Origin: Mobiluncus curtisii subsp. curtisii ATCC 35241
GTDB taxonomy: Bacteria > Actinomycetota > Actinomycetes > Actinomycetales > Actinomycetaceae
Direction of reading: 5' to 3'
DNA length: 64,000 nucleotides
Assembly: GCF_000146285.1 (NCBI RefSeq)
Contig: NZ_GL385912.1
Span: 785,271-849,270 of the forward strand
Part shown: in pieces, positions 1 to 64,000 of the stretch
Numbering within the stretch: position 1 is the stretch's first letter
Layout of the letters: every line of letters begins with the position of its first letter
Position numbers and translations under genes: made by a program
Notes under the pieces: generated by a model
The model's database searches: none
What the model was told of the DNA's origin: nothing
What the model saw: only the letters and a program-made list of their open reading frames with translations

Positions 1-227
1 TGACCAGCCCGGCAAAGAGTTTTTACAGCCCTAGACGACCGGAAAAGCTAAATACGTGGTAGCGGGTGACCCAGCCAGACCACTGTTTTATTGGTCATGC
101 GCGTGTGCGGGCTGTTCACGGGTCAAGGCGCGGTTCTACAAACAACTGTGCCCCAGGACCGTGAGGTCCCGGAGCACAGCGTTTATCTAGTTTTCAGTCA
201 GTATTCAGAACGAATCCTGGTTTGAGA
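1..227. other. Intergenic left edge
   Basis: No coding sequence is supported here. The stretch holds the putative terminator of the cell-wall-binding gene (146-179); I see nothing recognisable in 1-140. Confidence 0.5.
146..179 (-). terminator. Probable terminator of the CWB2 gene
   Basis: On the minus strand two 15-nt arms (179-165 and 160-146) pair completely if two G-U wobbles are allowed, with a 4-nt loop. A moderately U-rich TTGTTTG follows. It lies about 50 nt downstream of the stop codon at 228. The weak U-tract lowers confidence. Confidence 0.55.
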
Positions 228-2423
228 CTACTTGACCTCGGTCCAAGTGGAGTAGGTCTCGGTAATGACCTCGCCAGAAGAGTTCTTAGCGGTAACCTTC
301 ACACGGACATAGGAAGTCGGGCTAGGAACAGCAGCGAAGATAATCTTGACCTTGCCATCCTGGTCTACAGTAGTGGTAGCAGACTGCACGGTAGCACCAC
401 CCAAAGTGCTGGTAGCAGCCAGCAAATCACCGGTGCCGGCATTGCCGGTACGACCGTACCACTCGATGCTCAGGGTAGAACCGTTAGGCATATCCTTCGT
501 GGTGACAGCAATCTCAGCTACCTTGGTGGCAGATGTATCCCAGGTTCCGAAAGAAACCTTGCCGGAAGCAGCGGTGGCCGGGGCGAGCTTCTCCAGCTCG
601 GCAGCACCGTTCTCGTCAGAGATAACACCAGTACCACCAATGAAAGTCACGTTCTTACGCACGTAATCCACGGCCTTGTCCCAAGCCAGAGCCTGCTCAC
701 CAGTCACGGAAGGAACAGAATCCTTGTTGACCAACAACACCGGGCCAGGACGTTTCGAGTTATCAATGTAACCAGCGACAGCCGCGTCAGCGAAAGACAT
801 GCCGTTAGCAAAGTAGATACGAGTCGGATCAGACTTTTCGCCCTTCTCACCATAAACGTGATTAGCAATCTTTACAGCAGTCTCGAAACGATCCGCACCA
901 CCAAGACGATTCACGTTGTAGTTCACAGCGCCACCATGAATCAGCTTGTCCAGAGCCTCAGAAGCCTTAGTCTTAGCCTTAATCGCAGCAGTATTAGCCT
1001 TACCAGCAGCAGCCGCATCAGCCTGCAACTTAGCAACCTGAGCCTTCAAAGCAGAATCCAACACTTTAGTCTGACCAGCGATGTCGGTCTTCAAATTAGC
1101 AGGATCCAAACCGATAGAAGTCACGAACTCCATACCAGTAGTCTTAGCAGTCACATCCGGGAACACATTCTGAACATCAGTCAAAGTAGGAACAGAACCC
1201 AAGCCCTTCTTGCCGTTAGTACCGTCGTTGATGACCTCATCCAACAAAGCATCAGCACTAGCGTTGATAATACCGGTAGCGGCGACCAGCTTGCCCTTCA
1301 AGGTGCCAGCTGTGACGTCAGTCTTAGCGTCATCAGCGACCTCCTGAGCGGCCGCGACAGCCTTGGTGGTACCCAGGTAGGCGGTGGCTTCAGCGCCGGA
1401 CTCGAGCTTCTCCGTCGGGGAAGCATCAGCAATCGCGTTAGCGTAAGTCTCTTTCGTCGCCTGACCATTAGCATCATTCTTCAAATACCATGATTTGCCA
1501 TTGACGTTGGGGTTGGCGGCTAGGGCAGCGTCGACCTTCGGCCAGGTCGCAGCAATCTTAGCTTTCGTAGTGGGGGTAGCACTGAGAGCGTCAGTGAACT
1601 GGTCCTGGGTTGCGCCGTTGACCTTGACCCAGCCATTCACAGCCAAATCAGCCTTAGCGGAAGCCTCGACAGCAGCCTTGTTATCCTCCAAGAAAGAATC
1701 AATCAGAATGGTCTGAGACACAGCCGCACTCTTCAAGACCGCATCAGACACAGCACCAGTACCACCCAAAGCGTACAGGGAAGCGCCACCACCAATCTTG
1801 TTCAAAGCCTTAGCAGTAGCAGCCGGCAGTTTGTCAGCACCATCAGTCAGCAAAATCACACCATCTTTCAGCTGACCGCCAACCAAGGCATCAACCAAAG
1901 TCTGGCCATTAGCCAAGTACACACGATTCACCGACACGCCCTGCTTCTTAGCAGCCTCCGCAATCTTAGCGGCAGTCTCGAAACGATCCGCACCAGCGAT
2001 ACGCTCAGTCGTGGCGGTACCAGCCACAGCCTTCAAAGCCTCATCAGACACGGCACCGGTACCACCCAAAGCGATAACCTTGCCAGCATTGAGCTTCTTA
2101 ATCGCGTCAGCAACCTTAGACTGCACTGCCTTATCGCCGTTCACCAGCAACATCGGGCCATTCTTCAACACGCCACCAGCGATAGCATCCACCAAGGAAG
2201 CACCGTTAGAAACGTAAACCGTAGCAGCGGACGGATTCTCACCATTCTTGTCAGCCCAGCCCTTCAAGGCAACCTGAATAGCGGTATCGTAACGATCCGG
2301 ACCCGCCCAACGATTAGCCGAAATATCAGCCGGAGCAGCCATCGCGGGAGCGACGCCCATGCCAGCAACCAGCGCCAACGAAGCAGCACCAATCACAAAC
2401 TTCTTCTTCAAATTCATCTTCAA
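228..2423 (-). CDS. Secreted cell-wall-binding repeat 2 (CWB2) family protein
   Basis: A 731-residue exported surface protein. The N-terminus has Lys residues, a hydrophobic stretch (about 11-28) and an Ala-X-Ala cleavage region, so it is probably Sec-exported. CWB2 (PF04122-type) repeats are marked by RxxGxDRxxTA motifs at about residues 38, 142 and 507, each followed by a conserved YxxNG segment. Two repeats are N-terminal and one is downstream of a long Ala/Lys-rich helical middle. The last 110 residues look like a beta-sandwich of unknown function. CWB2 modules are known to anchor proteins non-covalently to wall polymers. The TTG at 2423 has an ideally spaced GAAGG; an ATG two codons inside (2417) is the alternative. 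The ligand and role of the C-terminal domain are unknown. Confidence 0.85.
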   Translation of the reverse strand: MKMNLKKKFVIGAASLALVAGMGVAPAMAAPADISANRWAGPDRYDTAIQVALKGWADKNGENPSAATVYVSNGASLVDAIAGGVLKNGPMLLVNGDKAVQSKVADAIKKLNAGKVIALGGTGAVSDEALKAVAGTATTERIAGADRFETAAKIAEAAKKQGVSVNRVYLANGQTLVDALVGGQLKDGVILLTDGADKLPAATAKALNKIGGGASLYALGGTGAVSDAVLKSAAVSQTILIDSFLEDNKAAVEASAKADLAVNGWVKVNGATQDQFTDALSATPTTKAKIAATWPKVDAALAANPNVNGKSWYLKNDANGQATKETYANAIADASPTEKLESGAEATAYLGTTKAVAAAQEVADDAKTDVTAGTLKGKLVAATGIINASADALLDEVINDGTNGKKGLGSVPTLTDVQNVFPDVTAKTTGMEFVTSIGLDPANLKTDIAGQTKVLDSALKAQVAKLQADAAAAGKANTAAIKAKTKASEALDKLIHGGAVNYNVNRLGGADRFETAVKIANHVYGEKGEKSDPTRIYFANGMSFADAAVAGYIDNSKRPGPVLLVNKDSVPSVTGEQALAWDKAVDYVRKNVTFIGGTGVISDENGAAELEKLAPATAASGKVSFGTWDTSATKVAEIAVTTKDMPNGSTLSIEWYGRTGNAGTGDLLAATSTLGGATVQSATTTVDQDGKVKIIFAAVPSPTSYVRVKVTAKNSSGEVITETYSTWTEVK

Positions 2424-2466
2424 ATAAACCCTTCTTCTGGGTAATAAAGGGTGGAATTTTTTAAAC

Positions 2467-2516
2467 CACCCAGGTGATCCAGGACGGAAGCACCCAGGAA
2501 AAGTTTACACCACCCA
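2467..2516. promoter_or_regulatory. Three CACCCA direct repeats (possible operator)
   Basis: CACCCA occurs at 2467, 2491 and 2511, spaced 24 and 20 bp, or about two helical turns. The 2511 copy lies in the spacer between -35 and -10; the other two lie in the early leader. The pattern fits a cooperative repressor, but no cognate regulator is identified here. Confidence 0.35.
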
Positions 2517-2529
2517 AGTGTTCTGTCAA
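2502..2529 (-). promoter_or_regulatory. Proximal promoter of the CWB2 gene
   Basis: Reading the minus strand: a perfect TTGACA (2529-2524), a 16-bp spacer and TAAACT (2507-2502), giving a predicted start near 2495 and a leader of about 70 nt. The hexamers are seen in the sequence; activity is inferred. Confidence 0.6.
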
Positions 2530-2669
2530 TACTGCGAAAGACCCAGAGTCGCGAATTCTCGCGGTTTATAGGACCTCACGCTTCCGAGGACTTCCCCGGA
2601 ACCAAGGAACCCAGCGCACCCCGTGGCTATCAGCTTAAAGGGACACAGGAACCTTGCTAACAACCTCTA

Positions 2670-2699
2670 TATGTAAAGGCTCGAGACATTCTTACACAA
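2670..2699 (-). promoter_or_regulatory. Possible distal Crp-dependent promoter
   Basis: On the minus strand TTGTGT (2699-2694), an 18-bp spacer and TACATA (2675-2670) would start RNA near 2663. The Crp-type site at 2716-2731 is then centred about 60 bp upstream, the classical class I activator position. The hexamers are weak, which fits an activator-dependent promoter but also fits chance. Confidence 0.3.
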
Positions 2700-2715
2700 C
2701 ACCGAGAAATATAGG

Positions 2716-2731
2716 TGTGATTTAGGTCACA
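2716..2731. promoter_or_regulatory. Perfect Crp/GlxR-type binding site
   Basis: TGTGATTTAGGTCACA matches the full TGTGA-N6-TCACA consensus of cAMP-receptor-type regulators (Crp, GlxR). The only promoter-bearing neighbour is the CWB2 gene, whose start is 293 bp away. A second perfect site lies near whiB2 (53062-53077). Confidence 0.6.
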
Positions 2732-2759
2732 GCTAGACCTAGAGCGGTTGTCTCTCCGA

Positions 2760-2888
2760 CACGAACGACCGATTTCAACGCACTCCCACCCAGAACCTCG
2801 GGCAGCAAATGACCATTACCTGCGGCTTTACCGACAGCCCGGCGTACAATCACCCGTTTTCCCCGGCGAAATCGGTCGTTCATGCACC
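2760..2888. repeat. 129-bp direct repeat, copy 1, with inverted ends
   Basis: This aligns without gaps to 3868-3996, with about 113 of 129 identical positions. Its ends are inverted repeats: a 17-bp left arm, CACGAACGACCGATTTC, and a right arm with one mismatch. The right arm overlaps the stop codon of the nuclease-like gene at 2880. Identity is concentrated in the arms and the central block. Confidence 0.8.
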
Positions 2889-3800
2889 GCACCGGACCAG
2901 ATAGCGCTGTATCGGGTCTAAGAATCGACCGCTTATCACATCGTTATACGTAAAACGCATGGTGTCGAAACCACGCAGCAACGCTTCACGAGATCGAGCG
3001 CGATCCTTATCAAACTCAGCACGACCGCAGTGATATTCATAGCCATCAAATTCCACGATGAGATTACCGATTAAAAAATCCACCTCACCTATACCTTTTA
3101 AAGTCACCCCGGTTTTAACTTCCGCGTAGAGCTGCTCTCGGAGCTGTAAACGCCCCACAGTTTCCAGTGGCGACCGGGCTGCCGCATCGCAATCCTCTAG
3201 GGCTGCCTGAATCGCTGAGCGGCGAAGGTGAGCGACGGCATTATCCAGTATTTCTCGATTTACCAGGCGTTTGTTTAAAACTGAATCCAGTATCACCACT
3301 CTCTCCATGTGGGTGTGCACACACTGCAAGGCTCGAAGAGTCGCGTTCAGCGGGCTGGCTAAATACGGACTGGAATAGCAATCATCTGCGTAAGCATAAC
3401 CTTGACAGCCTCCTGGGAAGGTCTGCCGGAATCCACTTTTCGCGGAATGCAACCATTTCTCGCGATGCAACAGGAACTTGCCGGAATGGCGACTGTGATA
3501 GTCCTTGCTCACCGCCAAGTGAATACGTTCGGGGTTCTTCCAAAGAGCTACCCCCATCATCTCTAATGCGCTCACACAAGTCAGACAGCCTCGGTGAACG
3601 AAGGCAGCGACCACCCGAGAATCAACAGAGGGTAGAAATAGTGTGCTGCGTCCTTGACGCAATACCAGTTCCGACTCTAAGGCACGTCTGACTTTCTGCC
3701 TGCTGGTGGCTTTGATTGCTGCTCCCATAGTGGCTACCCCACCCTGGTCTTCCAGATACTCCTGCACAGTGTCATTCATGCATTTGATGATGTTATACAT
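2880..3800 (-). CDS. AbiEi-like antitoxin domain / DUF559 (Vsr-like) endonuclease-fold protein
   Basis: A protein of about 306 residues. The N-terminal 60 residues resemble the winged-helix domain of AbiEi-type antitoxins. The middle is the AbiEi-like region typical of actinobacterial 'type IV TA AbiEi family' proteins. The C-terminal 90 residues look like DUF559, related to Vsr/PD-(D/E)XK nucleases: an EVDF segment, then VEFDGYEYH, then a basic RxRSRE helix. No partner toxin gene is adjacent. The start is uncertain: ATG 3800 is used, with GTG 3830 and ATG 3779 also in frame, none with a clear ribosome site. The gene is flanked by 129-bp direct repeats, and its stop codon lies inside the downstream copy. 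Family assignment is by recognition; nuclease activity and any defence role are inference. Confidence 0.65.
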   Translation of the reverse strand: MYNIIKCMNDTVQEYLEDQGGVATMGAAIKATSRQKVRRALESELVLRQGRSTLFLPSVDSRVVAAFVHRGCLTCVSALEMMGVALWKNPERIHLAVSKDYHSRHSGKFLLHREKWLHSAKSGFRQTFPGGCQGYAYADDCYSSPYLASPLNATLRALQCVHTHMERVVILDSVLNKRLVNREILDNAVAHLRRSAIQAALEDCDAAARSPLETVGRLQLREQLYAEVKTGVTLKGIGEVDFLIGNLIVEFDGYEYHCGRAEFDKDRARSREALLRGFDTMRFTYNDVISGRFLDPIQRYLVRCGA

Positions 3801-3867
3801 CTTTAGCTTATGCAAGCTTTGATTTGTCACTTGTGGATAACTCGTATTTTGGACAGATTATTGCTTG

Positions 3868-3996
3868 CACGAACGACCGATTTCAACGCACCCCCGACCA
3901 GAACTTCGAGTAGCAAATGACCATCACCTGCGGCTTTACCTACACCCCGGCGTACATACACCCGAATTCCCCGGCGAAATCGGTCACTCGTGCACC
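3868..3996. repeat. 129-bp direct repeat, copy 2, with inverted ends
   Basis: Second copy of the element at 2760-2888, in the same orientation, about 40 bp upstream of the outermost possible start of the nuclease-like gene. Its left arm is identical to that of copy 1; the right arm has two mismatches to the left arm. The rest of 3831-4058 holds no supported gene. Confidence 0.8.
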
Positions 3997-4028
3997 TGCC
4001 TCATTGACTATGGCGCAAAATCCCAGGA

Positions 4029-4044
4029 GCGCCCTCTGGGGCGC
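4029..4044 (-). terminator. Weak hairpin after glgB
   Basis: GCGCCC-N4-GGGCGC lies 15 nt past the glgB stop codon. It is followed on the minus strand by a poor U-tract (TCCTGGGATTTTG), so termination here is uncertain. Confidence 0.35.
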
Positions 4045-4058
4045 GCGCTGCAACGCCC

Positions 4059-6281
4059 CTAACGCGGGCGGTACGGGTTGTCCTCGGCGGGGCGCAAAAT
4101 CACGACACCCAGCGGGGGAATCCGCAAAGATACCGAGCAGGGGCGGTTATTCCACGGAATCTCCTCAGCGGTGACCTGACCCAGGTTACCCACGCCGGAG
4201 CCGCCGTAAACTTCAGCGTCCGTGTTTAGCACCTCGTCCCACTGACCAGCGAACGGCAGTCCGACCCGGAACGGATCATGAGGATTGCCACTAAAGTTCG
4301 CCACCACTGCCAGCAAGTGACCCGATTCAATCCCTAAAGGATCCGATTCCGCCACGGACCGGCGCAGATACGTAATCAAGTTATGGTCAGCATCGCTGGG
4401 CTCAATCCACTCAAACCCGCGATAGTCATCACACCACAGCGCCGGGTTGGACGCATACAGGTGGTTCAAATCGGTGACCAGTTGACGAATCCCCTGATGC
4501 TCGGGAATGTCCAGGTGCCACCAATCCAAGGATGCCCCCGAATTCCATTCCGCGCCCTGACCAAACTCGGAGCCCATGAAGATGAGCTGCTTGCCCGGAT
4601 GCGTCCACTGGTAAGCAAATAGCAGGCGCAATCCTGCCAACTGGCGCCAATAATCGCCGGGCATCTTGGACAGCAACGAGCCTTTGCCGTGCACGACCTC
4701 ATCGTGGGACAGCGGCAGCACAAAGTTCTCTGAAAAGGCGTAGACCAGGCTAAACGTCAGCTCGTTGTGATGCCACTTGCGGTTGACCGGGTCCTCTGCC
4801 AAGTAGCGCAAGGTGTCATTCATCCAGCCCATGTTCCACTTGAAACCAAAACCCAGCCCCCCCTCGGAAGTCGGTTGGGTGACGCCGGGCCAGGCGGTCG
4901 ATTCTTCGGCAATCATGACCGTGCCGGGGCAGACCCGGTAGCAGGTCGCGGTGACTTCTTGCAGCAGGGCGATAGCCTCGAGGTTTTCCCGTCCACCGTA
5001 CTGGTTCGGGTGCCACTGACCTTCTTTACGGGAATAATCCAGATAGAGCATCGACGCCACCGCGTCCACCCGCAGACCGTCAATGTGGAACTCTTCCATC
5101 CAGTACAGGGCGTTAGCGACCAGGAAGTTCTTCACTTCACGCCGACCGTAGTTGAATACCAATGTCCCCCAGTCCGGGTGCTGACCGCGCTGCGGATCGG
5201 GGTCCTCGTACAGAGCCGTGCCATCGAACCCCGCCAGCGCCCAGTCATCCTTGGGGAAATGCGCCGGAACCCAGTCCAAAATCACCCCAATCCCGTTTTG
5301 GTGCAACGCATCCACCAGGTAACGGAAGTCGTCAGGCGTCCCAAACCGGGCGGTCGGAGCATAGTATGACGTGCATTGATACCCCCAAGACGGCCCGTAG
5401 GGGTGTTCCGCCACGGGCATGAACTCCACGTGGGTGAAACCCATTTCCTTAACGTAAGGCACCAGGTGTTCCGCCAGGTCACGGTAGCCATAGCCTTCTC
5501 TCCACGAGCCGATATGGCATTCGTAGATGCTCATAGGCTGGGTATGAATCGGATGGGTGTCCACGTTCGTGGCGCGCTGTTCCATCCACTCCGCATCGTT
5601 CCAAGTGTGGAACTGGTCAGTGACCACCGAGGCGGTGGCGGGAGGAATCTCCGTAGCGCGCGCCATCGGGTCAGCCTTTTGACGCCAGTTCCCGTCGGGA
5701 CCTTTAATGTCGTACTTGTAGCGCGCGCCTATCTCGACACCGGGAATGAACAGCTCCCATACCCCGGATGCCCCGAGGCTGCGCATCGCGCACCCCGACC
5801 CGTCCCAAAAGTTGAAGTCCCCCACGACCTTTACGGCTTGTGCGTTCGGCGCCCACACCGCGAAAGCCACGCCTTTCACGACCCCCAGCGGACCCTGGTA
5901 CTCCTTTAAATGAGCACCCAAAACGTCCCACAGACGCTCGTGACGCCCTTCTGAAATCAGGTAAGTGTCCATTTCACCCAAGGTCGGCAGGAAACGGTAG
6001 GGGTCGTCCCCCAAGACTTCCTGATCACCGTAGGTGACTTTCACCCGGTAGTCCTCGACTTCGGCGTGCGGGATGACTGCCACCCACACCCCGTCCTGTT
6101 CATGTTCCGCGGGGAAGTCACCGTGTTCGGTGACGATGGTGACGCTTTGCGCCATGTGACGCACGGTGCGGATGGTGACATCCTCGCCGTCCGAGTGTGG
6201 TCCCAGCACCGAGTGCGGAGAGTAGTAGTTCGCGTAGGCGACCTGGTTCAAAAGTTCCGGGGAAACGGTGATTTTAGCCAT
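4059..6281 (-). CDS. glgB: 1,4-alpha-glucan branching enzyme
   Basis: GlgB (740 aa, typical length) moves segments of a linear alpha-1,4-glucan to alpha-1,6 positions. An N-terminal carbohydrate-binding/N2 region (about 1-120) is followed by the CBM48 domain and the GH13 barrel. The family motifs are intact: DGLRVDAVASMLYLDY with the probable nucleophile at Asp406, the probable acid Glu459 in MIAEES, and LSHDEVVHGKGS carrying the transition-state Asp. It starts 40 nt after the glgE stop on the same strand, so glgE-glgB looks like an operon, as in mycobacteria. No good ribosome site is visible before ATG 6281; a CAGAAT hexamer 6 nt upstream resembles the -10 placed before glgP and glgE. Confidence 0.96.
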   Translation of the reverse strand: MAKITVSPELLNQVAYANYYSPHSVLGPHSDGEDVTIRTVRHMAQSVTIVTEHGDFPAEHEQDGVWVAVIPHAEVEDYRVKVTYGDQEVLGDDPYRFLPTLGEMDTYLISEGRHERLWDVLGAHLKEYQGPLGVVKGVAFAVWAPNAQAVKVVGDFNFWDGSGCAMRSLGASGVWELFIPGVEIGARYKYDIKGPDGNWRQKADPMARATEIPPATASVVTDQFHTWNDAEWMEQRATNVDTHPIHTQPMSIYECHIGSWREGYGYRDLAEHLVPYVKEMGFTHVEFMPVAEHPYGPSWGYQCTSYYAPTARFGTPDDFRYLVDALHQNGIGVILDWVPAHFPKDDWALAGFDGTALYEDPDPQRGQHPDWGTLVFNYGRREVKNFLVANALYWMEEFHIDGLRVDAVASMLYLDYSRKEGQWHPNQYGGRENLEAIALLQEVTATCYRVCPGTVMIAEESTAWPGVTQPTSEGGLGFGFKWNMGWMNDTLRYLAEDPVNRKWHHNELTFSLVYAFSENFVLPLSHDEVVHGKGSLLSKMPGDYWRQLAGLRLLFAYQWTHPGKQLIFMGSEFGQGAEWNSGASLDWWHLDIPEHQGIRQLVTDLNHLYASNPALWCDDYRGFEWIEPSDADHNLITYLRRSVAESDPLGIESGHLLAVVANFSGNPHDPFRVGLPFAGQWDEVLNTDAEVYGGSGVGNLGQVTAEEIPWNNRPCSVSLRIPPLGVVILRPAEDNPYRPR

Positions 6282-6321
6282 GAGGTAATTCTGTCACATT
6301 TTGCTGTGCTAGTGTTTGGGT

Positions 6322-8811
6322 TCACTGTGGAATGGGGCTGAAACTGAAAATATGACCGGGACCGGTAGAGGGATTGAGCTGCACAAAATTATCCGTCCCC
6401 CAGGTATATTCACCGCCAGTCAGCTCATCATGCACCACAAACAAGCGTTGCCCCTCACCGGGCGCGGCGACCTCCGGGAACTCCTCCGGGCGCAACCCTA
6501 GTGACGGCAAATCCAGGTGCACCCAGCCGGACTGAGTGTGATGCGGATCCAGGTTCACGACGACCAGCACCGTGTCCGCCCGACCGGTCGGGGAATGCGC
6601 CGCGTCAATATGCTTGGAAAAAGCAATGATGGCGTCGTTCTCGATAGCGTGGAACTTGATGTTACGCAGCTGCAACAGTGCGGGATGCGCGGAGCGAGCC
6701 GCGTTCAAGGTGCGCAACAGGGAGGCGATGCCGTACTTGTCACGCGCCGCCCAGTCATAGACTTTCACCTCATATTTCGGGTTGTCGATGGATTCCTCGA
6801 CGCCCGGACGCTGCACATGCTCGCAAAACTCGTAGCTGCCCCCGAGGATTCCCCAGGTCGGAGCGGCGGTGGCAGCCAGCAGCGCACGCGCTTTAAACGC
6901 TCCCACCCCAGCCGTCATATAGTCGGTCAAAATGTCCGGGGTCATGGGGAACAGCGCCGGGCGCAGCACGTGCGCCGTTTCATAAGCCAGTTCCTCGAAG
7001 TACTCGGTCAGCTCCGCCTTTGTGTTGCGCCACGTAAAGTACGTGTAAGACAGGTGGAACCCCGCTTTTGCCAGCCCGCGCATCATCGCCGGAGCGGTGA
7101 ACGCCTCCGCGAGCATCACCACTTCGGGGTGGGTTTGGTGCAAGTCAGCCGCCAAGCGCTGCCAGAACCGCACCGGCTTAGTGTGTGGATTATCCATGCG
7201 GAAAATCGTGACCCCATGGTCAATCCAAAACTCGATTACCCGCCGGATTTCGGCATACAGCCCGTCCGGGTCATTATCAAAGTTCAGCGGATAAATGTCT
7301 TGGTATTTCTTGGGGGGATTTTCGGCGTAAGCAATCGAGCCGTCAGCCCGAGCCGAAAACCATTCGGGGTGAGCCTTTACCCACGGGTGGTCCGGAGAGC
7401 ACTGCAGGGCAAAATCCAGCGCAACCTCCAGGTGGTTGCGCTGCGCCTCCGCGACAAACTCGTCAAACGCCGCAATTCCGCCCAAAGCCGGGTCGACCGC
7501 ATCATGGCCCCCATGCTCGTTACCAATCGCCCACGGCGAGCCGGGATCGTGAGGTCCTGCCACCAGGGCGTTGTTGCGTCCCTTACGGAAAGCGTGCCCA
7601 ATCGGGTGGATGGGCGTGAGATAGATAACATCAAAACCGTCGGCAGCCACCTCGGGCAAGATTTCCGCTGCCGTGCGCAAGGTCCCCGGCACAATTCGAC
7701 CATCCGACCCGTAATATGCCCCGATGGAGCGCGGGAAGATTTCGTACCACGCTCCTGCCACGGAACGTGCCCGGTCCACCCGCAGCGGGCACAGTTTCGT
7801 GCGCGTCGCCAAATCCCGCAGCGGATTCTCTGCAAAAATGTTCGCGACCAGCTCGTTTGTGGCAGCCGAGAGACGCACCTGGGGGCGACGCTTTTGCTCA
7901 CGCAAGCCCGCAATCGCGCCTTGCAGCACTGCCACGTCAGCCGGGGGCAGTGGTTCAGCGGGAGACGCGGTGTCACGAGCCGAACCGTGGGCGGGTTTCG
8001 CTTCGCCGGCAATCGCGCGTTCCAGCAGGCGGGCGCCTTCCTCCAGGGTCAGCTCCACGTCAATGCCCGCCGGAATTTTCACATTGGCGTCATGCACCCA
8101 GGTTCCATAAGCGTCAATCCACGACTCGACCGCGAAAGCGTAACGTCCCACGGTGTCGGGCTGGAGCCAAGCTTCAAATTGGTTTTCACCAGCGCCGATT
8201 TCATACATACGAGCGCGATCCACGATTTCCCAAGCGGTTGGGTCGTCCGGGTCAGGAGCGCCCGCGGGGCTGCCCGCCGGCGCATAAAGGTCATAGCCCT
8301 CTTCGCCGCGGCGTTTCGGATCAACGGGGCGCAACAGTACCGCGTCGGCGCCAAAGAGGGAATGCCCGTCTACAAACACGGTGGCGTGGACCGGGAACAG
8401 CTCACCGACCGCGGCTTTTGCCGGGAACAGCCCGTCCTCTACGGTGGGACGCAGCTCAGTGACGCTGATACGGTTTAGTTCCGCGTCAGCAGGCAGGTGG
8501 TAAAGGTTTGCGGAGGGTGCCGGAACCGCCGGGGTCGGGGTTGCGGTTTTTGCCGCAGTGGATTTTTCAGCGGTGGACTTTGCCGCCGCGGATTTTGCCG
8601 TCGCAGTCGGGGTTGATTTTGTGTTACGTCCCGCGGATTTTGCTGCCGGCTTGGCAGTGGTGGGGCGAGATTTGCGGGCGGCAGCCGGTTTACTGGGCTG
8701 GCTGGACGGGGGCTTTGCCGACGGCTTCGTCGACGGACGAGTGTTAGAAGTGGAATGGCGCCCCGGTTTCTTGGCGTCAGAATTGCCCGCAGAATTCGTC
8801 GTCTCGCTCAC
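6322..8811 (-). CDS. glgE: Alpha-1,4-glucan:maltose-1-phosphate maltosyltransferase with N-terminal extension
   Basis: GlgE (829 aa) extends alpha-1,4-glucans with maltose from maltose 1-phosphate. The catalytic core begins near residue 110 and has the GH13_3 arrangement: the FRMDNPHTKP motif with probable nucleophile Asp540 and the LAEAFT motif with acid/base Glu569. Known GlgE proteins are usually about 660-700 aa. The excess is a Lys/Ala/Pro/Ser/Thr-rich, probably disordered N-terminus (about residues 10-100) with no hydrophobic signal. The start is GTG 8811. No Shine-Dalgarno is visible, but TAGAAT ends 7 nt before it, suggesting a leaderless message. No treS or pep2 is in the window, so the source of maltose 1-phosphate is not shown. 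Confidence 0.95.
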   Translation of the reverse strand: MSETTNSAGNSDAKKPGRHSTSNTRPSTKPSAKPPSSQPSKPAAARKSRPTTAKPAAKSAGRNTKSTPTATAKSAAAKSTAEKSTAAKTATPTPAVPAPSANLYHLPADAELNRISVTELRPTVEDGLFPAKAAVGELFPVHATVFVDGHSLFGADAVLLRPVDPKRRGEEGYDLYAPAGSPAGAPDPDDPTAWEIVDRARMYEIGAGENQFEAWLQPDTVGRYAFAVESWIDAYGTWVHDANVKIPAGIDVELTLEEGARLLERAIAGEAKPAHGSARDTASPAEPLPPADVAVLQGAIAGLREQKRRPQVRLSAATNELVANIFAENPLRDLATRTKLCPLRVDRARSVAGAWYEIFPRSIGAYYGSDGRIVPGTLRTAAEILPEVAADGFDVIYLTPIHPIGHAFRKGRNNALVAGPHDPGSPWAIGNEHGGHDAVDPALGGIAAFDEFVAEAQRNHLEVALDFALQCSPDHPWVKAHPEWFSARADGSIAYAENPPKKYQDIYPLNFDNDPDGLYAEIRRVIEFWIDHGVTIFRMDNPHTKPVRFWQRLAADLHQTHPEVVMLAEAFTAPAMMRGLAKAGFHLSYTYFTWRNTKAELTEYFEELAYETAHVLRPALFPMTPDILTDYMTAGVGAFKARALLAATAAPTWGILGGSYEFCEHVQRPGVEESIDNPKYEVKVYDWAARDKYGIASLLRTLNAARSAHPALLQLRNIKFHAIENDAIIAFSKHIDAAHSPTGRADTVLVVVNLDPHHTQSGWVHLDLPSLGLRPEEFPEVAAPGEGQRLFVVHDELTGGEYTWGTDNFVQLNPSTGPGHIFSFSPIPQ

Positions 8812-8818
8812 ATCTGAA

Positions 8819-8824
8819 ATTCTA
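8819..8824 (-). promoter_or_regulatory. -10 box of glgE, leaderless arrangement
   Basis: On the minus strand TAGAAT ends 7 nt before the GTG of glgE. With the usual 6-7 nt to the transcription start, RNA would begin at or next to the start codon. The glgP promoter has the same hexamer and geometry. No convincing -35 is seen. Confidence 0.5.
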
Positions 8825-8969
8825 AAGCAAAACCTGGGAAATTATGGTCGCTCCAGCAGGGGTACACGCGGCTTCCGGAAAGCCGGAGGCAGCGTCGATG
8901 CCCAACCAGCACACCCCCGCCGCGAGAAACTGAGACCACCCGGAAACCCGGCGCAACGCCCTTGTGAAC

Positions 8970-9716
8970 CTAAACAGCAGCCCCCACGAAATGACCGACT
9001 CCGCCGGTGACAATCATCGCCAGGGCACCCCCGACCATGACCCGAATCACCGCCCGCAGCCGCGGAGCCTCGCCGCGCCATGCCGAAAGCCAGCCGACCA
9101 GCGCTAATGCCAGCATCACCAGGATGAAGGTGGCTTCGATTTTCCACGGACCATTGAGCAACAGAATCGCCAGTAGTGGTACCAGCGCGCCGACCATAAA
9201 GGAAACCGCCGAGGAAAAAGCCGCCGCCCAGGGCGAAGTGAATTCCTCAGAACTCAAGCCGTAATGGGCTTGGACGTGAGCCTCGACCGGATCGTGGGCA
9301 GAATACTCCTGAGCGACCAGGGTTGCGGTGGCGCGGGATAAACCCTTTTCGATGTAGTTTTCCACCAGACCCTGAAATTCCCGGTCCGGGTCCTGGGCAA
9401 TCAGACGGCGTTCCTTTGCCACCACGGCTTTTTCCGTGTCGCGCTGGGTGGACACCGAGACGTATTCGCCTGCCGCCATCGACAATGCCCCCGCGACCAC
9501 CGCCGCAATGCCAGCAGTCGCAATCGCCATCGTGTTTTCCGGGTTCGCTGCCGCCACACCCACGACCACGCCCGCGGTCGAGATAATACCGTCATTAGCT
9601 CCCAAGACTGCAGCTCGCAGCCGATTGAGACGCGAGGAAGTCACTGCCGACTGGTCGTGTTTTTCATCCACTTCGCACGACTGTTCGCTACGTTTGTGCG
9701 CCAAATGATTACTCAT
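8970..9716 (-). CDS. VIT1/CCC1-family iron/manganese transporter
   Basis: A 248-residue inner-membrane protein of the vacuolar iron transporter family, which moves Fe2+ or Mn2+. The signature GANDGIISTAGVVVGVAAA opens the first membrane segment, followed by GALSMAAGEYVSVSTQRD in the second. A cytosolic, Glu-rich metal-handling loop (about 100-160) follows, then three further hydrophobic segments to the C-terminus, giving five in all. Metal choice and transport direction cannot be read from sequence. It probably forms its own transcription unit. GGGGGTG precedes ATG 9716. Confidence 0.88.
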   Translation of the reverse strand: MSNHLAHKRSEQSCEVDEKHDQSAVTSSRLNRLRAAVLGANDGIISTAGVVVGVAAANPENTMAIATAGIAAVVAGALSMAAGEYVSVSTQRDTEKAVVAKERRLIAQDPDREFQGLVENYIEKGLSRATATLVAQEYSAHDPVEAHVQAHYGLSSEEFTSPWAAAFSSAVSFMVGALVPLLAILLLNGPWKIEATFILVMLALALVGWLSAWRGEAPRLRAVIRVMVGGALAMIVTGGVGHFVGAAV

Positions 9717-9907
9717 GATGCGTCACCCCCGTATCTCCGTCCAGTACTGTTTATCCGATTTCAAATTACGGGGGTTTTGGCGTTATTTCAACGAACCTAA
9801 GGCTTTCCTTGGTTAGGTGGGGCTACGCCGGGAGGGGTGGCACGCGGGGATTGGAGCGCCTGGTGAGGCGAGCAGAGCCAGGAGACAGCGCGAACAAATA
9901 CGAGCAC

Positions 9908-9988
9908 GGCGAGCGTGGCGGGCAAGGCGAGCAAGGCGAACGGGACGAACGTGGCGAACAAGGCGAACGGGACGGGCGGGACGATAAC
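9908..9988. repeat. Nine tandem 9-bp units in the 9717-10203 gap
   Basis: Nine consecutive 9-mers of consensus GGCGAACRR (first GGCGAGCGT, last GACGATAAC). Read on the plus strand they form a run of Gly-Glu-Arg/Gly-Glu-Gln triplets inside an open frame from TTG 9809 to 10114 (101 codons). That frame has no convincing ribosome site and an unrelated tail, so I do not call it a gene. The rest of the 487-bp gap holds the promoter regions of the transporter and the thioredoxin-like gene. Confidence 0.6.
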
Positions 9989-10203
9989 GTCAAGGGCGGA
10001 ACCTCACTTGTGAAAAAATCTGGCGTTTCGAAGCGCATTTGCGGAAATCCAGCCAGCTGGAGTCAATACCCGGACAGTTTTAAGCGCTCCGCGATTTTCC
10101 CCGCTTGGACTTGATACCGTCGAGGCTTAACGGGTTAAATATCAACTAGACTGACTTGATTGATTGGTCACGCGGTCCGATTTAGGAAAGATGAGGCACA
10201 GAC

Positions 10204-11151
10204 ATGAACGTTCCCGCAGAACTGCACGATATTCCCGCTGGTCAAGATGGCGAAGCTGGTTCGGGCGGTTCCGGCACGCCGCAAACAATTCCGGGGCCGC
10301 TGGTGCGTGATGTCACTGATGAAACATTTTCCCAGCTGCTAGAGCTTTCCAAGACAGTTCCGTTCCTTTTGGACATGTGGGCGCCCTGGTGCGCTCCGTG
10401 CCGTCAGCTGGGACCCATTCTGGAAAAGGCGGTACAGCAGGCAGGCGGGCGCGTCGCTTTGGCAAAGGTCAACGTTGACGAAAGCCCCGCCATTGGTCAG
10501 GCATTCCGGGTGCAGAGCATTCCCGCCGTATTCTTGCTGATGAACGGGCAGCCCGCACCGTTGTTTAACGGCGCCTTGCCCGCTTCGTCCGTGCAGGAAG
10601 TCATCAACAAGGTCATTGCGTTGGCGCAAAAGGAAGGTGTCACGGGTCGCGTTGAGATTGACGGAGCCGAGACGGCTGGGCAAGCCGGCGCCAACGGAGT
10701 CACCGGGACTGCCACCCCGGCTCCGGACGCGCCGTCCGCGATGCCTGAGGAAATTGAAACCGCGCTGAAACTTCAAGCCCAGGGCGACTATGACCAGGCG
10801 ATCGAGACGTTAGAGACTTATTTGAAAGCCAACCCCGGTGAATCTAGCAAGGTGAATCCGCTGCTGGCAAAAGTGCGGTTGCAAGCCCGCTCGGCAGAAG
10901 CCAAGCCTGCCACCGAGACAGCTGGTTCGACCGCAACCGGCGAAGTAGCAGCACAGCTTGAAGCCGCGGATGCCCAGATGAATGCGGGAGATGCCGCCGG
11001 GGCACTGTCCCGCTTGCTCGCAGTCGTGGCAGAAACCAGCGGCGAAGATCGCGACGCGGCACGAGCGCGATTGGTCGAGTACTTCGCGATTCTGGGCGAT
11101 AATCCGCTGGTCCCGCAGATACGTTCGAAGCTGGCTACTTTGCTTTACTAG
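10204..11151 (+). CDS. Thioredoxin-domain/TPR co-chaperone, YbbN (CnoX) family
   Basis: A 315-residue cytosolic protein. A disordered N-terminus (1-35) leads into a thioredoxin fold with the redox motif WAPWCAPCRQL (Cys63 and Cys66 present) and the cis-Pro region SIPAVF. The C-terminal part (about 178-315) is helical and TPR-like, with a TPR-type repeat near 183-215 and another after 245. This architecture matches E. coli YbbN/CnoX, a holdase that protects clients from oxidation and hands them to chaperones. The retained CxxC suggests redox activity. GAGG lies 7 nt before ATG 10204. The 3' end overlaps the convergent TetR gene by 17 bp. Confidence 0.85.
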   Translation: MNVPAELHDIPAGQDGEAGSGGSGTPQTIPGPLVRDVTDETFSQLLELSKTVPFLLDMWAPWCAPCRQLGPILEKAVQQAGGRVALAKVNVDESPAIGQAFRVQSIPAVFLLMNGQPAPLFNGALPASSVQEVINKVIALAQKEGVTGRVEIDGAETAGQAGANGVTGTATPAPDAPSAMPEEIETALKLQAQGDYDQAIETLETYLKANPGESSKVNPLLAKVRLQARSAEAKPATETAGSTATGEVAAQLEAADAQMNAGDAAGALSRLLAVVAETSGEDRDAARARLVEYFAILGDNPLVPQIRSKLATLLY

Positions 11152-11875
11152 CCTTTTTTGCCGCGGGCTTGGCAGCAGCAGTCTTTCGCGAAGTTCGGCT
11201 CGCGGGCTTAGCAGCTGACTTAGCGGCAGGTTTCCGAGCAGGTTTAGTCGCTGGCTTAGCCGCCGGTTTGGCTGCGGGTTTAGCCGCAGATTTCCTGGTG
11301 TGAGACGTTTTTCCGGATGACCCGCTAGCTGCGGCAATAGCATTCGTGACCTCTGCCGACATAGTGCGCAAGCCCCGGGAAAGCGCTCCGGCATCATCAA
11401 AACCTGCTGCCAGCGTGAGCGTACCTTCCACCCCGGACAAGGTGCGTTCCGACAGTGAAGCCGCCAAGCCACGATCCACACCGAGGCTGAGCAGCGCTTT
11501 CGTCAGCGCGGCACGCCATGTGTTGAAATGCGCCTGCACTTCCGGCGCAAAATCACGAGCAGCAGCGTCATGAACAAGTTTGCCCCAAATGCTCTGTTTC
11601 TCGCCGTGGTCAAAAAACGCCAAGATTCCGGTGAACATCCCGGTGACATCCCCCGCTTCTAGCGGTGCCACCACGGCGGCTTGAAAGTCATGTTCCACTG
11701 CCACCAGGACTTCCCGCATCATCTGTGCTTTACCATCAGGAAACAGGTGATAGAGCGAGCCGCGTCCCAATCCGGTCGTTGCTGAAATCTCTGCCATGCC
11801 CGCACCGGTATAACCTCGCGCCTGAAACAGAGCCGCCAGTTTTCCTACTATCTCCACGCGATTTGGTTTCCCCAC
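11135..11875 (-). CDS. TetR-family regulator with histone-H1-like tail
   Basis: 246 residues. The first 60 are a TetR helix-turn-helix (TGLGRGSLYHLFPDGKAQMM is the recognition region). Residues 60-185 are a helical ligand/dimer domain. Residues 188-246 are almost pure Lys/Ala/Pro with repeated KPAAKPAAK units, like histone-H1-type tails of some actinobacterial nucleoid proteins; such a tail is unusual on a TetR protein. The start is GTG 11875 with AAAGGAC upstream. Target genes are unknown; autoregulation and control of neighbours are only inference. Confidence 0.85.
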   Translation of the reverse strand: MGKPNRVEIVGKLAALFQARGYTGAGMAEISATTGLGRGSLYHLFPDGKAQMMREVLVAVEHDFQAAVVAPLEAGDVTGMFTGILAFFDHGEKQSIWGKLVHDAAARDFAPEVQAHFNTWRAALTKALLSLGVDRGLAASLSERTLSGVEGTLTLAAGFDDAGALSRGLRTMSAEVTNAIAAASGSSGKTSHTRKSAAKPAAKPAAKPATKPARKPAAKSAAKPASRTSRKTAAAKPAAKKASKAK

Positions 11876-12005
11876 CGCCGGTCCTTTCCGTGAGCCAATC
11901 TATCTAATCGACAGTATGGCGAATTTTTGACCGTTCGTTCCATTGACGCGCCGGCTTGCCCAGTTTTCGCGAAAAATCCCTCGGCATCGGGGGTGTGCGG
12001 AGATT

Positions 12006-12067
12006 ATAAGGTGGTATTTGGGCAGTAGCTGCCATTATTGGCAGCTACTGCCCTATTTTCACCTTAT
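12006..12067. repeat. Palindromic hairpin element, copy A
   Basis: A perfect 14-bp stem (12020-12033 with 12040-12053) closes the loop ATTATT. After 6-nt internal loops, an outer 8-bp stem ATAAGGTG/CACCTTAT (12006-12013 with 12060-12067) forms. The inner stem and loop recur at 31379-31430 in the same orientation. No U-tract suits termination. It lies between tetR and glgP in an otherwise empty 311-bp gap. Confidence 0.75.
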
Positions 12068-12129
12068 ATTCACACCCCAGCGAGTATCCCCCAACAAACA
12101 GCGACTCGAACGCCCGCAGGCATAGAAAA

Positions 12130-12163
12130 GCCCGGTCGGCTGGGTTTCCCCAGCCGACCGGGC
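12130..12163 (-). terminator. Strong intrinsic terminator of glgP
   Basis: A perfect 15-bp G/C-rich stem (GCCCGGTCGGCTGGG and its complement) with a GAAA tetraloop on the minus strand, followed by TTTTC. It begins 23 nt after the glgP stop codon. Confidence 0.9.
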
Positions 12164-12186
12164 AAAATGCGGTCAATCTCGCAAGT

Positions 12187-14808
12187 TTAGTTACCGAAAT
12201 AGAAGTGCGTCTCCGGATTATCGGCGGCGCGCTCCGCATTGGTCACCAGACCCAGCTCGGTGTAGCCCGCCATCAAGGGATGGGTCGGCACCACACGAAC
12301 CTGGTATCCCAGCGGACCGGCATTGTTCAATCGAGTCTCCAGGCGGTAAGAAACCACACCGTTTTCAGCATGTTCTGCCTGCATCGCCAAGACCTCAAAA
12401 CCGGACAGGTCATCGTTAGATGTCACACGCCCCAGCAACAACTGCACCTCCACGTCTTCAGGATGCAGATGCCCCAGTTGCACGTCAGCAAAGAACGAGG
12501 CGCTGTCCCCCACGGTGGCGACATCGCCGACCTTGGCGTCAACGTGTTTCACCGCGACCTGGTTCCAGCCCGAACGCACCCGCGCCTTGTAGGCTGCCAA
12601 ATCGCGAGCTGCCTGGTGACCCGTGCCGTTCAGCACTCGACTGGACGCAGCAACCGGAGTGTAGAGGTTTTCCACATACTCGCTGACCATTCGCTGCGCC
12701 TGTACGCGCGGTCCCAAAGTCGCCAACGTGTGACGTATCATTTCCATCCAGTTGCGCGGAATCCCGTTTTCGTCTCGATCGTAGAAGCGCGGGGCGACCG
12801 TGTTCTCAATGAGGTTGTACAGACCTTCGGCCTCGATAGCGTCACGGCGCTCCGGGTCATCGACTCCGTCAGCAGTGGGGATGGCCCAGCCATTGCGACC
12901 GTCATACATTTCGTCCCACCAGCCGTCCAAGATGGACAGGTTCAAAGCACCGTTGATAGCGCACTTCATGCCGGAAGTCCCGGAGGCTTCCAGCGGGCGC
13001 AGCGGATTGTTGAGCCACACGTCCACGCCGGGCATCAGGGTTTGTGCCATGTCCATGTCATAGTTGGGCAGGAAAGCGATGCGGTCACGCACGTCGTACT
13101 GGTCAGCGAAAGCCACCAGACGCTGAATCAAGCTGACGCCCTGTTCGTCGTCCGGGTGGGATTTCCCTGCCACGATGATCTGTACCGGGCACTCTTTATT
13201 CGTCAAAATGGACGCCAAGCGTTCCGGATTGTTAATCATCAACGTCAGACGCTTGTAAGTCGGTACGCGACGAGCAAAACCAATGGTCAAGACGTCAGGA
13301 TCGAGAATTCGGTTCGTCCAATCCAGCTCAGCAGGGGATGCCCCGCGTTCCAGCCAAGACTCACGCACCCGCCGACGCGCATCCAGCACCAGCTGTTCAC
13401 GCAGTTCACGGCGCAAATTCCAGAGTTCCTCATCGCTGACGCCGCCTTCCTCCGGAGGACGCGCCCAGCGGTAGGTATTGACGTGTTCGCCGGGTTCCTG
13501 GTGCTTGCGCGCCAGCTGCGCCAAGCGACCATCGGTCCAGGTCGGACCGTGTACCCCGTTGGTGATAGAGGTGATGGGCACCTCTGAAACATCAAAACCG
13601 GGCCACAGCTGGTGGAACATGCTGCGTGAGACTTTGCCGTGCAGCTGCGCGACACCGTTTGCCATGCGCGCCATACGCAAGCCCAAAACCGCCATATTGA
13701 ACACGTTGGGATCCCCGCCCTCGTACGTTTCCGCACCCAGAGCCAGCAGCTGATCGGTGGTCACGCCGGGAATCTCAATCGGCGCCAAGTAGCGTTGTAC
13801 CAGGGACCGGTCAAAACGGTCGATACCGGCAGGAACCGGCGTATGGGTGGTGAACAGTGTGCCGGAACGTACCCCTTCAATAGCCGTGCCGAAATCGAGA
13901 TGTTCCTCGCCGGTCATCAGCTCGCGGATACGTTCCACCGCCATGAATCCGGCGTGACCTTCGTTGCAGTGATACACCTCGGGAGTCGGCGCGCCGGTCA
14001 AACGGCTGTAGGTGCGCAGGGCTTTCACGCCACCCACGCCCAGCAGCAGTTCCTGTTCCATGCGGTGATCTTTCGACCCGCCATACAGACGGTCTGTAAC
14101 CAGGCGGGCAGCCTCGTCATTCTTGACCACGTCAGAGTCCATCATCAGCAGGGCGATACGACCCACTTTCGCGACCCACACTTGTGCATACAAAGTACGG
14201 TGATCGGGCAGAGGCACGTCCACCAGCGCGGGGGTGCCGTCGTTTTCACGTAGCAGAGTCAGCGGCATGTTATCCGGGTCAATAACCGGGTAGGATTCAC
14301 GCTGCCAGCCTTCGCGAGTCAGGGACTGGCGGAAGTAGCCCGCCTGGTACAGCAGACCCACGCCGATAATCGGGACGCCCAAGTCAGAAGCAGACTTCAA
14401 ATGGTCGCCTGCCAGGATCCCCAGACCGCCGGAATACTGAGGCAACACAGCCGTTACCCCGAACTCGGCTGAGAAATACCCAATCGCGCTGGGCTTGTCA
14501 GCATTGTTGAACTCGGACTGGAACCATTGCGGCTTTTCCAGGTAATCACTCAAGTCGCGTTCCAATTCCGCGGCTCGGTTTACAACGTCCGGGTTTGCGG
14601 ATAATTCGTCCAGCTTTTGCACTGAAATCGAACCAAGGAAAGCCGCCGGATCGTGACCGACTTCCTCCCAGACTTGCGGATCTAAGGACGCGAAGAAATC
14701 GCGGGAAGGCCGGTTCCAAGACCAGCGCAGATTTTGAGCCAAATTTCCAATTGGCTTCAAATTTTCGGGAAGAACGGATCGGACAGTAAATCTTCGTATA
14801 GCTTTCAC
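12187..14808 (-). CDS. glgP: Alpha-glucan (glycogen) phosphorylase
   Basis: 873 residues of the actinobacterial alpha-glucan phosphorylase family (GT35, TIGR02094-like). It releases glucose 1-phosphate from alpha-1,4-glucan ends using pyridoxal phosphate. The N-terminus carries the family opening (NLRWSWNRPSRDFF). GYFSAEFG and QYSGGLGILAGDHLKSASDLG are conserved, and the PLP-lysine region EASGTSGMKCAINGALNLS is intact. The start is GTG 14808 with no ribosome site; TAGAAT ends 6 nt upstream, as for glgE. It is a monocistronic unit ended by the terminator at 12130-12163. With glgE and glgB it forms a synthesis and breakdown set for cytosolic alpha-glucan. Confidence 0.93.
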   Translation of the reverse strand: MKAIRRFTVRSVLPENLKPIGNLAQNLRWSWNRPSRDFFASLDPQVWEEVGHDPAAFLGSISVQKLDELSANPDVVNRAAELERDLSDYLEKPQWFQSEFNNADKPSAIGYFSAEFGVTAVLPQYSGGLGILAGDHLKSASDLGVPIIGVGLLYQAGYFRQSLTREGWQRESYPVIDPDNMPLTLLRENDGTPALVDVPLPDHRTLYAQVWVAKVGRIALLMMDSDVVKNDEAARLVTDRLYGGSKDHRMEQELLLGVGGVKALRTYSRLTGAPTPEVYHCNEGHAGFMAVERIRELMTGEEHLDFGTAIEGVRSGTLFTTHTPVPAGIDRFDRSLVQRYLAPIEIPGVTTDQLLALGAETYEGGDPNVFNMAVLGLRMARMANGVAQLHGKVSRSMFHQLWPGFDVSEVPITSITNGVHGPTWTDGRLAQLARKHQEPGEHVNTYRWARPPEEGGVSDEELWNLRRELREQLVLDARRRVRESWLERGASPAELDWTNRILDPDVLTIGFARRVPTYKRLTLMINNPERLASILTNKECPVQIIVAGKSHPDDEQGVSLIQRLVAFADQYDVRDRIAFLPNYDMDMAQTLMPGVDVWLNNPLRPLEASGTSGMKCAINGALNLSILDGWWDEMYDGRNGWAIPTADGVDDPERRDAIEAEGLYNLIENTVAPRFYDRDENGIPRNWMEMIRHTLATLGPRVQAQRMVSEYVENLYTPVAASSRVLNGTGHQAARDLAAYKARVRSGWNQVAVKHVDAKVGDVATVGDSASFFADVQLGHLHPEDVEVQLLLGRVTSNDDLSGFEVLAMQAEHAENGVVSYRLETRLNNAGPLGYQVRVVPTHPLMAGYTELGLVTNAERAADNPETHFYFGN

Positions 14809-14814
14809 AGTCCA

Positions 14815-14820
14815 ATTCTA
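14815..14820 (-). promoter_or_regulatory. -10 box of glgP, leaderless arrangement
   Basis: TAGAAT on the minus strand ends 6 nt before the GTG start, which lacks a Shine-Dalgarno. The same hexamer precedes glgE. Confidence 0.5.
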
Positions 14821-14862
14821 CTGTGGGAGTCACCTATTTGCGAAAATCTTAACTCAAAATAT

Positions 14863-14894
14863 AGTTTTGGCGACCCCTAAGGGCCGCCAAAACT
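14863..14894 (-). terminator. Terminator between the DivIVA-like gene and glgP
   Basis: A 10-bp stem AGTTTTGGCG/CGCCAAAACT with a 12-nt loop that can pair further (CCTTAGG). ATATTTTG follows on the minus strand. It lies 21 nt downstream of the stop codon at 14916. Confidence 0.65.
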
Positions 14895-14915
14895 TGGGGG
14901 TGTCATGAAAAAAGA

Positions 14916-16247
14916 TTATTCGCTGGCTTCTTCCGGCAGAGCGTAAGCGTCCACGTCGGCGGGCAACTCGACCGGTTCGCGCGTCTCTTCTTCCTCTTCC
15001 AGAGCCTGCAAGCCAGAGATGGCATCGGCGGCGCGAGACCCCAACAGACCACGCATTTCGTCGAGGTAGGCGGCCACAGATTCGCGCTGACGTTCCAGCT
15101 TTTCGACCGTGCGCTGCGCGGCGGCACGCTCGGCTTGGGCTTCGGCACGAGCCGCTTCGCGCAACTGCTGCGCTTCGACTTCCGCGGCCGAGATGGTCGC
15201 TTCGGCAGTGCGGCGGGCGTCCTCTTGACGGCGACGCACCACAGCATCGGTATCGGTCAGCAGGCGCTCGGCACGCTGCAACGTCTCACCGAGGTGCTTC
15301 TCAGCGTCAGCAACCTGAGCCTTCGCGGTGGCGACCATCGCGGAGGTTTCGGCACGAGCCTGTTCGTGAGCCTGTGCATCGGCTTCACGAGCGGCGGCAC
15401 GAGCGGAGGCAATCTCAGTTTCGGTGTCTTGACGAGCCTGTTCGGACTCGGCGCGCAGACGCTCGGCTTCGGCACGAGCGTTAGAGATAATCTTGTCGGC
15501 TTCGGCGCGGGTTTCCGCGAGCAGCTTTTCTGCCATCTGCTGAGCCTGTTCACGCACCTGGGTGGCTTCAGCAGTAGCGGTCTCGCGCAGCTCTTGAATC
15601 TCCGTCGCGGCTTCGTTGCGCAGGGCGGTGGTTTCCTGTTCAGCCTTTACCCGAGCCTCGACGTAATCTTTTTCGGCCTGGGCGCGCTGCAACTCGGTTT
15701 CACGGTCAGCCGTGGCCCGCAGGTCGTTGACCTGGGTGTTCACCTCGGCGCGCAAGGAGGCGGCTTCACGTTCCGCCGCGGCGACCAGTTCATCAGCGCG
15801 GTGCTGGGCGTTGGTAAGCACGGTTTCCGCTTCGGTTTCTGCCTGGGTGGTGCGTTCCTCAGCTTCACGGCGAGCCTCAGCCAGCATCGAAGCCGCTTCG
15901 GCTTCGGCGCGCTGGGTCAGGCGCTGCGTGTTAGAGCGGGTCTTTTCCAACAGGGATTCCGCGTCAGCATTCGCCTTATTGATGACGGTAGTGGACTGTT
16001 CCTCAGCCGACCGCAGCAGTTGTTCGATGCGCTCACCCAGACCGGTATAGCTGGACTTGTCGCTTTCCTTTAGACGACGCTGAGCTTCACCCAAATCCCC
16101 AGCCAGGGTGGCGTTACGCGCGTCGAGGGTTTCGACCTCACGGCGAGCCTCAGCCAAAGCCGTCATTAAAGTTTGAATCTGCAGGTCAACCTGAACGCGG
16201 TCGTATCCGCGCATCACGATTGGAAAATCTGTCTGCTCTTCGGTCAC
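14916..16247 (-). CDS. DivIVA-like coiled-coil cytoskeletal protein (Scy/FilP-like)
   Basis: 443 residues. The start FPIVMRGYDRVQVD is the DivIVA-type N-terminal motif that targets curved membrane. Residues 20-400 are a nearly unbroken Ala/Glu/Arg/Gln heptad-type coiled coil. The last 30 residues are acidic. Similar actinobacterial proteins (DivIVA/Wag31 relatives, Scy, FilP) organise polar growth and the cytoskeleton. True DivIVA normally sits beside the ftsZ/sepF cluster, so this is more likely a Scy/FilP-type paralogue, but the class is uncertain. The start is GTG 16247, preceded by AGGAGG. A TATACT -10 candidate lies at 16311-16306. Confidence 0.8.
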   Translation of the reverse strand: MTEEQTDFPIVMRGYDRVQVDLQIQTLMTALAEARREVETLDARNATLAGDLGEAQRRLKESDKSSYTGLGERIEQLLRSAEEQSTTVINKANADAESLLEKTRSNTQRLTQRAEAEAASMLAEARREAEERTTQAETEAETVLTNAQHRADELVAAAEREAASLRAEVNTQVNDLRATADRETELQRAQAEKDYVEARVKAEQETTALRNEAATEIQELRETATAEATQVREQAQQMAEKLLAETRAEADKIISNARAEAERLRAESEQARQDTETEIASARAAAREADAQAHEQARAETSAMVATAKAQVADAEKHLGETLQRAERLLTDTDAVVRRRQEDARRTAEATISAAEVEAQQLREAARAEAQAERAAAQRTVEKLERQRESVAAYLDEMRGLLGSRAADAISGLQALEEEEETREPVELPADVDAYALPEEASE

Positions 16248-16305
16248 TTGTGAGTCCTCCTAAAGACGTCAACCAACGGGCAAATTAACCTGCCCCGCCA
16301 AACTT

Positions 16306-16311
16306 AGTATA
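16306..16311 (-). promoter_or_regulatory. -10 box of the DivIVA-like gene
   Basis: TATACT on the minus strand, with TTCGTT 18 bp upstream as a weak -35. The predicted start near 16299 leaves a leader of about 50 nt containing AGGAGG. Confidence 0.4.
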
Positions 16312-16449
16312 ACGATACCCTAAGTCTATAACGAAACAACCCCTGATTAACTATTTACACGAACCTTTATGACATGGCTAAGTCGCTGTGCGTCGCCATT
16401 CTCGGTAAAGTTAAATGGTAGCCCGGTTTCAAATTTTTCGAGGAGACTC

Positions 16450-17436
16450 ATGTCATCGAATCGCACTGCCCGTTATCTCAGCATTGCCCTGCTGTTTCTC
16501 TCGCTTTTGGTGGCTTTCGCCGGGATCTCTCGCCTGACTTTCCTGCGCCCCAGCGCGAATGTGGCGTTTCAGAGTGAACCGACTCGGGCAGCAGTCGTCC
16601 TGACGGGGAAAAATTTGCTGGAATCTACGGGAGATAAAGTCACGATTCGTGCCACCGGTCCCGCAAAACAAGAAGTCTTTTTAGGAATCGCCCTGACTGC
16701 CGACGCCCAGGCTTTCGCCAAGTCCGTCGACCACTTAGAACTCACCGATTTCAAAGCCGATAACCAACTGGCTTCCCGAAGCATTAAAGCGAAAAAAACT
16801 GATTCTGCTCCTGGCGAACAAACTTTGCCCGATGGCTTTCAACAATTAGCTACCCCCGCACAAAGCGACACCGCAGACCTAACATCCTTAGACATTTGGA
16901 AACAAAGCGCTCGCGGCACCGGGAAAGCCTCCCTGACCTGGCAGCTCAGCGATAACCGCTGGAGCGCGGTGGCTTTTTTGGTGAATCCTCCTGACAAACC
17001 AGACAAATCCGACAAATCTAGCAAAGCTGCCCACACCCCCAAAGCGGCAGGACCGCAGCTGGAGCTGAAGTGGAAACTGAAGCACGAACCCTCCAGTTTC
17101 TGGGGAATTCTGCTGGTCATTGTGGGAATTATCGGCGCGGGAGCCATCGGAACTTTCCTGACGCTGCTGGTGCTGTCCGAACGACGTTCGCGCGCCAAAC
17201 GCTTAGATACTTTGGAAAAGGATCAGGCACGCCAGATTGCCAGTCAGGTCACTTCCGCGGTCACCGGCGACGCCCCCACAGATACCGGCGTGATTCCGGC
17301 AGTCCATCCCACCCGGCGTTCCCTGCGGATGGCGGAAGAAGCCGAAAATCGAACTCGGCGTGCCAAAAAAACGCGGCGTCGCGCGGAAAAAGAGGAACCG
17401 AAAGACGCCGAGACGGAGGACACTCATGAAGAATAA
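16450..17436 (+). CDS. Two-pass membrane protein of unknown function
   Basis: 328 residues from ATG 16450, chosen over an in-frame upstream ATG (16369) because GAGGAG sits just before it. A membrane segment at about 10-30 is followed by an extracytoplasmic domain of about 185 residues. That domain ends in an Asp/Lys/Ser-rich linker. A second, Gly-rich membrane segment lies at about 217-245. The cytosolic tail of about 80 residues is strongly charged and ends in Lys/Arg/Glu repeats. I recognise no family. Its last 11 nt overlap the next gene, a lipoprotein, so the two are almost certainly co-translated and may work together on the outer membrane face. Confidence 0.75.
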   Translation: MSSNRTARYLSIALLFLSLLVAFAGISRLTFLRPSANVAFQSEPTRAAVVLTGKNLLESTGDKVTIRATGPAKQEVFLGIALTADAQAFAKSVDHLELTDFKADNQLASRSIKAKKTDSAPGEQTLPDGFQQLATPAQSDTADLTSLDIWKQSARGTGKASLTWQLSDNRWSAVAFLVNPPDKPDKSDKSSKAAHTPKAAGPQLELKWKLKHEPSSFWGILLVIVGIIGAGAIGTFLTLLVLSERRSRAKRLDTLEKDQARQIASQVTSAVTGDAPTDTGVIPAVHPTRRSLRMAEEAENRTRRAKKTRRRAEKEEPKDAETEDTHEE

Positions 17437-18412
17437 ACTGACCGCCCTGCTGACCGCTGGTGCAACCGCGCTCGCCCTGACCGCTTGTTCCTACACCCCC
17501 ACCCTGGTGACCTCCCCGAAAGCCGGCAATGAGCCGCCCGCCTTGGACCAGCAGCGCATCACAAAAATCACCACGGAGGCAAACGCCGCCGCCACCGCCG
17601 CAGACGGCGCAAAAGACCAACAGCAACTCACCAGCCGCTTCGTCAACCCGGCTCTGCGGATGCGCAACGGGGAATACATGATGACCAACGCGACCCGCGG
17701 CGCGAACCTGGGGTCACTCCCCCTGGCAAATCCCCAGGTCGCAGTGGTGCAGCAGGATTCAGACTGGCCGCGTTACGCCTTTACAGTTTCGCCCTCAGCG
17801 GAGGGACAGCCCCTGTACGTGTTCGGTCTGGTCCAATCCTCACCGCGCACTAACTACGCCGTGTGGGGCTACACAAAGCTGTTTCCCAAAGCGAGTTTCC
17901 CCGCGACATTCAAGCCTGAAGTCGGCTCGCCACGCCCCGCGGCGAAATCCAAAGATTTTGCGATGGCGCCCGGAACCTTGGCGCGGACTTACGCCGGCTA
18001 CCTGAACGACCCCAACAGCACCAAAGACGTTTTTGACACCGAAAATGATTCTTTCGCGGCAACTTTCGCCAAACGACGCGCGGACTATGCCACTATCTCT
18101 CAGCAAAACCGCGGTTTGGAATTCAGCATGGCCGCCCGACCTGCCACCGACGGATTCATCTCGCTGGGCACCACGGACGGTGGAGCCCTGGTCATGGCAA
18201 CTCTCAACTACGACTTGACCATGAAATCCCCACGGAAACTCCAGCTTTCTGCCCTAGCTCAGGCCTACACCGGAAAAACGACCGCTGCTTCGACCCTAAC
18301 TGAGACGCACACGGTGGTGGCGCTGTTTAACCTGCCAAACAAAGCCAGCCAGAACCAGAAAGTTACGGTCTTGGGCGCCTCCGATGCCGTCACGGCGATG
18401 ACCGCGGACTAA
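17426..18412 (+). CDS. Lipoprotein of unknown function
   Basis: 328 residues from ATG 17426, with CGGAGG upstream. The N-terminus is a lipoprotein signal: MKNK, a hydrophobic core and lipobox LTAC with Cys near residue 21. The mature protein looks like one globular domain of about 300 residues without a motif I recognise. It overlaps the upstream membrane-protein gene by 11 nt. The pair resembles actinobacterial membrane protein/lipoprotein operons of unknown role. It should face the wall zone. Confidence 0.75.
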   Translation: MKNKLTALLTAGATALALTACSYTPTLVTSPKAGNEPPALDQQRITKITTEANAAATAADGAKDQQQLTSRFVNPALRMRNGEYMMTNATRGANLGSLPLANPQVAVVQQDSDWPRYAFTVSPSAEGQPLYVFGLVQSSPRTNYAVWGYTKLFPKASFPATFKPEVGSPRPAAKSKDFAMAPGTLARTYAGYLNDPNSTKDVFDTENDSFAATFAKRRADYATISQQNRGLEFSMAARPATDGFISLGTTDGGALVMATLNYDLTMKSPRKLQLSALAQAYTGKTTAASTLTETHTVVALFNLPNKASQNQKVTVLGASDAVTAMTAD

Positions 18413-18510
18413 GGCGTCGCGCTAGCCTTTCAGGGTAGGTTCCCAAGCAGCCTTCACCAGGGCGTTCGTTCACAAGGGCGGTGCCGCGGGCGGGTGCGTT
18501 TGGGGACGGT

Positions 18511-19287
18511 TTACATGCACTGGGGATAGAGCGCCATCAAACGACGTGAGACGGCGCCAGGATTTTCAATCGGCACCAGGTGTGAAGTCTCGTGGACTTC
18601 GACGACTTCCGTGCGGGCAGCCTGTGCCGTCGCGGCGGCGCACTCCGGGGAAATGACCGGGTCTTCCTCGCCGCGCATGACCAAGACCGGCTTGTCAAAA
18701 CTTTCCAACAGCGCAATCCGATCCGGACGGGCCGCCATCGCCCGCTGTGCCCAAGAAATTCCCTCGTTAGAGGCTTCCTCAGACCACTGCACTGCCTGGG
18801 AGATGACTTCGGGACGCGACCGGCGAGTCGAAGCGGTGAACTGAGATTCAATCTGGGGGGTCAGCAGGCTCGCGCGGTCCCCTGCCAGCATGGTGATGAG
18901 GTTTTCAAAACGATCGGCTTTTTCACTGACTGTATCCGCGTCTGCCCGCGTACCAATCAGACCCAGACCAGCCACCACGTCAGGGTGGCGCTCCAAAATT
19001 GCCAAAGCCACACAGCCCCCCAGCGAATTGCCCACCGGAATGATGCGCTCGATGCCGAACTTGCCCAAGTTTGCCACGATTTCATCCGCAAATACATCCA
19101 GCGAGGGGGTGTCCATCATCGGAGGAGTTTGACCAAATCCGGGCGCGTCCACCATCAGCAGCGGCACCCCACCCAAACGATCCGCAGTCGGCAGCCACAT
19201 CTGGTGATCCATCGGGAAAGCGTGCAGCAGCACCACCGTCGGACCAATCGGTCCGGGGATAATGTCGCGGGCAATCATGTTCAACAT
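18511..19287 (-). CDS. Alpha/beta-fold hydrolase
   Basis: 258 residues. The oxyanion segment LHAFPMDHQMW, nucleophile elbow GNSLGG (Ser88), acid region MRGEEDPVI and catalytic His in ETSHLVPIE form a complete triad in family order, as in 3-oxoadipate-enol-lactonase/esterase-like proteins. The substrate cannot be read, and no pathway partner is adjacent. It is cytosolic, with no signal. ATG 19287 has no Shine-Dalgarno; TAAGAT ends 6 nt before it, so it may be leaderless. It is divergent from nagA across 176 bp. The 98-bp gap beyond its stop codon (18413-18510) shows nothing recognisable. Confidence 0.85.
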   Translation of the reverse strand: MLNMIARDIIPGPIGPTVVLLHAFPMDHQMWLPTADRLGGVPLLMVDAPGFGQTPPMMDTPSLDVFADEIVANLGKFGIERIIPVGNSLGGCVALAILERHPDVVAGLGLIGTRADADTVSEKADRFENLITMLAGDRASLLTPQIESQFTASTRRSRPEVISQAVQWSEEASNEGISWAQRAMAARPDRIALLESFDKPVLVMRGEEDPVISPECAAATAQAARTEVVEVHETSHLVPIENPGAVSRRLMALYPQCM

Positions 19288-19293
19288 GGTTTT

Positions 19294-19299
19294 ATCTTA
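19294..19299 (-). promoter_or_regulatory. -10 box of the hydrolase gene, leaderless arrangement
   Basis: TAAGAT on the minus strand ends 6 nt before ATG 19287. Confidence 0.4.
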
Positions 19300-19448
19300 A
19301 AGGATTTCCTCTGATACCGGGTAAACCCGAATGGTTTTGCCCCACCTGCCAACTCCGCCAACAGCAACCCACCGGCACTCACCGGAGTCGCTCCCGCTGG
19401 CGACAGACAGGACACGGGGTCACATATTACTTTGAAACAACGCAAAAA

Positions 19449-19457
19449 TGCGATAAT
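19449..19457 (+). promoter_or_regulatory. Extended -10 of nagA, leaderless arrangement
   Basis: TGCGATAAT is an extended -10 (TGN plus GATAAT) ending 6 nt before ATG 19464. TTGAAA at 19432 is too close (14 bp) to be a standard -35, which fits an extended -10 promoter. Confidence 0.5.
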
Positions 19458-19463
19458 CGGAAC

Positions 19464-20750
19464 ATGAGTGAACCTTTTGCAGTACGCGGACGCATCGTCA
19501 CGCCGTCTTCCATAATTGTTGATGGAGCCGTCATCGTCGACGGGGAATCTATAGTGTGGATGGGAGAAGCGCCCCAGGCGCAAGCAGCAGGTTACGGTGC
19601 TGAGGTGGTGGCAGCGCCTTCCCCAACAGACGGACGCTACATATTGCCCGGACTGGTCGATACGCACTGCCACGGAGGTGGCGGCAGCGCCTTTCCTACT
19701 GCCACCACGGTCGAAGCCATGATGACTGCCGTGTGGGAACATCGGGTTCACGGCACCACCACCCTGGTTGGTTCACTCTCTACGGCCTCCCCGGAAGACC
19801 TGCGTCGCCAGGGACAGATGCTGGCAGACCTGTGTGACGCCGGGGAACTGGACGGAATCCACTTTGAAGGTCCGTTCCTCGCCTCGGGACGGCTGGGCGT
19901 GACCGGGATGTTGCCCGGAGACTCCCCCGCCGATGCCATTCCGGGGGAAGGGCTCACCGCCCAGGAACGCGAGGACCGGGCTCGTGCCGTCCTCGGTTCG
20001 CAAGATTTCGCGCAAGTACAGCCACCAAACCCCGCGCTGACCCGTGAGCTGATGATTACCACCCGCGGACACACGGTGTCGATGACGCTGGCACCCGAAG
20101 GCAAACGCGCCATCGGTTCCGGCTCAGTGGCAGAAGTTTTAATCGAAAATGGGGCGGTCCCCGCTTTTGGACACACGGTCGCCTCGGCTGAGTTTATCCG
20201 CGGGGCTGCGGCGTGGACCCGAGAAAAGCTGGGGCTGACTCCCGCGGAAAAACTGCGCTGTCCTCGCTACGTAGTCACGCACTTCTTTAATGGGATGCAG
20301 CCTTTCCATCATCGCCATCCCGGTCCGGTGTTGGAGCTGCTGGCAGATGCCGCCGGAGGGGGCTGCATTCTGGAGCTGATTGCGGACGGGCAACACGTCG
20401 ATCCCAGCGCCGTACGCAATGTGTTTGAGCTGGTCGGACGCGATTCGGTGGTGTTTGTCAGCAACGCTACCGCCGACACCGGCATGCCCTTTAGCGAACC
20501 AGACTCCGCCGAGGGCGAGCCCAACCTGCACTTGGTAGACATCGTGCGCCGGGCGTGGAAAGGCGCGGGAATCCCGCTGACCGACGCGGTGTACTGTGCT
20601 TCCGTGCAGGGAGCCCGCATTTTGGGACAGACCAACATCGGTGAAATTACCCCTGGTAAACGCGCGGATTTGCTGGTCACGGACGAGAACCTCTATCCGC
20701 TGGCAGTGTATCGTCGCGGCGCACTGGTGGCTTCCGTACCAAAGAACTAA
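19464..20750 (+). CDS. nagA: N-acetylglucosamine-6-phosphate deacetylase
   Basis: NagA (428 aa, slightly longer than the usual 380-400) removes acetate from GlcNAc-6-phosphate, for amino-sugar use and wall recycling. Amidohydrolase motifs are in order: VDTHCHGGGG (metal ligands), HFEGPF (conserved Glu), AFGHTVAS, HFFNGMQPFHHR and ELIADGQHVDP. A catalytic Asp is expected in the ATADTGMPF segment. The end shows GEITPGKRADLLV, typical of the family. nagB is not adjacent. Genomic placement next to wall-related genes fits a recycling role. Confidence 0.93.
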   Translation: MSEPFAVRGRIVTPSSIIVDGAVIVDGESIVWMGEAPQAQAAGYGAEVVAAPSPTDGRYILPGLVDTHCHGGGGSAFPTATTVEAMMTAVWEHRVHGTTTLVGSLSTASPEDLRRQGQMLADLCDAGELDGIHFEGPFLASGRLGVTGMLPGDSPADAIPGEGLTAQEREDRARAVLGSQDFAQVQPPNPALTRELMITTRGHTVSMTLAPEGKRAIGSGSVAEVLIENGAVPAFGHTVASAEFIRGAAAWTREKLGLTPAEKLRCPRYVVTHFFNGMQPFHHRHPGPVLELLADAAGGGCILELIADGQHVDPSAVRNVFELVGRDSVVFVSNATADTGMPFSEPDSAEGEPNLHLVDIVRRAWKGAGIPLTDAVYCASVQGARILGQTNIGEITPGKRADLLVTDENLYPLAVYRRGALVASVPKN

Positions 20751-20761
20751 TCGGATCAGCA

Positions 20762-21064
20762 GTGCCCAGTCAGCGAAAATCCAAACGTCGCGGTCAGCCC
20801 TATCGTCCCTTGGACATGCAGCGTCTCGCCAGTGTCCCCCGAGTCGTGACGCGTGCCGGGCAGGAATACCACGTCCAGCGTCTCAGTGGCAGTGCCGGTC
20901 AGAAGTCATACGTCTGCCCCGGTTGTGGGCACCCGGTCGACGCCACTAGTCCGCACATTGTGGCGTGGCCGCTGACCGCTCCTTTTGGGGTGGACACGGG
21001 TGTGGGGGCGCGCCGCCACTGGCACACTTACTGTTGGGGCTCCGGCACCACCGGGGGATATTGA
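20762..21064 (+). CDS. Small Cys/His zinc-finger-like protein next to nucS
   Basis: 100 residues from GTG 20762, 11 nt after nagA. A basic N-terminus (QRKSKRRG) is followed by CPGCGHPVD and, later, HWHTYCW. Together these give a CxxC and a late His/Cys set that could bind one zinc. Similar small proteins, often loosely annotated as 'ATP/GTP-binding', accompany nucS in actinobacteria (from memory). Function is unknown; a nucleic-acid role is only suggested by the basic N-terminus and finger-like Cys pair. It converges on nucS across 128 bp without a clear terminator. Confidence 0.7.
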   Translation: MPSQRKSKRRGQPYRPLDMQRLASVPRVVTRAGQEYHVQRLSGSAGQKSYVCPGCGHPVDATSPHIVAWPLTAPFGVDTGVGARRHWHTYCWGSGTTGGY

Positions 21065-21192
21065 AGCCCCCGTGGCGCCGACACTCCGGTCAGGCTCGTG
21101 CAATCACGTCGTCCTCTGGCACAAGTGGGGGGCGTCGCGAATTGCGGGAATCTTTCGGGGGGCGGCAGCATCAGAGGCAGGTTCCCCAAGGT

Positions 21193-21885
21193 TTAAAACA
21201 GCCGATTCTCGGCATCAAAATCCAAGCCGCGCATGTCATCGTAATCCAGCAAGACGCAGCGAATCCCCCGGTCTGTAGCCAGCGTACGCGCCTGAGGTTT
21301 AATCTCTTGGGCAGCAAAAATCCCGGTAATTCCCTCCAGGTCAGCCTGTCGCCCCAGCAAATCCAGGTAGCGAGTCAACTGTTCCACCCCATCAATTTCG
21401 CCGCGACGTTTCACCTCTACCGCCACCGGACGCCCTTGTGCATCACGAACCAGCAGGTCAACCGGACCAATAGGAGTCGGCCATTCCCGGCGCACCAAAG
21501 TCCAGCCCTCGCCCAACCGCACCGCGACCTGTTCTGCCAGCAGCTTTTGCAGATGCGCCTCGACCCCGTCCTTTTCCAGCCCCGGATCGACCCCCAAATC
21601 GCAGACGATGTCTTGATACACCGTCGAGATATTAATCAGCAGGGCGTCCGCGGATTTGGCTTGCACCCGCCACGTCTGCGGACCCTGCGGGGAATCGGGG
21701 TCTTCCAGCTCAATGTGCAGCTGGCAGGGTGGACTCATCCAATTCAGGGGCTTGTAAGAACCGCCGTCGCTGTGAATCAACACAGAACCGTCGGCTTTGA
21801 CCATCAACAGGCGTTTCGCCGCTGCCAAATGCGCGTCCAAACGCCCCGAGTAATTGACTTCACAATCCGCTATGACCAGGCGCAT
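21193..21885 (-). CDS. nucS: Mismatch-specific endonuclease NucS (EndoMS)
   Basis: 230 residues. NucS is the key enzyme of the MutS/L-independent mismatch repair used by actinobacteria; it cuts both strands at mismatches. The N-terminal DNA-binding domain starts [15 protein letters not shown]. The C-terminal RecB-like nuclease has the motif set VDLLVRD then [20 protein letters not shown] (PD-(D/E)XK Asp, Glu-Val-Lys). The C-terminus (DFDAENRLF) resembles a beta-clamp-binding tail. ATG 21885 has no ribosome site; TAGGCT ends 6 nt upstream, suggesting a leaderless mRNA. It lies downstream of DUF2550 and atp, a common actinobacterial order. Confidence 0.93.
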
Positions 21886-21891
21886 ACAGCA

Positions 21892-21897
21892 AGCCTA
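21892..21897 (-). promoter_or_regulatory. -10 box of nucS, leaderless arrangement
   Basis: TAGGCT on the minus strand ends 6 nt before ATG 21885. The same hexamer precedes rmlA. Confidence 0.45.
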
Positions 21898-21921
21898 ACC
21901 GAAGCGCGCGAACCAGGAAAC

Positions 21922-22365
21922 TCAGTAAACCATCTGGGTGCGCGGCGGAGCAGATTCTTTCCAGCTAACCAAGCCGGAATAATCATGTTCATTCATCGCC
22001 AGCCAAAAATCGTCCGGCTCGGAAAATCCCTGACGCGGCGCGCGGCAATGCAAAATAGCCAGGGCAAAGTCTGACCCCGGCTCTGTGTCTATCGCTGCTT
22101 CTAAAATCTCAAAATCCGCGCGTTCCCAACGGCGATTTGAGCCCCAACGCAGGGAAATAACCCGATACCACTTCAGGAAATCCTCGGAATAATGGCACAC
22201 CCCAGCCCGCCACGGATCACCGGCATGAGCCCGCCACGCCACATTAAAAGAGCCATTATTTTGAGCTTTAAAACGCAAGCGCGCCAGGAAATAAATCGCC
22301 AGCGCGCATATCAGGAACAGCATCAGGAGCAGTCCAGTCAGCATAAAACTGGTCGACATACCCAT
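21922..22365 (-). CDS. DUF2550 membrane-anchored protein
   Basis: 147 residues with one N-terminal membrane segment (about 8-30), then a small soluble domain. It begins after FLARLRF and contains WRAGVCHYSEDFLKWYRVISLRWGS, the hallmark of DUF2550. The family is found almost only in actinobacteria, directly after atpC, as here. Function is unknown. The position suggests but does not prove a link with the ATP synthase. GAGGAG lies 3 nt before ATG 22365. The atp terminator lies between it and atpC, so it probably has its own promoter. Confidence 0.85.
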   Translation of the reverse strand: MGMSTSFMLTGLLLMLFLICALAIYFLARLRFKAQNNGSFNVAWRAHAGDPWRAGVCHYSEDFLKWYRVISLRWGSNRRWERADFEILEAAIDTEPGSDFALAILHCRAPRQGFSEPDDFWLAMNEHDYSGLVSWKESAPPRTQMVY

Positions 22366-22423
22366 GAGCTCCTCCTCACATTAAGTGCCAAAACATCCAA
22401 ACCTAATCAGGTCAATTTGCAAA

Positions 22424-22453
22424 TGGCGGGCGTCTCGAAAGACGAACCCGCCA
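22424..22453 (-). terminator. Terminator of the ATP synthase operon
   Basis: A hairpin of TGGCGGG and CGTCT stems with a 2-nt bulge and 4-nt loop, about 87 nt past the atpC stop codon. The U-tract is short (TTTGC). Confidence 0.65.
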
Positions 22454-22539
22454 CTGCCATCTCCGAGAAATCCCCGGAGAAAGCGAATAGCCTTATGGGA
22501 CATCATATCCCAATCAGACTCATTCGTGTAAGTTGTGCA

Positions 22540-22848
22540 TTATCCTGCCATTGCAGGGGTCGATTCCGCAGAGCTGTCAGCCAAGTTGCGTTCCAGCACC
22601 ACGGTTACGGTGTCATTATCCACCGAGGCAAACCCAGCTTCGACCGGGAATTCATGCGAACCCGCTTTTCCGGTCGAGCCCGGTGCGTCCACGCGTACCT
22701 GACCTGCCCGCAGCACGACCAACAGCGGCTGGTGACCTGGCAAAACCCCCAGGTCACCGTCTGCGGCAGGCATGATGACCTGGGACGCTTCTCCCTGATA
22801 CAGGGTGCGCGAGCGGTCTACCACCGCCACTTTCAGCGTGTCTGCCAT
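22540..22848 (-). CDS. atpC: ATP synthase F1 epsilon subunit (short form)
   Basis: 102 residues. The N-terminal beta-sandwich of epsilon is present (PAADGDLGVLPGHQPLLVVLRAG is the typical core). The usual C-terminal helical hairpin is nearly all missing, since most epsilon subunits have 120-140 residues. It couples the rotor gamma/c-ring; the absent hairpin is the part that inhibits ATP hydrolysis in other species. It is the last gene of atpBEFHAGDC, starting 6 nt after the atpD stop. Confidence 0.93.
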   Translation of the reverse strand: MADTLKVAVVDRSRTLYQGEASQVIMPAADGDLGVLPGHQPLLVVLRAGQVRVDAPGSTGKAGSHEFPVEAGFASVDNDTVTVVLERNLADSSAESTPAMAG

Positions 22849-22854
22849 GGTTTA

Positions 22855-24333
<1,479 letters not shown>

Positions 24334-25266
24334 TTATTTCTTAGAATCTTGGAGCGCATCAGCACCGGACACAATTTCCGTAATCTCGGTGGTGATGTCG
24401 GCCTGACGGGCCTTGTTCATGTCCAAAGTCAAGGTGTTAATCAGGTTGGATGCGTTATCGGTCGCGGCGTGCATAGCGTTTTGACGGCTGGCAAGCTCAG
24501 CAGCAGCAGCGTGCAGCAAGGCGGTACGAATCCGCGATTCTACATACAGCGGCATGACCGTCTCGAGGACTTCCTCGGCGCTGGGCTCAAAGTCATACAG
24601 GGGCATGACGGATTTGTCGGTCCCCTCGCCCAACCCCATGCCATCAATCTGGATAGCTTCGTCGGGGTCGATGACCTTAATCGGCAGCATCTTGCGCACC
24701 TGAGGCACTTGGGAAACCATCGAACGGAACTTGGTGTACACCATGTACAGCTCGGACACGCCACCCGCCTCGGGCGACTTGAGGAACGCCGCCAGAAGCG
24801 TCTTGGCGATTTCCATCGTCCGTTCCTCCGTCGGCTTGTCCGAGTCCCCGGTCCATGCCCGGCGCACTTCCATGCCACGGAAGTTGAAGTAGGACAAGCC
24901 GCGGCGACCCGAGACATAGATCACCGGGTCTTTGCCTTCCTCACGCAAACGCTCCAACAGGCGCTCCGTCTCCCGCAGGATAGACGCGGAATAAGCCCCT
25001 GCCATGCCACGGTCGGAAGTGACCGCTAGAACTGCCACCCGATTGGTGTCGGTGCGTTCGGTAATCAGCGGATGATCGAGTTTGGCGTGGGCAGACACCG
25101 CCGCGACTGCTGCTGCGATAGCCGAGTCATAAGTGGTAATTGATTCCGCCCCGGCACGAGCCTTGCCGACACGGGAGGCGGCAATCATCTCCATAGCCCG
25201 GAAAATCTTTTGCAGAGTCTCAGTAGACCTGATTCTCTGCTTGAGAGCCCTTTGCGAACCTGACAC
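24334..25266 (-). CDS. atpG: ATP synthase F1 gamma subunit
   Basis: 310 residues. The central rotor shaft, with the family's N-terminal helix (RIRSTETLQKIFRAMEMIAASR) and C-terminal helix (LINTLTLDMNKARQADITTEITEIVSGADAL). The middle Rossmann-like domain contains SDRGMAGAYSASI. The length is near that of other actinobacterial gamma subunits. A 70-nt gap separates it from atpA upstream. Confidence 0.97.
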   Translation of the reverse strand: MSGSQRALKQRIRSTETLQKIFRAMEMIAASRVGKARAGAESITTYDSAIAAAVAAVSAHAKLDHPLITERTDTNRVAVLAVTSDRGMAGAYSASILRETERLLERLREEGKDPVIYVSGRRGLSYFNFRGMEVRRAWTGDSDKPTEERTMEIAKTLLAAFLKSPEAGGVSELYMVYTKFRSMVSQVPQVRKMLPIKVIDPDEAIQIDGMGLGEGTDKSVMPLYDFEPSAEEVLETVMPLYVESRIRTALLHAAAAELASRQNAMHAATDNASNLINTLTLDMNKARQADITTEITEIVSGADALQDSKK

Positions 25267-25336
25267 TTTGCCCTTCCCTTACGTTCTGTTCGGTTACTTC
25301 GTTGCTAATCTAGTTGCTCCCGTAGGAACATCCCTA

Positions 25337-26959
25337 TTAGCGCTTGGCAACTATCTGTTCCTCGGATTGCTCTGCCTCAGCATCGCCTGCAGCGGCATCC
25401 AAGTCCGCCTGGGGAACCAGGTCGTAAGACTTGCGGAAATCCTTGACGGCAGTTTCCAAACGCGCCACCAGTTCATCCGGCCACGCACCCTTTTCCCGAA
25501 TTTCAGCCAGGATGGTGCCTTCGTTACGCAGGTAATCCAACCAGTCCTTTTCGAACTGAAGCACCTTGTCGGTAGCGATGTCGTCCAGGTAACCGTTGGT
25601 GCCCGCCCAGATAGAGCAGACCTGTTCCTCGACGGGATAAGGCGTGTACTGGGGCTGCTTGAGCAGCTCCATCAGCCGCTCACCGCGGGTCAGCTGCTTG
25701 CGAGTCGTGGCGTCCAAGTCAGAAGCCAGCATGGCGAAAGCCGCCATCGAACGGTACTGCGCCAAGGTCAGCTTCAAGGTACCAGCGACCTTTTTCATAG
25801 CCTTAATCTGGGCGTCGCCACCCACACGGGACACCGAGATACCTACGTCCACCGCTGGACGCTGGTTCGCGTTGAACAGGTCGGACTGGAGGAAAATCTG
25901 ACCGTCGGTGATGGAAATCACGTTGGTCGGAATGTAAGCGGACACGTCGTTCGCCTTCGTTTCGATAATCGGCAGACCGGTCATCGAACCGCCACCCAAC
26001 TCGTCGGACAGCTTCGCACAGCGTTCCAGCAAACGAGAGTGCAAGTAGAACACGTCACCGGGGTAAGCCTCGCGCCCCGGCGGACGGCGCAGCAACAGCG
26101 ACACCGCACGGTAGGCCTCAGCTTGCTTGGACAGGTCATCAAACACAATCAACACGTGCTTGCCCTGGTACATCCAATGCTGACCGATAGCCGAACCGGT
26201 GTAGGGAGCCAGGTACTTGAAACCTGCCGCATCCGAAGCGGGAGATGCCACGATGGTGGTGTACTCCATCGCCCCAGCGTCTTCCAGCGCGCCCTTGACA
26301 GAAGCAATCGTGGAGCCTTTTTGACCGACCGCCACGTAGATGCAACGCACCTGCTTGTTGGGGTCGCCCGACTTCCAGTTATCGCGCTGGTTCAAAATCG
26401 TGTCGATGGCGATGGCGGTCTTGCCGGTCTGGCGGTCGCCAATAATCAACTCACGCTGCCCACGCCCAATCGGAATCATGGAGTCGATGGCTTTCAGACC
26501 GGTCTGGAGCGGCTCAAACACGGAACGGCGCATCATCACGCCGGGAGCCTGCAATTCCAGCGCACGGCGCTCACCCAAGTCCTTGATTTCACCCAGACCA
26601 TCAATCGGGTTGCCCAGCGGGTCAACCACGCGACCCAGGTAACCATCACCCACCGGCACGGAGAGCACGTCACCCGTACGGTAGACTTCTTGACCTTCCT
26701 CAATCCCCGTGAAATCACCCAGGACGATAGCGCCAATCTCGCGTTCGTCCAGGTTCATTGCCAGACCCAGGGTGCCGTCTTGGAAGCGCAGCAGCTCGTT
26801 GGCCATAGTGCCGGGCAAGCCCTCGATGTGGGCAATGCCGTCAGCAGTTTCGGTCACGTAGCCGATTTCCTCCGCAGTTGCGGCAGATGGTTCATACGCA
26901 TCCACAAACTTGTCCAGGGCGTTCTTAATGTCCTGGGGACTTATTGATAGCTCAGCCAT
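25337..26959 (-). CDS. atpA: ATP synthase F1 alpha subunit
   Basis: 540 residues from ATG 26959, preceded by GAAGGA at ideal spacing. A longer in-frame reading from 27007 lacks this and is less likely. Walker A GDRQTGKT, the IYVAVGQK strand, [11 protein letters not shown] and the Arg-finger region ISVSRVGG are conserved. It is the regulatory nucleotide-binding partner of beta. Confidence 0.97.
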
Positions 26960-27021
26960 CAGCATTCCTTCTGTTGTCGTTCCATAGGGCGTAGCCCTAT
27001 CGGTCATATTTTCGTTTCGTT

Positions 27022-27843
27022 CTAGCTTGCCAGCTTGCGCCGGAACTGCTCGGCGCGAGACTTGACCGCGCCATCCATCACCGTGTCACCCTGCACAATC
27101 TTGATGCCACCCACCAGCTTCGGGTCTACCACTACGTTGACCTCGACCTGTTCGCCGGTACGAGTGGACAGCAACTGAATGAGCCGGGACTTTTGGGTGT
27201 CGCTCAACGGCGTAGCGGTGTAAACCGTCGCTATCCCCCGCTGCCGCAACCGCGCTGCCGAATCCAGCAAAGCCCGCAGGTCAGCAGTGAGCCGACCGGG
27301 AGCCGCTTTGGCAATCACCGCGTTTACCAGGCGTAATGCCAGAGGCTTGACCCCCTCACCGACCAGAGAGTTGAAAGTCTCCAGACGCTGATCCAGGGAA
27401 GCGCGATGATTGTCAGTCAAGAAGTTACGCAAATCACGGTTCTGGGATACCACCTGGCTCATCGCAAAGATGTCGCGTTCGACATCTTCAAGCTGACCAT
27501 CATCCTGGGCAGTTTTCAGCAACACGTGGTTTGCCAGCAACCGGCAGGCCTCTTGCAAGTCAAGCTCGCTGGACCAGCGTCCAGCAGCGAGTGCCAGCAC
27601 TCCTTCCAGAGCCGGGTCCGAAAGTTTCGAACCCAAGATGGTGCGAGCCAGTTCTTGCTTGTCAGCAGCGGTACGCGCCGGGTCAGACAGGTTACGTACC
27701 AGGCGGATATTGTTTTCCAGCAGTTCAGACAGGGCAAAGTATTCCTCGGCGACCGCGGGACCAGTCTTGGTCGTGGCTTTTCCCAAGGTCTTATCGACAG
27801 CCATGACCATAGCGGCCAAGGTCCTTACCGACGAGGCTCTCAT
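27022..27843 (-). CDS. atpH: ATP synthase F1 delta subunit
   Basis: 273 residues, the longer delta seen in actinobacteria (E. coli has 177). The C-terminal half holds the OSCP signature: VYTATPLSD, then [28 protein letters not shown]. It forms the peripheral stalk with the b subunit, attaching it to the top of F1. It lies between atpF (24 nt) and atpA. Confidence 0.95.
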
Positions 27844-27867
27844 TGACTTCCCTTACTTTCTCTATCT

Positions 27868-28416
27868 TTAAGCCACCGGCTGAGCTTCGAGTTCGTCGAG
27901 GAAACGATCCACGACGCGAGAGCTCAGGGCTTCATCCTTCAGCTGTTCGCCCACAATCTTTTCCGCGAGCTGGGTAGCCAAATCGCCCACATCCTGACGC
28001 AGGGAGGCTTCCGCTGCCGCCCGCTCAGCAGCAATCTGGCGCTGAGCTTGCTCGATGATGCGCTTGGCTTCTTGATCAGCACGTTCCGTAGCACGGGACA
28101 CGATGTCCTCCGCTTGCGCATTGGCTTTGTTGCGAATCTGGGCGGCTTCTTCCTTTGCGTCACGCAGTTCGGATTCAATCCGCTGCGCCGCAGCTGCCGA
28201 GTCCGCCTGTGCCTTTGCCGTAGCGTCCAAACCCTCTTGGAGCTTGTCAGCGCGTTCCTGCACCAGCCCGTCGTACTTCGGCAGAGCGACCTTCACAACC
28301 ACCACCAAGATGACCAGGAAGATAATTGCCGACCAAACGATGTCGTAAGTCTCTGGCAGCATAGGGTTCGGGGTATCGCCCGCCTTAGCTACTAGTGATA
28401 CCAAAGTGCCTAACAT
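27868..28416 (-). CDS. atpF: ATP synthase Fo b subunit
   Basis: 182 residues. One membrane helix (about 25-47) is followed by a long charged Ala/Glu/Arg/Gln helix, the peripheral stalk dimer. It starts 9 nt after the atpE stop codon. Confidence 0.95.
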   Translation of the reverse strand: MLGTLVSLVAKAGDTPNPMLPETYDIVWSAIIFLVILVVVVKVALPKYDGLVQERADKLQEGLDATAKAQADSAAAAQRIESELRDAKEEAAQIRNKANAQAEDIVSRATERADQEAKRIIEQAQRQIAAERAAAEASLRQDVGDLATQLAEKIVGEQLKDEALSSRVVDRFLDELEAQPVA

Positions 28417-28425
28417 ACGTGCTCC

Positions 28426-28662
<237 letters not shown>

Positions 28663-28702
28663 TTATTCTCATGCCGGTTGGCGTGAGAAGCCTATTGTTT
28701 TT

Positions 28703-29527
28703 CTAATGTGCGTGTACGGAGAGGTTCACATACACCGCGGTCAGAATCGCGAAAATGTACGCCTGTAGGAAAGCCACCAGGATTTCAAACAGGGTAAACG
28801 CGAAAGCTGCCGCAAAAGTCAGAATCCCTATCGGGGATAGCGCCGAGAGATGCGCAAAGAGGAAATAGTTCGTGGCGCTCAGAGTCAAAGCTAGCAAGAA
28901 GTGACCGGCAATCATGTTTGCCAACAAACGGACGAACAGAGTAAACGGGCGAATGATAAAGGTGGAAATCGCCTCAATTGGGGTCAGCAGGAGATACAGC
29001 GGCCACGGTACGCCCGGCGGGAATAGCGAGGACTTAAAGAAATGACCCACACCGGTCTCGCGAATTCCGGCATAAATGAAAACAAACCAGGCAAACACTG
29101 CCAACAGCAGCGGAAAGCCCGGTTTTGCGGAACCCGCCAGGTTAAAGCCAGGAATAATACCCGAAATGTTCATGAACAGCACCGAGAAGAATACGGTCGT
29201 GATAATCGGGGTGTATTTACGCCCGATTTCCTTACCGATGACTTCCTCAGCAATGCTCTCTTGGCAGAATTTAAAGCCAAACTCCAGCATGTACTGGGCA
29301 CGTCCCGGAATGAGCTTGGCTCGCGTGGCATACAGCACCAGGCACAACACCAGCAGCAGGGTCATGATGAGACGAATCATCATGACGCGGTCAATAGTAA
29401 AAGGCGTTCCGGCGAAAGCAACTACCGGGGGGAACAAGTCCATAATGGTGGGGGCATGGAACGAGTCATCTGTAGTGGGAACCAAATTCGGCACCAATGC
29501 CGACATGAGCGTCAACTGCACTCCCAT
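28703..29527 (-). CDS. atpB: ATP synthase Fo a subunit
   Basis: 274 residues with several membrane helices. The conserved Arg that faces the c-ring lies in RPFTLFVRLLANMIAGH. The C-terminal helix has the expected FEILVAFLQAYIFAILTAVY motif. AGGAG lies before ATG 29527. It opens the structural operon after a 109-bp gap that may hold an operon promoter; I could not place convincing hexamers. Confidence 0.95.
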   Translation of the reverse strand: MGVQLTLMSALVPNLVPTTDDSFHAPTIMDLFPPVVAFAGTPFTIDRVMMIRLIMTLLLVLCLVLYATRAKLIPGRAQYMLEFGFKFCQESIAEEVIGKEIGRKYTPIITTVFFSVLFMNISGIIPGFNLAGSAKPGFPLLLAVFAWFVFIYAGIRETGVGHFFKSSLFPPGVPWPLYLLLTPIEAISTFIIRPFTLFVRLLANMIAGHFLLALTLSATNYFLFAHLSALSPIGILTFAAAFAFTLFEILVAFLQAYIFAILTAVYVNLSVHAH

Positions 29528-29636
29528 TGTTCTCCTTTGAGTCCTAATTCACGAGTTCGCCTAATAACGTTACCACGAAAATCAGCCGTGATTAACCCAC
29601 CTCTTAACAAGATGTGGCGAAAAACACACTTTTGTT

Positions 29637-30140
29637 CTATCGAGATGGGTTTTCCTCGACCGTTTCAGATTGTGACGAGGTCACGACCGAGTCCAACAGG
29701 GGCACCCGCGCTTTGGTCAGCGCCACCGGGAAGACGATGGCTTGCACCAAAATCATTGCTAGCAGGGTGAAAAAGATGGTTTCAGCATCCAGCCCCGGCA
29801 ATTTCCGCGCCACCCCCACAGCCACCAAAATGACAACTACTTTTAAGACGAAATCTCCGCCCATGCCTGCCATCATCAAGTCGGGATGATTCAGCGTAAA
29901 CAGGTGTGTGGCAAACGTCACCGCCACCAGACCCGCGCCTACGACGGCACATAAACCAATGGAACGCAGCCCCGCCGCCCCCACCAGCCGCGCGGCTAAG
30001 CCCGCCGCGACCAGCAACACTGCCACCACCGCTAGGGAAATCGCAAGCAATGAAAACTTCACTGCCCGGCGCGTTCCCGCCCCCACCGAAGCCGCGTGAA
30101 AAGCGTCCGTTGGTACTGACAAAGGAGTCGTTTCGTTCAC
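29637..30140 (-). CDS. AtpI-like membrane protein
   Basis: 167 residues with four hydrophobic segments (about 27-48, 54-78, 95-112, 121-140) and polar ends. Its position between wecA and atpB, where actinobacteria carry atpI, and its size support an AtpI/Fo-assembly role. Sequence similarity alone is weak. It overlaps the wecA stop by 4 nt (ATGA), so translation is coupled. Confidence 0.6.
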   Translation of the reverse strand: MNETTPLSVPTDAFHAASVGAGTRRAVKFSLLAISLAVVAVLLVAAGLAARLVGAAGLRSIGLCAVVGAGLVAVTFATHLFTLNHPDLMMAGMGGDFVLKVVVILVAVGVARKLPGLDAETIFFTLLAMILVQAIVFPVALTKARVPLLDSVVTSSQSETVEENPSR

Positions 30141-31321
30141 GACTTTACGCTATCAGAAAGGGCGGAGTCATGGTACAGGGCGTGTTCCGGACCGTGGGGC
30201 TGACGATATTTCGGGTTGAACCAGCGGTGTACGCCTTCGCGCCAAGCGGGCAGAATCTCAATTGTCGCCACCATCGACAGCAAGGACGCCACCAACATGA
30301 CCACCAACACGTAGCGCATCCGGAGCAGAGTCAGAGACGCTGCCCCCAGGGAAAACACTGCCGTCCACAGATACATGACCAGCACGGCGCGCACTCGCGA
30401 GCGCCCGGCGTGGGAGAGGCGATGGTGCAGGTGACCAGCATCGGCTTGGAAGGGCGACTGGTGATGATACAGCCGCCGTATCACTGCGGTGACCATATCA
30501 ATTATCGGGATTGCCAACACTGCCAGGGGCAAAACTATGGGCAGGAAGGACGGAAAAGCCTGGCGGAAATAAACTACTGCCGGGTCAATCTGACCGGTGA
30601 CAATGATGGCAGAAGCCACGGTCAGTAAGCCCAGCAGCATCGCGCCGGTATCGCCCATAAATATGGAGGCGGGGGAAAAGTTGTGCGCCAAAAATCCCAG
30701 GCAGATTCCTGCCAGCGCCGCTGCCACCGTCGAAGCCAAAGAGGCATACGACGCAGCACCGAGCGTGCGCGTCAAAGTATAGGAATAGATGAACAAGCCG
30801 GTGGCGCTAATTGCCATCATGCCGGAGGCTAAGCCGTCCAAGCCATCTACGAAGTTCACTGCGTTGATTGCAGCCACCACTACCAGCACTGTGACCAGCA
30901 GAGACAATCGGGACGAACCAATCGTCAAGCCAAAAATCGGGAAAGACGTCAGCTGGATGCCCAACCAGGACATCAATCCTGCCACCAGGATTTGCCCTGC
31001 CAGCTTCGTGTACCAATCCAAATCCCAGATGTCGTCGATGACACCCAAAATCACAATCAGGACGACTCCCACTGCCAAACCTTTGATGTTATGAAAGCTA
31101 GCTGCGTCTGCCAAGAATGGAGTATGCGAAGCGATAGCTAACGCCGTGAGGAAACCCGCGCCCATGGCTACACCGCCCAGACGCGGGGTGGGAAATTCGT
31201 GGACGTCACGTTCCCGCACCGGCGCTAAAGTCCCGGTAGCCAGGGCAAACTGGCGTACCAGCGGAACCGTCAGGTACGTCACCGCGACCGCAACCAGGAA
31301 TATCAACAGGTAAAACTTCAT
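30137..31321 (-). CDS. wecA: Polyprenyl-phosphate N-acetylhexosamine-1-phosphate transferase (WecA family)
   Basis: 394 residues with about eleven membrane segments. This MraY/WecA-superfamily enzyme starts lipid-linked glycan synthesis by moving GlcNAc-1-phosphate to undecaprenyl or decaprenyl phosphate. Family motifs are visible: the PTPRLGG segment, a DDIWDL Asp pair, NAVNFVDGLDGLASG, FMGDTGAMLLG, and the cytosolic His-rich loop (GHLHHRLSHAGRS). In actinobacteria it starts linkage units such as those for arabinogalactan or surface polymers. Here it could prime the polymer made by the 54-64 kb locus. Confidence 0.92.
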   Translation of the reverse strand: MKFYLLIFLVAVAVTYLTVPLVRQFALATGTLAPVRERDVHEFPTPRLGGVAMGAGFLTALAIASHTPFLADAASFHNIKGLAVGVVLIVILGVIDDIWDLDWYTKLAGQILVAGLMSWLGIQLTSFPIFGLTIGSSRLSLLVTVLVVVAAINAVNFVDGLDGLASGMMAISATGLFIYSYTLTRTLGAASYASLASTVAAALAGICLGFLAHNFSPASIFMGDTGAMLLGLLTVASAIIVTGQIDPAVVYFRQAFPSFLPIVLPLAVLAIPIIDMVTAVIRRLYHHQSPFQADAGHLHHRLSHAGRSRVRAVLVMYLWTAVFSLGAASLTLLRMRYVLVVMLVASLLSMVATIEILPAWREGVHRWFNPKYRQPHGPEHALYHDSALSDSVKS

Positions 31322-31378
31322 ACGGGCTTTAGTTTAGCGGGTTAGTGGCGCGGGATTCGTGTTTGTTTTAAATAAAAG

Positions 31379-31430
31379 GTGGGATATGGGCTGCAGCTGC
31401 CATTATTGGCAGCTACTGCCCATATCCCAC
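31379..31430. repeat. Palindromic hairpin element, copy B
   Basis: Arms of 23 nt (31379-31401 and 31408-31430) pair at 21 positions around the loop ATTATT. The right inner arm and the loop are identical to copy A at 12006-12067, in the same orientation. It lies between tsaC and wecA in the 130-bp gap. Confidence 0.75.
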
Positions 31431-31451
31431 TATATAAACGCAGGGGAGCCA

Positions 31452-32099
31452 TCAGACCAGGGCGGCGAGGATGTCAGACAGCGGAATATCGCCCTGACGC
31501 AGCAAGCGCGGGGAATCCTGTGTCAAACGGACAATGGTGGATGGATGCCCAGAGGGAGACACGCCAGCATCCACGTAAACGCTGACCCGTTCCCCAAAAT
31601 AGTTCGTGGCGGCGGCAATATCGGTAGCGGGAGGTCGCGTATGCAGGTTGGCAGACGTAACCGCCAGCGGACCGGTATAACGCAGTATTTCGAGGGCACG
31701 AGGGTGGTCGGGCTGGCGCAACGCAATCGTCCCGTGAGTCTGACCCAGGTCCCAGCCCAAAGCTGGGTTGGCAGTCACGATTATGGTCAAAGCACCGGGC
31801 CAAAAGCGCTCTGCGAGCAAGCGGGCGGCGCGCCGCTGACTCGCGCTAGCCTGCGGTTCCGGCGCCATTAAATCCTCCAGTGCTGCCGGACCGGAAACCA
31901 ACACCGGCGGAGGAAAATCCTCGCCCCGACCTTTGGCATTTTGCAAACGCGACACCGCCACGGGCGCGAACGGCACCGAAGCTATTCCATAAACCGTATC
32001 GGTCGGCATGACCAGCAGCTCGTCACGTTTCACCGCTGCGTCAATCACTGCCAAGTCAGTCTGGGTAATGGGACCGGTCAGAGCATCAATTATTTTCAT
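31452..32099 (-). CDS. tsaC: L-threonylcarbamoyladenylate synthase (TsaC/Sua5 family)
   Basis: 215 residues from ATG 32099. It makes threonylcarbamoyl-AMP, the first step of the universal tRNA t6A37 modification. YrdC-fold motifs are present: LLVMPTDTVYGIAS, the LQNAKGRGEDFPPPVLV segment (a K-R-x(n)-P-x-P pattern), RFWPGALTIIV, and SANLHTRPP. The longer in-frame reading (to 32225) lacks family sequence. TAAAAT ends 7 nt before the ATG, with no ribosome site, so it may be leaderless. It heads the unit that runs through wecA to atp. Confidence 0.9.
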   Translation of the reverse strand: MKIIDALTGPITQTDLAVIDAAVKRDELLVMPTDTVYGIASVPFAPVAVSRLQNAKGRGEDFPPPVLVSGPAALEDLMAPEPQASASQRRAARLLAERFWPGALTIIVTANPALGWDLGQTHGTIALRQPDHPRALEILRYTGPLAVTSANLHTRPPATDIAAATNYFGERVSVYVDAGVSPSGHPSTIVRLTQDSPRLLRQGDIPLSDILAALV

Positions 32100-32106
32100 A
32101 GAGCCG

Positions 32107-32112
32107 ATTTTA
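32107..32112 (-). promoter_or_regulatory. -10 box of tsaC, leaderless arrangement
   Basis: TAAAAT on the minus strand ends 7 nt before ATG 32099. Confidence 0.45.
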
Positions 32113-32225
32113 GTCCCCCGGTCGACCAAGCTGACACCACCGGAACAGACACTCCCACCACCCTTGTGACCGAGGCACCAAAACAAATACCCGGAGCAGC
32201 TCCGCAGTAGCGCGCAATAAGCCAA

Positions 32226-32240
32226 AGCGCCCGAAGCGCT
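32226..32240 (-). terminator. Weak hairpin after the response regulator gene
   Basis: AGCGC-N5-GCGCT, followed by TTTGGCTTATT on the minus strand, 38 nt past the stop codon of the response regulator. The stem is short, so termination is doubtful. Confidence 0.3.
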
Positions 32241-32278
32241 AACCTATTGCGCTGTCACCCCACGTGCTCAGCAATCGG

Positions 32279-32767
32279 CTATTCCGGGCGGTTGAGCCAT
32301 TTGGTTAACTCCGTTGCCCGCGCCGACTCCAGGGCTGAGAGATAGGGCACCGGATCAATGCCCGCCAACTCTACGTAATCAGTCAACATGGTGCGCACCA
32401 CGTCTTGCAGCTCCTCGGGTTTCCACGGTTTCGCCACGTACTGATCGAGCCCAGCTTCGTTCACCGCGCGCACGGTGTCAGCCAGGTCAGCCTGACCGGT
32501 CACCAGGACTTTGCGAGTCAACTGGGTGCGTTCGTCAGACATCATCTGGCCCATGAACTCGATACCGGTCGTGCCGGGCAACCGATGATCGCACAGCGCC
32601 AACGCCAGGGCATCACCATCGTCAGAGATTTCGTCGATAACCTCCCAGGCATCGGGCACATCCTCCGCCGGCTCAATGCGTAAAGTGTCCGCAAATCCCA
32701 GCAGGTCACGAGTCACGGCGGCACGAACTTCCGGTTCGTCTTCAAGAATTAGGATGGCGAGTTTCAT
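32279..32767 (-). CDS. Single-domain response regulator
   Basis: 162 residues: one CheY-like receiver domain (1-125) plus a helical tail of about 35 residues with no DNA-binding domain. The acidic pocket is LEDEP; the phosphate acceptor is Asp60 in LCDHRLPG; Thr90 and Lys113 (VAKPW) complete the switch. GAAGGAG precedes the ATG. It lies 126 bp downstream of the sensor kinase and is its likely partner. With no output domain it must signal by protein contact or in a relay. Confidence 0.88.
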   Translation of the reverse strand: MKLAILILEDEPEVRAAVTRDLLGFADTLRIEPAEDVPDAWEVIDEISDDGDALALALCDHRLPGTTGIEFMGQMMSDERTQLTRKVLVTGQADLADTVRAVNEAGLDQYVAKPWKPEELQDVVRTMLTDYVELAGIDPVPYLSALESARATELTKWLNRPE

Positions 32768-32893
32768 GGTTTCTCCTTCATTGGGGATGCTCCTATTCTT
32801 TCATCCCGTCGTGAAGTTTGGACAAATTTGCCCTAAACGTCAGAAAACGAGCACTGACGAGCCACGCAAACCTGCCCGACTTGGCTGGTGAAT

Positions 32894-34432
32894 CTAAAGC
32901 GAGACGGGAGTCCCCGCGATTGGCAATTCCACGGTGGCCAGGGTGCCCCTCGTGTGGGAGACGTTTTCCAGGCGGATGGTCCCGCCGTGATTTTCCACAA
33001 TCGAGCGGCACAACCCCAGACCGATGCCCATTCCAAACCGCACTTCGCCGCCCTTGGTGGAAAAATGCGGCTCAAAAATGTGTTCGATGACGTCAGCCGC
33101 GATACCCGATCCGGTGTCGCGGAAGGTCACGACGATTTGGTCGCCGCGGGCTCTGGTCGCGATGGTCAGCTGACCAATCATTCCCGCCAGTTCGTCTCGA
33201 TTGGTGGGGCGCTTGCCGACCGCGTCGCTGGCGGCTGAAGCCTCGCCGGACATGGCCTCTACCGCGTTCGTAATCAGGTTCGTCCACACTTCGTCGAGCT
33301 GACCGGGATGGCAAGAAATCCGCGGCAGGTCGCCATAGTCCACGCTGAGGTCGATTTTGTCTAAGCGATGCGACAACAGGCGCAGCGTGTCCTGCAGCCC
33401 GGAGTTGATGTCGACGTTTTGTACCGGATCCCCATCGGGACGGGCATAAGAGCGCAGCGAGGCGACCAGGTCAATGATGCGTCCCGAGGCGGTACGCAGG
33501 TTGCGCAGACTGGTGCCGATGGCAGCCGCTTGTTCCAAAGCTCCCAGATCCGCGTCCGGGTCGGCCTGCAGGTCTCTGGCGAGGTTGCGCGCCAAGTCGG
33601 TGCTGTAGACTCCCGCCACGGACAGGCGTTCCACCAGGCTCGCGTCTCCGAGGATTGCCAACAGCTCGCGTTTTCGCGCCCGCGTTTCCTTGGTGGACAA
33701 GAACGGGGCATCCTCCGCATTTTCCAGGGACTCCAGAGCCAAGTCGCGCCAAGTCGAGTCCGGGCAGGTCGACAGCAACATGCGTATATCCTCATGAATG
33801 TAATCTGCGGCGCGGCGAATCGCTGCCACCGGATTATTGAGTTCGTGCGCCACTCCCGCCGCCAACTCGCCCAGTGAGGCAAACCGGGCTTGGGCAGCCA
33901 TTTCCTCCCTGGTTTCGCGGAGTATTTCCAGGGCTTTTGCCAAATTTGCCCGCTGCACTGCCAGTTGGTCTGCCAGCACTGCCGACTCAATGTGGAGGTT
34001 TTCTGCCCGCCGCAACCGGCGGTCATAAGTGCGCATAAACAGGGCTGCCACCAGCAGCGACACTCGTGAGTCCCCAGCGATAATCATGTTCATTTCATCG
34101 AGAGTCAGTTCGATTCCCACGACTTCTTCGGTCACCACGGCGGTAAAGAACGCGCCGATTTCTTCCCCGGAGGATAGCATCCCGATGATACGTCCGGTCG
34201 AAGCGTGGTGCATCAGTAAGTCCCCGCTCGCCGAGGAACGTTCCAGCGCGATACTGCCCGATAGCGCCAGGATAATGCTGCGAACTGGCTGACCTTCCTC
34301 AGTCAGATGCGCCCCCACCGGGAACGTAATCCGCTCCTGGGGTCCCAAGATAGTCTCGGCACGACGCACAATCTCGGCGATGATTTCTTCATCGTCCTGT
34401 TCGAGGTCAAACACAAAGCGTCTTTCGTACAT
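32894..34432 (-). CDS. Sensor histidine kinase with cyclic-nucleotide-binding-like N-terminal domain
   Basis: 512 residues from ATG 34432 (a GTG at 34462 is also possible; neither has a clear ribosome site). Residues 25-135 have the pattern of a Crp-type cNMP-binding barrel. A coiled linker and the phosphoacceptor domain follow, with His196 in AGVAHELNNPVAAIRR. The C-terminal HATPase has the N box (LITNAVEA), GSGIA and GIGLGLCRSIVENHGG. No membrane segment is visible, so it is cytosolic. The ligand is unknown; the barrel may sense a nucleotide or only serve structure. The export operon upstream on the same strand ends 54 bp away. Confidence 0.85.
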   Translation of the reverse strand: MYERRFVFDLEQDDEEIIAEIVRRAETILGPQERITFPVGAHLTEEGQPVRSIILALSGSIALERSSASGDLLMHHASTGRIIGMLSSGEEIGAFFTAVVTEEVVGIELTLDEMNMIIAGDSRVSLLVAALFMRTYDRRLRRAENLHIESAVLADQLAVQRANLAKALEILRETREEMAAQARFASLGELAAGVAHELNNPVAAIRRAADYIHEDIRMLLSTCPDSTWRDLALESLENAEDAPFLSTKETRARKRELLAILGDASLVERLSVAGVYSTDLARNLARDLQADPDADLGALEQAAAIGTSLRNLRTASGRIIDLVASLRSYARPDGDPVQNVDINSGLQDTLRLLSHRLDKIDLSVDYGDLPRISCHPGQLDEVWTNLITNAVEAMSGEASAASDAVGKRPTNRDELAGMIGQLTIATRARGDQIVVTFRDTGSGIAADVIEHIFEPHFSTKGGEVRFGMGIGLGLCRSIVENHGGTIRLENVSHTRGTLATVELPIAGTPVSL

Positions 34433-34516
34433 GCCACTATCATGCCGGAATTTTTCCCGCACACAGGTAGGTTTACGAGCCGAGGATTGTTTTGGATCAG
34501 GTCGACGAGACTCCGA

Positions 34517-35887
34517 CTACTCGTAACGCAGCGCCTCGATAGGGTCGAGTTTGGCAGCTTTGGACGCTGGATAGTAACCGAAGAAAATCCCGATACCAAG
34601 CGAGAACGCCAGCGAGAACAGCACTCCACCCAGGGGTGGAATCGCGGGATTACCCATCGCGTTAGCTCCCAAATATCCCGCGAGACCACCAAACGCCACT
34701 CCGAGAAGACCTCCCAACAGACACACCATCATGGCTTCAACCAGGAACTGTAGCCGGATATTCCACTGGGTCGCCCCCAGGGCTTTGCGAATGCCTATCT
34801 CCCTGGTACGTTCAGTGACCGACACCAGCATGATGTTCATCACCCCAATACCGCCGACCAGCAAACTCAGACCCGCAATCACCGACAGCCCCATAGCGAT
34901 AGTGGAAAAGACGTTCTTAACCTGGTCCATCATTGAATCCATAGAATCAATTTGCACTCCATACTCGGAGTCAGCCCAGGTTTTATCCAAGAACTCCTGC
35001 AAATCGTGTTTCAAAGCCTTCGCATCAGTACCGGGAACCGGGCGCACGGTCGCCCAGTTAAAACCGGGTTCTTTGGTGCCGGTAACTTCCTCTTCCAGGG
35101 TGTAGGGGATATAAAAGGTCGTTCCACTCGACCCTCCGCCCCCGCCGAGGAGGGCAGCGGCAGCCCCTTTCATTTGTACCTGCCGGACGACCCCGATGAC
35201 TTGGAAAGTCGTTTGGGACTCGTCGCTGTCGAACTCGAAACTCTGACCCACGGCGTTTTGCGCCGCTCCCCCGAACAGTTTTTTCGCTATTTCGTCAGTG
35301 ACGACTGCCACCGTGTCCGCACTGTCCACTTCGCTGTCTTCAAAACCGCGACCGGCGACCAGTTCCATGTTTGACCCGATGAGGAAATCTTGGTTGGTGG
35401 TTTGCACATCCGCGTCCACGTCTCCGCCTGTGCCCGTAGCGGTGCCGTAGCCACCCGCCCCTTGCACGCTGATACCTTTGATTTGGTCGGAAAACTCCTC
35501 ACGGATCTGGTCCAGGATTTCCGGAGTCAGATATTGGTCGTCGCCGTCGCTATCCGCACCAGCCGAGCTGGTACCGTCATTCCCGGACATGTCCTCATCC
35601 TCTTCATCAGGCTCTGCGGGCATGCTGCCGTCATCTTCCGTACCAGGCGAATCTTCGTGAGATTTATTCTTGGCGATGTTTTCTTTGGTATCCACCGAGA
35701 GGTACATATCCTGCCCTCCCAGAGAACCCAACGAGTCCGTCACCGCGCTGGTCACCCCGCGAGAGATAGTGAGAATCGCCACCACGGAAGCAATCCCGAT
35801 GATGATACCCAGCAGAGTCAGAATGGCTCGCATCTTGTTCGCCCACAGTCCCGCCAGGGCCAGGCGCACGTTTTCTCCGAAAGTCAT
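34517..35887 (-). CDS. MacB-type ABC transporter permease
   Basis: 456 residues with the FtsX/MacB layout: an N-terminal membrane helix (about 20-42), a large extracytoplasmic domain, and three C-terminal helices after VERTREIGIRKALGATQW. Unlike E. coli MacB, the ATPase is a separate gene. Residues 70-118 are a strongly acidic, Ser/Gly-rich insertion in the extracytoplasmic part. It overlaps the ATPase gene by 4 nt. It is likely the mechanotransmission component of a tripartite exporter for peptides, lipids or drugs; the substrate is unknown. Confidence 0.88.
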   Translation of the reverse strand: MTFGENVRLALAGLWANKMRAILTLLGIIIGIASVVAILTISRGVTSAVTDSLGSLGGQDMYLSVDTKENIAKNKSHEDSPGTEDDGSMPAEPDEEDEDMSGNDGTSSAGADSDGDDQYLTPEILDQIREEFSDQIKGISVQGAGGYGTATGTGGDVDADVQTTNQDFLIGSNMELVAGRGFEDSEVDSADTVAVVTDEIAKKLFGGAAQNAVGQSFEFDSDESQTTFQVIGVVRQVQMKGAAAALLGGGGGSSGTTFYIPYTLEEEVTGTKEPGFNWATVRPVPGTDAKALKHDLQEFLDKTWADSEYGVQIDSMDSMMDQVKNVFSTIAMGLSVIAGLSLLVGGIGVMNIMLVSVTERTREIGIRKALGATQWNIRLQFLVEAMMVCLLGGLLGVAFGGLAGYLGANAMGNPAIPPLGGVLFSLAFSLGIGIFFGYYPASKAAKLDPIEALRYE

Positions 35888-36690
35888 TGAGCGCCTCCTT
35901 TGGTCGACACACCCTCGCCCAGCACGCCGTCCACCATGGTAAAGATGCGCTGAGTTTGCTCGGCAAGCTCGGGGTTGTGGGTAATCAACACGATGGTTTT
36001 ACCCTGCTCGCGGTGCAGCCGGTGGAACAGGTCCATGACCATCAAACCTGTGGCGGTGTCCAAAGCACCGGTCGGCTCATCTGCCAAAATAATGTCCGGG
36101 TCATTGGCCATCGCGCGCGCAATCGCCACCCGCTGCTTTTGCCCGCCGGACAACTCGCTGGGCTGATGGTGAATCCGTTCGCTCATGCCGACCAGTTCCA
36201 ACAGTTTCAGCGCCCGTTCACGCCGCTGAGCACGCCCTACTCCGGCATACATCATGGGCAGTTCTACGTTCTTTAACGCATCGGTACGTCCCACCAGGTT
36301 AAAGTTTTGAAACACGAACCCGATGGAAAGCGAGCGTATCAACGCGGCTTCGTTATCGTCAGCTTCGGAAATATCCACGTCTCCCAACAGGTAACGGCCC
36401 GAAGTGGGTCGATCCAGCAGTCCGATAATGTTCATCAGGGTGGACTTGCCCGAACCGGAGGACCCCACGATGGACACAAACTCTCCCGGATAAATTGCCA
36501 GGTTTACACCCTTCAACACAGTTAGCTCGTGGTCGGTACCCAGAAAGAACCCCTTGTAAATGTCGCTCAACTGGATGACCGGCTGCGGTGCTACCGCCCC
36601 CGACTGACCGCCACCCTGCGGAGCGAGCGCGGGAGGGGACGCTGGTGCAATAACCTGACCCTCAGCATGACCTACCGGCAGGCTCATCAT
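35884..36690 (-). CDS. ABC transporter ATPase (MacB/LolD type)
   Basis: 268 residues. After an Ala/Pro-rich lead of about 38 residues come Walker A GSSGSGKST, the Q loop (FVFQNFNLVGR), signature LSGGQKQRVAIARAM, Walker B IILADEPTGALD and the H loop (VLITHNPE). It powers the permease downstream, with which it overlaps by 4 nt, and overlaps the adaptor gene upstream by 4 nt, giving a tightly coupled three-gene unit. Confidence 0.92.
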   Translation of the reverse strand: MMSLPVGHAEGQVIAPASPPALAPQGGGQSGAVAPQPVIQLSDIYKGFFLGTDHELTVLKGVNLAIYPGEFVSIVGSSGSGKSTLMNIIGLLDRPTSGRYLLGDVDISEADDNEAALIRSLSIGFVFQNFNLVGRTDALKNVELPMMYAGVGRAQRRERALKLLELVGMSERIHHQPSELSGGQKQRVAIARAMANDPDIILADEPTGALDTATGLMVMDLFHRLHREQGKTIVLITHNPELAEQTQRIFTMVDGVLGEGVSTKGGAQ

Positions 36691-38774
36691 CCCATCGCTC
36701 CATCTGTCTGCTCCATTGTCTGTGGAGTGTCGACATAGTGACCAGTCTCTCCAATCAAGTCGAGATAGTTCATGGCGTTATCCAGCACGGATGTGCCGTC
36801 TTTGATGCCTTTACCCTTGATCGCTGCCATGCCGTTGCCTTCCACCAGGACTTCCACCTGGACTTCACGAATCTTCGGCTGTTCCGAGTCAGGGTTTTCG
36901 ACCACCAGCACAGACTTTGGACCATCATCAGCAGACATCCCCGGTCCCGTCATTCCTCCGGAAACGGAACCCTCGGGAGAGTGCGAGTCCTGACCGTCTA
37001 CCGGGGTGGCAGAATCAATGAGGGCACCTTTTGGCACGGTCAAAGCGTTCTTTTGCCCGGCGATAATCGCCTTAACCTTGGCAGTAGAACCCAGGCGCAA
37101 GCCCTGTAAATCGCCCGTCACCGTAATCTGCACCGGGAACATAACCGAGGTATTTCCACTCCCGCTCCCGCTGTTAACACCCTGGTCAGCACCCGGACCG
37201 GACGGCGCAGCGGTCTGGTCGACGGCTGCCGGAGAGATAAATGCCACGGTCCCCGTGAATTCCTTGTCTCCGGTGGCGGGGGTGGTAAAAGTGACCTGGT
37301 TACCCACGTTGAGCTTGGCGACCCCAGATTCTTTAATCTGGGTTTCAATGACCATATTTTGATCGTCTTCCACCGTCATCAGGGAGCCTTCCGGCGCGGC
37401 ACCGACCTTGGCAGTTACGGAGGTCACAATGCCTGCCATCGGGGACGTCACGTGCGCCGAGCTAATGTCTGCCCGCAGCTTTTGGATGGCGCTCTGACCT
37501 TCTGCCATACCCGAGCCGGCAGTGGCTTGTGCCGCCCGCAATGCCCGCAGATTTGAGTTCACTTCCTGGGCGGCATGGATTTTGGCAGAGTCCAGGGCGA
37601 CTTTGGCGTCAGAGACGCCGGTTTGCGCCTTGGCTACCGCATCGCCCGCATCGGCGATTTGGGAGTCAATCTGGCGCAGCGCAGCGCGGAATTGGCGCCG
37701 TGCCATGCCCAAGTTTTCGCTAGCGTGATTGGCGGCTTGCTTGGCTTGAGCCTGCTGGGACCACGCGTTCTTGACAGCTTTCTCGGTAGCATCGGCGTTT
37801 TGATCCTTAGCGTTGACCTCCGACATCAGTTCAGCGATGCGTTGCTTGGTCGCCTCGATTAGCTCGGCGAGCTTATTCGGATCAGCTTTCAGTGTCGGGT
37901 CCTTCTTAATTCGCTCTAGTTCTTTCCTCGCCAGTGCTAAATCGTCCTTAGCGGAGTCCCTTTCAATAGCCGCAATATCGCGCTGTGTTTTCGCATCTGC
38001 CACCGCGGCTCCCGCCCGGTTCGCTTCCATTCTGGCGTTTTCAGCTTCTTGATTGGCAGAACGCAAAGCATTTTCCTGGTCCAGCAAAGCTTGCAGAGTG
38101 CGGTTATCCTTTTCCTGCTTCATCTGGTCATAAGCGCGGGATGCTTTCACATATTCGTTCTGCGCTTCGTGCAGGGCGGTCTGTGCCCCGCGAATATCCT
38201 GGTTCAAGCCCTGATCCAAGGCACTTTTGGCGTTTTGGTAATTTTGCGCAGCCTCATCAATGCTGTTTTGCTGGGTGACGCGACTCTCGTTCAGCTGGGA
38301 CTGCTGACTGGACAGCTGGGACATGGCCTCAGAGCTGTCCAGCTGCGCTAAAAACTGCCCCCGGCTCACGCGATCCCCTGGCTTTACGTTCAGTGTCTGC
38401 ACTTTCGAGTTCAACGACGAAAACAGGGTCATGCTCTTGGCGCTTTTCAGCGTGCCGGTCATGCTGAGGCTCTTGGTCACGTCGTCTTTCGTAACGGTAG
38501 CGACGTCCCCGCGATAAACGGCAGTCGGGTCGTACTTGGGCGCCCCTATCCCCAGCAACGGCGGAACGACCAGCCCGGCGACAACCAAGACTGCCACCAC
38601 GCTCACCCCGATAATGATTTTCTTTTTCTTGCTCGATTTTTTCTTGCCGAATTTCAGCTTTTTCTTGTCCTTGAGCAGGGATTTCGAGGACTTTGCCGAA
38701 CCCTCTCCCGCCACGGCAGTGACAGAGGTGACAGTCGGGTCATCGACGGGAGTGATCACAGGTTCGTCGCTCAC
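36687..38774 (-). CDS. Membrane-fusion/periplasmic adaptor subunit (MacA/HlyD family)
   Basis: 695 residues. A basic cytosolic N-terminus with Lys/Ser clusters is followed by one membrane anchor (about 53-75). A lipoyl-like segment follows (TLFSSLNSKVQTLNVKPGDRVSRGQFLAQLDS), then a very long coiled-coil hairpin (about 155-425), and then beta-barrel and membrane-proximal domains. This is the adaptor of a MacAB-like exporter in a bacterium without an E. coli-type outer membrane. The long hairpin may reach through the wall. AAGGAG precedes GTG 38774. It heads the operon; the leader and promoter are described separately. Confidence 0.88.
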   Translation of the reverse strand: MSDEPVITPVDDPTVTSVTAVAGEGSAKSSKSLLKDKKKLKFGKKKSSKKKKIIIGVSVVAVLVVAGLVVPPLLGIGAPKYDPTAVYRGDVATVTKDDVTKSLSMTGTLKSAKSMTLFSSLNSKVQTLNVKPGDRVSRGQFLAQLDSSEAMSQLSSQQSQLNESRVTQQNSIDEAAQNYQNAKSALDQGLNQDIRGAQTALHEAQNEYVKASRAYDQMKQEKDNRTLQALLDQENALRSANQEAENARMEANRAGAAVADAKTQRDIAAIERDSAKDDLALARKELERIKKDPTLKADPNKLAELIEATKQRIAELMSEVNAKDQNADATEKAVKNAWSQQAQAKQAANHASENLGMARRQFRAALRQIDSQIADAGDAVAKAQTGVSDAKVALDSAKIHAAQEVNSNLRALRAAQATAGSGMAEGQSAIQKLRADISSAHVTSPMAGIVTSVTAKVGAAPEGSLMTVEDDQNMVIETQIKESGVAKLNVGNQVTFTTPATGDKEFTGTVAFISPAAVDQTAAPSGPGADQGVNSGSGSGNTSVMFPVQITVTGDLQGLRLGSTAKVKAIIAGQKNALTVPKGALIDSATPVDGQDSHSPEGSVSGGMTGPGMSADDGPKSVLVVENPDSEQPKIREVQVEVLVEGNGMAAIKGKGIKDGTSVLDNAMNYLDLIGETGHYVDTPQTMEQTDGAMG

Positions 38775-38795
38775 AATAACTCCTTATTATCAAAA

Positions 38796-38849
38796 ACGCT
38801 TTTGAAAAACTATAAACTCCGGGGGACGATTTCGTCCTGTCAAAAGCGT
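38796..38849 (-). promoter_or_regulatory. Attenuator-like leader hairpin of the export operon
   Basis: On the minus strand ACGCTTTTGA (38849-38840) pairs perfectly with TCAAAAGCGT (38805-38796). The second arm runs straight into TTTT, as in an intrinsic terminator. Inside lies a smaller hairpin GGACGA-AA-TCGTCC. The structure ends 21 nt before the GTG of the adaptor gene. Termination/antitermination control is inferred. Confidence 0.5.
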
Positions 38850-38935
38850 CGTTACCAGGAAAATCAGTCCGAAGTAGGAGACTTTACCAGTGCCCGGATA
38901 CGCCGCTCTCAACCCTCAGGAGGAGACAGTCCCAG

Positions 38936-38963
38936 ATTATCCCGGCTCCCCGTCAGCTTGCAA
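38936..38963 (-). promoter_or_regulatory. Promoter of the export operon
   Basis: TTGCAA (38963-38958), a 16-bp spacer and GATAAT (38941-38936) on the minus strand. TAATCT with an 18-bp spacer is an alternative -10. The predicted start near 38929 gives a leader of about 155 nt. Confidence 0.5.
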
Positions 38964-38981
38964 TCAGGGATATCCCTGATT
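38962..38981. promoter_or_regulatory. Perfect 20-bp palindrome at the export operon promoter
   Basis: AATCAGGGATATCCCTGATT is a perfect palindrome touching the upstream edge of the -35. A further CCCTGA half-site follows at 38985. This is a typical place for a dimeric regulator. It is also just past the prmC stop, but lacks a loop and U-tract, so a terminator is unlikely. Confidence 0.6.
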
Positions 38982-39004
38982 TAACCCTGACCAGCCCTCA
39001 GCCT

Positions 39005-39877
39005 TCACGCCATAGCTTGCAAGAAACGAGGGCGTCCTGCCAGGTCACACCGGGTTTGCGCGCCCCTGAGTCCGAGTGCTTCGGCAGCTTTCACCAAGGC
39101 TTCACCTTGCGACTCGGCGTGTTCCATCACGATGGTGGCTCCCGGCAGTGCGACCGCGGCGGCGGCAGCCAAAAATGCCCGCGGGCGTTCCAAACCGTCA
39201 GTGCCCCCGCCATAGAGTGCCAACTGCGGGTCTTGGGCGGCTTCGGGTTGCGTGACCGGGTCGACCACGTAGGGCGGGTTAGTGGCGATAACGTGGAATT
39301 GTGGTGGGATTTCGGCACACACAAGGGCGTTGCGCAGCGTTTGCGGGTCGGTAGCGTCAGCGTGTAGGACTCGCGCCGCCACTCCGGTAAACCGGGCGTT
39401 TTCCGCCGTCAATTCCACCGCCGCTTCTGACACATCCACGCTGGTCAGCACCGACTGGGGGACCTCGGAAGCAATAGACAATCCCAGAGCCCCCGAACCG
39501 CAGCCGAGGTCCAGCACCCGCGGAGCGACCCCTTGCCGCACCCAATCCGCCGCCGCGTCGATGGCCCCTTGTGCGACCCACTCCGTCTCGGGACGCACCA
39601 CAAACACTCCGGGGCGGGCGCGCAGAGTCAGGTGGCGAAAGTACATTATCCCCATAACGTGCTGCAACGGGACTCTGGTGGCGCGCTGTCCGACCAGCTC
39701 AAAGAACCGTTGCCAGGTAGCCCCGTCCAGGCGCTCGCCGTAGCCGGGTCGGTGACCCAAGACGTGCTCCAGCAGTAGGCGCGCTTCACCGGGAGCATTG
39801 TTGATTCCGGCCTCGCTCAACACGAAAGCCGCGTCATTGAGCGCCGACCGCGCTGCCGCTTGCTGGGGTATCTGCAT
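39005..39877 (-). CDS. prmC: Release factor glutamine methyltransferase
   Basis: 290 residues from ATG 39877, preceded by GGAAGG at ideal spacing. PrmC (HemK) methylates the Gln of the GGQ motif of release factors. The SAM-binding motif VLDLGCGSGALGLSIA and catalytic ATNPPYV are intact. It lies directly downstream of prfA, its substrate's gene. Confidence 0.94.
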   Translation of the reverse strand: MQIPQQAAARSALNDAAFVLSEAGINNAPGEARLLLEHVLGHRPGYGERLDGATWQRFFELVGQRATRVPLQHVMGIMYFRHLTLRARPGVFVVRPETEWVAQGAIDAAADWVRQGVAPRVLDLGCGSGALGLSIASEVPQSVLTSVDVSEAAVELTAENARFTGVAARVLHADATDPQTLRNALVCAEIPPQFHVIATNPPYVVDPVTQPEAAQDPQLALYGGGTDGLERPRAFLAAAAAVALPGATIVMEHAESQGEALVKAAEALGLRGAQTRCDLAGRPRFLQAMA

Positions 39878-40003
39878 CGAATTCCTTCCGCCGTCTGGGA
39901 AATACACACCTATGCGGCGAATCCACGGGCGTCAAACCTGCTGTTTCGCCTGGATTGCCAGGTCTGACAGACCGGCGCTATGGGGAGGTTTGAGCCGGGG
40001 TGG

Positions 40004-41107
40004 TTAGTGGGCGGACTTGCCCACTGCCGCCAGGCGGGCGGCTTCGTCGGCATCAATAGCGGATTGGATGACCGGAGCCAGGTCGCCGTTGAGCACCTGG
40101 TCCAGGTTGTAAGCCTTGTAGCCGGTGCGGTGGTCAGCGATGCGGTTTTCCGGGAAGTTGTAGGTGCGGATTCGCTCGGAGCGGTCCACGGTGCGGACCT
40201 GGGAGGCGCGCGCCTCAGCCGCTTCAGCCTCGCGCTTCTCTGCCTCCAACTGCATCAGGCGGGAACGCAGCACCCGCATCCCCGCTTCTTTGTTTTGCAG
40301 CTGGGACTTTTCGTTTTGCATCGACACCACGATTCCGGTGGGCAGGTGGGTGATGCGCACCGCCGAGTCGGTGGTGTTCACGGACTGACCCCCCGGTCCT
40401 GAGGAACGGTACACGTCAATGCGCAGGTCATTAGGGTCAATCTCGATGTCTCCGGTTTCCTCAGCCTCCGGCATGACCAGCACGCCTGCTGCCGAAGTGT
40501 GGATGCGCCCCTGGGACTCGGTGACCGGCACGCGCTGGACCCGGTGCACCCCGCCCTCGTACTTCAGGTGTGCCCACACGCCTTCCTCCGGGGAGGGGTT
40601 GCCTTTCGCTTTGAACGCAATCGAAGCGTCTTTGACTCCACCAAGGTCGGATTCAGTCAAGCCCAGCACCTGTACCGCCCAGCCCATCTTTTCGGCGTAA
40701 TGCTGGTACATCCGCATCAAATCACCAGCAAACAGGGCAGATTCCTCGCCGCCCTCACCGGCTTTGATTTCCATAATCACGTCACGGGCATCGTCAGGAT
40801 CCCGCGGGGTCAGAGCCTCAATCAAATCAGCGTTGGCTTGCTCAAAAGCGGCTTCAAGACCGGGGATTTCCGCCGCAAAGTCCGGGTCCTCGCCTGCCAT
40901 TTCGCGCCCGGCTTCCAAGTCGTCACGCGCCTGCAACCAGCTCTGCACCACGGTGTTGACACGGCTCAGTTCCGCGTAACGGCGACCGACCTTGCGGGCA
41001 TGAGCCTGGTTGGAGTGCAGGTCCGGGTCGCTCATCTGCACCTCAAGCTGGTGATACTCCTCCAGCAGGGCTTCCACACCGGCAAATTCTTCAGGAAAGT
41101 CGCTCAT
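40004..41107 (-). CDS. prfA: Peptide chain release factor 1
   Basis: 367 residues; reads UAA and UAG stop codons. The GGQ motif is in [24 protein letters not shown]. The codon-recognition motif region (PxT) would lie in [19 protein letters not shown] (PVT), which marks RF1 rather than RF2. It lies 117 nt downstream of rpmE, with the rpmE terminator between. Confidence 0.96.
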
Positions 41108-41182
41108 TTCGGACCTTTCAGTTCGCTTTCAAAATCGAGGTGAGTACGGGGAAAATACCAGGGAAGTCCCTGGCAAATAAAA

Positions 41183-41215
41183 GACACCGGTCGGTAAAAT
41201 GTACCGACCGGTGTC
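41183..41215 (-). terminator. Strong intrinsic terminator of rpmE
   Basis: A perfect 14-bp stem GACACCGGTCGGTA and its complement, 5-nt loop, followed by TTTTATTT on the minus strand, 9 nt after the rpmE stop codon. Confidence 0.9.
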
Positions 41216-41224
41216 AAAGTTTTG

Positions 41225-41503
41225 CTATTCCGCTGCAGCGGCAGAAGCCTTTGCGGCGTCTTTCTTAGCTTTATCTGCAGCTTTCTTCTTGGCATCGTTA
41301 AACTTGGCGTAGCGAGCCTCGAAGCGAGCCACACGACCACCGGTGTCAAGAATCTTTTGCTTGCCGGTATAGAACGGGTGGCAAGCCGAGCACACATCCA
41401 CACGCATCTGACCGGAAGTCAGGGTGGAGTGAGTGGTAAAGCTGTTTCCGCAGGTGCAGGTGACCTCGGTCAATACGTATTCGGGGTGGATTCCCTGTTT
41501 CAT
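41225..41503 (-). CDS. rpmE: 50S ribosomal protein L31
   Basis: 92 residues from ATG 41503. The start MKQGIHPEY is the family opening; upstream in-frame codons show no family sequence. The zinc form is indicated by CTC and CSAC (two Cys pairs). The C-terminal 30 residues are a Lys/Ala-rich extension beyond the usual 70-residue L31. Zinc-type L31 is usually replaced under zinc starvation by a Cys-less paralogue, not seen here. Confidence 0.95.
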
Positions 41504-41655
41504 GATTACTCCTTGGGTATAAAGGCTCCGGGTCCCGCGGCGGAGGCTTAGGGTGAACCGGAAAAACCAAGGGTCTATTATGCCACAATCCACAAAGTCA
41601 CACCAACTAGCGCTACCGAGACTGTGCAGCAACACCCGCTGGTTAGCCAGAATCC

Positions 41656-42204
41656 CTAGATAGCGTCGTTGACCGTAATTGCAGGAACACGTCGGACAGT
41701 AAGCCAATAGTGAGCCATTTGGGTCAGGAAAACCACGACAGCAAGCAGTGTGATTACCCATCCAGTGAACATCTCTAGGTTTGTCCCTGCCGAACAGAGA
41801 AGGCAAATGAATCCGATCCATTTGCCCAGTTGATCACGAAAACGCACTAACATCACCAGTAGCAGGACAAAAGCTGCCAATAAACTGCTGAGAGTAACTA
41901 CTGTAGCCGGTAGAAACTCTATGTCAGGACGTATTTGAAAATGTGTCAGCATGATTCCGCAAGCAATCAGATAAAGTCCTACCATTGCCGTGAGTACAAA
42001 TACCGGAACTGCACCCCGAAAGGGTGAAGACGGAACACGCCACGCAAAGGGCAAAACCAAAAGTATTCCTAGCAAATACACTAGGGAAACCCCTGAATGT
42101 GCGAAAACTGAGGGCAGTGAAGCGTTCGAGAAGAACGGGGTGGGAATGACACTGCAAACGATTAGCGCCAATCCAACCAGAGCAAAAGCAGTCCTAGCGC
42201 GCAT
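41656..42204 (-). CDS. Multi-pass membrane protein of unknown function
   Basis: 182 residues from ATG 42204, which overlaps the previous stop codon by 11 nt; an upstream in-frame start at 42234 is possible. Five or six hydrophobic segments and short loops; no motif recognised. Base composition is visibly more AT-rich than the surrounding genes. With its upstream partner it forms a two-gene unit between conserved genes, which suggests acquisition. Confidence 0.65.
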
Positions 42205-42889
42205 AATGACTCGTTTCTGCGTGTACCGTATCAACTATGCAGCCTCGCAAATCATGCGAAAAACCAGCTGAATAACTGCCGTTGGGATTAGAAGTAGCCG
42301 AATTGCTCATGTTGTAGGTTTTACCCCTGCAGGTAACAAAGTCAGTTTTAAAATCCGCGACTGCACTAATTCGCGCGTTCCTACCAACAGTGTCTCCAAT
42401 CGAGGTAAAACGTGCATTATTCACAACATGGTTCCAGGATAATGGCGCGGTTGCGTTGGCGTATCCGGGAGCACTGAAATAACTCATACTCCCGTTCCAG
42501 CACATCAAGCTGTTCATTTTCAGACTTGAAATAACTAAGCCAACGGGATCCTTCAAATAATGGTTGGTGTAGAGCGTCTTACACTGGTAGCCCGACCGGG
42601 TACTGCTGGTCAGCTGCGTCTTAGCGGGTAGGTTTTCAAAGCTGCTGGTAAAGTTCGAAACCCTGCAAGAAGCATCAATATCATATGCGAGCTTTACGAC
42701 TCTGTCATTTCTATCGTTTCGAACCACCTCATTGACACGGAAAGACTCGCAATTACCCTCGTTCCAAATTTTCAGAGTTGCTCCTGTGAGGGAATCCGTG
42801 ACCTCGCGGTACTCAGCGGCTTGTGCTGGCAAAGTGGCTGCTAAGCCCAAAGCTAAAATGCTCACCACTCCATAAATCAGGGATTTCAT
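42194..42889 (-). CDS. Secreted Cys-containing protein of unknown function
   Basis: 231 residues. A clear Sec signal (MKSLIYGVVSILALGLAATLPAQA, positions 1-24) is cleaved after AQA. The mature part has six Cys (NEGNCES, ASCRV, GYQCK, LMCWN, VTCRG, RGCIV) that could form three disulfides, and is rich in Asn/Ser/Thr. No family recognised. AGGGGG precedes ATG 42889. AT-rich relative to neighbours, like the following gene, with which it overlaps. Confidence 0.7.
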   Translation of the reverse strand: MKSLIYGVVSILALGLAATLPAQAAEYREVTDSLTGATLKIWNEGNCESFRVNEVVRNDRNDRVVKLAYDIDASCRVSNFTSSFENLPAKTQLTSSTRSGYQCKTLYTNHYLKDPVGLVISSLKMNSLMCWNGSMSYFSAPGYANATAPLSWNHVVNNARFTSIGDTVGRNARISAVADFKTDFVTCRGKTYNMSNSATSNPNGSYSAGFSHDLRGCIVDTVHAETSHYAR

Positions 42890-43030
42890 AAAATTTCCCC
42901 CTAAACGTTGAATGGCTTAAAAACGCGCTGAACGAGACACGCCGCCGACCTCCTGCGCTATTTCATTGTAGCGCGATTCTCCGTTGAAAACTAGGGTTAA
43001 TTATTTGATTAAGTATGCCCAGCGACCATC

Positions 43031-43064
43031 CACTTACAGTCAGTCAGATGACAGACTGTAAGTG
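43031..43064. promoter_or_regulatory. Inverted repeat upstream of the L,D-transpeptidase genes
   Basis: CACTTACAGTC (43031-43041) and its exact complement GACTGTAAGTG (43054-43064), 12 bp apart. More CACTT copies follow at 43097 and 43127, and AAGTG at 43109. The 291-bp gap 42890-43180 otherwise shows no gene. It may be an operator or a leader hairpin. Confidence 0.4.
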
Positions 43065-43180
43065 ATCCCAGTGAAATAAATAGCGCAGATCATCCACTTG
43101 AAACGTCAAAGTGCTCAGACAATCATTCACTTGGGGAACAACAGGTTTCAGCTATGATTAACGAGGATGGAGAGGTGGCA

Positions 43181-44659
43181 ATGACAGCAGACAATTTGAA
43201 CCCCACTTTAGAGATTCGTGGTGTTGTCAAGCAAAAACGTCGCTGGCCTGTGATTACCAGCATCACCGTGGGGGTTCTCGCCCTTGCCCTGGCAGGTGGC
43301 AGCTGGGCGTATGCCACGCACTATGCAAACTTGGTCCTGCCCCACACGATGCTGGGAAAGCATGATGTCGGAGGCCAGACCCCCAACGCATTGAAACGTA
43401 GCTTGACCGACAACTGCCAAAATCTGCGCGTCACCTTTAGCGGAGACATTCCCCAAAAATCCTTGAGTCTGGGACAGATGGGTTTGGACTGCGACGTTCC
43501 CGGCACCGCCGCTGTCGTGATGAAAGCCAACCACAACCTGGGCGAAGTCTTGGCGTCCACCGTCAAAGAACGCCAGGTCACCCCCCTTTTCACCCTTGAT
43601 AAAGTCGTCGCCACCCAGGCCGCTCGTGCCCTGACCGCTGGACGACCCGACACCGTCGCTGACCCGCATCTGGGATTTAACAGTGAACGCGGCACTTTTG
43701 AGGTGCAGGCGGGCAGCGCTGGGCAAGGCGTCGACCCGAAAATCGTCATCGCCGCCGCTCAAAAAACCTGGAAGACCCAGATGAAACAAACCCTCAAGGT
43801 GAAACTGACCAAAGTTTCCCCCATCGCCCCGGATGCACAGCTGAAAACTTGGGCAAAGACCGGAAACGAACTGATTGCCCCGAAAGTAAACCTGATTGGT
43901 CGCAAAGTCGGGCATGTCATTCCCCCGGCAGACAAAGCCCAATGGGTCGAAGTCACCGAGAACGGACCGGTCATCAGCGAAAAGAAAGTGCTGGATTGGC
44001 TAAAAACGTTTACCGACGAAAAAATCGACGTGAACCATGGTCCCGGCGAACGCACCATGACGAAAGATGGCTACCTGTTGACCCTGACCAAAATGGCTCT
44101 GGACTCCAAGAAAGTCTCGAACAATGAGACCATCGCCGCCGAAATCACCGCCGCCCTGAAAGCCGGACAAAACTATCGCGGCGTTTTTGAAATGGCAGTC
44201 CAGGAAGGCAAATTTCACGACACGGTCGTGGACGAAAACCTGCCCCGCCCGCCCTACAAAGCCAAGCCGGGGGAAAAGTTCATCAGTATCGACCTGACCA
44301 ACCACACCGTAGCGGCTTGGGAAGGCGACAAAGTTGTGTGGGGACCCGTCGAAGCAGTCCACGGATCGCTGCCATCCCCGACCTATCCCGGAATTTTTCA
44401 CGTCCAAACCAAACTGGTGAACGCCCACATGAAAAACGATAACGCCTGGGACGGCGCTTATGACACGTGGAGCCCCTGGACCATGTATTATCACGGCGAC
44501 TACGCCGTACACGGCACCAATACTCGCTGGAATTGGGTGCAGACGAACTACGGTGGGTCACACGGCTGCGTAAACTTAAAGCCCGCCAATGCCAAAGAGC
44601 TGTTCAACTGGGCTCGAGTGGGAACTCCGGTGGTCATCCACAGGGCTGGGGTCCTCTAG
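43181..44659 (+). CDS. L,D-transpeptidase (YkuD) with VanW-like peptidoglycan-binding domain
   Basis: 492 residues from ATG 43181, chosen for GGAGAGG just upstream (ATG 43154 also in frame). A basic cytosolic start, a membrane anchor (about 23-45) and a Cys-poor region with two repeats like the PG-binding domain found before YkuD domains. The C-terminal YkuD domain has the catalytic HGTNTRW...SHGCVNLKP with nucleophile Cys. It makes 3-3 peptidoglycan cross-links outside the membrane and resists most beta-lactams. It is followed 20 nt later by a second YkuD gene. Confidence 0.9.
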   Translation: MTADNLNPTLEIRGVVKQKRRWPVITSITVGVLALALAGGSWAYATHYANLVLPHTMLGKHDVGGQTPNALKRSLTDNCQNLRVTFSGDIPQKSLSLGQMGLDCDVPGTAAVVMKANHNLGEVLASTVKERQVTPLFTLDKVVATQAARALTAGRPDTVADPHLGFNSERGTFEVQAGSAGQGVDPKIVIAAAQKTWKTQMKQTLKVKLTKVSPIAPDAQLKTWAKTGNELIAPKVNLIGRKVGHVIPPADKAQWVEVTENGPVISEKKVLDWLKTFTDEKIDVNHGPGERTMTKDGYLLTLTKMALDSKKVSNNETIAAEITAALKAGQNYRGVFEMAVQEGKFHDTVVDENLPRPPYKAKPGEKFISIDLTNHTVAAWEGDKVVWGPVEAVHGSLPSPTYPGIFHVQTKLVNAHMKNDNAWDGAYDTWSPWTMYYHGDYAVHGTNTRWNWVQTNYGGSHGCVNLKPANAKELFNWARVGTPVVIHRAGVL

Positions 44660-44679
44660 GTATTCGAAAGGTTCCATGG

Positions 44680-45669
44680 ATGCCCTTCCCGTATCATCCG
44701 ACGCATTTGACGCCGCAGCATCGGCGTGGGTCGCTCACATCCCACCCCGGCTCACTCGCGCTCGGGGCAGCGTTGCTGCTGGTGTTCGGAGCGAGCTGGC
44801 TGACATTTAGCCACCCGCCGGTGTGGAGCCCGGAGCAGTCTGCCCAAATCAGCGCTGCGCGCCAGGCAGCATGTCAGCGCAGCGTCACTTTGCGTCTGGG
44901 GAGCAAAAGCTTTTTAGCTAAGCCCGACCAGGTTTGCTCCTGGCTGCAGCCGGTACCGCAACCCACCAAACAGCTCAGTCCTCAGCCGCTGCCCAAGCCC
45001 CAGTTCAACGTCAACGCGATTACTCAATGGGTACACTCCTGCACCTCCCAAGTCGAAAAAACCGCCGTAAACGGAAAACGACAGGTGGACAGTGCGGGTC
45101 GCCTGGTGAGCCTGCTGAAAGATCCGGTCAATGGGGCGACGGTAGACCACCCGAACAGCCTGGTTACCCAGATTAAAACAGCCCTGCACAGCAGCACCGG
45201 CAACGTGAAAGTCGCCGGAAAGCTGTCTCCCCGCCACGCCGGTTTCGATGACACCGTGGTGGCAGATCCGCCGCTGACCTACCACCCCCAACCCAATGAG
45301 AAATGGGTTGACGTCAACCTGACCACCCACACTTTGGCAGCCTACGAAGGCGATAAGCTGGTCATGGGACCAGTCCCGGTCGTTCACGGACACCGGCTCG
45401 CCCCCACCGTGCAGGGCGTGTTCAAGATTTATTCACGAGTTCCGTTCCAAGACATGACCGGGATCGGGTTTGACGGACCGTATTCCGAGCCGGCGAACTA
45501 TATCCAGTATTTTCACAAGGGGTTCGCCCTCCACCCCGCACCGTGGCGCACCAGTTTCGTCTATACTCCCGATACCGGTTCGCACGGCTGCGTCAATATG
45601 CGTCCCGACGATGCCAAGTGGATGTGGGATTGGGCGGACACCAACACCACGGTGGTGACGCACCCGTAA
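44680..45669 (+). CDS. L,D-transpeptidase (YkuD), shorter paralogue
   Basis: 329 residues from ATG 44680, 20 nt after the first YkuD gene, with CGAAAGG upstream. A membrane anchor lies at about 26-45. A linker of about 150 residues has four Cys but no clear PG-binding repeat. The YkuD domain starts near KWVDVNLTTHTLAAYEGDKLV and ends with GSHGCVNMRPDDAK carrying the nucleophile Cys. It is most likely a tandem duplicate with altered linker. It ends 13 bp from the convergent SpoIIM-like gene. Confidence 0.88.
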   Translation: MPFPYHPTHLTPQHRRGSLTSHPGSLALGAALLLVFGASWLTFSHPPVWSPEQSAQISAARQAACQRSVTLRLGSKSFLAKPDQVCSWLQPVPQPTKQLSPQPLPKPQFNVNAITQWVHSCTSQVEKTAVNGKRQVDSAGRLVSLLKDPVNGATVDHPNSLVTQIKTALHSSTGNVKVAGKLSPRHAGFDDTVVADPPLTYHPQPNEKWVDVNLTTHTLAAYEGDKLVMGPVPVVHGHRLAPTVQGVFKIYSRVPFQDMTGIGFDGPYSEPANYIQYFHKGFALHPAPWRTSFVYTPDTGSHGCVNMRPDDAKWMWDWADTNTTVVTHP

Positions 45670-45682
45670 GTCCGCCGGTCCG

Positions 45683-46666
45683 CTACGCGACGTAACCAGC
45701 AGCTGATTCGTCCAAATCCCCAGTCAAACCGGCGCGCTGCGCGCGTCGACCGAAAACCACAATCCACGCCACGAGGACCGCATAAACCACCAATGCCACC
45801 GCTATCTTTACCGGTGTCAACAATGCAGACGGCGTCAAGAACGCTTCTTCTAGCCCCGAAATCCCCAGCAGGATAATCAGCCCGGCTGCCACCGGTCCGA
45901 ACTGGCGACCTGCCCGCGCCAAGGACACCATGCGTGGATCCTCACCGGGCACAAACAACGCCCAAAACAGCCGCAGCGCCGCGGCGCAAGACAACACGAT
46001 ACAAGACAGTTCCAGCAACCCGTGAGGGGTGATAAGCCCGAAGAAAATCCCCAAATCACCGTACTTTGCCATGATGGCTCCTGCCACCCCCACATTGGCG
46101 AAGTTCATCAACAACTGGTAGACCGGATAGGCACCGGTAAAGAACATAGCCACCATCATCACGGCAATCGTCGCGTTATTGGTCCACACTTGGGCAGCAA
46201 AATCCGGGGCAGGATAGTTTGAATAATAGGCTTTGAAAGAATCTTCGGCATATTGGCGCATCTCAATCTCGGTTTGCTGCGCCAGCAGAATCTCGGGATG
46301 GGTATAGATCCAAAAGCCCGTAAACACCGCGGTAATCAGCGATAACGCCAGCAGCGCCAGGAAAACCGGTCCAATTCGATACAGCGCCAGGGGCAGAGTC
46401 ACGGTAAAGAACCCGCCCACGGACTCCCGAAACGTCCGGCGCGTCCCCCCGATACGCCCTCGTGCCGTGGACACCAGATTCGTCAAATCCAACACGACAT
46501 CCGGGTCAGTCGGTACGGAAGTGATAGTCGCCAAATCCGCACTAGCGCGGTGATATAGCCCCATCAGTTCGTCGATTTCTGCCCCGCTCAGACGGGGTTT
46601 GCGGTTTAACGCCGCCAGGCGTTTCCAGTCCTCAGTCCGCCCTGCGGTATACGCATCGATGTCCAT
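45683..46666 (-). CDS. SpoIIM-family (DUF95) membrane protein
   Basis: 327 residues. A cytosolic helical N-terminus of about 95 residues (WKRLAALNRKPRLSGAEIDELMGLYHRASADLA) is typical of actinobacterial 'stage II sporulation M' proteins. Five or more membrane segments follow. In this lineage the protein does not imply sporulation; it is usually divergent from an RDD gene, as here. Function is unknown, perhaps envelope remodelling. Only 18 bp separate its start from that of the RDD gene. Confidence 0.88.
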   Translation of the reverse strand: MDIDAYTAGRTEDWKRLAALNRKPRLSGAEIDELMGLYHRASADLATITSVPTDPDVVLDLTNLVSTARGRIGGTRRTFRESVGGFFTVTLPLALYRIGPVFLALLALSLITAVFTGFWIYTHPEILLAQQTEIEMRQYAEDSFKAYYSNYPAPDFAAQVWTNNATIAVMMVAMFFTGAYPVYQLLMNFANVGVAGAIMAKYGDLGIFFGLITPHGLLELSCIVLSCAAALRLFWALFVPGEDPRMVSLARAGRQFGPVAAGLIILLGISGLEEAFLTPSALLTPVKIAVALVVYAVLVAWIVVFGRRAQRAGLTGDLDESAAGYVA

Positions 46667-46684
46667 GCTGCTAATTTATACTCA
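46667..46684. promoter_or_regulatory. 18-bp divergent gap with overlapping -10 boxes
   Basis: TAATTT (46672-46677, plus) ends 7 nt before the RDD start, and TAAATT (46678-46673, minus) ends 6 nt before the SpoIIM start. Both fit TANNNT, and no ribosome site can fit, so both genes could be leaderless from overlapping promoters. Confidence 0.4.
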
Positions 46685-47542
46685 ATGGAACAATTTAGCG
46701 GAACGAAAATCCGACCCGACGTGGTCATCACCGGTGAAGCCATCGCCCTGCTGGTGCAGCCGGCGTCACTATTTTTGCGCGTCGCGGCAGCTATTGTCGA
46801 TGCCATCGTCGTGATTTTAGGGATGATTATTACTTACGAAATCCTGTTCCTGATTATGGAGCTGCGCGGTGACGGCGACGAGATTCCATTTTTTTCCAAC
46901 GAGGCACAAGTCGCCGCGTTCATCTCGATAGTCACGGCGGTATGGCTGTTTTTGGTGCCGATGCTGGTTGAGACGCTGACCCGCGGCAAATCGCTGGGAC
47001 GTTTCATCGTGGGGACGCGCATAGTTCGTGATGACGGAGGTCCCATCACTTTGCGCCATGCTTTCGTGCGCACCCTGATTGGCTTGGGCGAGCTATGGAT
47101 GACGATGGGTGCCGGGGCGATTATTGCGGCATGGACGAACCGGAGAGGCAAACGCATCGGGGATATTTTCGCCGGAACTTACGCCGTTTCCGAGGCGTCC
47201 GGAGTGACCCGTAGACCGCTGCTGATGGCTCCGGAGCTGGCAGATTGGGCAGGGGACGCCAACGTCGGAGAGCTTGACGGGGTCACCACCGTAGCAGCAC
47301 GCCGGTTTTTGCAAAGCGCCACCAAGATGGACCCAATCCACCGTCAGCGCACCGCCCAAGCGCTCGCCACCGCCCTGGTGAACAGGGTGTATCCACCACC
47401 GCCCCCCGGAACTGACCCAGAGCGCTTCATCGCCGCGGTCCTGGTGCTGCGCCGGGACGCCGAGTATCGCACGAACGCTGCGATTCAGGCACGTTTGGAA
47501 CAGAGACTTTCCGCGGTGTCTGGCTCGCGATACGGGATTTAG
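46685..47542 (+). CDS. RDD-family membrane protein
   Basis: 285 residues. The RDD domain (about 25-165) begins with LFLRVAAAIVDAIVV (Arg and Asp of the motif), has further membrane segments, and contains the typical TRGKSLGRFIVGTRIVRDDGG and NRRGKRIGDIFAGTYAV. The C-terminal 120 residues are soluble and helical. RDD proteins are poorly understood; some act in ion transport. It converges on the DUF5719 gene across 28 bp. Confidence 0.88.
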   Translation: MEQFSGTKIRPDVVITGEAIALLVQPASLFLRVAAAIVDAIVVILGMIITYEILFLIMELRGDGDEIPFFSNEAQVAAFISIVTAVWLFLVPMLVETLTRGKSLGRFIVGTRIVRDDGGPITLRHAFVRTLIGLGELWMTMGAGAIIAAWTNRRGKRIGDIFAGTYAVSEASGVTRRPLLMAPELADWAGDANVGELDGVTTVAARRFLQSATKMDPIHRQRTAQALATALVNRVYPPPPPGTDPERFIAAVLVLRRDAEYRTNAAIQARLEQRLSAVSGSRYGI

Positions 47543-47570
47543 CGTCTCGCCCTCGCTTTTAAACCACTGC

Positions 47571-49232
47571 TCAGCTGGTGAGATGGACATAGATTTGGCT
47601 GGACACAGCCAGGTCGGGAATCGGCTCTAGGGCATCAATCCCATCACCGTCACCCAAGTTCGTGGTGACCAGCTGGGTTACATACAAATCCGGGGCTTCT
47701 ACCAGCTGCGGAGTTTCTTCCTTGAGGGGCATCACCGCCGTGGTCATCGCGTTGACGACATGGGTGGTTTCCGCAATCCGATATTCCTGAGGTTTGTTGG
47801 TGAGATTTGTGACCAGCAGCTGCCGCTGGGTTGCGGCGGGTCCCATCACCACTCCTCCGCCGGTAGACAGCGCGGGCAGCCACGCCACATCGCGCACAAA
47901 TTTGTCCGGGTCCGTGGGAGAAACCGAGCCTTGCCGATAGATGACCGCTCCTGCCACCACGGGCTGAGTGGCGTTGACAACCACCGCATAGTTGCCCGGC
48001 TGCAAGCCACCCAGCGTGAAATCCAGCACCGCGCCGGGATCCAAATCCAGGTCTTTGCCTCCCGGCAGCGGGAAACGACCGTTTTCGTTGACGACTTCAA
48101 TGCTGGCTCGTGCCGTATCCGCACCAGGATTTAACAGGCGCACCGCGCCAAGACTCCCGTCCATCGCCACGCCCGGAATGACCTGGGTGGTGTGCGGCAG
48201 GGTCGAGGCGTGTACCAGGGAGACTCCCCCCGCCGTCAAGCCCAGCAAACTGTGCGTCTGCAGTGAAGACGCCAGACCGGCTCCGTTTGCGGTGACTCGC
48301 ACCACCAGACGCTGGCTCCCTCCCACCTGGGATTCCAGGGGAATGGCTTGCAGCTGATGTGCAGGCACGTTGATTTTGTCCCCGCGGGGAAAATCGAGTT
48401 TCCCGGTGTCTCCCCAGACTTCGACCTTGGCATCCACCGGATTGGCGGAGGGGTTCATCAGCTGCAACACGCTCGATTCCCCGACCTCGCTCGAACCGCC
48501 GACCAGCCAGGATTCCAACTGTGCCGGTTGACAGGACGCACTGGCCAAACCACGATAGTCACCCGAAGACACCGACTGTTCGATGTCAGCCGCCGCCAGG
48601 GCAACTTTGCCATCCCACGGTTGCGCCGTGAGGAAACCGCTGACCGGAGTGGAAAAACTGCCGTACAGCATCGCCGATTTCGGGGTCAGCACGAGGTCGT
48701 TGCGGGGATTCTCCGGGGGCGGGGCGACTTCTTCGGGGTCATTTTTTGAGGCGTGCGCGGTCCCGGCATGATGCGACTTAGTTTGGTTCGGGGTCGTTTC
48801 TGCCGGAGTCGGAGTGGCGGGCTGCGGGGCGCGTCCCAGCGAGCCCAGGGGCTGGTAGACAGCCTTTTCCGGAACCCTATCAGTGCGAGCCAAAACGGTG
48901 GAGGTCATCGACCCCGCGATTTTGGGCGGGGTCAACGGCTTGCCCTCCCCATCGACCGCTGCCGGATTCACCGTAGGCGGCACCTGAGGACAAGCCAAGG
49001 TAATCTGACCGGGAGGAACCGGGACCGGCTCGCCATAGTGCGGCTTCTGAGCAGCTGCCGGTCGAGTCAAACCAATGGCGACCACCAGCCCGGCCACGGT
49101 CACGACCAGCAGGGTGGCGAGGAACCAACGTACCCGCTCCCACCGGCTGACCGTCGCGTAACGGGAGTCCGCCGATTTCACTTCTGGGGACTCCGCCTCT
49201 GGCAGCGTATCCTCAACCGTTTCGAGTTTCAC
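47571..49232 (-). CDS. DUF5719-family cell-envelope protein
   Basis: 553 residues from GTG 49232, which overlaps the upstream stop by 4 nt and has GGAGG ahead; a much longer in-frame reading has no family sequence. A short charged cytosolic start, one membrane anchor (about 35-55), a Pro-rich linker (about 60-160) and an outer beta-rich domain. The family is actinobacterial and always next to a large GT2 membrane glycosyltransferase and whiB2, as here. Role unknown; it may be an accessory factor of that glycosyltransferase. Confidence 0.85.
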   Translation of the reverse strand: MKLETVEDTLPEAESPEVKSADSRYATVSRWERVRWFLATLLVVTVAGLVVAIGLTRPAAAQKPHYGEPVPVPPGQITLACPQVPPTVNPAAVDGEGKPLTPPKIAGSMTSTVLARTDRVPEKAVYQPLGSLGRAPQPATPTPAETTPNQTKSHHAGTAHASKNDPEEVAPPPENPRNDLVLTPKSAMLYGSFSTPVSGFLTAQPWDGKVALAAADIEQSVSSGDYRGLASASCQPAQLESWLVGGSSEVGESSVLQLMNPSANPVDAKVEVWGDTGKLDFPRGDKINVPAHQLQAIPLESQVGGSQRLVVRVTANGAGLASSLQTHSLLGLTAGGVSLVHASTLPHTTQVIPGVAMDGSLGAVRLLNPGADTARASIEVVNENGRFPLPGGKDLDLDPGAVLDFTLGGLQPGNYAVVVNATQPVVAGAVIYRQGSVSPTDPDKFVRDVAWLPALSTGGGVVMGPAATQRQLLVTNLTNKPQEYRIAETTHVVNAMTTAVMPLKEETPQLVEAPDLYVTQLVTTNLGDGDGIDALEPIPDLAVSSQIYVHLTS

Positions 49233-52200
49233 AATCTCACCTCCGACACCCGACGCAGCGGTAGGGCTGCTGCCAGGGCAATCAGCAGGGACACCAGCAG
49301 CACCGCACCCCACAGCTGGTGGGGAAGATAAGCGTAGGTGATGGTCACGGTGCCGGAGCTGGGGGGCAGCTGATAGAGCGCATTCCACTGACCCGTTTCT
49401 ACCGGGTCGATAATTTTGCCGTTAAACCGCACGGTAAAGCTGCTATCAGCACGTTCGCTCAACGCCAGCAGGCGTCCCGCCGGTCCCTCCGGGACACGAG
49501 CTTTCCCGCCACGCACGTTGAGAGCCTGCGCCTTGACTTCACCAGTCGGCCAGGACGGGTGTCCCCCCTTCCACTGGGCAGGAGCAATCCGAGCCAGGCT
49601 CGCCGTGGCGGAATCAGCCAGACGCCACACCGTGCCAGCCTCCGTGGTGGTAATCCGTTCCAGTGGCGCTGCCGAATCCAACGTGTTGACCAGGGCAGTG
49701 GTCGCGGCATCACGACTGGGGGGCACGATAATGAAGTTCACGTTCAACTGGGCGAGCTGTTCGCCCAGCTTCGGAGTGGAACCCCCCAGCACCGCTGCCA
49801 CCGTGGTCTGTAGCACCGCGTCAGCCGCATCGGGGGTACGGGACCCGGTCACGTTACGGTAATTTTTTAGTTTCAGATAGGGGGAAGCTTCAAAAGTCGT
49901 GTCTCGCCAGTCCCGCCACAGACTCGCCGTCACCAGGGTGGATTGGTGCGGGGCGCTGGCGACCTCCAGGTTCAGCGCCCGCAGGTGGCGCGGGGAAGAC
50001 TGCCCTTGCGCGACCGTAGCGGGAAGGCTCGCCTCCCGGAACGTTTTCAGGGCGTTAAAGCCGGAATCGGCAGGAGCCGCAAACTGGTTTACCAACACCG
50101 GGGTGGCACCCAAGACCGGAATCAACAGCGCGGCTGCCACCACGGCTTTAGCGCTGCGATTGCTCCAGTTGGCAATCTCTACCGGCATTGTCAGCTCGAG
50201 ACGCCCCATCGAGAACAGGGCGGACGTAATCAATCCCGCGTGAAACACCGCCAGCCCCGGTCCGCCCCACGCGCATACGGCGTCAGCTCCCGAAACGGAA
50301 ACCGGGGTGGAACTCGCCAGCCACGCCGTCACCACGCCCCCCAGCGCAAACAGCAGACTCCAGTGCGCCCCGGTGGAACGACCCGGAATAATCACCCCCA
50401 CCACCACGGTGAGCAGCAACAACCCCATGGGCAGGAAAGCGAGAATTTGCCAGCCCGGCAGGGCAATGGGCAGGGCTGTCGCCGCCACATCAAGCGGCCA
50501 CGCCGTGAGCAAATCCCACCAGTTCGGCATAGAGACGGGCAGCGGCACCGACAGACTGGACAGCCACAGCGACCATTGGGCAGGCGAACTCACCGTGCGC
50601 ATCGCTGTGGGCAAAGCCAGCAGCACCGCGGGAGACAACACGATCAGAGCATGAACGGCTTTCAGCCGTAAACGGGCAGGAATGCGGCTAAAAGTAGAAG
50701 CTCTCGTCTCCGCTTGCGCACCGACATAAAGCGGGTTAGCGACTCCTTTCAGCATCGCCAGCCCCACCAGCAGCACCACGGGAATGACCATAATCACGGA
50801 CGCACTCACTGTCAGGAACCCGGTGAGGGCAGCAATACCAACCTGAATAATCGCGGCAGAATGCACGCTGACGGTGACCGGTTCGATTTCTCCCATCACG
50901 GTGCGAGTCACGGGCATCCCCGTGCCCCGCGCTAGTGAACCAACGAAAAGGGGCACGCTCACTGCCAAAATCCACACCGGCAACTGCCCCAGACCCATAC
51001 TGACCAGCAGGTTCGGACTGAGAATCCAGGACAAGGCAGCGAGGGCACGCAACGTGCGAGAGTCCGTGAGGACTCCGCTAGCCCACCACGCGCTCAGCCA
51101 GGCGAGAGGCAGGGTCGCAAACAACAGGACTGCCAGCACCACCGCCCCTTTTATTCCGACCAGACCGGCAACCTGTCCCAGGCTCGCCACTTCCAGCCCT
51201 AGGGGATCCGTTGCCCCGACTGTTGAGCCATAGCCCAAACCGGCAGGAATCCACCCGGAAATCAGGTCATTCCAAAAGTCCCGGTTGCTGGCCGGCAGGT
51301 TCGCCAATGCTCCCCCAGACACGCCGCCGATGGCAAAGCGCCAGCCCACCAGTGCTACCAGAATCAGAGCGGCAGCGACGCTCCACACGAGGGTGCGATC
51401 CAAGGATTTTTCGGTATAAAAATTACGTCGTGCGACCCCGTCCGGAATCTGGGGACGGCGCTGATCCTTCGCGACGCGCCGGGCAGTCGTTTTGGCTTGG
51501 CGGATTTGGGACGACTTCGCTTGGAGGGGTCGCAGGGTGCGGGGGCTAATCTTGCTTTGTCGTGCCCGTCGCAATCGGGATTGCCACGCTGCAAAAGGTC
51601 GGAACACCGTTACCAGGGTGGATTTTAGTTCTCCTGCCGCCAGTTTTGGCTCTTTCGTGATGATTCGCCAGAGCACCCGCAGTGCGCCGAGTACCAAAAC
51701 TGCCAGGGGGAGGAAGATAAACTGCCACCAGGGCGCTGCCACCATCCAGTTGTGCAGCTGGGCGGTGCGCCGGGCAGCAAAGGAACGCTTCGGATTCGGT
51801 TCCAGCTTGCCGTTGGCATCCGCATCGCGCCCGGTGGGGTCAAAGCTGCGGGCAGAACGCGCGGGACGTCCTCCATCGGGACCGCGCAGCCCAAAGTAGC
51901 CTGCCATCTTGTGATAAACCACGGCGTGCGGCGCCACCATGACCCGATACCCCGCCAGGCGAACCCGCCGGGAAAACTCCAGACCATCACCGAAAGGTCC
52001 TAAGTGCGGGTCGAAACCGTCCAGACGGCGAAATGTGTCCCAGTCCACCAGCATTCCCGCCGTGCCCACTGCCAGCACGTCTCCGCGACCGTCGTATTGA
52101 CCCTGATCGACTTCGCCGGTGTCCATTTCTTGCAGACGGCGCCCGGAGCGAGTCGCGTGGATGCCGACCTCGACGATTTGATTGGCTTTGTCCCACAGTC

Positions 52201-52561
52201 GCTGTTTCGCCCCCACCACTTTGATGGCAGAGTCAGATTCCAGGACTTTCAGCTGTTCAGCCAGGCAGGTGGGAGCGGGGGCGGAGTCATCGTGCAAAAT
52301 CCACAGGGCGTGGGGTTGTCCCGGCGGGGGCGTCGGAAAATCGGGTTGCGCGGTAGCTTGCCGCAGCGCTTCGCCCAAGTTGGGGACTCCCGGCGTTTTC
52401 AGGACTTTTGTGCCGGAACGATGCGCGACCCCGGAGCTGGAAACGTCGATGACGAACACGTCGCGCGGCGCCAAGGTTTGTCGCGAAACCGCCAAAAGGG
52501 TCGCTGCCAAATAGGGCGTCTCCCCAGAAGTGACGATAAGGGCGGTAACTGCAGTGCGCAC
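49229..52561 (-). CDS. Large membrane glycosyltransferase (GT2) of unknown product
   Basis: 1110 residues, the longest gene here. An N-terminal GT2 domain (about 1-240) opens TAVTALIVTSGETPYLAATL and has a Ser/Asp-rich acceptor region (ILHDDSAPAPT) as its DXD-like motif. A basic linker (about 315-395) follows, then about a dozen membrane segments in 400-850, and finally an extracytoplasmic domain of about 200 residues before a last membrane helix. The shape suggests a glycosyltransferase fused to a GT-C-like membrane module. Its conserved neighbours are whiB2, DUF5719 and manA. Substrate unknown. Confidence 0.85.
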   Translation of the reverse strand: MRTAVTALIVTSGETPYLAATLLAVSRQTLAPRDVFVIDVSSSGVAHRSGTKVLKTPGVPNLGEALRQATAQPDFPTPPPGQPHALWILHDDSAPAPTCLAEQLKVLESDSAIKVVGAKQRLWDKANQIVEVGIHATRSGRRLQEMDTGEVDQGQYDGRGDVLAVGTAGMLVDWDTFRRLDGFDPHLGPFGDGLEFSRRVRLAGYRVMVAPHAVVYHKMAGYFGLRGPDGGRPARSARSFDPTGRDADANGKLEPNPKRSFAARRTAQLHNWMVAAPWWQFIFLPLAVLVLGALRVLWRIITKEPKLAAGELKSTLVTVFRPFAAWQSRLRRARQSKISPRTLRPLQAKSSQIRQAKTTARRVAKDQRRPQIPDGVARRNFYTEKSLDRTLVWSVAAALILVALVGWRFAIGGVSGGALANLPASNRDFWNDLISGWIPAGLGYGSTVGATDPLGLEVASLGQVAGLVGIKGAVVLAVLLFATLPLAWLSAWWASGVLTDSRTLRALAALSWILSPNLLVSMGLGQLPVWILAVSVPLFVGSLARGTGMPVTRTVMGEIEPVTVSVHSAAIIQVGIAALTGFLTVSASVIMVIPVVLLVGLAMLKGVANPLYVGAQAETRASTFSRIPARLRLKAVHALIVLSPAVLLALPTAMRTVSSPAQWSLWLSSLSVPLPVSMPNWWDLLTAWPLDVAATALPIALPGWQILAFLPMGLLLLTVVVGVIIPGRSTGAHWSLLFALGGVVTAWLASSTPVSVSGADAVCAWGGPGLAVFHAGLITSALFSMGRLELTMPVEIANWSNRSAKAVVAAALLIPVLGATPVLVNQFAAPADSGFNALKTFREASLPATVAQGQSSPRHLRALNLEVASAPHQSTLVTASLWRDWRDTTFEASPYLKLKNYRNVTGSRTPDAADAVLQTTVAAVLGGSTPKLGEQLAQLNVNFIIVPPSRDAATTALVNTLDSAAPLERITTTEAGTVWRLADSATASLARIAPAQWKGGHPSWPTGEVKAQALNVRGGKARVPEGPAGRLLALSERADSSFTVRFNGKIIDPVETGQWNALYQLPPSSGTVTITYAYLPHQLWGAVLLVSLLIALAAALPLRRVSEVRL

Positions 52562-52591
52562 AGAGTTAAGGATATTACTTCCCTATTGGAG

Positions 52592-52885
52592 TCAGGACAC
52601 GCGACGCTTCAAACGACGGCGTTCCCGCTCAGACAAGCCACCCCAGATCCCAAAGCGCTCGTCGTTTTCCAGCGCATATTGCAGGCATTCAGCCTTTACT
52701 GGGCAGCAGGAGCAGACGTTCTTCGCTTCCCGTGTCGAACCGCCCTTTTCCGGGAAAAAGGCTTCTGGATCGGTTTGAGCACACAGCGCCTGAGCTTGCC
52801 AAGCGAGTGGTCCGTTGAGAATTTCGTCAATCTCTGGGGCTGTATCAGCGAAATCGAGATCGCCTTCACCAAACAGATTCCACAA
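52592..52885 (-). CDS. whiB2: WhiB-family iron-sulfur regulator, WhiB2/WhmD type
   Basis: 97 residues, TTG start at 52885 with GAGGTGAAGGG upstream. Four Cys in the Wbl pattern (C-x(n)-CxxC-x5-C: ALCAQTD, NVCSCCPVKAEC) bind a 4Fe-4S cluster. The GIWGG turn and basic tail RERRRLKRR complete the family. QALCAQTDPEAFFPEKGGS closely matches WhiB2/WhmD, needed for septation in mycobacteria (from memory). It lies in the conserved order manA, whiB2, GT2, DUF5719. A perfect Crp-type site lies about 180 bp upstream. Confidence 0.92.
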   Translation of the reverse strand: MWNLFGEGDLDFADTAPEIDEILNGPLAWQAQALCAQTDPEAFFPEKGGSTREAKNVCSCCPVKAECLQYALENDERFGIWGGLSERERRRLKRRVS

Positions 52886-52964
52886 GGACCCTTCACCTCA
52901 TTCGCTCGGACAACTTCTGTAGACTCGGCACCGCGTCTCAGAGGGGCCAAGAACCGTTACCTCT

Positions 52965-52994
52965 AAGTTACACGCGTGTGATTCCAGAGTTCAA
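52965..52994 (-). promoter_or_regulatory. Promoter of whiB2
   Basis: On the minus strand TTGAAC (52994-52989), an 18-bp spacer and TAACTT (52970-52965). Predicted start near 52958, giving a leader of about 73 nt. Confidence 0.45.
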
Positions 52995-53061
52995 GTGGGT
53001 TCAGGCTCAGAGTTTGGCTCCAGCACGCGAAAATCCACCAACCGCACAGCTTGAGCGCAAA

Positions 53062-53077
53062 TGTGAGATATATCACA
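53062..53077. promoter_or_regulatory. Perfect Crp/GlxR-type binding site upstream of whiB2
   Basis: TGTGAGATATATCACA matches TGTGA-N6-TCACA in full. It lies in the 257-bp gap between the manA stop and the whiB2 start, centred about 110 bp before the predicted whiB2 transcription start. Confidence 0.65.
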
Positions 53078-53142
53078 TACGCTCGACACGCCCCTGGAAC
53101 GTTTGCCACAAAAGCAGGTTTGAGAATAATTACCTACTCGTC

Positions 53143-54354
53143 TCAAGGAATATCGGTCTGGAGCACTACCCCAGTTCCAGCAGCATAGACCGGAACCTTA
53201 TCTGCCCGGACAAACACAACCTCTCCCGGGTGCAACACCAGACCGGCAGTCGCCCCATCACGCATGGTCGGAGTACCTTCCAAACACAGAATCAGGCGCC
53301 CCCCGTGACCGGGCAACGCCAATTCCCGCCCGTCCAGGCGGGTCACCGAAAACTCGAAATCATCCACCGGAGCATAGAACACCTGAGTCGACTCCGTCAC
53401 CCACTCGGGAGCGATGCGCACCGGCGGGGCAGCGACATAATCCAGACAGTTCAACAGCTCCTGACAATCCACGTGCTTTTCAGTCAGCCCTGCCCGCAAC
53501 ACATTGTCCGAACTGGCCATCACTTCCACCCCCAGCCCGGACAGATAGGCGTGAATCCCACCGGGGGGCGTAAACAGCACCTCTCCCGGTCGCAACGTCA
53601 CCGGGTTCAGCATCGCTGCCACGATTGCCCCCGCATCCCCCGGATAGGAACGTGCCAAACCCATCACGGTCCGGTCCACGCGCACGGACGGCGAGGTTCC
53701 CGCCTGCAGACGATCCGTCATCGCCGCCACCGTGGCCTCGACCTGCGCCGCTTGTGGGGTCGTATGGGGAGACAAGAGTCGATCCACCACCGTGCGGATG
53801 CCTTGGGGGGACGTATTGACCCGCAGCATGGACACGATTTGCACCGCTAGCTCGGTGTCTAAGTCAGCAAAAATCTCGATAATGCGCCGAGGTGCCCGAA
53901 ACCCTGCCAGCGCCTCGAACTTCGTAATCGCATAGATGAGTTCGGGTTTATAGTTGGGGTCTTTGTACAGCCGCTGCGGAGAATCCAGCGGGATTCCCGC
54001 CAAATCCTCAGCTTTGTAGCGTGCCTCGGCACGGGATTTGTCCGGATGGACCTGCAGGGACAACGGGCGTTTCGGGGCGATGAACTTCATCAGGTAGGGC
54101 AGGCGCGGTCCGAAACGCTCCACCACCGAAGCCCCCAACGTACCGACCGGATCAGCCGCAATCCAGTCCTCCAGGGTCAAAGGGTCCTCCTCTACCTGAC
54201 CGGACTCATCAAGCAAAACCGAAGGCGATAGCTGGTGAGCACCGAACCACACTTCTGCCAGCGTCTGACCGGGCGTACCAATGCCAAAGCGCTCCTGAAT
54301 AGCACTATCTGACCCCCAAGCGTAGCGTTTCTCAATCCCTCCGATGCGTTCCAC
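53143..54354 (-). CDS. manA: Mannose-6-phosphate isomerase, class I
   Basis: 403 residues. ManA interconverts fructose 6-phosphate and mannose 6-phosphate, feeding GDP-mannose and mannosylated envelope glycans. Zinc-site motifs are present: [10 protein letters not shown] (Gln/His), ELIYAI (Glu), and the late [13 protein letters not shown] His with Arg near [15 protein letters not shown] 54354 follows GGGGAA. It sits between rmlA (divergent) and whiB2. Confidence 0.93.
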
Positions 54355-54437
54355 GGTGTTTCCCCTTTCACTGGTCTGGGATTAATTTTAGGGAGGTTTT
54401 CGCCGTTCATAAGTCATTTCGGGAGGCTTTTGGTTGA

Positions 54438-54443
54438 TAGGCT
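54438..54443 (+). promoter_or_regulatory. -10 box of rmlA, leaderless arrangement
   Basis: TAGGCT ends 7 nt before ATG 54451, with no ribosome site between. The same hexamer precedes nucS. Confidence 0.45.
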
Positions 54444-54450
54444 TAGTTTC

Positions 54451-55314
54451 ATGCGTGGAATTATTTTGGCCGGCGGATCCGGCACTCGTTTGCATCCCAT
54501 CACTCTGGGCACTTCGAAACAGCTGGTGCCGGTCTATGACAAGCCGATGGTGTATTACCCTTTGACGACTTTGATTCTGGCAGGAATTCAAGACGTCCTG
54601 GTCATTACCACCCCGCACGATGCCCCGTCTTTCCATCGTCTGCTCGGTGACGGTTCTCAGTTTGGGATTCACCTGGAATATCAGGTGCAAGAGGTGCCCA
54701 ATGGGCTGGCTCAAGCGTTCGTGTTGGGGGCGGATTTCATCGGTTCGCAAGAAGCCGCCCTGGTGCTGGGGGACAACATTTTCTATGGTCCGGGCATGGG
54801 CGACCAGCTGCAACGCTTCAAGGGGATTGACGGCGGGGCTGTATTTGCCTACCACGTCCACAACCCCAAGGCTTACGGGGTGGTGGAGTTCGACGAAAAC
54901 TTCCGCGCGATTTCTATTGAAGAAAAACCCGCGCAGCCCAAGTCAAACTATGCGGTGCCGGGGCTGTATTTCTATGACAACGACGTGGTGGAGATCGCTC
55001 GGAACCTACAGCCCAGCGCCCGCGGGGAATACGAGATTACAGACGTCAATAGGGTGTACCTCGAAGCCGGAAAACTGCAGGTCGAGGTCCTGCCGCGCGG
55101 CACGGCTTGGCTGGACACCGGGACTTTTGACTCCCTGGCGGACGCAACCGCATTCGTGCGAACCGTGGAAAAGCGGCAAGACCTGAAAGTGGGCTGTCCC
55201 GAAGAAGCCGCATGGCGCCGCGGATTTTTGAGCGACGCGGAGCTGGTCAAACGCGCCGAGCCGCTGCGGAAATCCGGCTACGGGGATTACCTGCTGGGGC
55301 TGCTGGAGGCATAG
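54451..55314 (+). CDS. rmlA: Glucose-1-phosphate thymidylyltransferase
   Basis: 287 residues from ATG 54451. RmlA makes dTDP-glucose, the first step to dTDP-L-rhamnose. The start [18 protein letters not shown] is the nucleotide-binding motif; [24 protein letters not shown] and the EEKP motif near residue 160 are conserved. Convergent with rmlD, with a shared hairpin between. Rhamnose is used in wall linkage units and surface polysaccharides. Confidence 0.95.
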
Positions 55315-55317
55315 TGC

Positions 55318-55345
55318 CCCCGCGTTGACGCCCCGCAACGCGGGG
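55318..55345. terminator. Bidirectional hairpin between rmlA and rmlD
   Basis: CCCCGCGTTG and its exact complement with an 8-nt loop, placed between the two convergent stop codons. U-tracts are poor on both sides. Confidence 0.5.
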
Positions 55346-55346
55346 T

Positions 55347-56210
55347 TCAATCCAAGTAATCAGCCAAAATCTCTTTAGCTGCTACTTCCCAGCGTTCCTC
55401 CCAGGGACCGATTGGCTCCAATCCCAGGTCACGGATAGTTTTGTGCGCCAAAACGGAGAAAGCCGGGCGCGGGGCCGGGCGCGGGAAATCAGCGGTGGTG
55501 ACCGGCGCGACCATCGACGGATCCTTGCCCAGGGAACGTACGATAGCCTGCGTGAAACCATGCCAGTTCGTCTTGCCCTGAGCTGTCCCGTGATAAATTC
55601 CGCTGGGCGCTTTCGCTGAAATCAGGCGCCAAATCAAATCTGCGAGGTCACGAGTCCAGGTCGGTTGGCCATACTGATCTGCCACCACTGTCAGTCGGTC
55701 ATGTTCCCCCGCTAAACGCGCCATCGTCTTGGGGAAACAATTGCCCTTGGCGCCATACAGCCAGGCAGTACGCACAATCAGGTAATCCTCGCTGAGGGAA
55801 CGCAGCGCCCATTCTCCCGCCAGCTTGGTCCGTCCATAGGCTCCTGCCGGTTTCGGTAGAGCGTACTCTTCGCAAGGCGTCTCTCGGTCTGCCGGTTCAT
55901 CAAACACATAGTCGGTAGAAATATGCACCAGGCGTGCCCCGATTTCCCGGCACTGCGCCGCCAGATACTGCACCGCGGTCGCGTTGATATCAAAGGCCGC
56001 GCGTTCTTGTTCCTCAGCCTTATCAACCGCGGTAAAAGCGGCGGTGTTAACCACCACGTCAGCCTCCACCACGTGTTCTTTGACGGAAGACTGCACCGTC
56101 AAGTCGATTTCCGGACGGTCATAAGTGCGCACGTCCTCCCCCTGGGATTGCAACATCTCGACCAAATCCTGACCGAGCATTCCGTTTGCTCCCACAACTA
56201 TCCACCGCAT
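55347..56210 (-). CDS. rmlD: dTDP-4-dehydrorhamnose reductase
   Basis: 287 residues. RmlD performs the final step, reducing dTDP-4-keto-L-rhamnose. The NAD(P)-binding GANGMLGQDL, HISTDYVFDE and YxxxK (Tyr125, Lys129 in YGRTKLAGE) are intact. No rmlC (3,5-epimerase) domain is fused, and none lies in the window, so rmlC must be elsewhere. Confidence 0.94.
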   Translation of the reverse strand: MRWIVVGANGMLGQDLVEMLQSQGEDVRTYDRPEIDLTVQSSVKEHVVEADVVVNTAAFTAVDKAEEQERAAFDINATAVQYLAAQCREIGARLVHISTDYVFDEPADRETPCEEYALPKPAGAYGRTKLAGEWALRSLSEDYLIVRTAWLYGAKGNCFPKTMARLAGEHDRLTVVADQYGQPTWTRDLADLIWRLISAKAPSGIYHGTAQGKTNWHGFTQAIVRSLGKDPSMVAPVTTADFPRPAPRPAFSVLAHKTIRDLGLEPIGPWEERWEVAAKEILADYLD

Positions 56211-56327
56211 TTTGTTTCCCTTCCATTGATTCGCCTGAGTATCAGGACTGTTTTGGGACGCTTTCGCGAGCCAAACCTACCGGGTCTTGTTCCGTGTTCA
56301 TCATACCCGGCTTTTTCGGCGGGCTTT

Positions 56328-56333
56328 TATAAT
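56328..56333 (+). promoter_or_regulatory. Consensus -10 (TATAAT) of the GT2 gene, leaderless arrangement
   Basis: A perfect TATAAT ends 7 nt before ATG 56341. An in-frame ATG at 56332 overlaps the -10 and would not be on such a transcript. Confidence 0.45.
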
Positions 56334-56340
56334 GGTAGAG

Positions 56341-57387
56341 ATGAGTACCCAGATTTGGCGCCGCGACCTCACCCCGCTCCCTTCCCACCCGACCTTGGGG
56401 GTGGCCATGACGACCTGTAACGGTTCCCGTTTTGTCGCCACGCAGGTACGCTCCATTTTGAATCAAAAACTTCCTATCGACGAGCTCACCATCGGGGACG
56501 ACGATTCTGGTGACAACACCGTAGAGATTGTGCAGAGCCTGGTGGATGATTTTAATCGTCAACATCCCGCCCATCCGATTCGTCTCAACTGGCGCTTACA
56601 CCGTCCCCGGATAGGAATTCGCGACAACTTTTCTGACGCAATCAGTGCCACCACGACTGATGTCGTGTTTCTCTCCGATCAGGACGATGAATGGGGTCCC
56701 GAAAAGACCACGGTACTAACCGCCGCTTTGCGCGACGCGGAGCTGGTGCATTCCGATGCGGTCTTGACCGGCTCCGACGGACGACCCCTGGGGAATCCGC
56801 AACGTCCCAAGACCCTGTTGCACGAACTAAAAGCCTCGCCGTCAGAACTGCAGCACTTGACCGAGGGAGATGCGTTTTCCGTACTTTTGAAACGTAATCT
56901 CATCACCGGGGCAACGGTGGCGCTGCGGGGAGAATTCGCCCGCGAAAATATGCCGACCCCACCGGGGCTGCTGCATGATGAATGGTTGGCAATGATGGCG
57001 GCATTAGACGGACGGTTACGCCTGGTGCAGACTTCTGTGCAACGCCCACTAACGTACTACCGCCAACACGGAGGGAACGCAGTCGGGGCTCGCAAGATTA
57101 CCTTGCGAGACCGTTGGAAACAGCTCACCGCGGGAAATGAATCGGATAACCAGCGTCGACTGACCCGCGCGTGTTCCTTGGCTCAAGCTGCCGACACACG
57201 TCAGCTGGGCACGCCCTCGCAACGCCACGACCTGGTGAAAGCATTGGCGCACCAACAAAGCCGCAGTGACCTGCCCCACCATCGGTTAGCCCGGATTCCC
57301 GGCATCACTGCTGAAGCCATCCGGGGCAACTACAGCCGGTACTCTCGCGGCTGGCTAACCATGATTCGCGACCTGCTCTCTGCCTAG
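56341..57387 (+). CDS. GT2 glycosyltransferase, rhamnosyltransferase-like
   Basis: 348 residues from ATG 56341 (56332 also in frame). A GT-A fold with LGVAMTTCNGSRFVATQVRSILNQ, a DDDSGDNT substrate region and VFLSDQDDEW as the metal-binding DXD motif. This pattern is common in rhamnosyl- or galactofuranosyl-transferases of surface polysaccharides. No membrane segment. Its 3' end overlaps the convergent flippase gene by 33 bp. The sugar transferred is inferred from the rml genes only. Confidence 0.82.
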   Translation: MSTQIWRRDLTPLPSHPTLGVAMTTCNGSRFVATQVRSILNQKLPIDELTIGDDDSGDNTVEIVQSLVDDFNRQHPAHPIRLNWRLHRPRIGIRDNFSDAISATTTDVVFLSDQDDEWGPEKTTVLTAALRDAELVHSDAVLTGSDGRPLGNPQRPKTLLHELKASPSELQHLTEGDAFSVLLKRNLITGATVALRGEFARENMPTPPGLLHDEWLAMMAALDGRLRLVQTSVQRPLTYYRQHGGNAVGARKITLRDRWKQLTAGNESDNQRRLTRACSLAQAADTRQLGTPSQRHDLVKALAHQQSRSDLPHHRLARIPGITAEAIRGNYSRYSRGWLTMIRDLLSA

Positions 57388-58629
57388 ACGCCCCAGCGCG
57401 AAGCGAAGCAACAAAGCAGAGAGAAGGTATCCCAGCAGCGAAGCCGCCACGAAACCGGCAGTGCCTCGAGAAAGCGCCACACCGGGAGTCACCCACAGTG
57501 CCGCTACGGTTCCAGCCAAGGTCACTGCCCAGGTCAGCACGGCATAGAGATATTTTTGTAATGAAACAAAAACTGCGGCTTGGAGCAAAGCTGCCCCCAA
57601 GACCACCGTCGCCGCGAGGATGACCGCCACCAGCCAGCCGGGAGCCACGTAAGCGGGACCGAACAACAGGGCTACTGCCCACGGACCCAACCACCAGCCC
57701 AGAGCAAAACTTGTGAGGGCTACCGACACGGTCGCGAAAAAGACCTTTCCCAGCAGGGTATAGAGTTCTGCAGCGCGCCCCGCCGCGAGTATCCGGGTAG
57801 TTTCAGGAATTACCAGCGCTTGGATCGGGGACAGCAGCACCAGCGGGATACGGCACAGCGTCACCACTGCAAAAAATACGGCAAGACCGCGTGAGCTGCC
57901 TAGTAAGCCGGTCACCAAAGCCGGGTACCCGGTCAAAATAGCAGCCAAAAGGGCGTTTGCCGCCCCCAATGTCAGCACCCGTCCCGCTACGGTCCGCCAC
58001 GGTTCTCGTGAGTCTGGGGCAAATGGATGCACCCGTAAGCGCCCCAGAGCCACTATCCAACCATAGGAGCCCAAGGCGGTCGCGACTAATGCCCACAGCA
58101 GAGAAGGGGCGGTCAGCCAAATCACGAAAGGCAACAGTCCCAGCAGGCGCAGCACCGGTTCAGCCACCAATATCACCGCGTAGATGCCTTCCCTCCGACT
58201 CCCCAAAGCCAGACCTCGCATCGAAAATTGCGCCACAAAACCTAGATAAGCAAAAGCCAACACCGCCAGCGTAATCCAGTGAAAAGAACTGGTGCGAGAC
58301 TCCGAAGTATCACTCCCAAACAAAACCGCCCCTCCGGGGGTGACCCCGACAAGCAGCAACACCATCCAAGCAAATCCGAGAGCCACGAAGTTGAGCTGCC
58401 ATATCGAAACCGGAGGGTTCTGCCCGCGAGAGTGGGCTAGGGCGGTCTGACGCGCAGTTTCCTGTTCTACCAGGGATAGCGCCGACCCCCCGGCGAAAAG
58501 GACTCCCCACAAAGCGATAAACGCAGCGTTTTCATCAGGAGGAAGCCACCGTGCCACCCATGCCAACAGCAAGATTCCGAGCAGGCTGGCTGCTATCAGC
58601 GCCACCCCAATTATTCCCACTCGTTTCAC
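57355..58629 (-). CDS. Polysaccharide flippase (Wzx/MOP superfamily)
   Basis: 424 residues from GTG 58629, which has AGGGAG 7 nt upstream; the much longer in-frame reading overlaps the previous gene. About twelve hydrophobic segments with short polar loops, as in Wzx/MATE-like exporters that flip lipid-linked oligosaccharides. No Wzy-type polymerase was recognised. It starts 2 nt after the previous stop, so it is in the operon. Confidence 0.8.
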   Translation of the reverse strand: MKRVGIIGVALIAASLLGILLLAWVARWLPPDENAAFIALWGVLFAGGSALSLVEQETARQTALAHSRGQNPPVSIWQLNFVALGFAWMVLLLVGVTPGGAVLFGSDTSESRTSSFHWITLAVLAFAYLGFVAQFSMRGLALGSRREGIYAVILVAEPVLRLLGLLPFVIWLTAPSLLWALVATALGSYGWIVALGRLRVHPFAPDSREPWRTVAGRVLTLGAANALLAAILTGYPALVTGLLGSSRGLAVFFAVVTLCRIPLVLLSPIQALVIPETTRILAAGRAAELYTLLGKVFFATVSVALTSFALGWWLGPWAVALLFGPAYVAPGWLVAVILAATVVLGAALLQAAVFVSLQKYLYAVLTWAVTLAGTVAALWVTPGVALSRGTAGFVAASLLGYLLSALLLRFALGRLGREQVANHG

Positions 58630-58631
58630 GG

Positions 58632-59726
58632 TTATTCTCCCTGCGAAACCGTGGGGTCGAAGGATTGCGGTGAAAATGCAGCGGTTTCCTCGGGGCGCGA
58701 TTGTTTTCGGTAGCCGGCACGGCATCCCAATGCCAAACCCCTCAAAAATCCGCTTCCGAAAATGATTCCGAACGGGAGAGTCAAAGCACCCACCGCACAG
58801 GCTTCGCCCTTGGTTCCCCCACAAGCCTTCACGGCACCTCCCGCCGCGGCACTACCAGCTAATGCCAGCCCTGCCACCACACGAGGATGCCAGTGCATCA
58901 GCGCAAATCCAGCCAGGGCAGCACTTCCCGCCCCCGCAAGGATTCCCAGTAAGCCAAACCAAGGCACACTCCCCAAATAAGAATCCACAAAAGTGGTGCC
59001 GCGGTAAAAGCATTGCTTCGACCACTTTCGGGGTGTGTCTTTGCCGAAATAATCACAGCTCACTGCCGGATCGAGACTGATACCCGGCACAGCGGCCAAG
59101 GAACGCAGTAAACCGGTGTCATCCGAAACAAGTTTGGGGTTGTCAAAGCTGGAGGAGAATTCCCCAACCGCTGCTAAGAGCCGTTCCCGCGGCGCAAAGA
59201 AAGCACCGGTGCCTTTGGGATAACTATTAAAGTTTGCGGAATTGATAGTGACGGGACGGGGGTTCTTCCAGTATTGCCGCCACCAGACCTTTGTCAGTCC
59301 AGACCAAAACGCTGCCCAAGGACTGGTGGTGTTAGCCAGCTGAACATGAAAATTCCAGACCTCCCGAACCTGATGAGAGGCTTCACTGGCGAGCAGTTCC
59401 TGTCTGAGTCGGCGCAGCGCATCCGCGGCAAGGTTCACTCGGGCATCAAGGAGCAGGACATAACGGGTTCGCGCCGCGGCAAGCCCCCGGGAACGCGCCA
59501 AGAAACGCCCACTGTTTGGTTGACGCAGCAAGAAAATCTCGCCCTGCTGCGCCAAGACATCGAGTTTGGCAGCATCCGCCGGACCGGATCCGTCATCAAC
59601 CACGATGAGACGAGTTTTAATCCCCGCGTGGGCAGCAGCAATTTGCAGATGAGCGGCTGCATCGGAAACATGGTCGCCTTCGTTAAATACCGGCATAACT
59701 ACGTCTAGCTCAGTAAAGTCAGGCAT
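58632..59726 (-). CDS. GT2 glycosyltransferase with C-terminal membrane segments
   Basis: 364 residues from ATG 59726 (GAGG 8 nt upstream). The GT-A domain has LDVVMPVFNEGDHV, VVDDGSGPADAA and LLLDARVNL as its Asp region. Two or three hydrophobic segments near 250-330 follow. The start overlaps the previous stop by 8 nt. Acceptor and donor unknown. Confidence 0.83.
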   Translation of the reverse strand: MPDFTELDVVMPVFNEGDHVSDAAAHLQIAAAHAGIKTRLIVVDDGSGPADAAKLDVLAQQGEIFLLRQPNSGRFLARSRGLAAARTRYVLLLDARVNLAADALRRLRQELLASEASHQVREVWNFHVQLANTTSPWAAFWSGLTKVWWRQYWKNPRPVTINSANFNSYPKGTGAFFAPRERLLAAVGEFSSSFDNPKLVSDDTGLLRSLAAVPGISLDPAVSCDYFGKDTPRKWSKQCFYRGTTFVDSYLGSVPWFGLLGILAGAGSAALAGFALMHWHPRVVAGLALAGSAAAGGAVKACGGTKGEACAVGALTLPFGIIFGSGFLRGLALGCRAGYRKQSRPEETAAFSPQSFDPTVSQGE

Positions 59727-61446
59727 GGGATACCTCAAGTTCACCAGAGTTTGTTTCGGTAAGAGTGTCCCGGTGCGCGGGCGAAACGTGAACCAACCAC
59801 AAGGTAGCGAAAACCGCGAAGATAAAGGTCAGCGCGCCGATAATCCAGGTCTGGAGAGGTAGCGGGGCGGGAAAATCCCACCACCATGAGATTTTACTAT
59901 TGAGATTCACTCCACCTTTCCAGGTTTCGCCGCGAACGTAACGTCCTACCACCGCAAAGAGGGATTGCAGATTTGCCCAGCACATAAAGAGCAGCACAAA
60001 AATTTCATAGCGCAGAGTACTGGTCACGAATTTGTGGGCAGGTTGGTCCGGCTCCGCGCAGACCGGCGGTAACAGCCAAATCACCATCACGATGACCAGC
60101 AGCGGAAGCATGTATCGGGGCTGGTAGCGGTTGATGTCGACGTAGTTTTGCAAAAACATCACCACGAAAGGTACTCCCAACAATGCACCCAAACTGAAAA
60201 AGATGCCCCAGAATTTTCGTGCCGTGAACGTGGACAAGCCCAGAGAAATCAGCACTCCCACCGCGATGGCAGAAGCAAAAACTCCTTCTGGGCGCAGGTT
60301 GACGTCAAACCATCCCGGCCCCCATCCGGCACCCCACAAACCGAAAAAGAATCGGGGCAGCGACATGGTCAAACCAAACAATTTCCCCAAAAGACCAGGC
60401 ATTTCGCGATCATTATCGCCGGAATCGCTCAGGGCTTCGTTCTGTCCGGAGGTTGCGGTGACTATCAGACCGAGCACCGAAGCAATGGTTGAAAAGATTA
60501 GCAGCCAACGGCGGCGTGGGCAGCGCGGAATCAGCATCCAGATGCTCAACGACACAACAAAAATATAAAACGCGGCATCAGCGCGCGACGCCATTGCCAT
60601 CAGGCACCCCAGGGCAGAAAGCACCACTAAGACTATTTGCCGCCACCGCAGCGACACGGGAAGACGCGCGGGCGTTGTGGCGGGAAAAACTTCGCGGCGC
60701 GGCTCGCTGAATGCCGCGGCGTGAAGCCCCAGCCCGAATCCCGCGACTCCTATCAGAGCCCAGGAGGAGGGATTATTTGAGGCGATTAAATAAATCCCCA
60801 TCGGGACCCACGACCCCACCAAAGCAAGGAAATACCACGGTCGGAATCGCGGTGGAGCCAGTAACAATATGGCCCCGAGCAGCAGCACCGCCAAAGCCAC
60901 GTTGCACATCCGCATTGCCACCACGGAAACCTCCACGTTTTTTCCCACCAGGAGATGCTGTAGCTGGTAGTAACCCCAGGGATAGTCGCCACGATCAACA
61001 CGATTGGTAAATGCCGTCTCGCCGTCAAAGTCTTCGCTGCAAGCCGCTGAAACCTTTGACTTCGTCACAAAACAGGTCAACTGGGTGAAACGGGCGGGAA
61101 CCTTCACCGCGGGTTTGCCGTCGATGGTCTTTGTGGCACATCCGGAACTTTCCACCGGTCGTGGACACCAGATACTAGCGAGGTGATAATCGTCGTCCGG
61201 AGAACCTCCCGGCGGGGAGGCTAATGACCAAGCGAAACCGGTGAGCAGAAACCCTCCCACGGCTATCAACACCAGCACCGCGCGCAGCCACAGTGGAGCC
61301 GCAACAGCCCAGTGTCCGATTTGGGCAAACTTTCTCCGCATGCCCCCTATGGGTTTTTCGGTAGCGGGGGTGGCACCAATCTGTACTGTTCCAGAACATG
61401 TTGGCGCCGGCTCGACACGGTCGGCGGGGAGGTTCGATTCGCTCAT
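59719..61446 (-). CDS. DUF2142 membrane protein (GT-C-like glycosyltransferase candidate)
   Basis: 575 residues. A polar N-terminus (1-50), a membrane segment (about 57-76), an extracytoplasmic segment with paired Cys (WCPRP, SGCAT, LTCFV, AACSE) and PDDDYH near its start, then ten or so membrane segments. DUF2142 proteins resemble GT-C sugar transferases that use lipid-linked sugars outside the membrane; the Asp cluster is the place of the catalytic acid in such enzymes. Overlaps wecB-like by 4 nt. Confidence 0.78.
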   Translation of the reverse strand: MSESNLPADRVEPAPTCSGTVQIGATPATEKPIGGMRRKFAQIGHWAVAAPLWLRAVLVLIAVGGFLLTGFAWSLASPPGGSPDDDYHLASIWCPRPVESSGCATKTIDGKPAVKVPARFTQLTCFVTKSKVSAACSEDFDGETAFTNRVDRGDYPWGYYQLQHLLVGKNVEVSVVAMRMCNVALAVLLLGAILLLAPPRFRPWYFLALVGSWVPMGIYLIASNNPSSWALIGVAGFGLGLHAAAFSEPRREVFPATTPARLPVSLRWRQIVLVVLSALGCLMAMASRADAAFYIFVVSLSIWMLIPRCPRRRWLLIFSTIASVLGLIVTATSGQNEALSDSGDNDREMPGLLGKLFGLTMSLPRFFFGLWGAGWGPGWFDVNLRPEGVFASAIAVGVLISLGLSTFTARKFWGIFFSLGALLGVPFVVMFLQNYVDINRYQPRYMLPLLVIVMVIWLLPPVCAEPDQPAHKFVTSTLRYEIFVLLFMCWANLQSLFAVVGRYVRGETWKGGVNLNSKISWWWDFPAPLPLQTWIIGALTFIFAVFATLWLVHVSPAHRDTLTETNSGELEVSHA

Positions 61447-62528
61447 GCTTTCTCCGTCAGGGTGTCCGCGATGATTCGCGATGGATGATAAGCCTCCACC
61501 AGTGAATCAAACTGATATTCTCTCCAATGAGTTAGGAAATCATCCAAAATTGTTAAATCCATCTTGGTCAACACCACATTACGACCTAAGCCTTGTTGCC
61601 TTTCGGTGTGCGCCCGGTGCACCGCGGTCGGAACTCCCAGTACCGCGCATTCTTCTTGCAGTCCGCCGGAATCCGTGATGACTAAAGCTGCGCGGGTCAA
61701 AATCGCCATGAAGTTTATGTAGCGTTCTTTCTCTAAAACTGTGATGTTACCGTTCAAGATAGAGGTCAGACCATATTTCTTAAGCAGCACCCGTTCGGAT
61801 TGTCCCAGCATCAGCACCACGGGCATATCCTCCGCGAGACGCTCGACTCTGCGCAATATCGTCGTATAGTCGTTCTGATTTTGCACCAGTTCGAAACGAT
61901 GCAGGGTAACGAGTGCAAAATGTTCAGGTAAATCTTGCCGCGGGGTGGTGTGATTAATCGCGTAACGCAACGCATCAACTACCGTATTTGCTTTCGTCAC
62001 GATAATCCGCGATCCCCGCGTCACAGAACTCGCGAGGTTATCCCTTTCCAGCTCTGTAGGGGCGAAATGCAGCTGCGCTAAGCGACCAACGATACGCCGG
62101 TTAATTTCTTCTGGGAAAGGATTAAACAAGGCTCCGCTGCGCAGCCCCGCTTCTACATGAGCGACCCGGCAACCCCACAGTCGTCCCATTAGCGCGCCGA
62201 TAACAGTCGTGAAGGTATCACCATGTACCACCACAATCCCTCGGTCACACCGCCTGCGAAATTCCGGAAAGAAACGCACAAAAGTCCCAGCAATGCGGGC
62301 TAACCACGGGATGACTTGACCGGTCCTCGCCACGGTTTGACGATGCGAGGACGGCACAAAGTGCGCGTCTTCCGGAGGCAGTCCAAAGTCTTGCAGGACC
62401 TCGGAGGCGCCTTCGACATGCTGGTCAGTGGCCCACAGTTGGTATTCCACCCCTCGTTCCCGCAGTTCACGCAAGATGGGGGCGATTTTTATGTATTCGG
62501 CGGTAGTACCTGCAATAAAAGTAATCAT
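61443..62528 (-). CDS. UDP-GlcNAc 2-epimerase-like protein with divergent N-terminal motif
   Basis: 361 residues of the WecB/MnaA GT-B fold. Most active-site motifs are kept: IKIAPIL (Lys), HGDTFTT (Asp), HVEAGLRSG...FPEEINRR (Glu pair), VTLHR (His), TDSGGLQEE. The usual GTRPE opening is GTTAE, replacing the conserved UDP-binding Arg with Thr, and the late TERPE is TERQQ. It may act on a different sugar nucleotide. Overlaps DUF2304 by 4 nt. Confidence 0.82.
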   Translation of the reverse strand: MITFIAGTTAEYIKIAPILRELRERGVEYQLWATDQHVEGASEVLQDFGLPPEDAHFVPSSHRQTVARTGQVIPWLARIAGTFVRFFPEFRRRCDRGIVVVHGDTFTTVIGALMGRLWGCRVAHVEAGLRSGALFNPFPEEINRRIVGRLAQLHFAPTELERDNLASSVTRGSRIIVTKANTVVDALRYAINHTTPRQDLPEHFALVTLHRFELVQNQNDYTTILRRVERLAEDMPVVLMLGQSERVLLKKYGLTSILNGNITVLEKERYINFMAILTRAALVITDSGGLQEECAVLGVPTAVHRAHTERQQGLGRNVVLTKMDLTILDDFLTHWREYQFDSLVEAYHPSRIIADTLTEKA

Positions 62529-62962
62529 TGTGATTTGTTCTCCTTTGCGTCCTCATCCGGAGCGAAATCGGTCGCATCAGCCCCTGCTCGCGGATGTCTG
62601 GTAACGCCGGTTTTCCGTTCCAAGACTTCAATCCGCTGTTTTAATAAAGCAACTTCTTCCACCAGATGCCTTTTTTCGGCGTCACTGCGGCTCAAATCCA
62701 CCGAAAACTGTAAAGTCATCAGCAGTAAAACGACCCCAGAGAGGAAAAACCCCAAGTTCAGGGGCACTACCACACCGAGACTCTTTGCCACCCACGTCAA
62801 GACACCGGGGAAAATGGACACAACCAATACCGCTACGCCAACCAAAAACCACCATACGGAATATTTTTCTTTCATCCCCGAATTGCGCAGCGCCAAGATA
62901 ATCATCAGGAACACCAGGAGAGAAAAAACCACCCCGATTAGGTACGTGCCACCCATCATCAC
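62525..62962 (-). CDS. DUF2304 membrane protein, partner of the adjacent GT2
   Basis: 145 residues with three membrane segments, a short basic loop and a helical tail (SDAEKRHLVEEVALLKQRIEVLE region). DUF2304 genes usually sit next to a DPM1-like GT2, as here with 4-nt overlap. In streptococci the small GacJ protein activates GacI, a polyprenyl-phosphate GlcNAc synthase; I recall GacJ as a DUF2304-type protein but could not verify this. A similar activator role is inferred. Confidence 0.8.
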   Translation of the reverse strand: MMMGGTYLIGVVFSLLVFLMIILALRNSGMKEKYSVWWFLVGVAVLVVSIFPGVLTWVAKSLGVVVPLNLGFFLSGVVLLLMTLQFSVDLSRSDAEKRHLVEEVALLKQRIEVLERKTGVTRHPRAGADATDFAPDEDAKENKSQ

Positions 62963-63720
62963 TTTCCTCCCTTTCGCCGGGACAATGCTACCAACAATGC
63001 CAAACCAGCCCGGAGCAGGTACACCGCGGAAGCTACCGGACTGTGGGAAGGCTCTCCCCCCAGGCGCGGGCGCATCTCCACCGGCACTTGCATGATGCGC
63101 AGTCCCGCTTTTGCCGCAATAACCAGAGCTTCGATGGTGTCCCCGAGATACTGGGCGGGGAGTTCCCGCGCAAAGAGTTCCATGCCCCGGCGATTGACCA
63201 GTTTAAATCCTGAAGTCGTATCCGTGAGTTTTGTCCCGCACACCCGGGAGAGCACTATTGCTAACAGACGCATCGCTAAACGCCGGGGTCCGCGTGCCTG
63301 ATAGTCTCCGCGACCGGCAAAACGAGCGCCGATGACGATGTCAGCGCCCTGTTCTTGACAGGCTGTCAACAGGTTTTCCACATACAGTGGATCGTGCTGT
63401 CCATCGCCATCAATCTGAATCGCATAATCATAGTCATGTTCCACCGCGTAACGATAACCGGCTCGCATCGCTCCGCCAACCCCCAGATTTAAGGGCAAAT
63501 CGAGCAGCTCCACCGGTGGACCATAATTGCGTACTATGCCGGGAGTGGCATCTGTGGAGCCATCATTGACCACCAAAATGTCGGCGCCCAAATCTGCCGC
63601 TACCACTTGGTCCAAGACCACCGGCAAGGTCACCGATTCATTCCAGGCAGGAATGATAATCAGGGTTCTCGCGGCTTGCAGCCCTGTCCCGGTTTGCTGC
63701 TCATCTGCATTTGCGTCCAA
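62959..63720 (-). CDS. DPM1-like GT2 polyprenyl-phosphate glycosyltransferase
   Basis: 253 residues, TTG start at 63720. Motifs LIIIPAWNE, LVVNDGSTDAT and QIDGDGQHDP (DXD) are those of dolichyl-phosphate mannose synthase-like enzymes, which load one sugar on polyprenyl phosphate. The product would be used outside the membrane by a GT-C enzyme, for which the DUF2142 gene of the same operon is a candidate. Starts 30 nt after rmlB. Confidence 0.86.
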   Translation of the reverse strand: MDANADEQQTGTGLQAARTLIIIPAWNESVTLPVVLDQVVAADLGADILVVNDGSTDATPGIVRNYGPPVELLDLPLNLGVGGAMRAGYRYAVEHDYDYAIQIDGDGQHDPLYVENLLTACQEQGADIVIGARFAGRGDYQARGPRRLAMRLLAIVLSRVCGTKLTDTTSGFKLVNRRGMELFARELPAQYLGDTIEALVIAAKAGLRIMQVPVEMRPRLGGEPSHSPVASAVYLLRAGLALLVALSRRKGGK

Positions 63721-63750
63721 GGGTGCTCTCAGTCATTTTGTACGGAGTGT

Positions 63751-64000
63751 TCAATGACCTTGCTGAGCATATTTGGCCTCAGTTTCGGCCTTGGCTCCTC
63801 GCCACCAGTCCTCGTGGGTGGTGTACCACTCGATGGTGTCGCGCAACCCCTCATCGAACGAGGTGAACCGCGGGGTCCAGCCAGTTTCCTCGCACAGCTT
63901 CGTGTTGTCAATCGCGTAGCGTCGATCGTGACCGGGACGGTCCTTCACATGGTCAAAATCATCCTCGGGGAATCCCATCATGCGGTTCAGGGCTTGCACG
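63751..64000 (-). CDS. rmlB: dTDP-glucose 4,6-dehydratase, C-terminal part
   Basis: Cut by the window edge; only the last 82 residues are seen. VKDRPGHDRRYAIDNTKLCEETGWTPR (positions about 18-44) is the conserved RmlB C-terminus that binds the nucleotide sugar. It makes dTDP-4-keto-6-deoxyglucose. It completes the rmlA/B/D set on this locus. Confidence 0.93.
   Translation of the reverse strand, partial: VQALNRMMGFPEDDFDHVKDRPGHDRRYAIDNTKLCEETGWTPRFTSFDEGLRDTIEWYTTHEDWWRGAKAETEAKYAQQGH

Follow-up and report, generated by a model that had tools for sequence, protein, structure and literature searches.

A gene for a predicted DNA-binding nuclease in Mobiluncus curtisii lies alone between two directly repeated copies of a short element, and these two are among 19 copies of that element in the 2.15-Mb genome. 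Homologues of the nuclease are bracketed in the same manner, by different elements, in many actinomycete genera. This recurrence of gene plus element points to an undescribed two-part genetic system. The explanation that we consider probable is an arrangement similar to that of REPINs and their RAYT enzymes but built on an unrelated nuclease, wherein the elements would be the recognition sites of the protein. To our knowledge, DUF559/AbiEi-type genes, which recur through the actinomycete genomes searched, have no assigned role.

A repeat search of the window (the whole 64,000-nucleotide stretch of DNA that was analyzed) recovers the direct repeats that a preliminary description had reported. 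The two copies (2760-2888 and 3868-3996) are 129 nt each, align without gaps at 88% identity, and have inverted ends of 17-19 nt that are 89-94% complementary. The repeat unit is redefined here as a 127-bp element (Table 1). The TGA stop codon of the nuclease gene falls inside the downstream copy, as had also been noticed, and the boundary of the upstream copy is ~36 bp before the GTG codon at 3830 and ~88 bp before the ATG codon at 3779. The latter is probably the translation start, because it coincides with the beginning of homologues and because the structural model is disordered over residues 1-13. Judging from the window ORFs, the neighbors of the gene encode a CW-binding-repeat protein and a GlgB-like enzyme. 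There is no transposase gene in the interval itself, in agreement with the preliminary description, and no AbiEii nucleotidyltransferase toxin gene among the adjoining ORFs. Plasmid records contain no DNA match. The window has no Rfam family at gathering score, and near other elements Rfam matches are at chance level only. The bracket is beyond chance, given that the same inverted ends occur at ~91-bp spacing at 19 genome sites and that no such flanks were found around any of 32 other similarly sized ORFs in the window.

Table 1. Positions of the nuclease gene, its predicted domains and the two flanking elements in the window
Feature	Position	Strand	Remarks
AbiEi-like/Vsr-like nuclease gene	2880..3830	-	316 aa counted from GTG; probable start ATG 3777-3779
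AbiEi-like DNA-binding half (predicted), residues 17-215	3186..3782	-	VIA-align Z 8.8 to AbiEi 6y8q; Foldseek E 1.6e-4
Vsr/EDxHD-type nuclease domain (predicted), residues 216-316	2883..3185	-	VIA-align Z 12.7 to I-Bth0305I 3r3p, 10.8 to Vsr 1cw0
127-bp element, downstream (3') copy	2759..2885	+	G000:C1:788029-788155; stop codon of the gene (2880-2882) in its last bases
127-bp element, upstream (5') copy	3867..3993	+	G000:C1:789137-789263; same orientation as downstream copy
Left arm (inverted end), downstream copy	2759..2777	+	
Right arm (inverted end), downstream copy	2867..2885	-	
Left arm, upstream copy	3867..3885	+	
Right arm, upstream copy	3975..3993	-	
Asymmetric central core, downstream copy	2808..2831	+	AAATGACCATTACCTGCGGCTTTA
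Central core, upstream copy	3916..3939	+	

According to its predicted structure (mean pLDDT 88, from a model built on a 50-sequence alignment), the nuclease joins an AbiEi-like N-terminal half, predicted to bind DNA, to a Vsr/homing-endonuclease domain resembling I-Bth0305I. The N-terminal half has the AbiEi antitoxin fold, with a weaker match to Rv2827c (Z 6.6), and PADLOC matches the protein to AbiEi (E 6e-5). The C-terminal domain has both the fold and the catalytic residues of the Vsr/EDxHD superfamily. Specifically, conservation across homologues is at least 90% at E223, D251, E260, D262, H267, and D276. The Pfam DUF559 match is sub-threshold by sequence (E 0.002), although the domain is clear by structure. 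The proposal of a homing-like nuclease accords with the structure comparison, in which the closest folds are those of a homing endonuclease and Vsr. A second, weakly similar DUF559-type ORF lies just outside the window (G000:C1:775418-775675).

When the M. curtisii genome (G000) is searched with one repeat, the pair itself is returned, followed by many short matches to the repeat ends. A mismatch-tolerant search with a 16-bp end reveals that these ends occur in inverted pairs ~107 bp apart. All 19 elements carry both arms and are 126-128 bp long, mostly exactly 127 bp. Their ends read GCACGAAYGACCGATTTCA ... TGAAATCGGTCRTTCGTGC and form 19-bp inverted arms, and the elements have in common an asymmetric central core with the family consensus AAATCGC-N4-ACCTGCGGTTTTA. 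The interior is hypervariable, and blastn aligns no more than three copies at length, namely the window pair and one other. Placement is mostly intergenic. In G000 and likewise in G003, the genome of a second Mobiluncus species, 15 of 19 elements fall to one side of oriC at a distance of about 110-680 kb; in G000 they are about 110-660 kb from dnaA. This zone spans 686-1230 kb in G000:C1 (dnaA at 1341.8 kb) and 2105 kb to 459 kb in G003:C1 (dnaA at 1996 kb), and element positions that are not common to the two genomes fall in the same oriC-side zone. Neither the arm pair nor the core was found in IMG/VR viral contigs. A set of 84,980 named species genomes, from which the genus itself was apparently left out, yields only 11 scattered matches, in unrelated phyla and with varying spacing, which is approximately the level of chance.

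The second species carries at least 19 elements, as found by a covariance model search, and its nuclease gene encodes an 84% identical protein that is bracketed likewise in the same neighborhood. Element positions in the two genomes are mostly orthologous, with the bracket and 15 element positions conserved. Over these 15 orthologous pairs, divergence amounts to 9% in the arms, 19% in the core, and 37% and 30% in the two spacers, with gaps in only 6 of ~1900 columns. An unconstrained sequence that had changed by a third should lose its length, and thus the element ends, core, and spacing appear from these alignments to be under selection in place. Where paired arm changes are compared between lineages, both sides have changed at 13 of 18 positions, and the observed covariation is reached by none of 500 shuffles, a figure that is inflated by related sequences.

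A third species of the genus (G002) and other genera of the family have elements that match in length class and core but differ in their arms. In G002 there are at least 11 clear elements, and no bracketed gene was found near those examined, which indicates that gene and elements are separable. Known arm motifs do not occur beside the DUF559 genes of G002 or of another species of the genus (G001). At loci that are not orthologous between G000 and G003, precise empty sites were not found, and other repeat modules occupy those intergenic regions. Two further observations concern these relatives. At four G002 loci (L196, L198, L200, and L201), one arm type, TGTGGTTATTCAGG, flanks the element on both outer sides as tandem half-sites spaced by ~21 bp, which gives the appearance of additional binding sites. 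The G001 genome, which lacks the element family of the window, has an AbiEi-Vsr gene of its own that is bracketed by a different repeat containing GCCGCACCTGTAGCCAAATC (L116; G001:C13:192245-192613).

The link between gene and element holds well beyond this genus. A search that began from the element, using a covariance model, found a homologue of the window protein between two elements in G113, G169, and G185. For the reverse test, homologues were gathered by protein similarity from 39 relatives and then from 148 genomes of the class; the resulting 73 testable homologues include a few from the element search, such as those of G113, G169, G185, and G190. A gene was scored as bracketed when a 13-mer and its reverse complement 45-130 bp away were present on both of its sides. 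By this measure, 30 of the 73 homologues lie between two copies of an element that is specific to the lineage, has inverted ends, and measures ~70-130 bp. The left and right spans are equal in 22 of the 30, and 43 homologues lack a bracket detectable by the 13-mer test. The same settings gave no bracket among 210 ORFs elsewhere and one among 289 swapped flanks, and this sole positive joined two units with similar arms. Thus the earlier suspicion that repeats and nuclease belong together is borne out by recurrence of the bracket in many genera, around homologues and with repeats that differ. The preliminary description had named, as grounds for its refutation, repeats that are common all over the genome and unlinked to DUF559 genes; the elements are both dispersed and linked.

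The arms of the bracketing elements differ in nearly every lineage, and arm similarity between units has a weak positive relation to protein similarity (Mantel p 0.046). When bracket-derived elements were searched in 14 of the bracketed genomes, many copies were found in G240 and G012, whereas some other genomes have few or the bracket alone. In G349, all 17 sampled copies are exactly 80 bp, and in G320, 9 of 10 sampled copies are 81 bp. In both genomes the 18-bp ends hardly vary, the interior does, and a short core at the center occurs in either orientation. One genome, G077 (L264/L281), has two closely similar elements in the same orientation ~0.8 kb apart (C1:88223-88338 and C1:89143-89258) with no recognizable nuclease between them, which is possibly a decayed or emptied unit.

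A second genus, represented by 49 genomes, provides both states of one locus. The locus is flanked by pfs-like and TetR-like genes and has the order element-gene-element in G185, G113, G364, and G169, and in a diverged form in G173 and G181. Exactly one element with the same flanks is present at this locus in G125, G167, and G175, which are single-repeat sites of the kind that the preliminary description had proposed to look for in other strains. The single-element G125 and the full G364 are sisters at the right flank (support 100), and the single-element G167 and the full G173 are sisters at the left flank (support 91). Given such sister pairs with opposite states, close relatives have probably switched from one to the other more than once. 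Recombination between the direct repeats would explain gene loss that leaves a single element behind, and would not need the nuclease. The right element of G364 and the lone element of G125 are almost the same in sequence, while the left element of G364 is of another type, a pattern that would fit arrival of the gene together with the left element.

The nearest parallel in organization is REPIN-RAYT (PMC3116915, PMC8049555, PMC8266576), in which two conserved ends are separated by a spacer whose length is important and a single-copy, vertically inherited enzyme gene is flanked by the repeats (PMC3116915, PMC8049555). Common to both are intergenic doublets of inverted conserved ends with fixed spacing and a variable interior, and a single vertically inherited enzyme gene that is flanked by such dispersed elements and matched to them by lineage. 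The differences are that the enzyme here is an AbiEi-Vsr nuclease rather than a Y1/HUH (IS200/IS605-like) transposase, that the present elements have an asymmetric core in the middle, and that their copies number in the tens rather than the hundreds. No match to the Y1 transposase family (PF01797) was found in G000 or G003, and the single RAYT/Y1 gene of G002 has none of these arms nearby. REPs are short palindromes with a GTAG/CGTC tag, whereas the 19-bp arms have no internal hairpin and, on inspection, no GTAG tag. Membership in REPIN-RAYT is ruled out by the lack of a Y1 enzyme and of REP palindromes.

Each half of the protein also has its own known relatives. The C-terminal domain shares its fold and conserved acidic and histidine residues with Vsr/EDxHD homing endonucleases such as I-Bth0305I. 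Known members of this superfamily either home to a single site or act as nicking enzymes in mismatch repair, and we know of none that has dispersed cognate elements in its own host. The N-terminal half shares its fold with the AbiEi antitoxins of the type IV AbiE toxin-antitoxin system, of which S. agalactiae AbiEi and M. tuberculosis Rv2827c bind inverted repeats of ~23 bp and AbiEi proteins are DNA-binding autoregulators (PMC7319586). The differences from AbiE are the added nuclease domain, the lack of an adjacent AbiEii toxin gene, and inverted repeats that are ~91 bp apart, occur at both ends of the gene, and are dispersed. In open-access PMC text, we found no paper that joins DUF559 with inverted repeats or AbiEi with DUF559.

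We hypothesize that a single gene for a DNA-binding nuclease is accompanied by a genome-wide set of short cognate-site elements. Each element has inverted arms of ~18-20 bp, rigidly spaced, and a small asymmetric core in the interval. The AbiEi-like half would most likely bind the arms, one protein per arm, and the rigid spacing would allow two or more proteins to meet over the core. The Vsr/homing-type domain might then nick or cut the DNA held between the arms, probably at or near the core. Of the two direct repeats that bracket the gene, the upstream copy could double as an autoregulatory operator. The gene and one element could be lost from, or gained at, an element, such that a single-element site is left or filled. 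In Mobiluncus, the element set would be old, vertically inherited, and held intact by selection, as are REPINs with a RAYT enzyme. The observations behind this hypothesis are the element architecture, its dispersal and constraint, the repeated association with one protein family, the two states of the locus in the second genus, and the predicted fold; arm binding, nicking or cutting and its position, copying of elements by the nuclease, and a benefit to the host are inferred. An active nuclease with ~19 intact sites on its own chromosome would be dangerous, and it must therefore nick, be tightly repressed, or be inactive.

If this hypothesis is correct, the system would be a second, independently evolved REPIN-RAYT arrangement that uses a nuclease in place of a transposase, and it would help to explain the small populations of short repeats that bacteria keep for millions of years. 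The linkage also gives each bracketed gene a predicted DNA substrate, namely its own flanking element. We hold only tentatively to a stronger proposal, that these units are a new class of mobile or domesticated element. Here the nuclease would recognize the two inverted arms, cut or nick the core, and spread or persist by converting single elements into element-gene-element, and the dispersed elements would be kept by selection for some host function.

A selfish homing cassette could make use of the same parts. The nuclease would cut single elements in other chromosome copies or in incoming DNA, and repair from an element-gene-element donor would insert the gene and duplicate the element, such that single elements are empty sites. 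The homing-endonuclease fold, the presence of filled sites and lone elements at the same locus in closely related genomes, and the G364 elements that look as if the gene and left element had arrived together are all consistent with this idea. However, a filled site keeps two intact elements and would not be immune to its own cut, unlike known homing genes. Moreover, two Mobiluncus species have the bracket in the same place, and loss by recombination yields the same pattern. We consider homing unlikely. For the self-mobilizing cassette of the preliminary description, the link between gene and repeat stands, but active self-mobilization is unproven: two species share the positions of the locus and of most elements, and neither target-site duplications nor a circle was observed. 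The interpretation given there is partly supported overall, and the repeats and gene that it described form part of a larger system.

The elements might instead be binding sites through which the protein regulates genes or organizes the nucleoid, with nuclease activity vestigial or secondary. Their oriC-side concentration, which G003 shares, favors such a role, as do the strong constraint in place and the autoregulatory habit of AbiEi proteins. Against it, the catalytic residues are conserved throughout the family, element orientation is mixed, and recurrent bracketing of the gene on both sides would be unneeded for regulation; the oriC-side bias is known for these elements alone. We judge regulation or nucleoid organization by itself to be quite unlikely. 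We disfavor as very improbable an ordinary MITE family, in which dead or non-autonomous transposons of some transposase happen to lie around a nuclease gene; the MITE pair carrying a defense gene that had been suggested is likewise unlikely. Like MITEs and solo-LTR-like elements, these elements are short, inverted-ended, dispersed, and intergenic, and occur as lone copies or as a pair around a gene. Unlike them, they come with neither a transposase nor a reverse transcriptase. Arm matches in G000 form ~127-bp pairs, among which no longer copy was seen; no target-site duplication was evident on inspection of the flanks of 38 elements; length, ends, and core are constrained over the 15 orthologous pairs; and the same protein family is bracketed in many genera by unrelated ends. 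A structured RNA encoded by the element is scarcely credible despite arms that pair and co-vary, since no Rfam family matches and the core occurs in either orientation in G349. Mismatches within the arms (41 G.T vs 52 A.C, p 0.30) have no G:U strand bias, which favors a DNA site and speaks against an RNA stem formed by the arms.

Other repeats and pairs were encountered in the same genomes. A second intergenic family, ~100 bp and palindromic, is present at L177:3420-3640 (G000:C1:1230540-1230639) with matches in L162, L186, L189, and L192. Identity between its members at non-orthologous sites in two species reaches 100%, and they often lie beside 127-bp elements. Islands of these repeats also contain GTAGCTGCCAATAATGGCAGCTAC and TGTGCCATATATGGCACA palindromes. 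Finally, L162:7637-9165 and L170:3001-5751 are orthologous pairs of elements in the same orientation that surround different genes, a 205-aa ORF in G003 and ATPase-like and RelE-like ORFs in G000.
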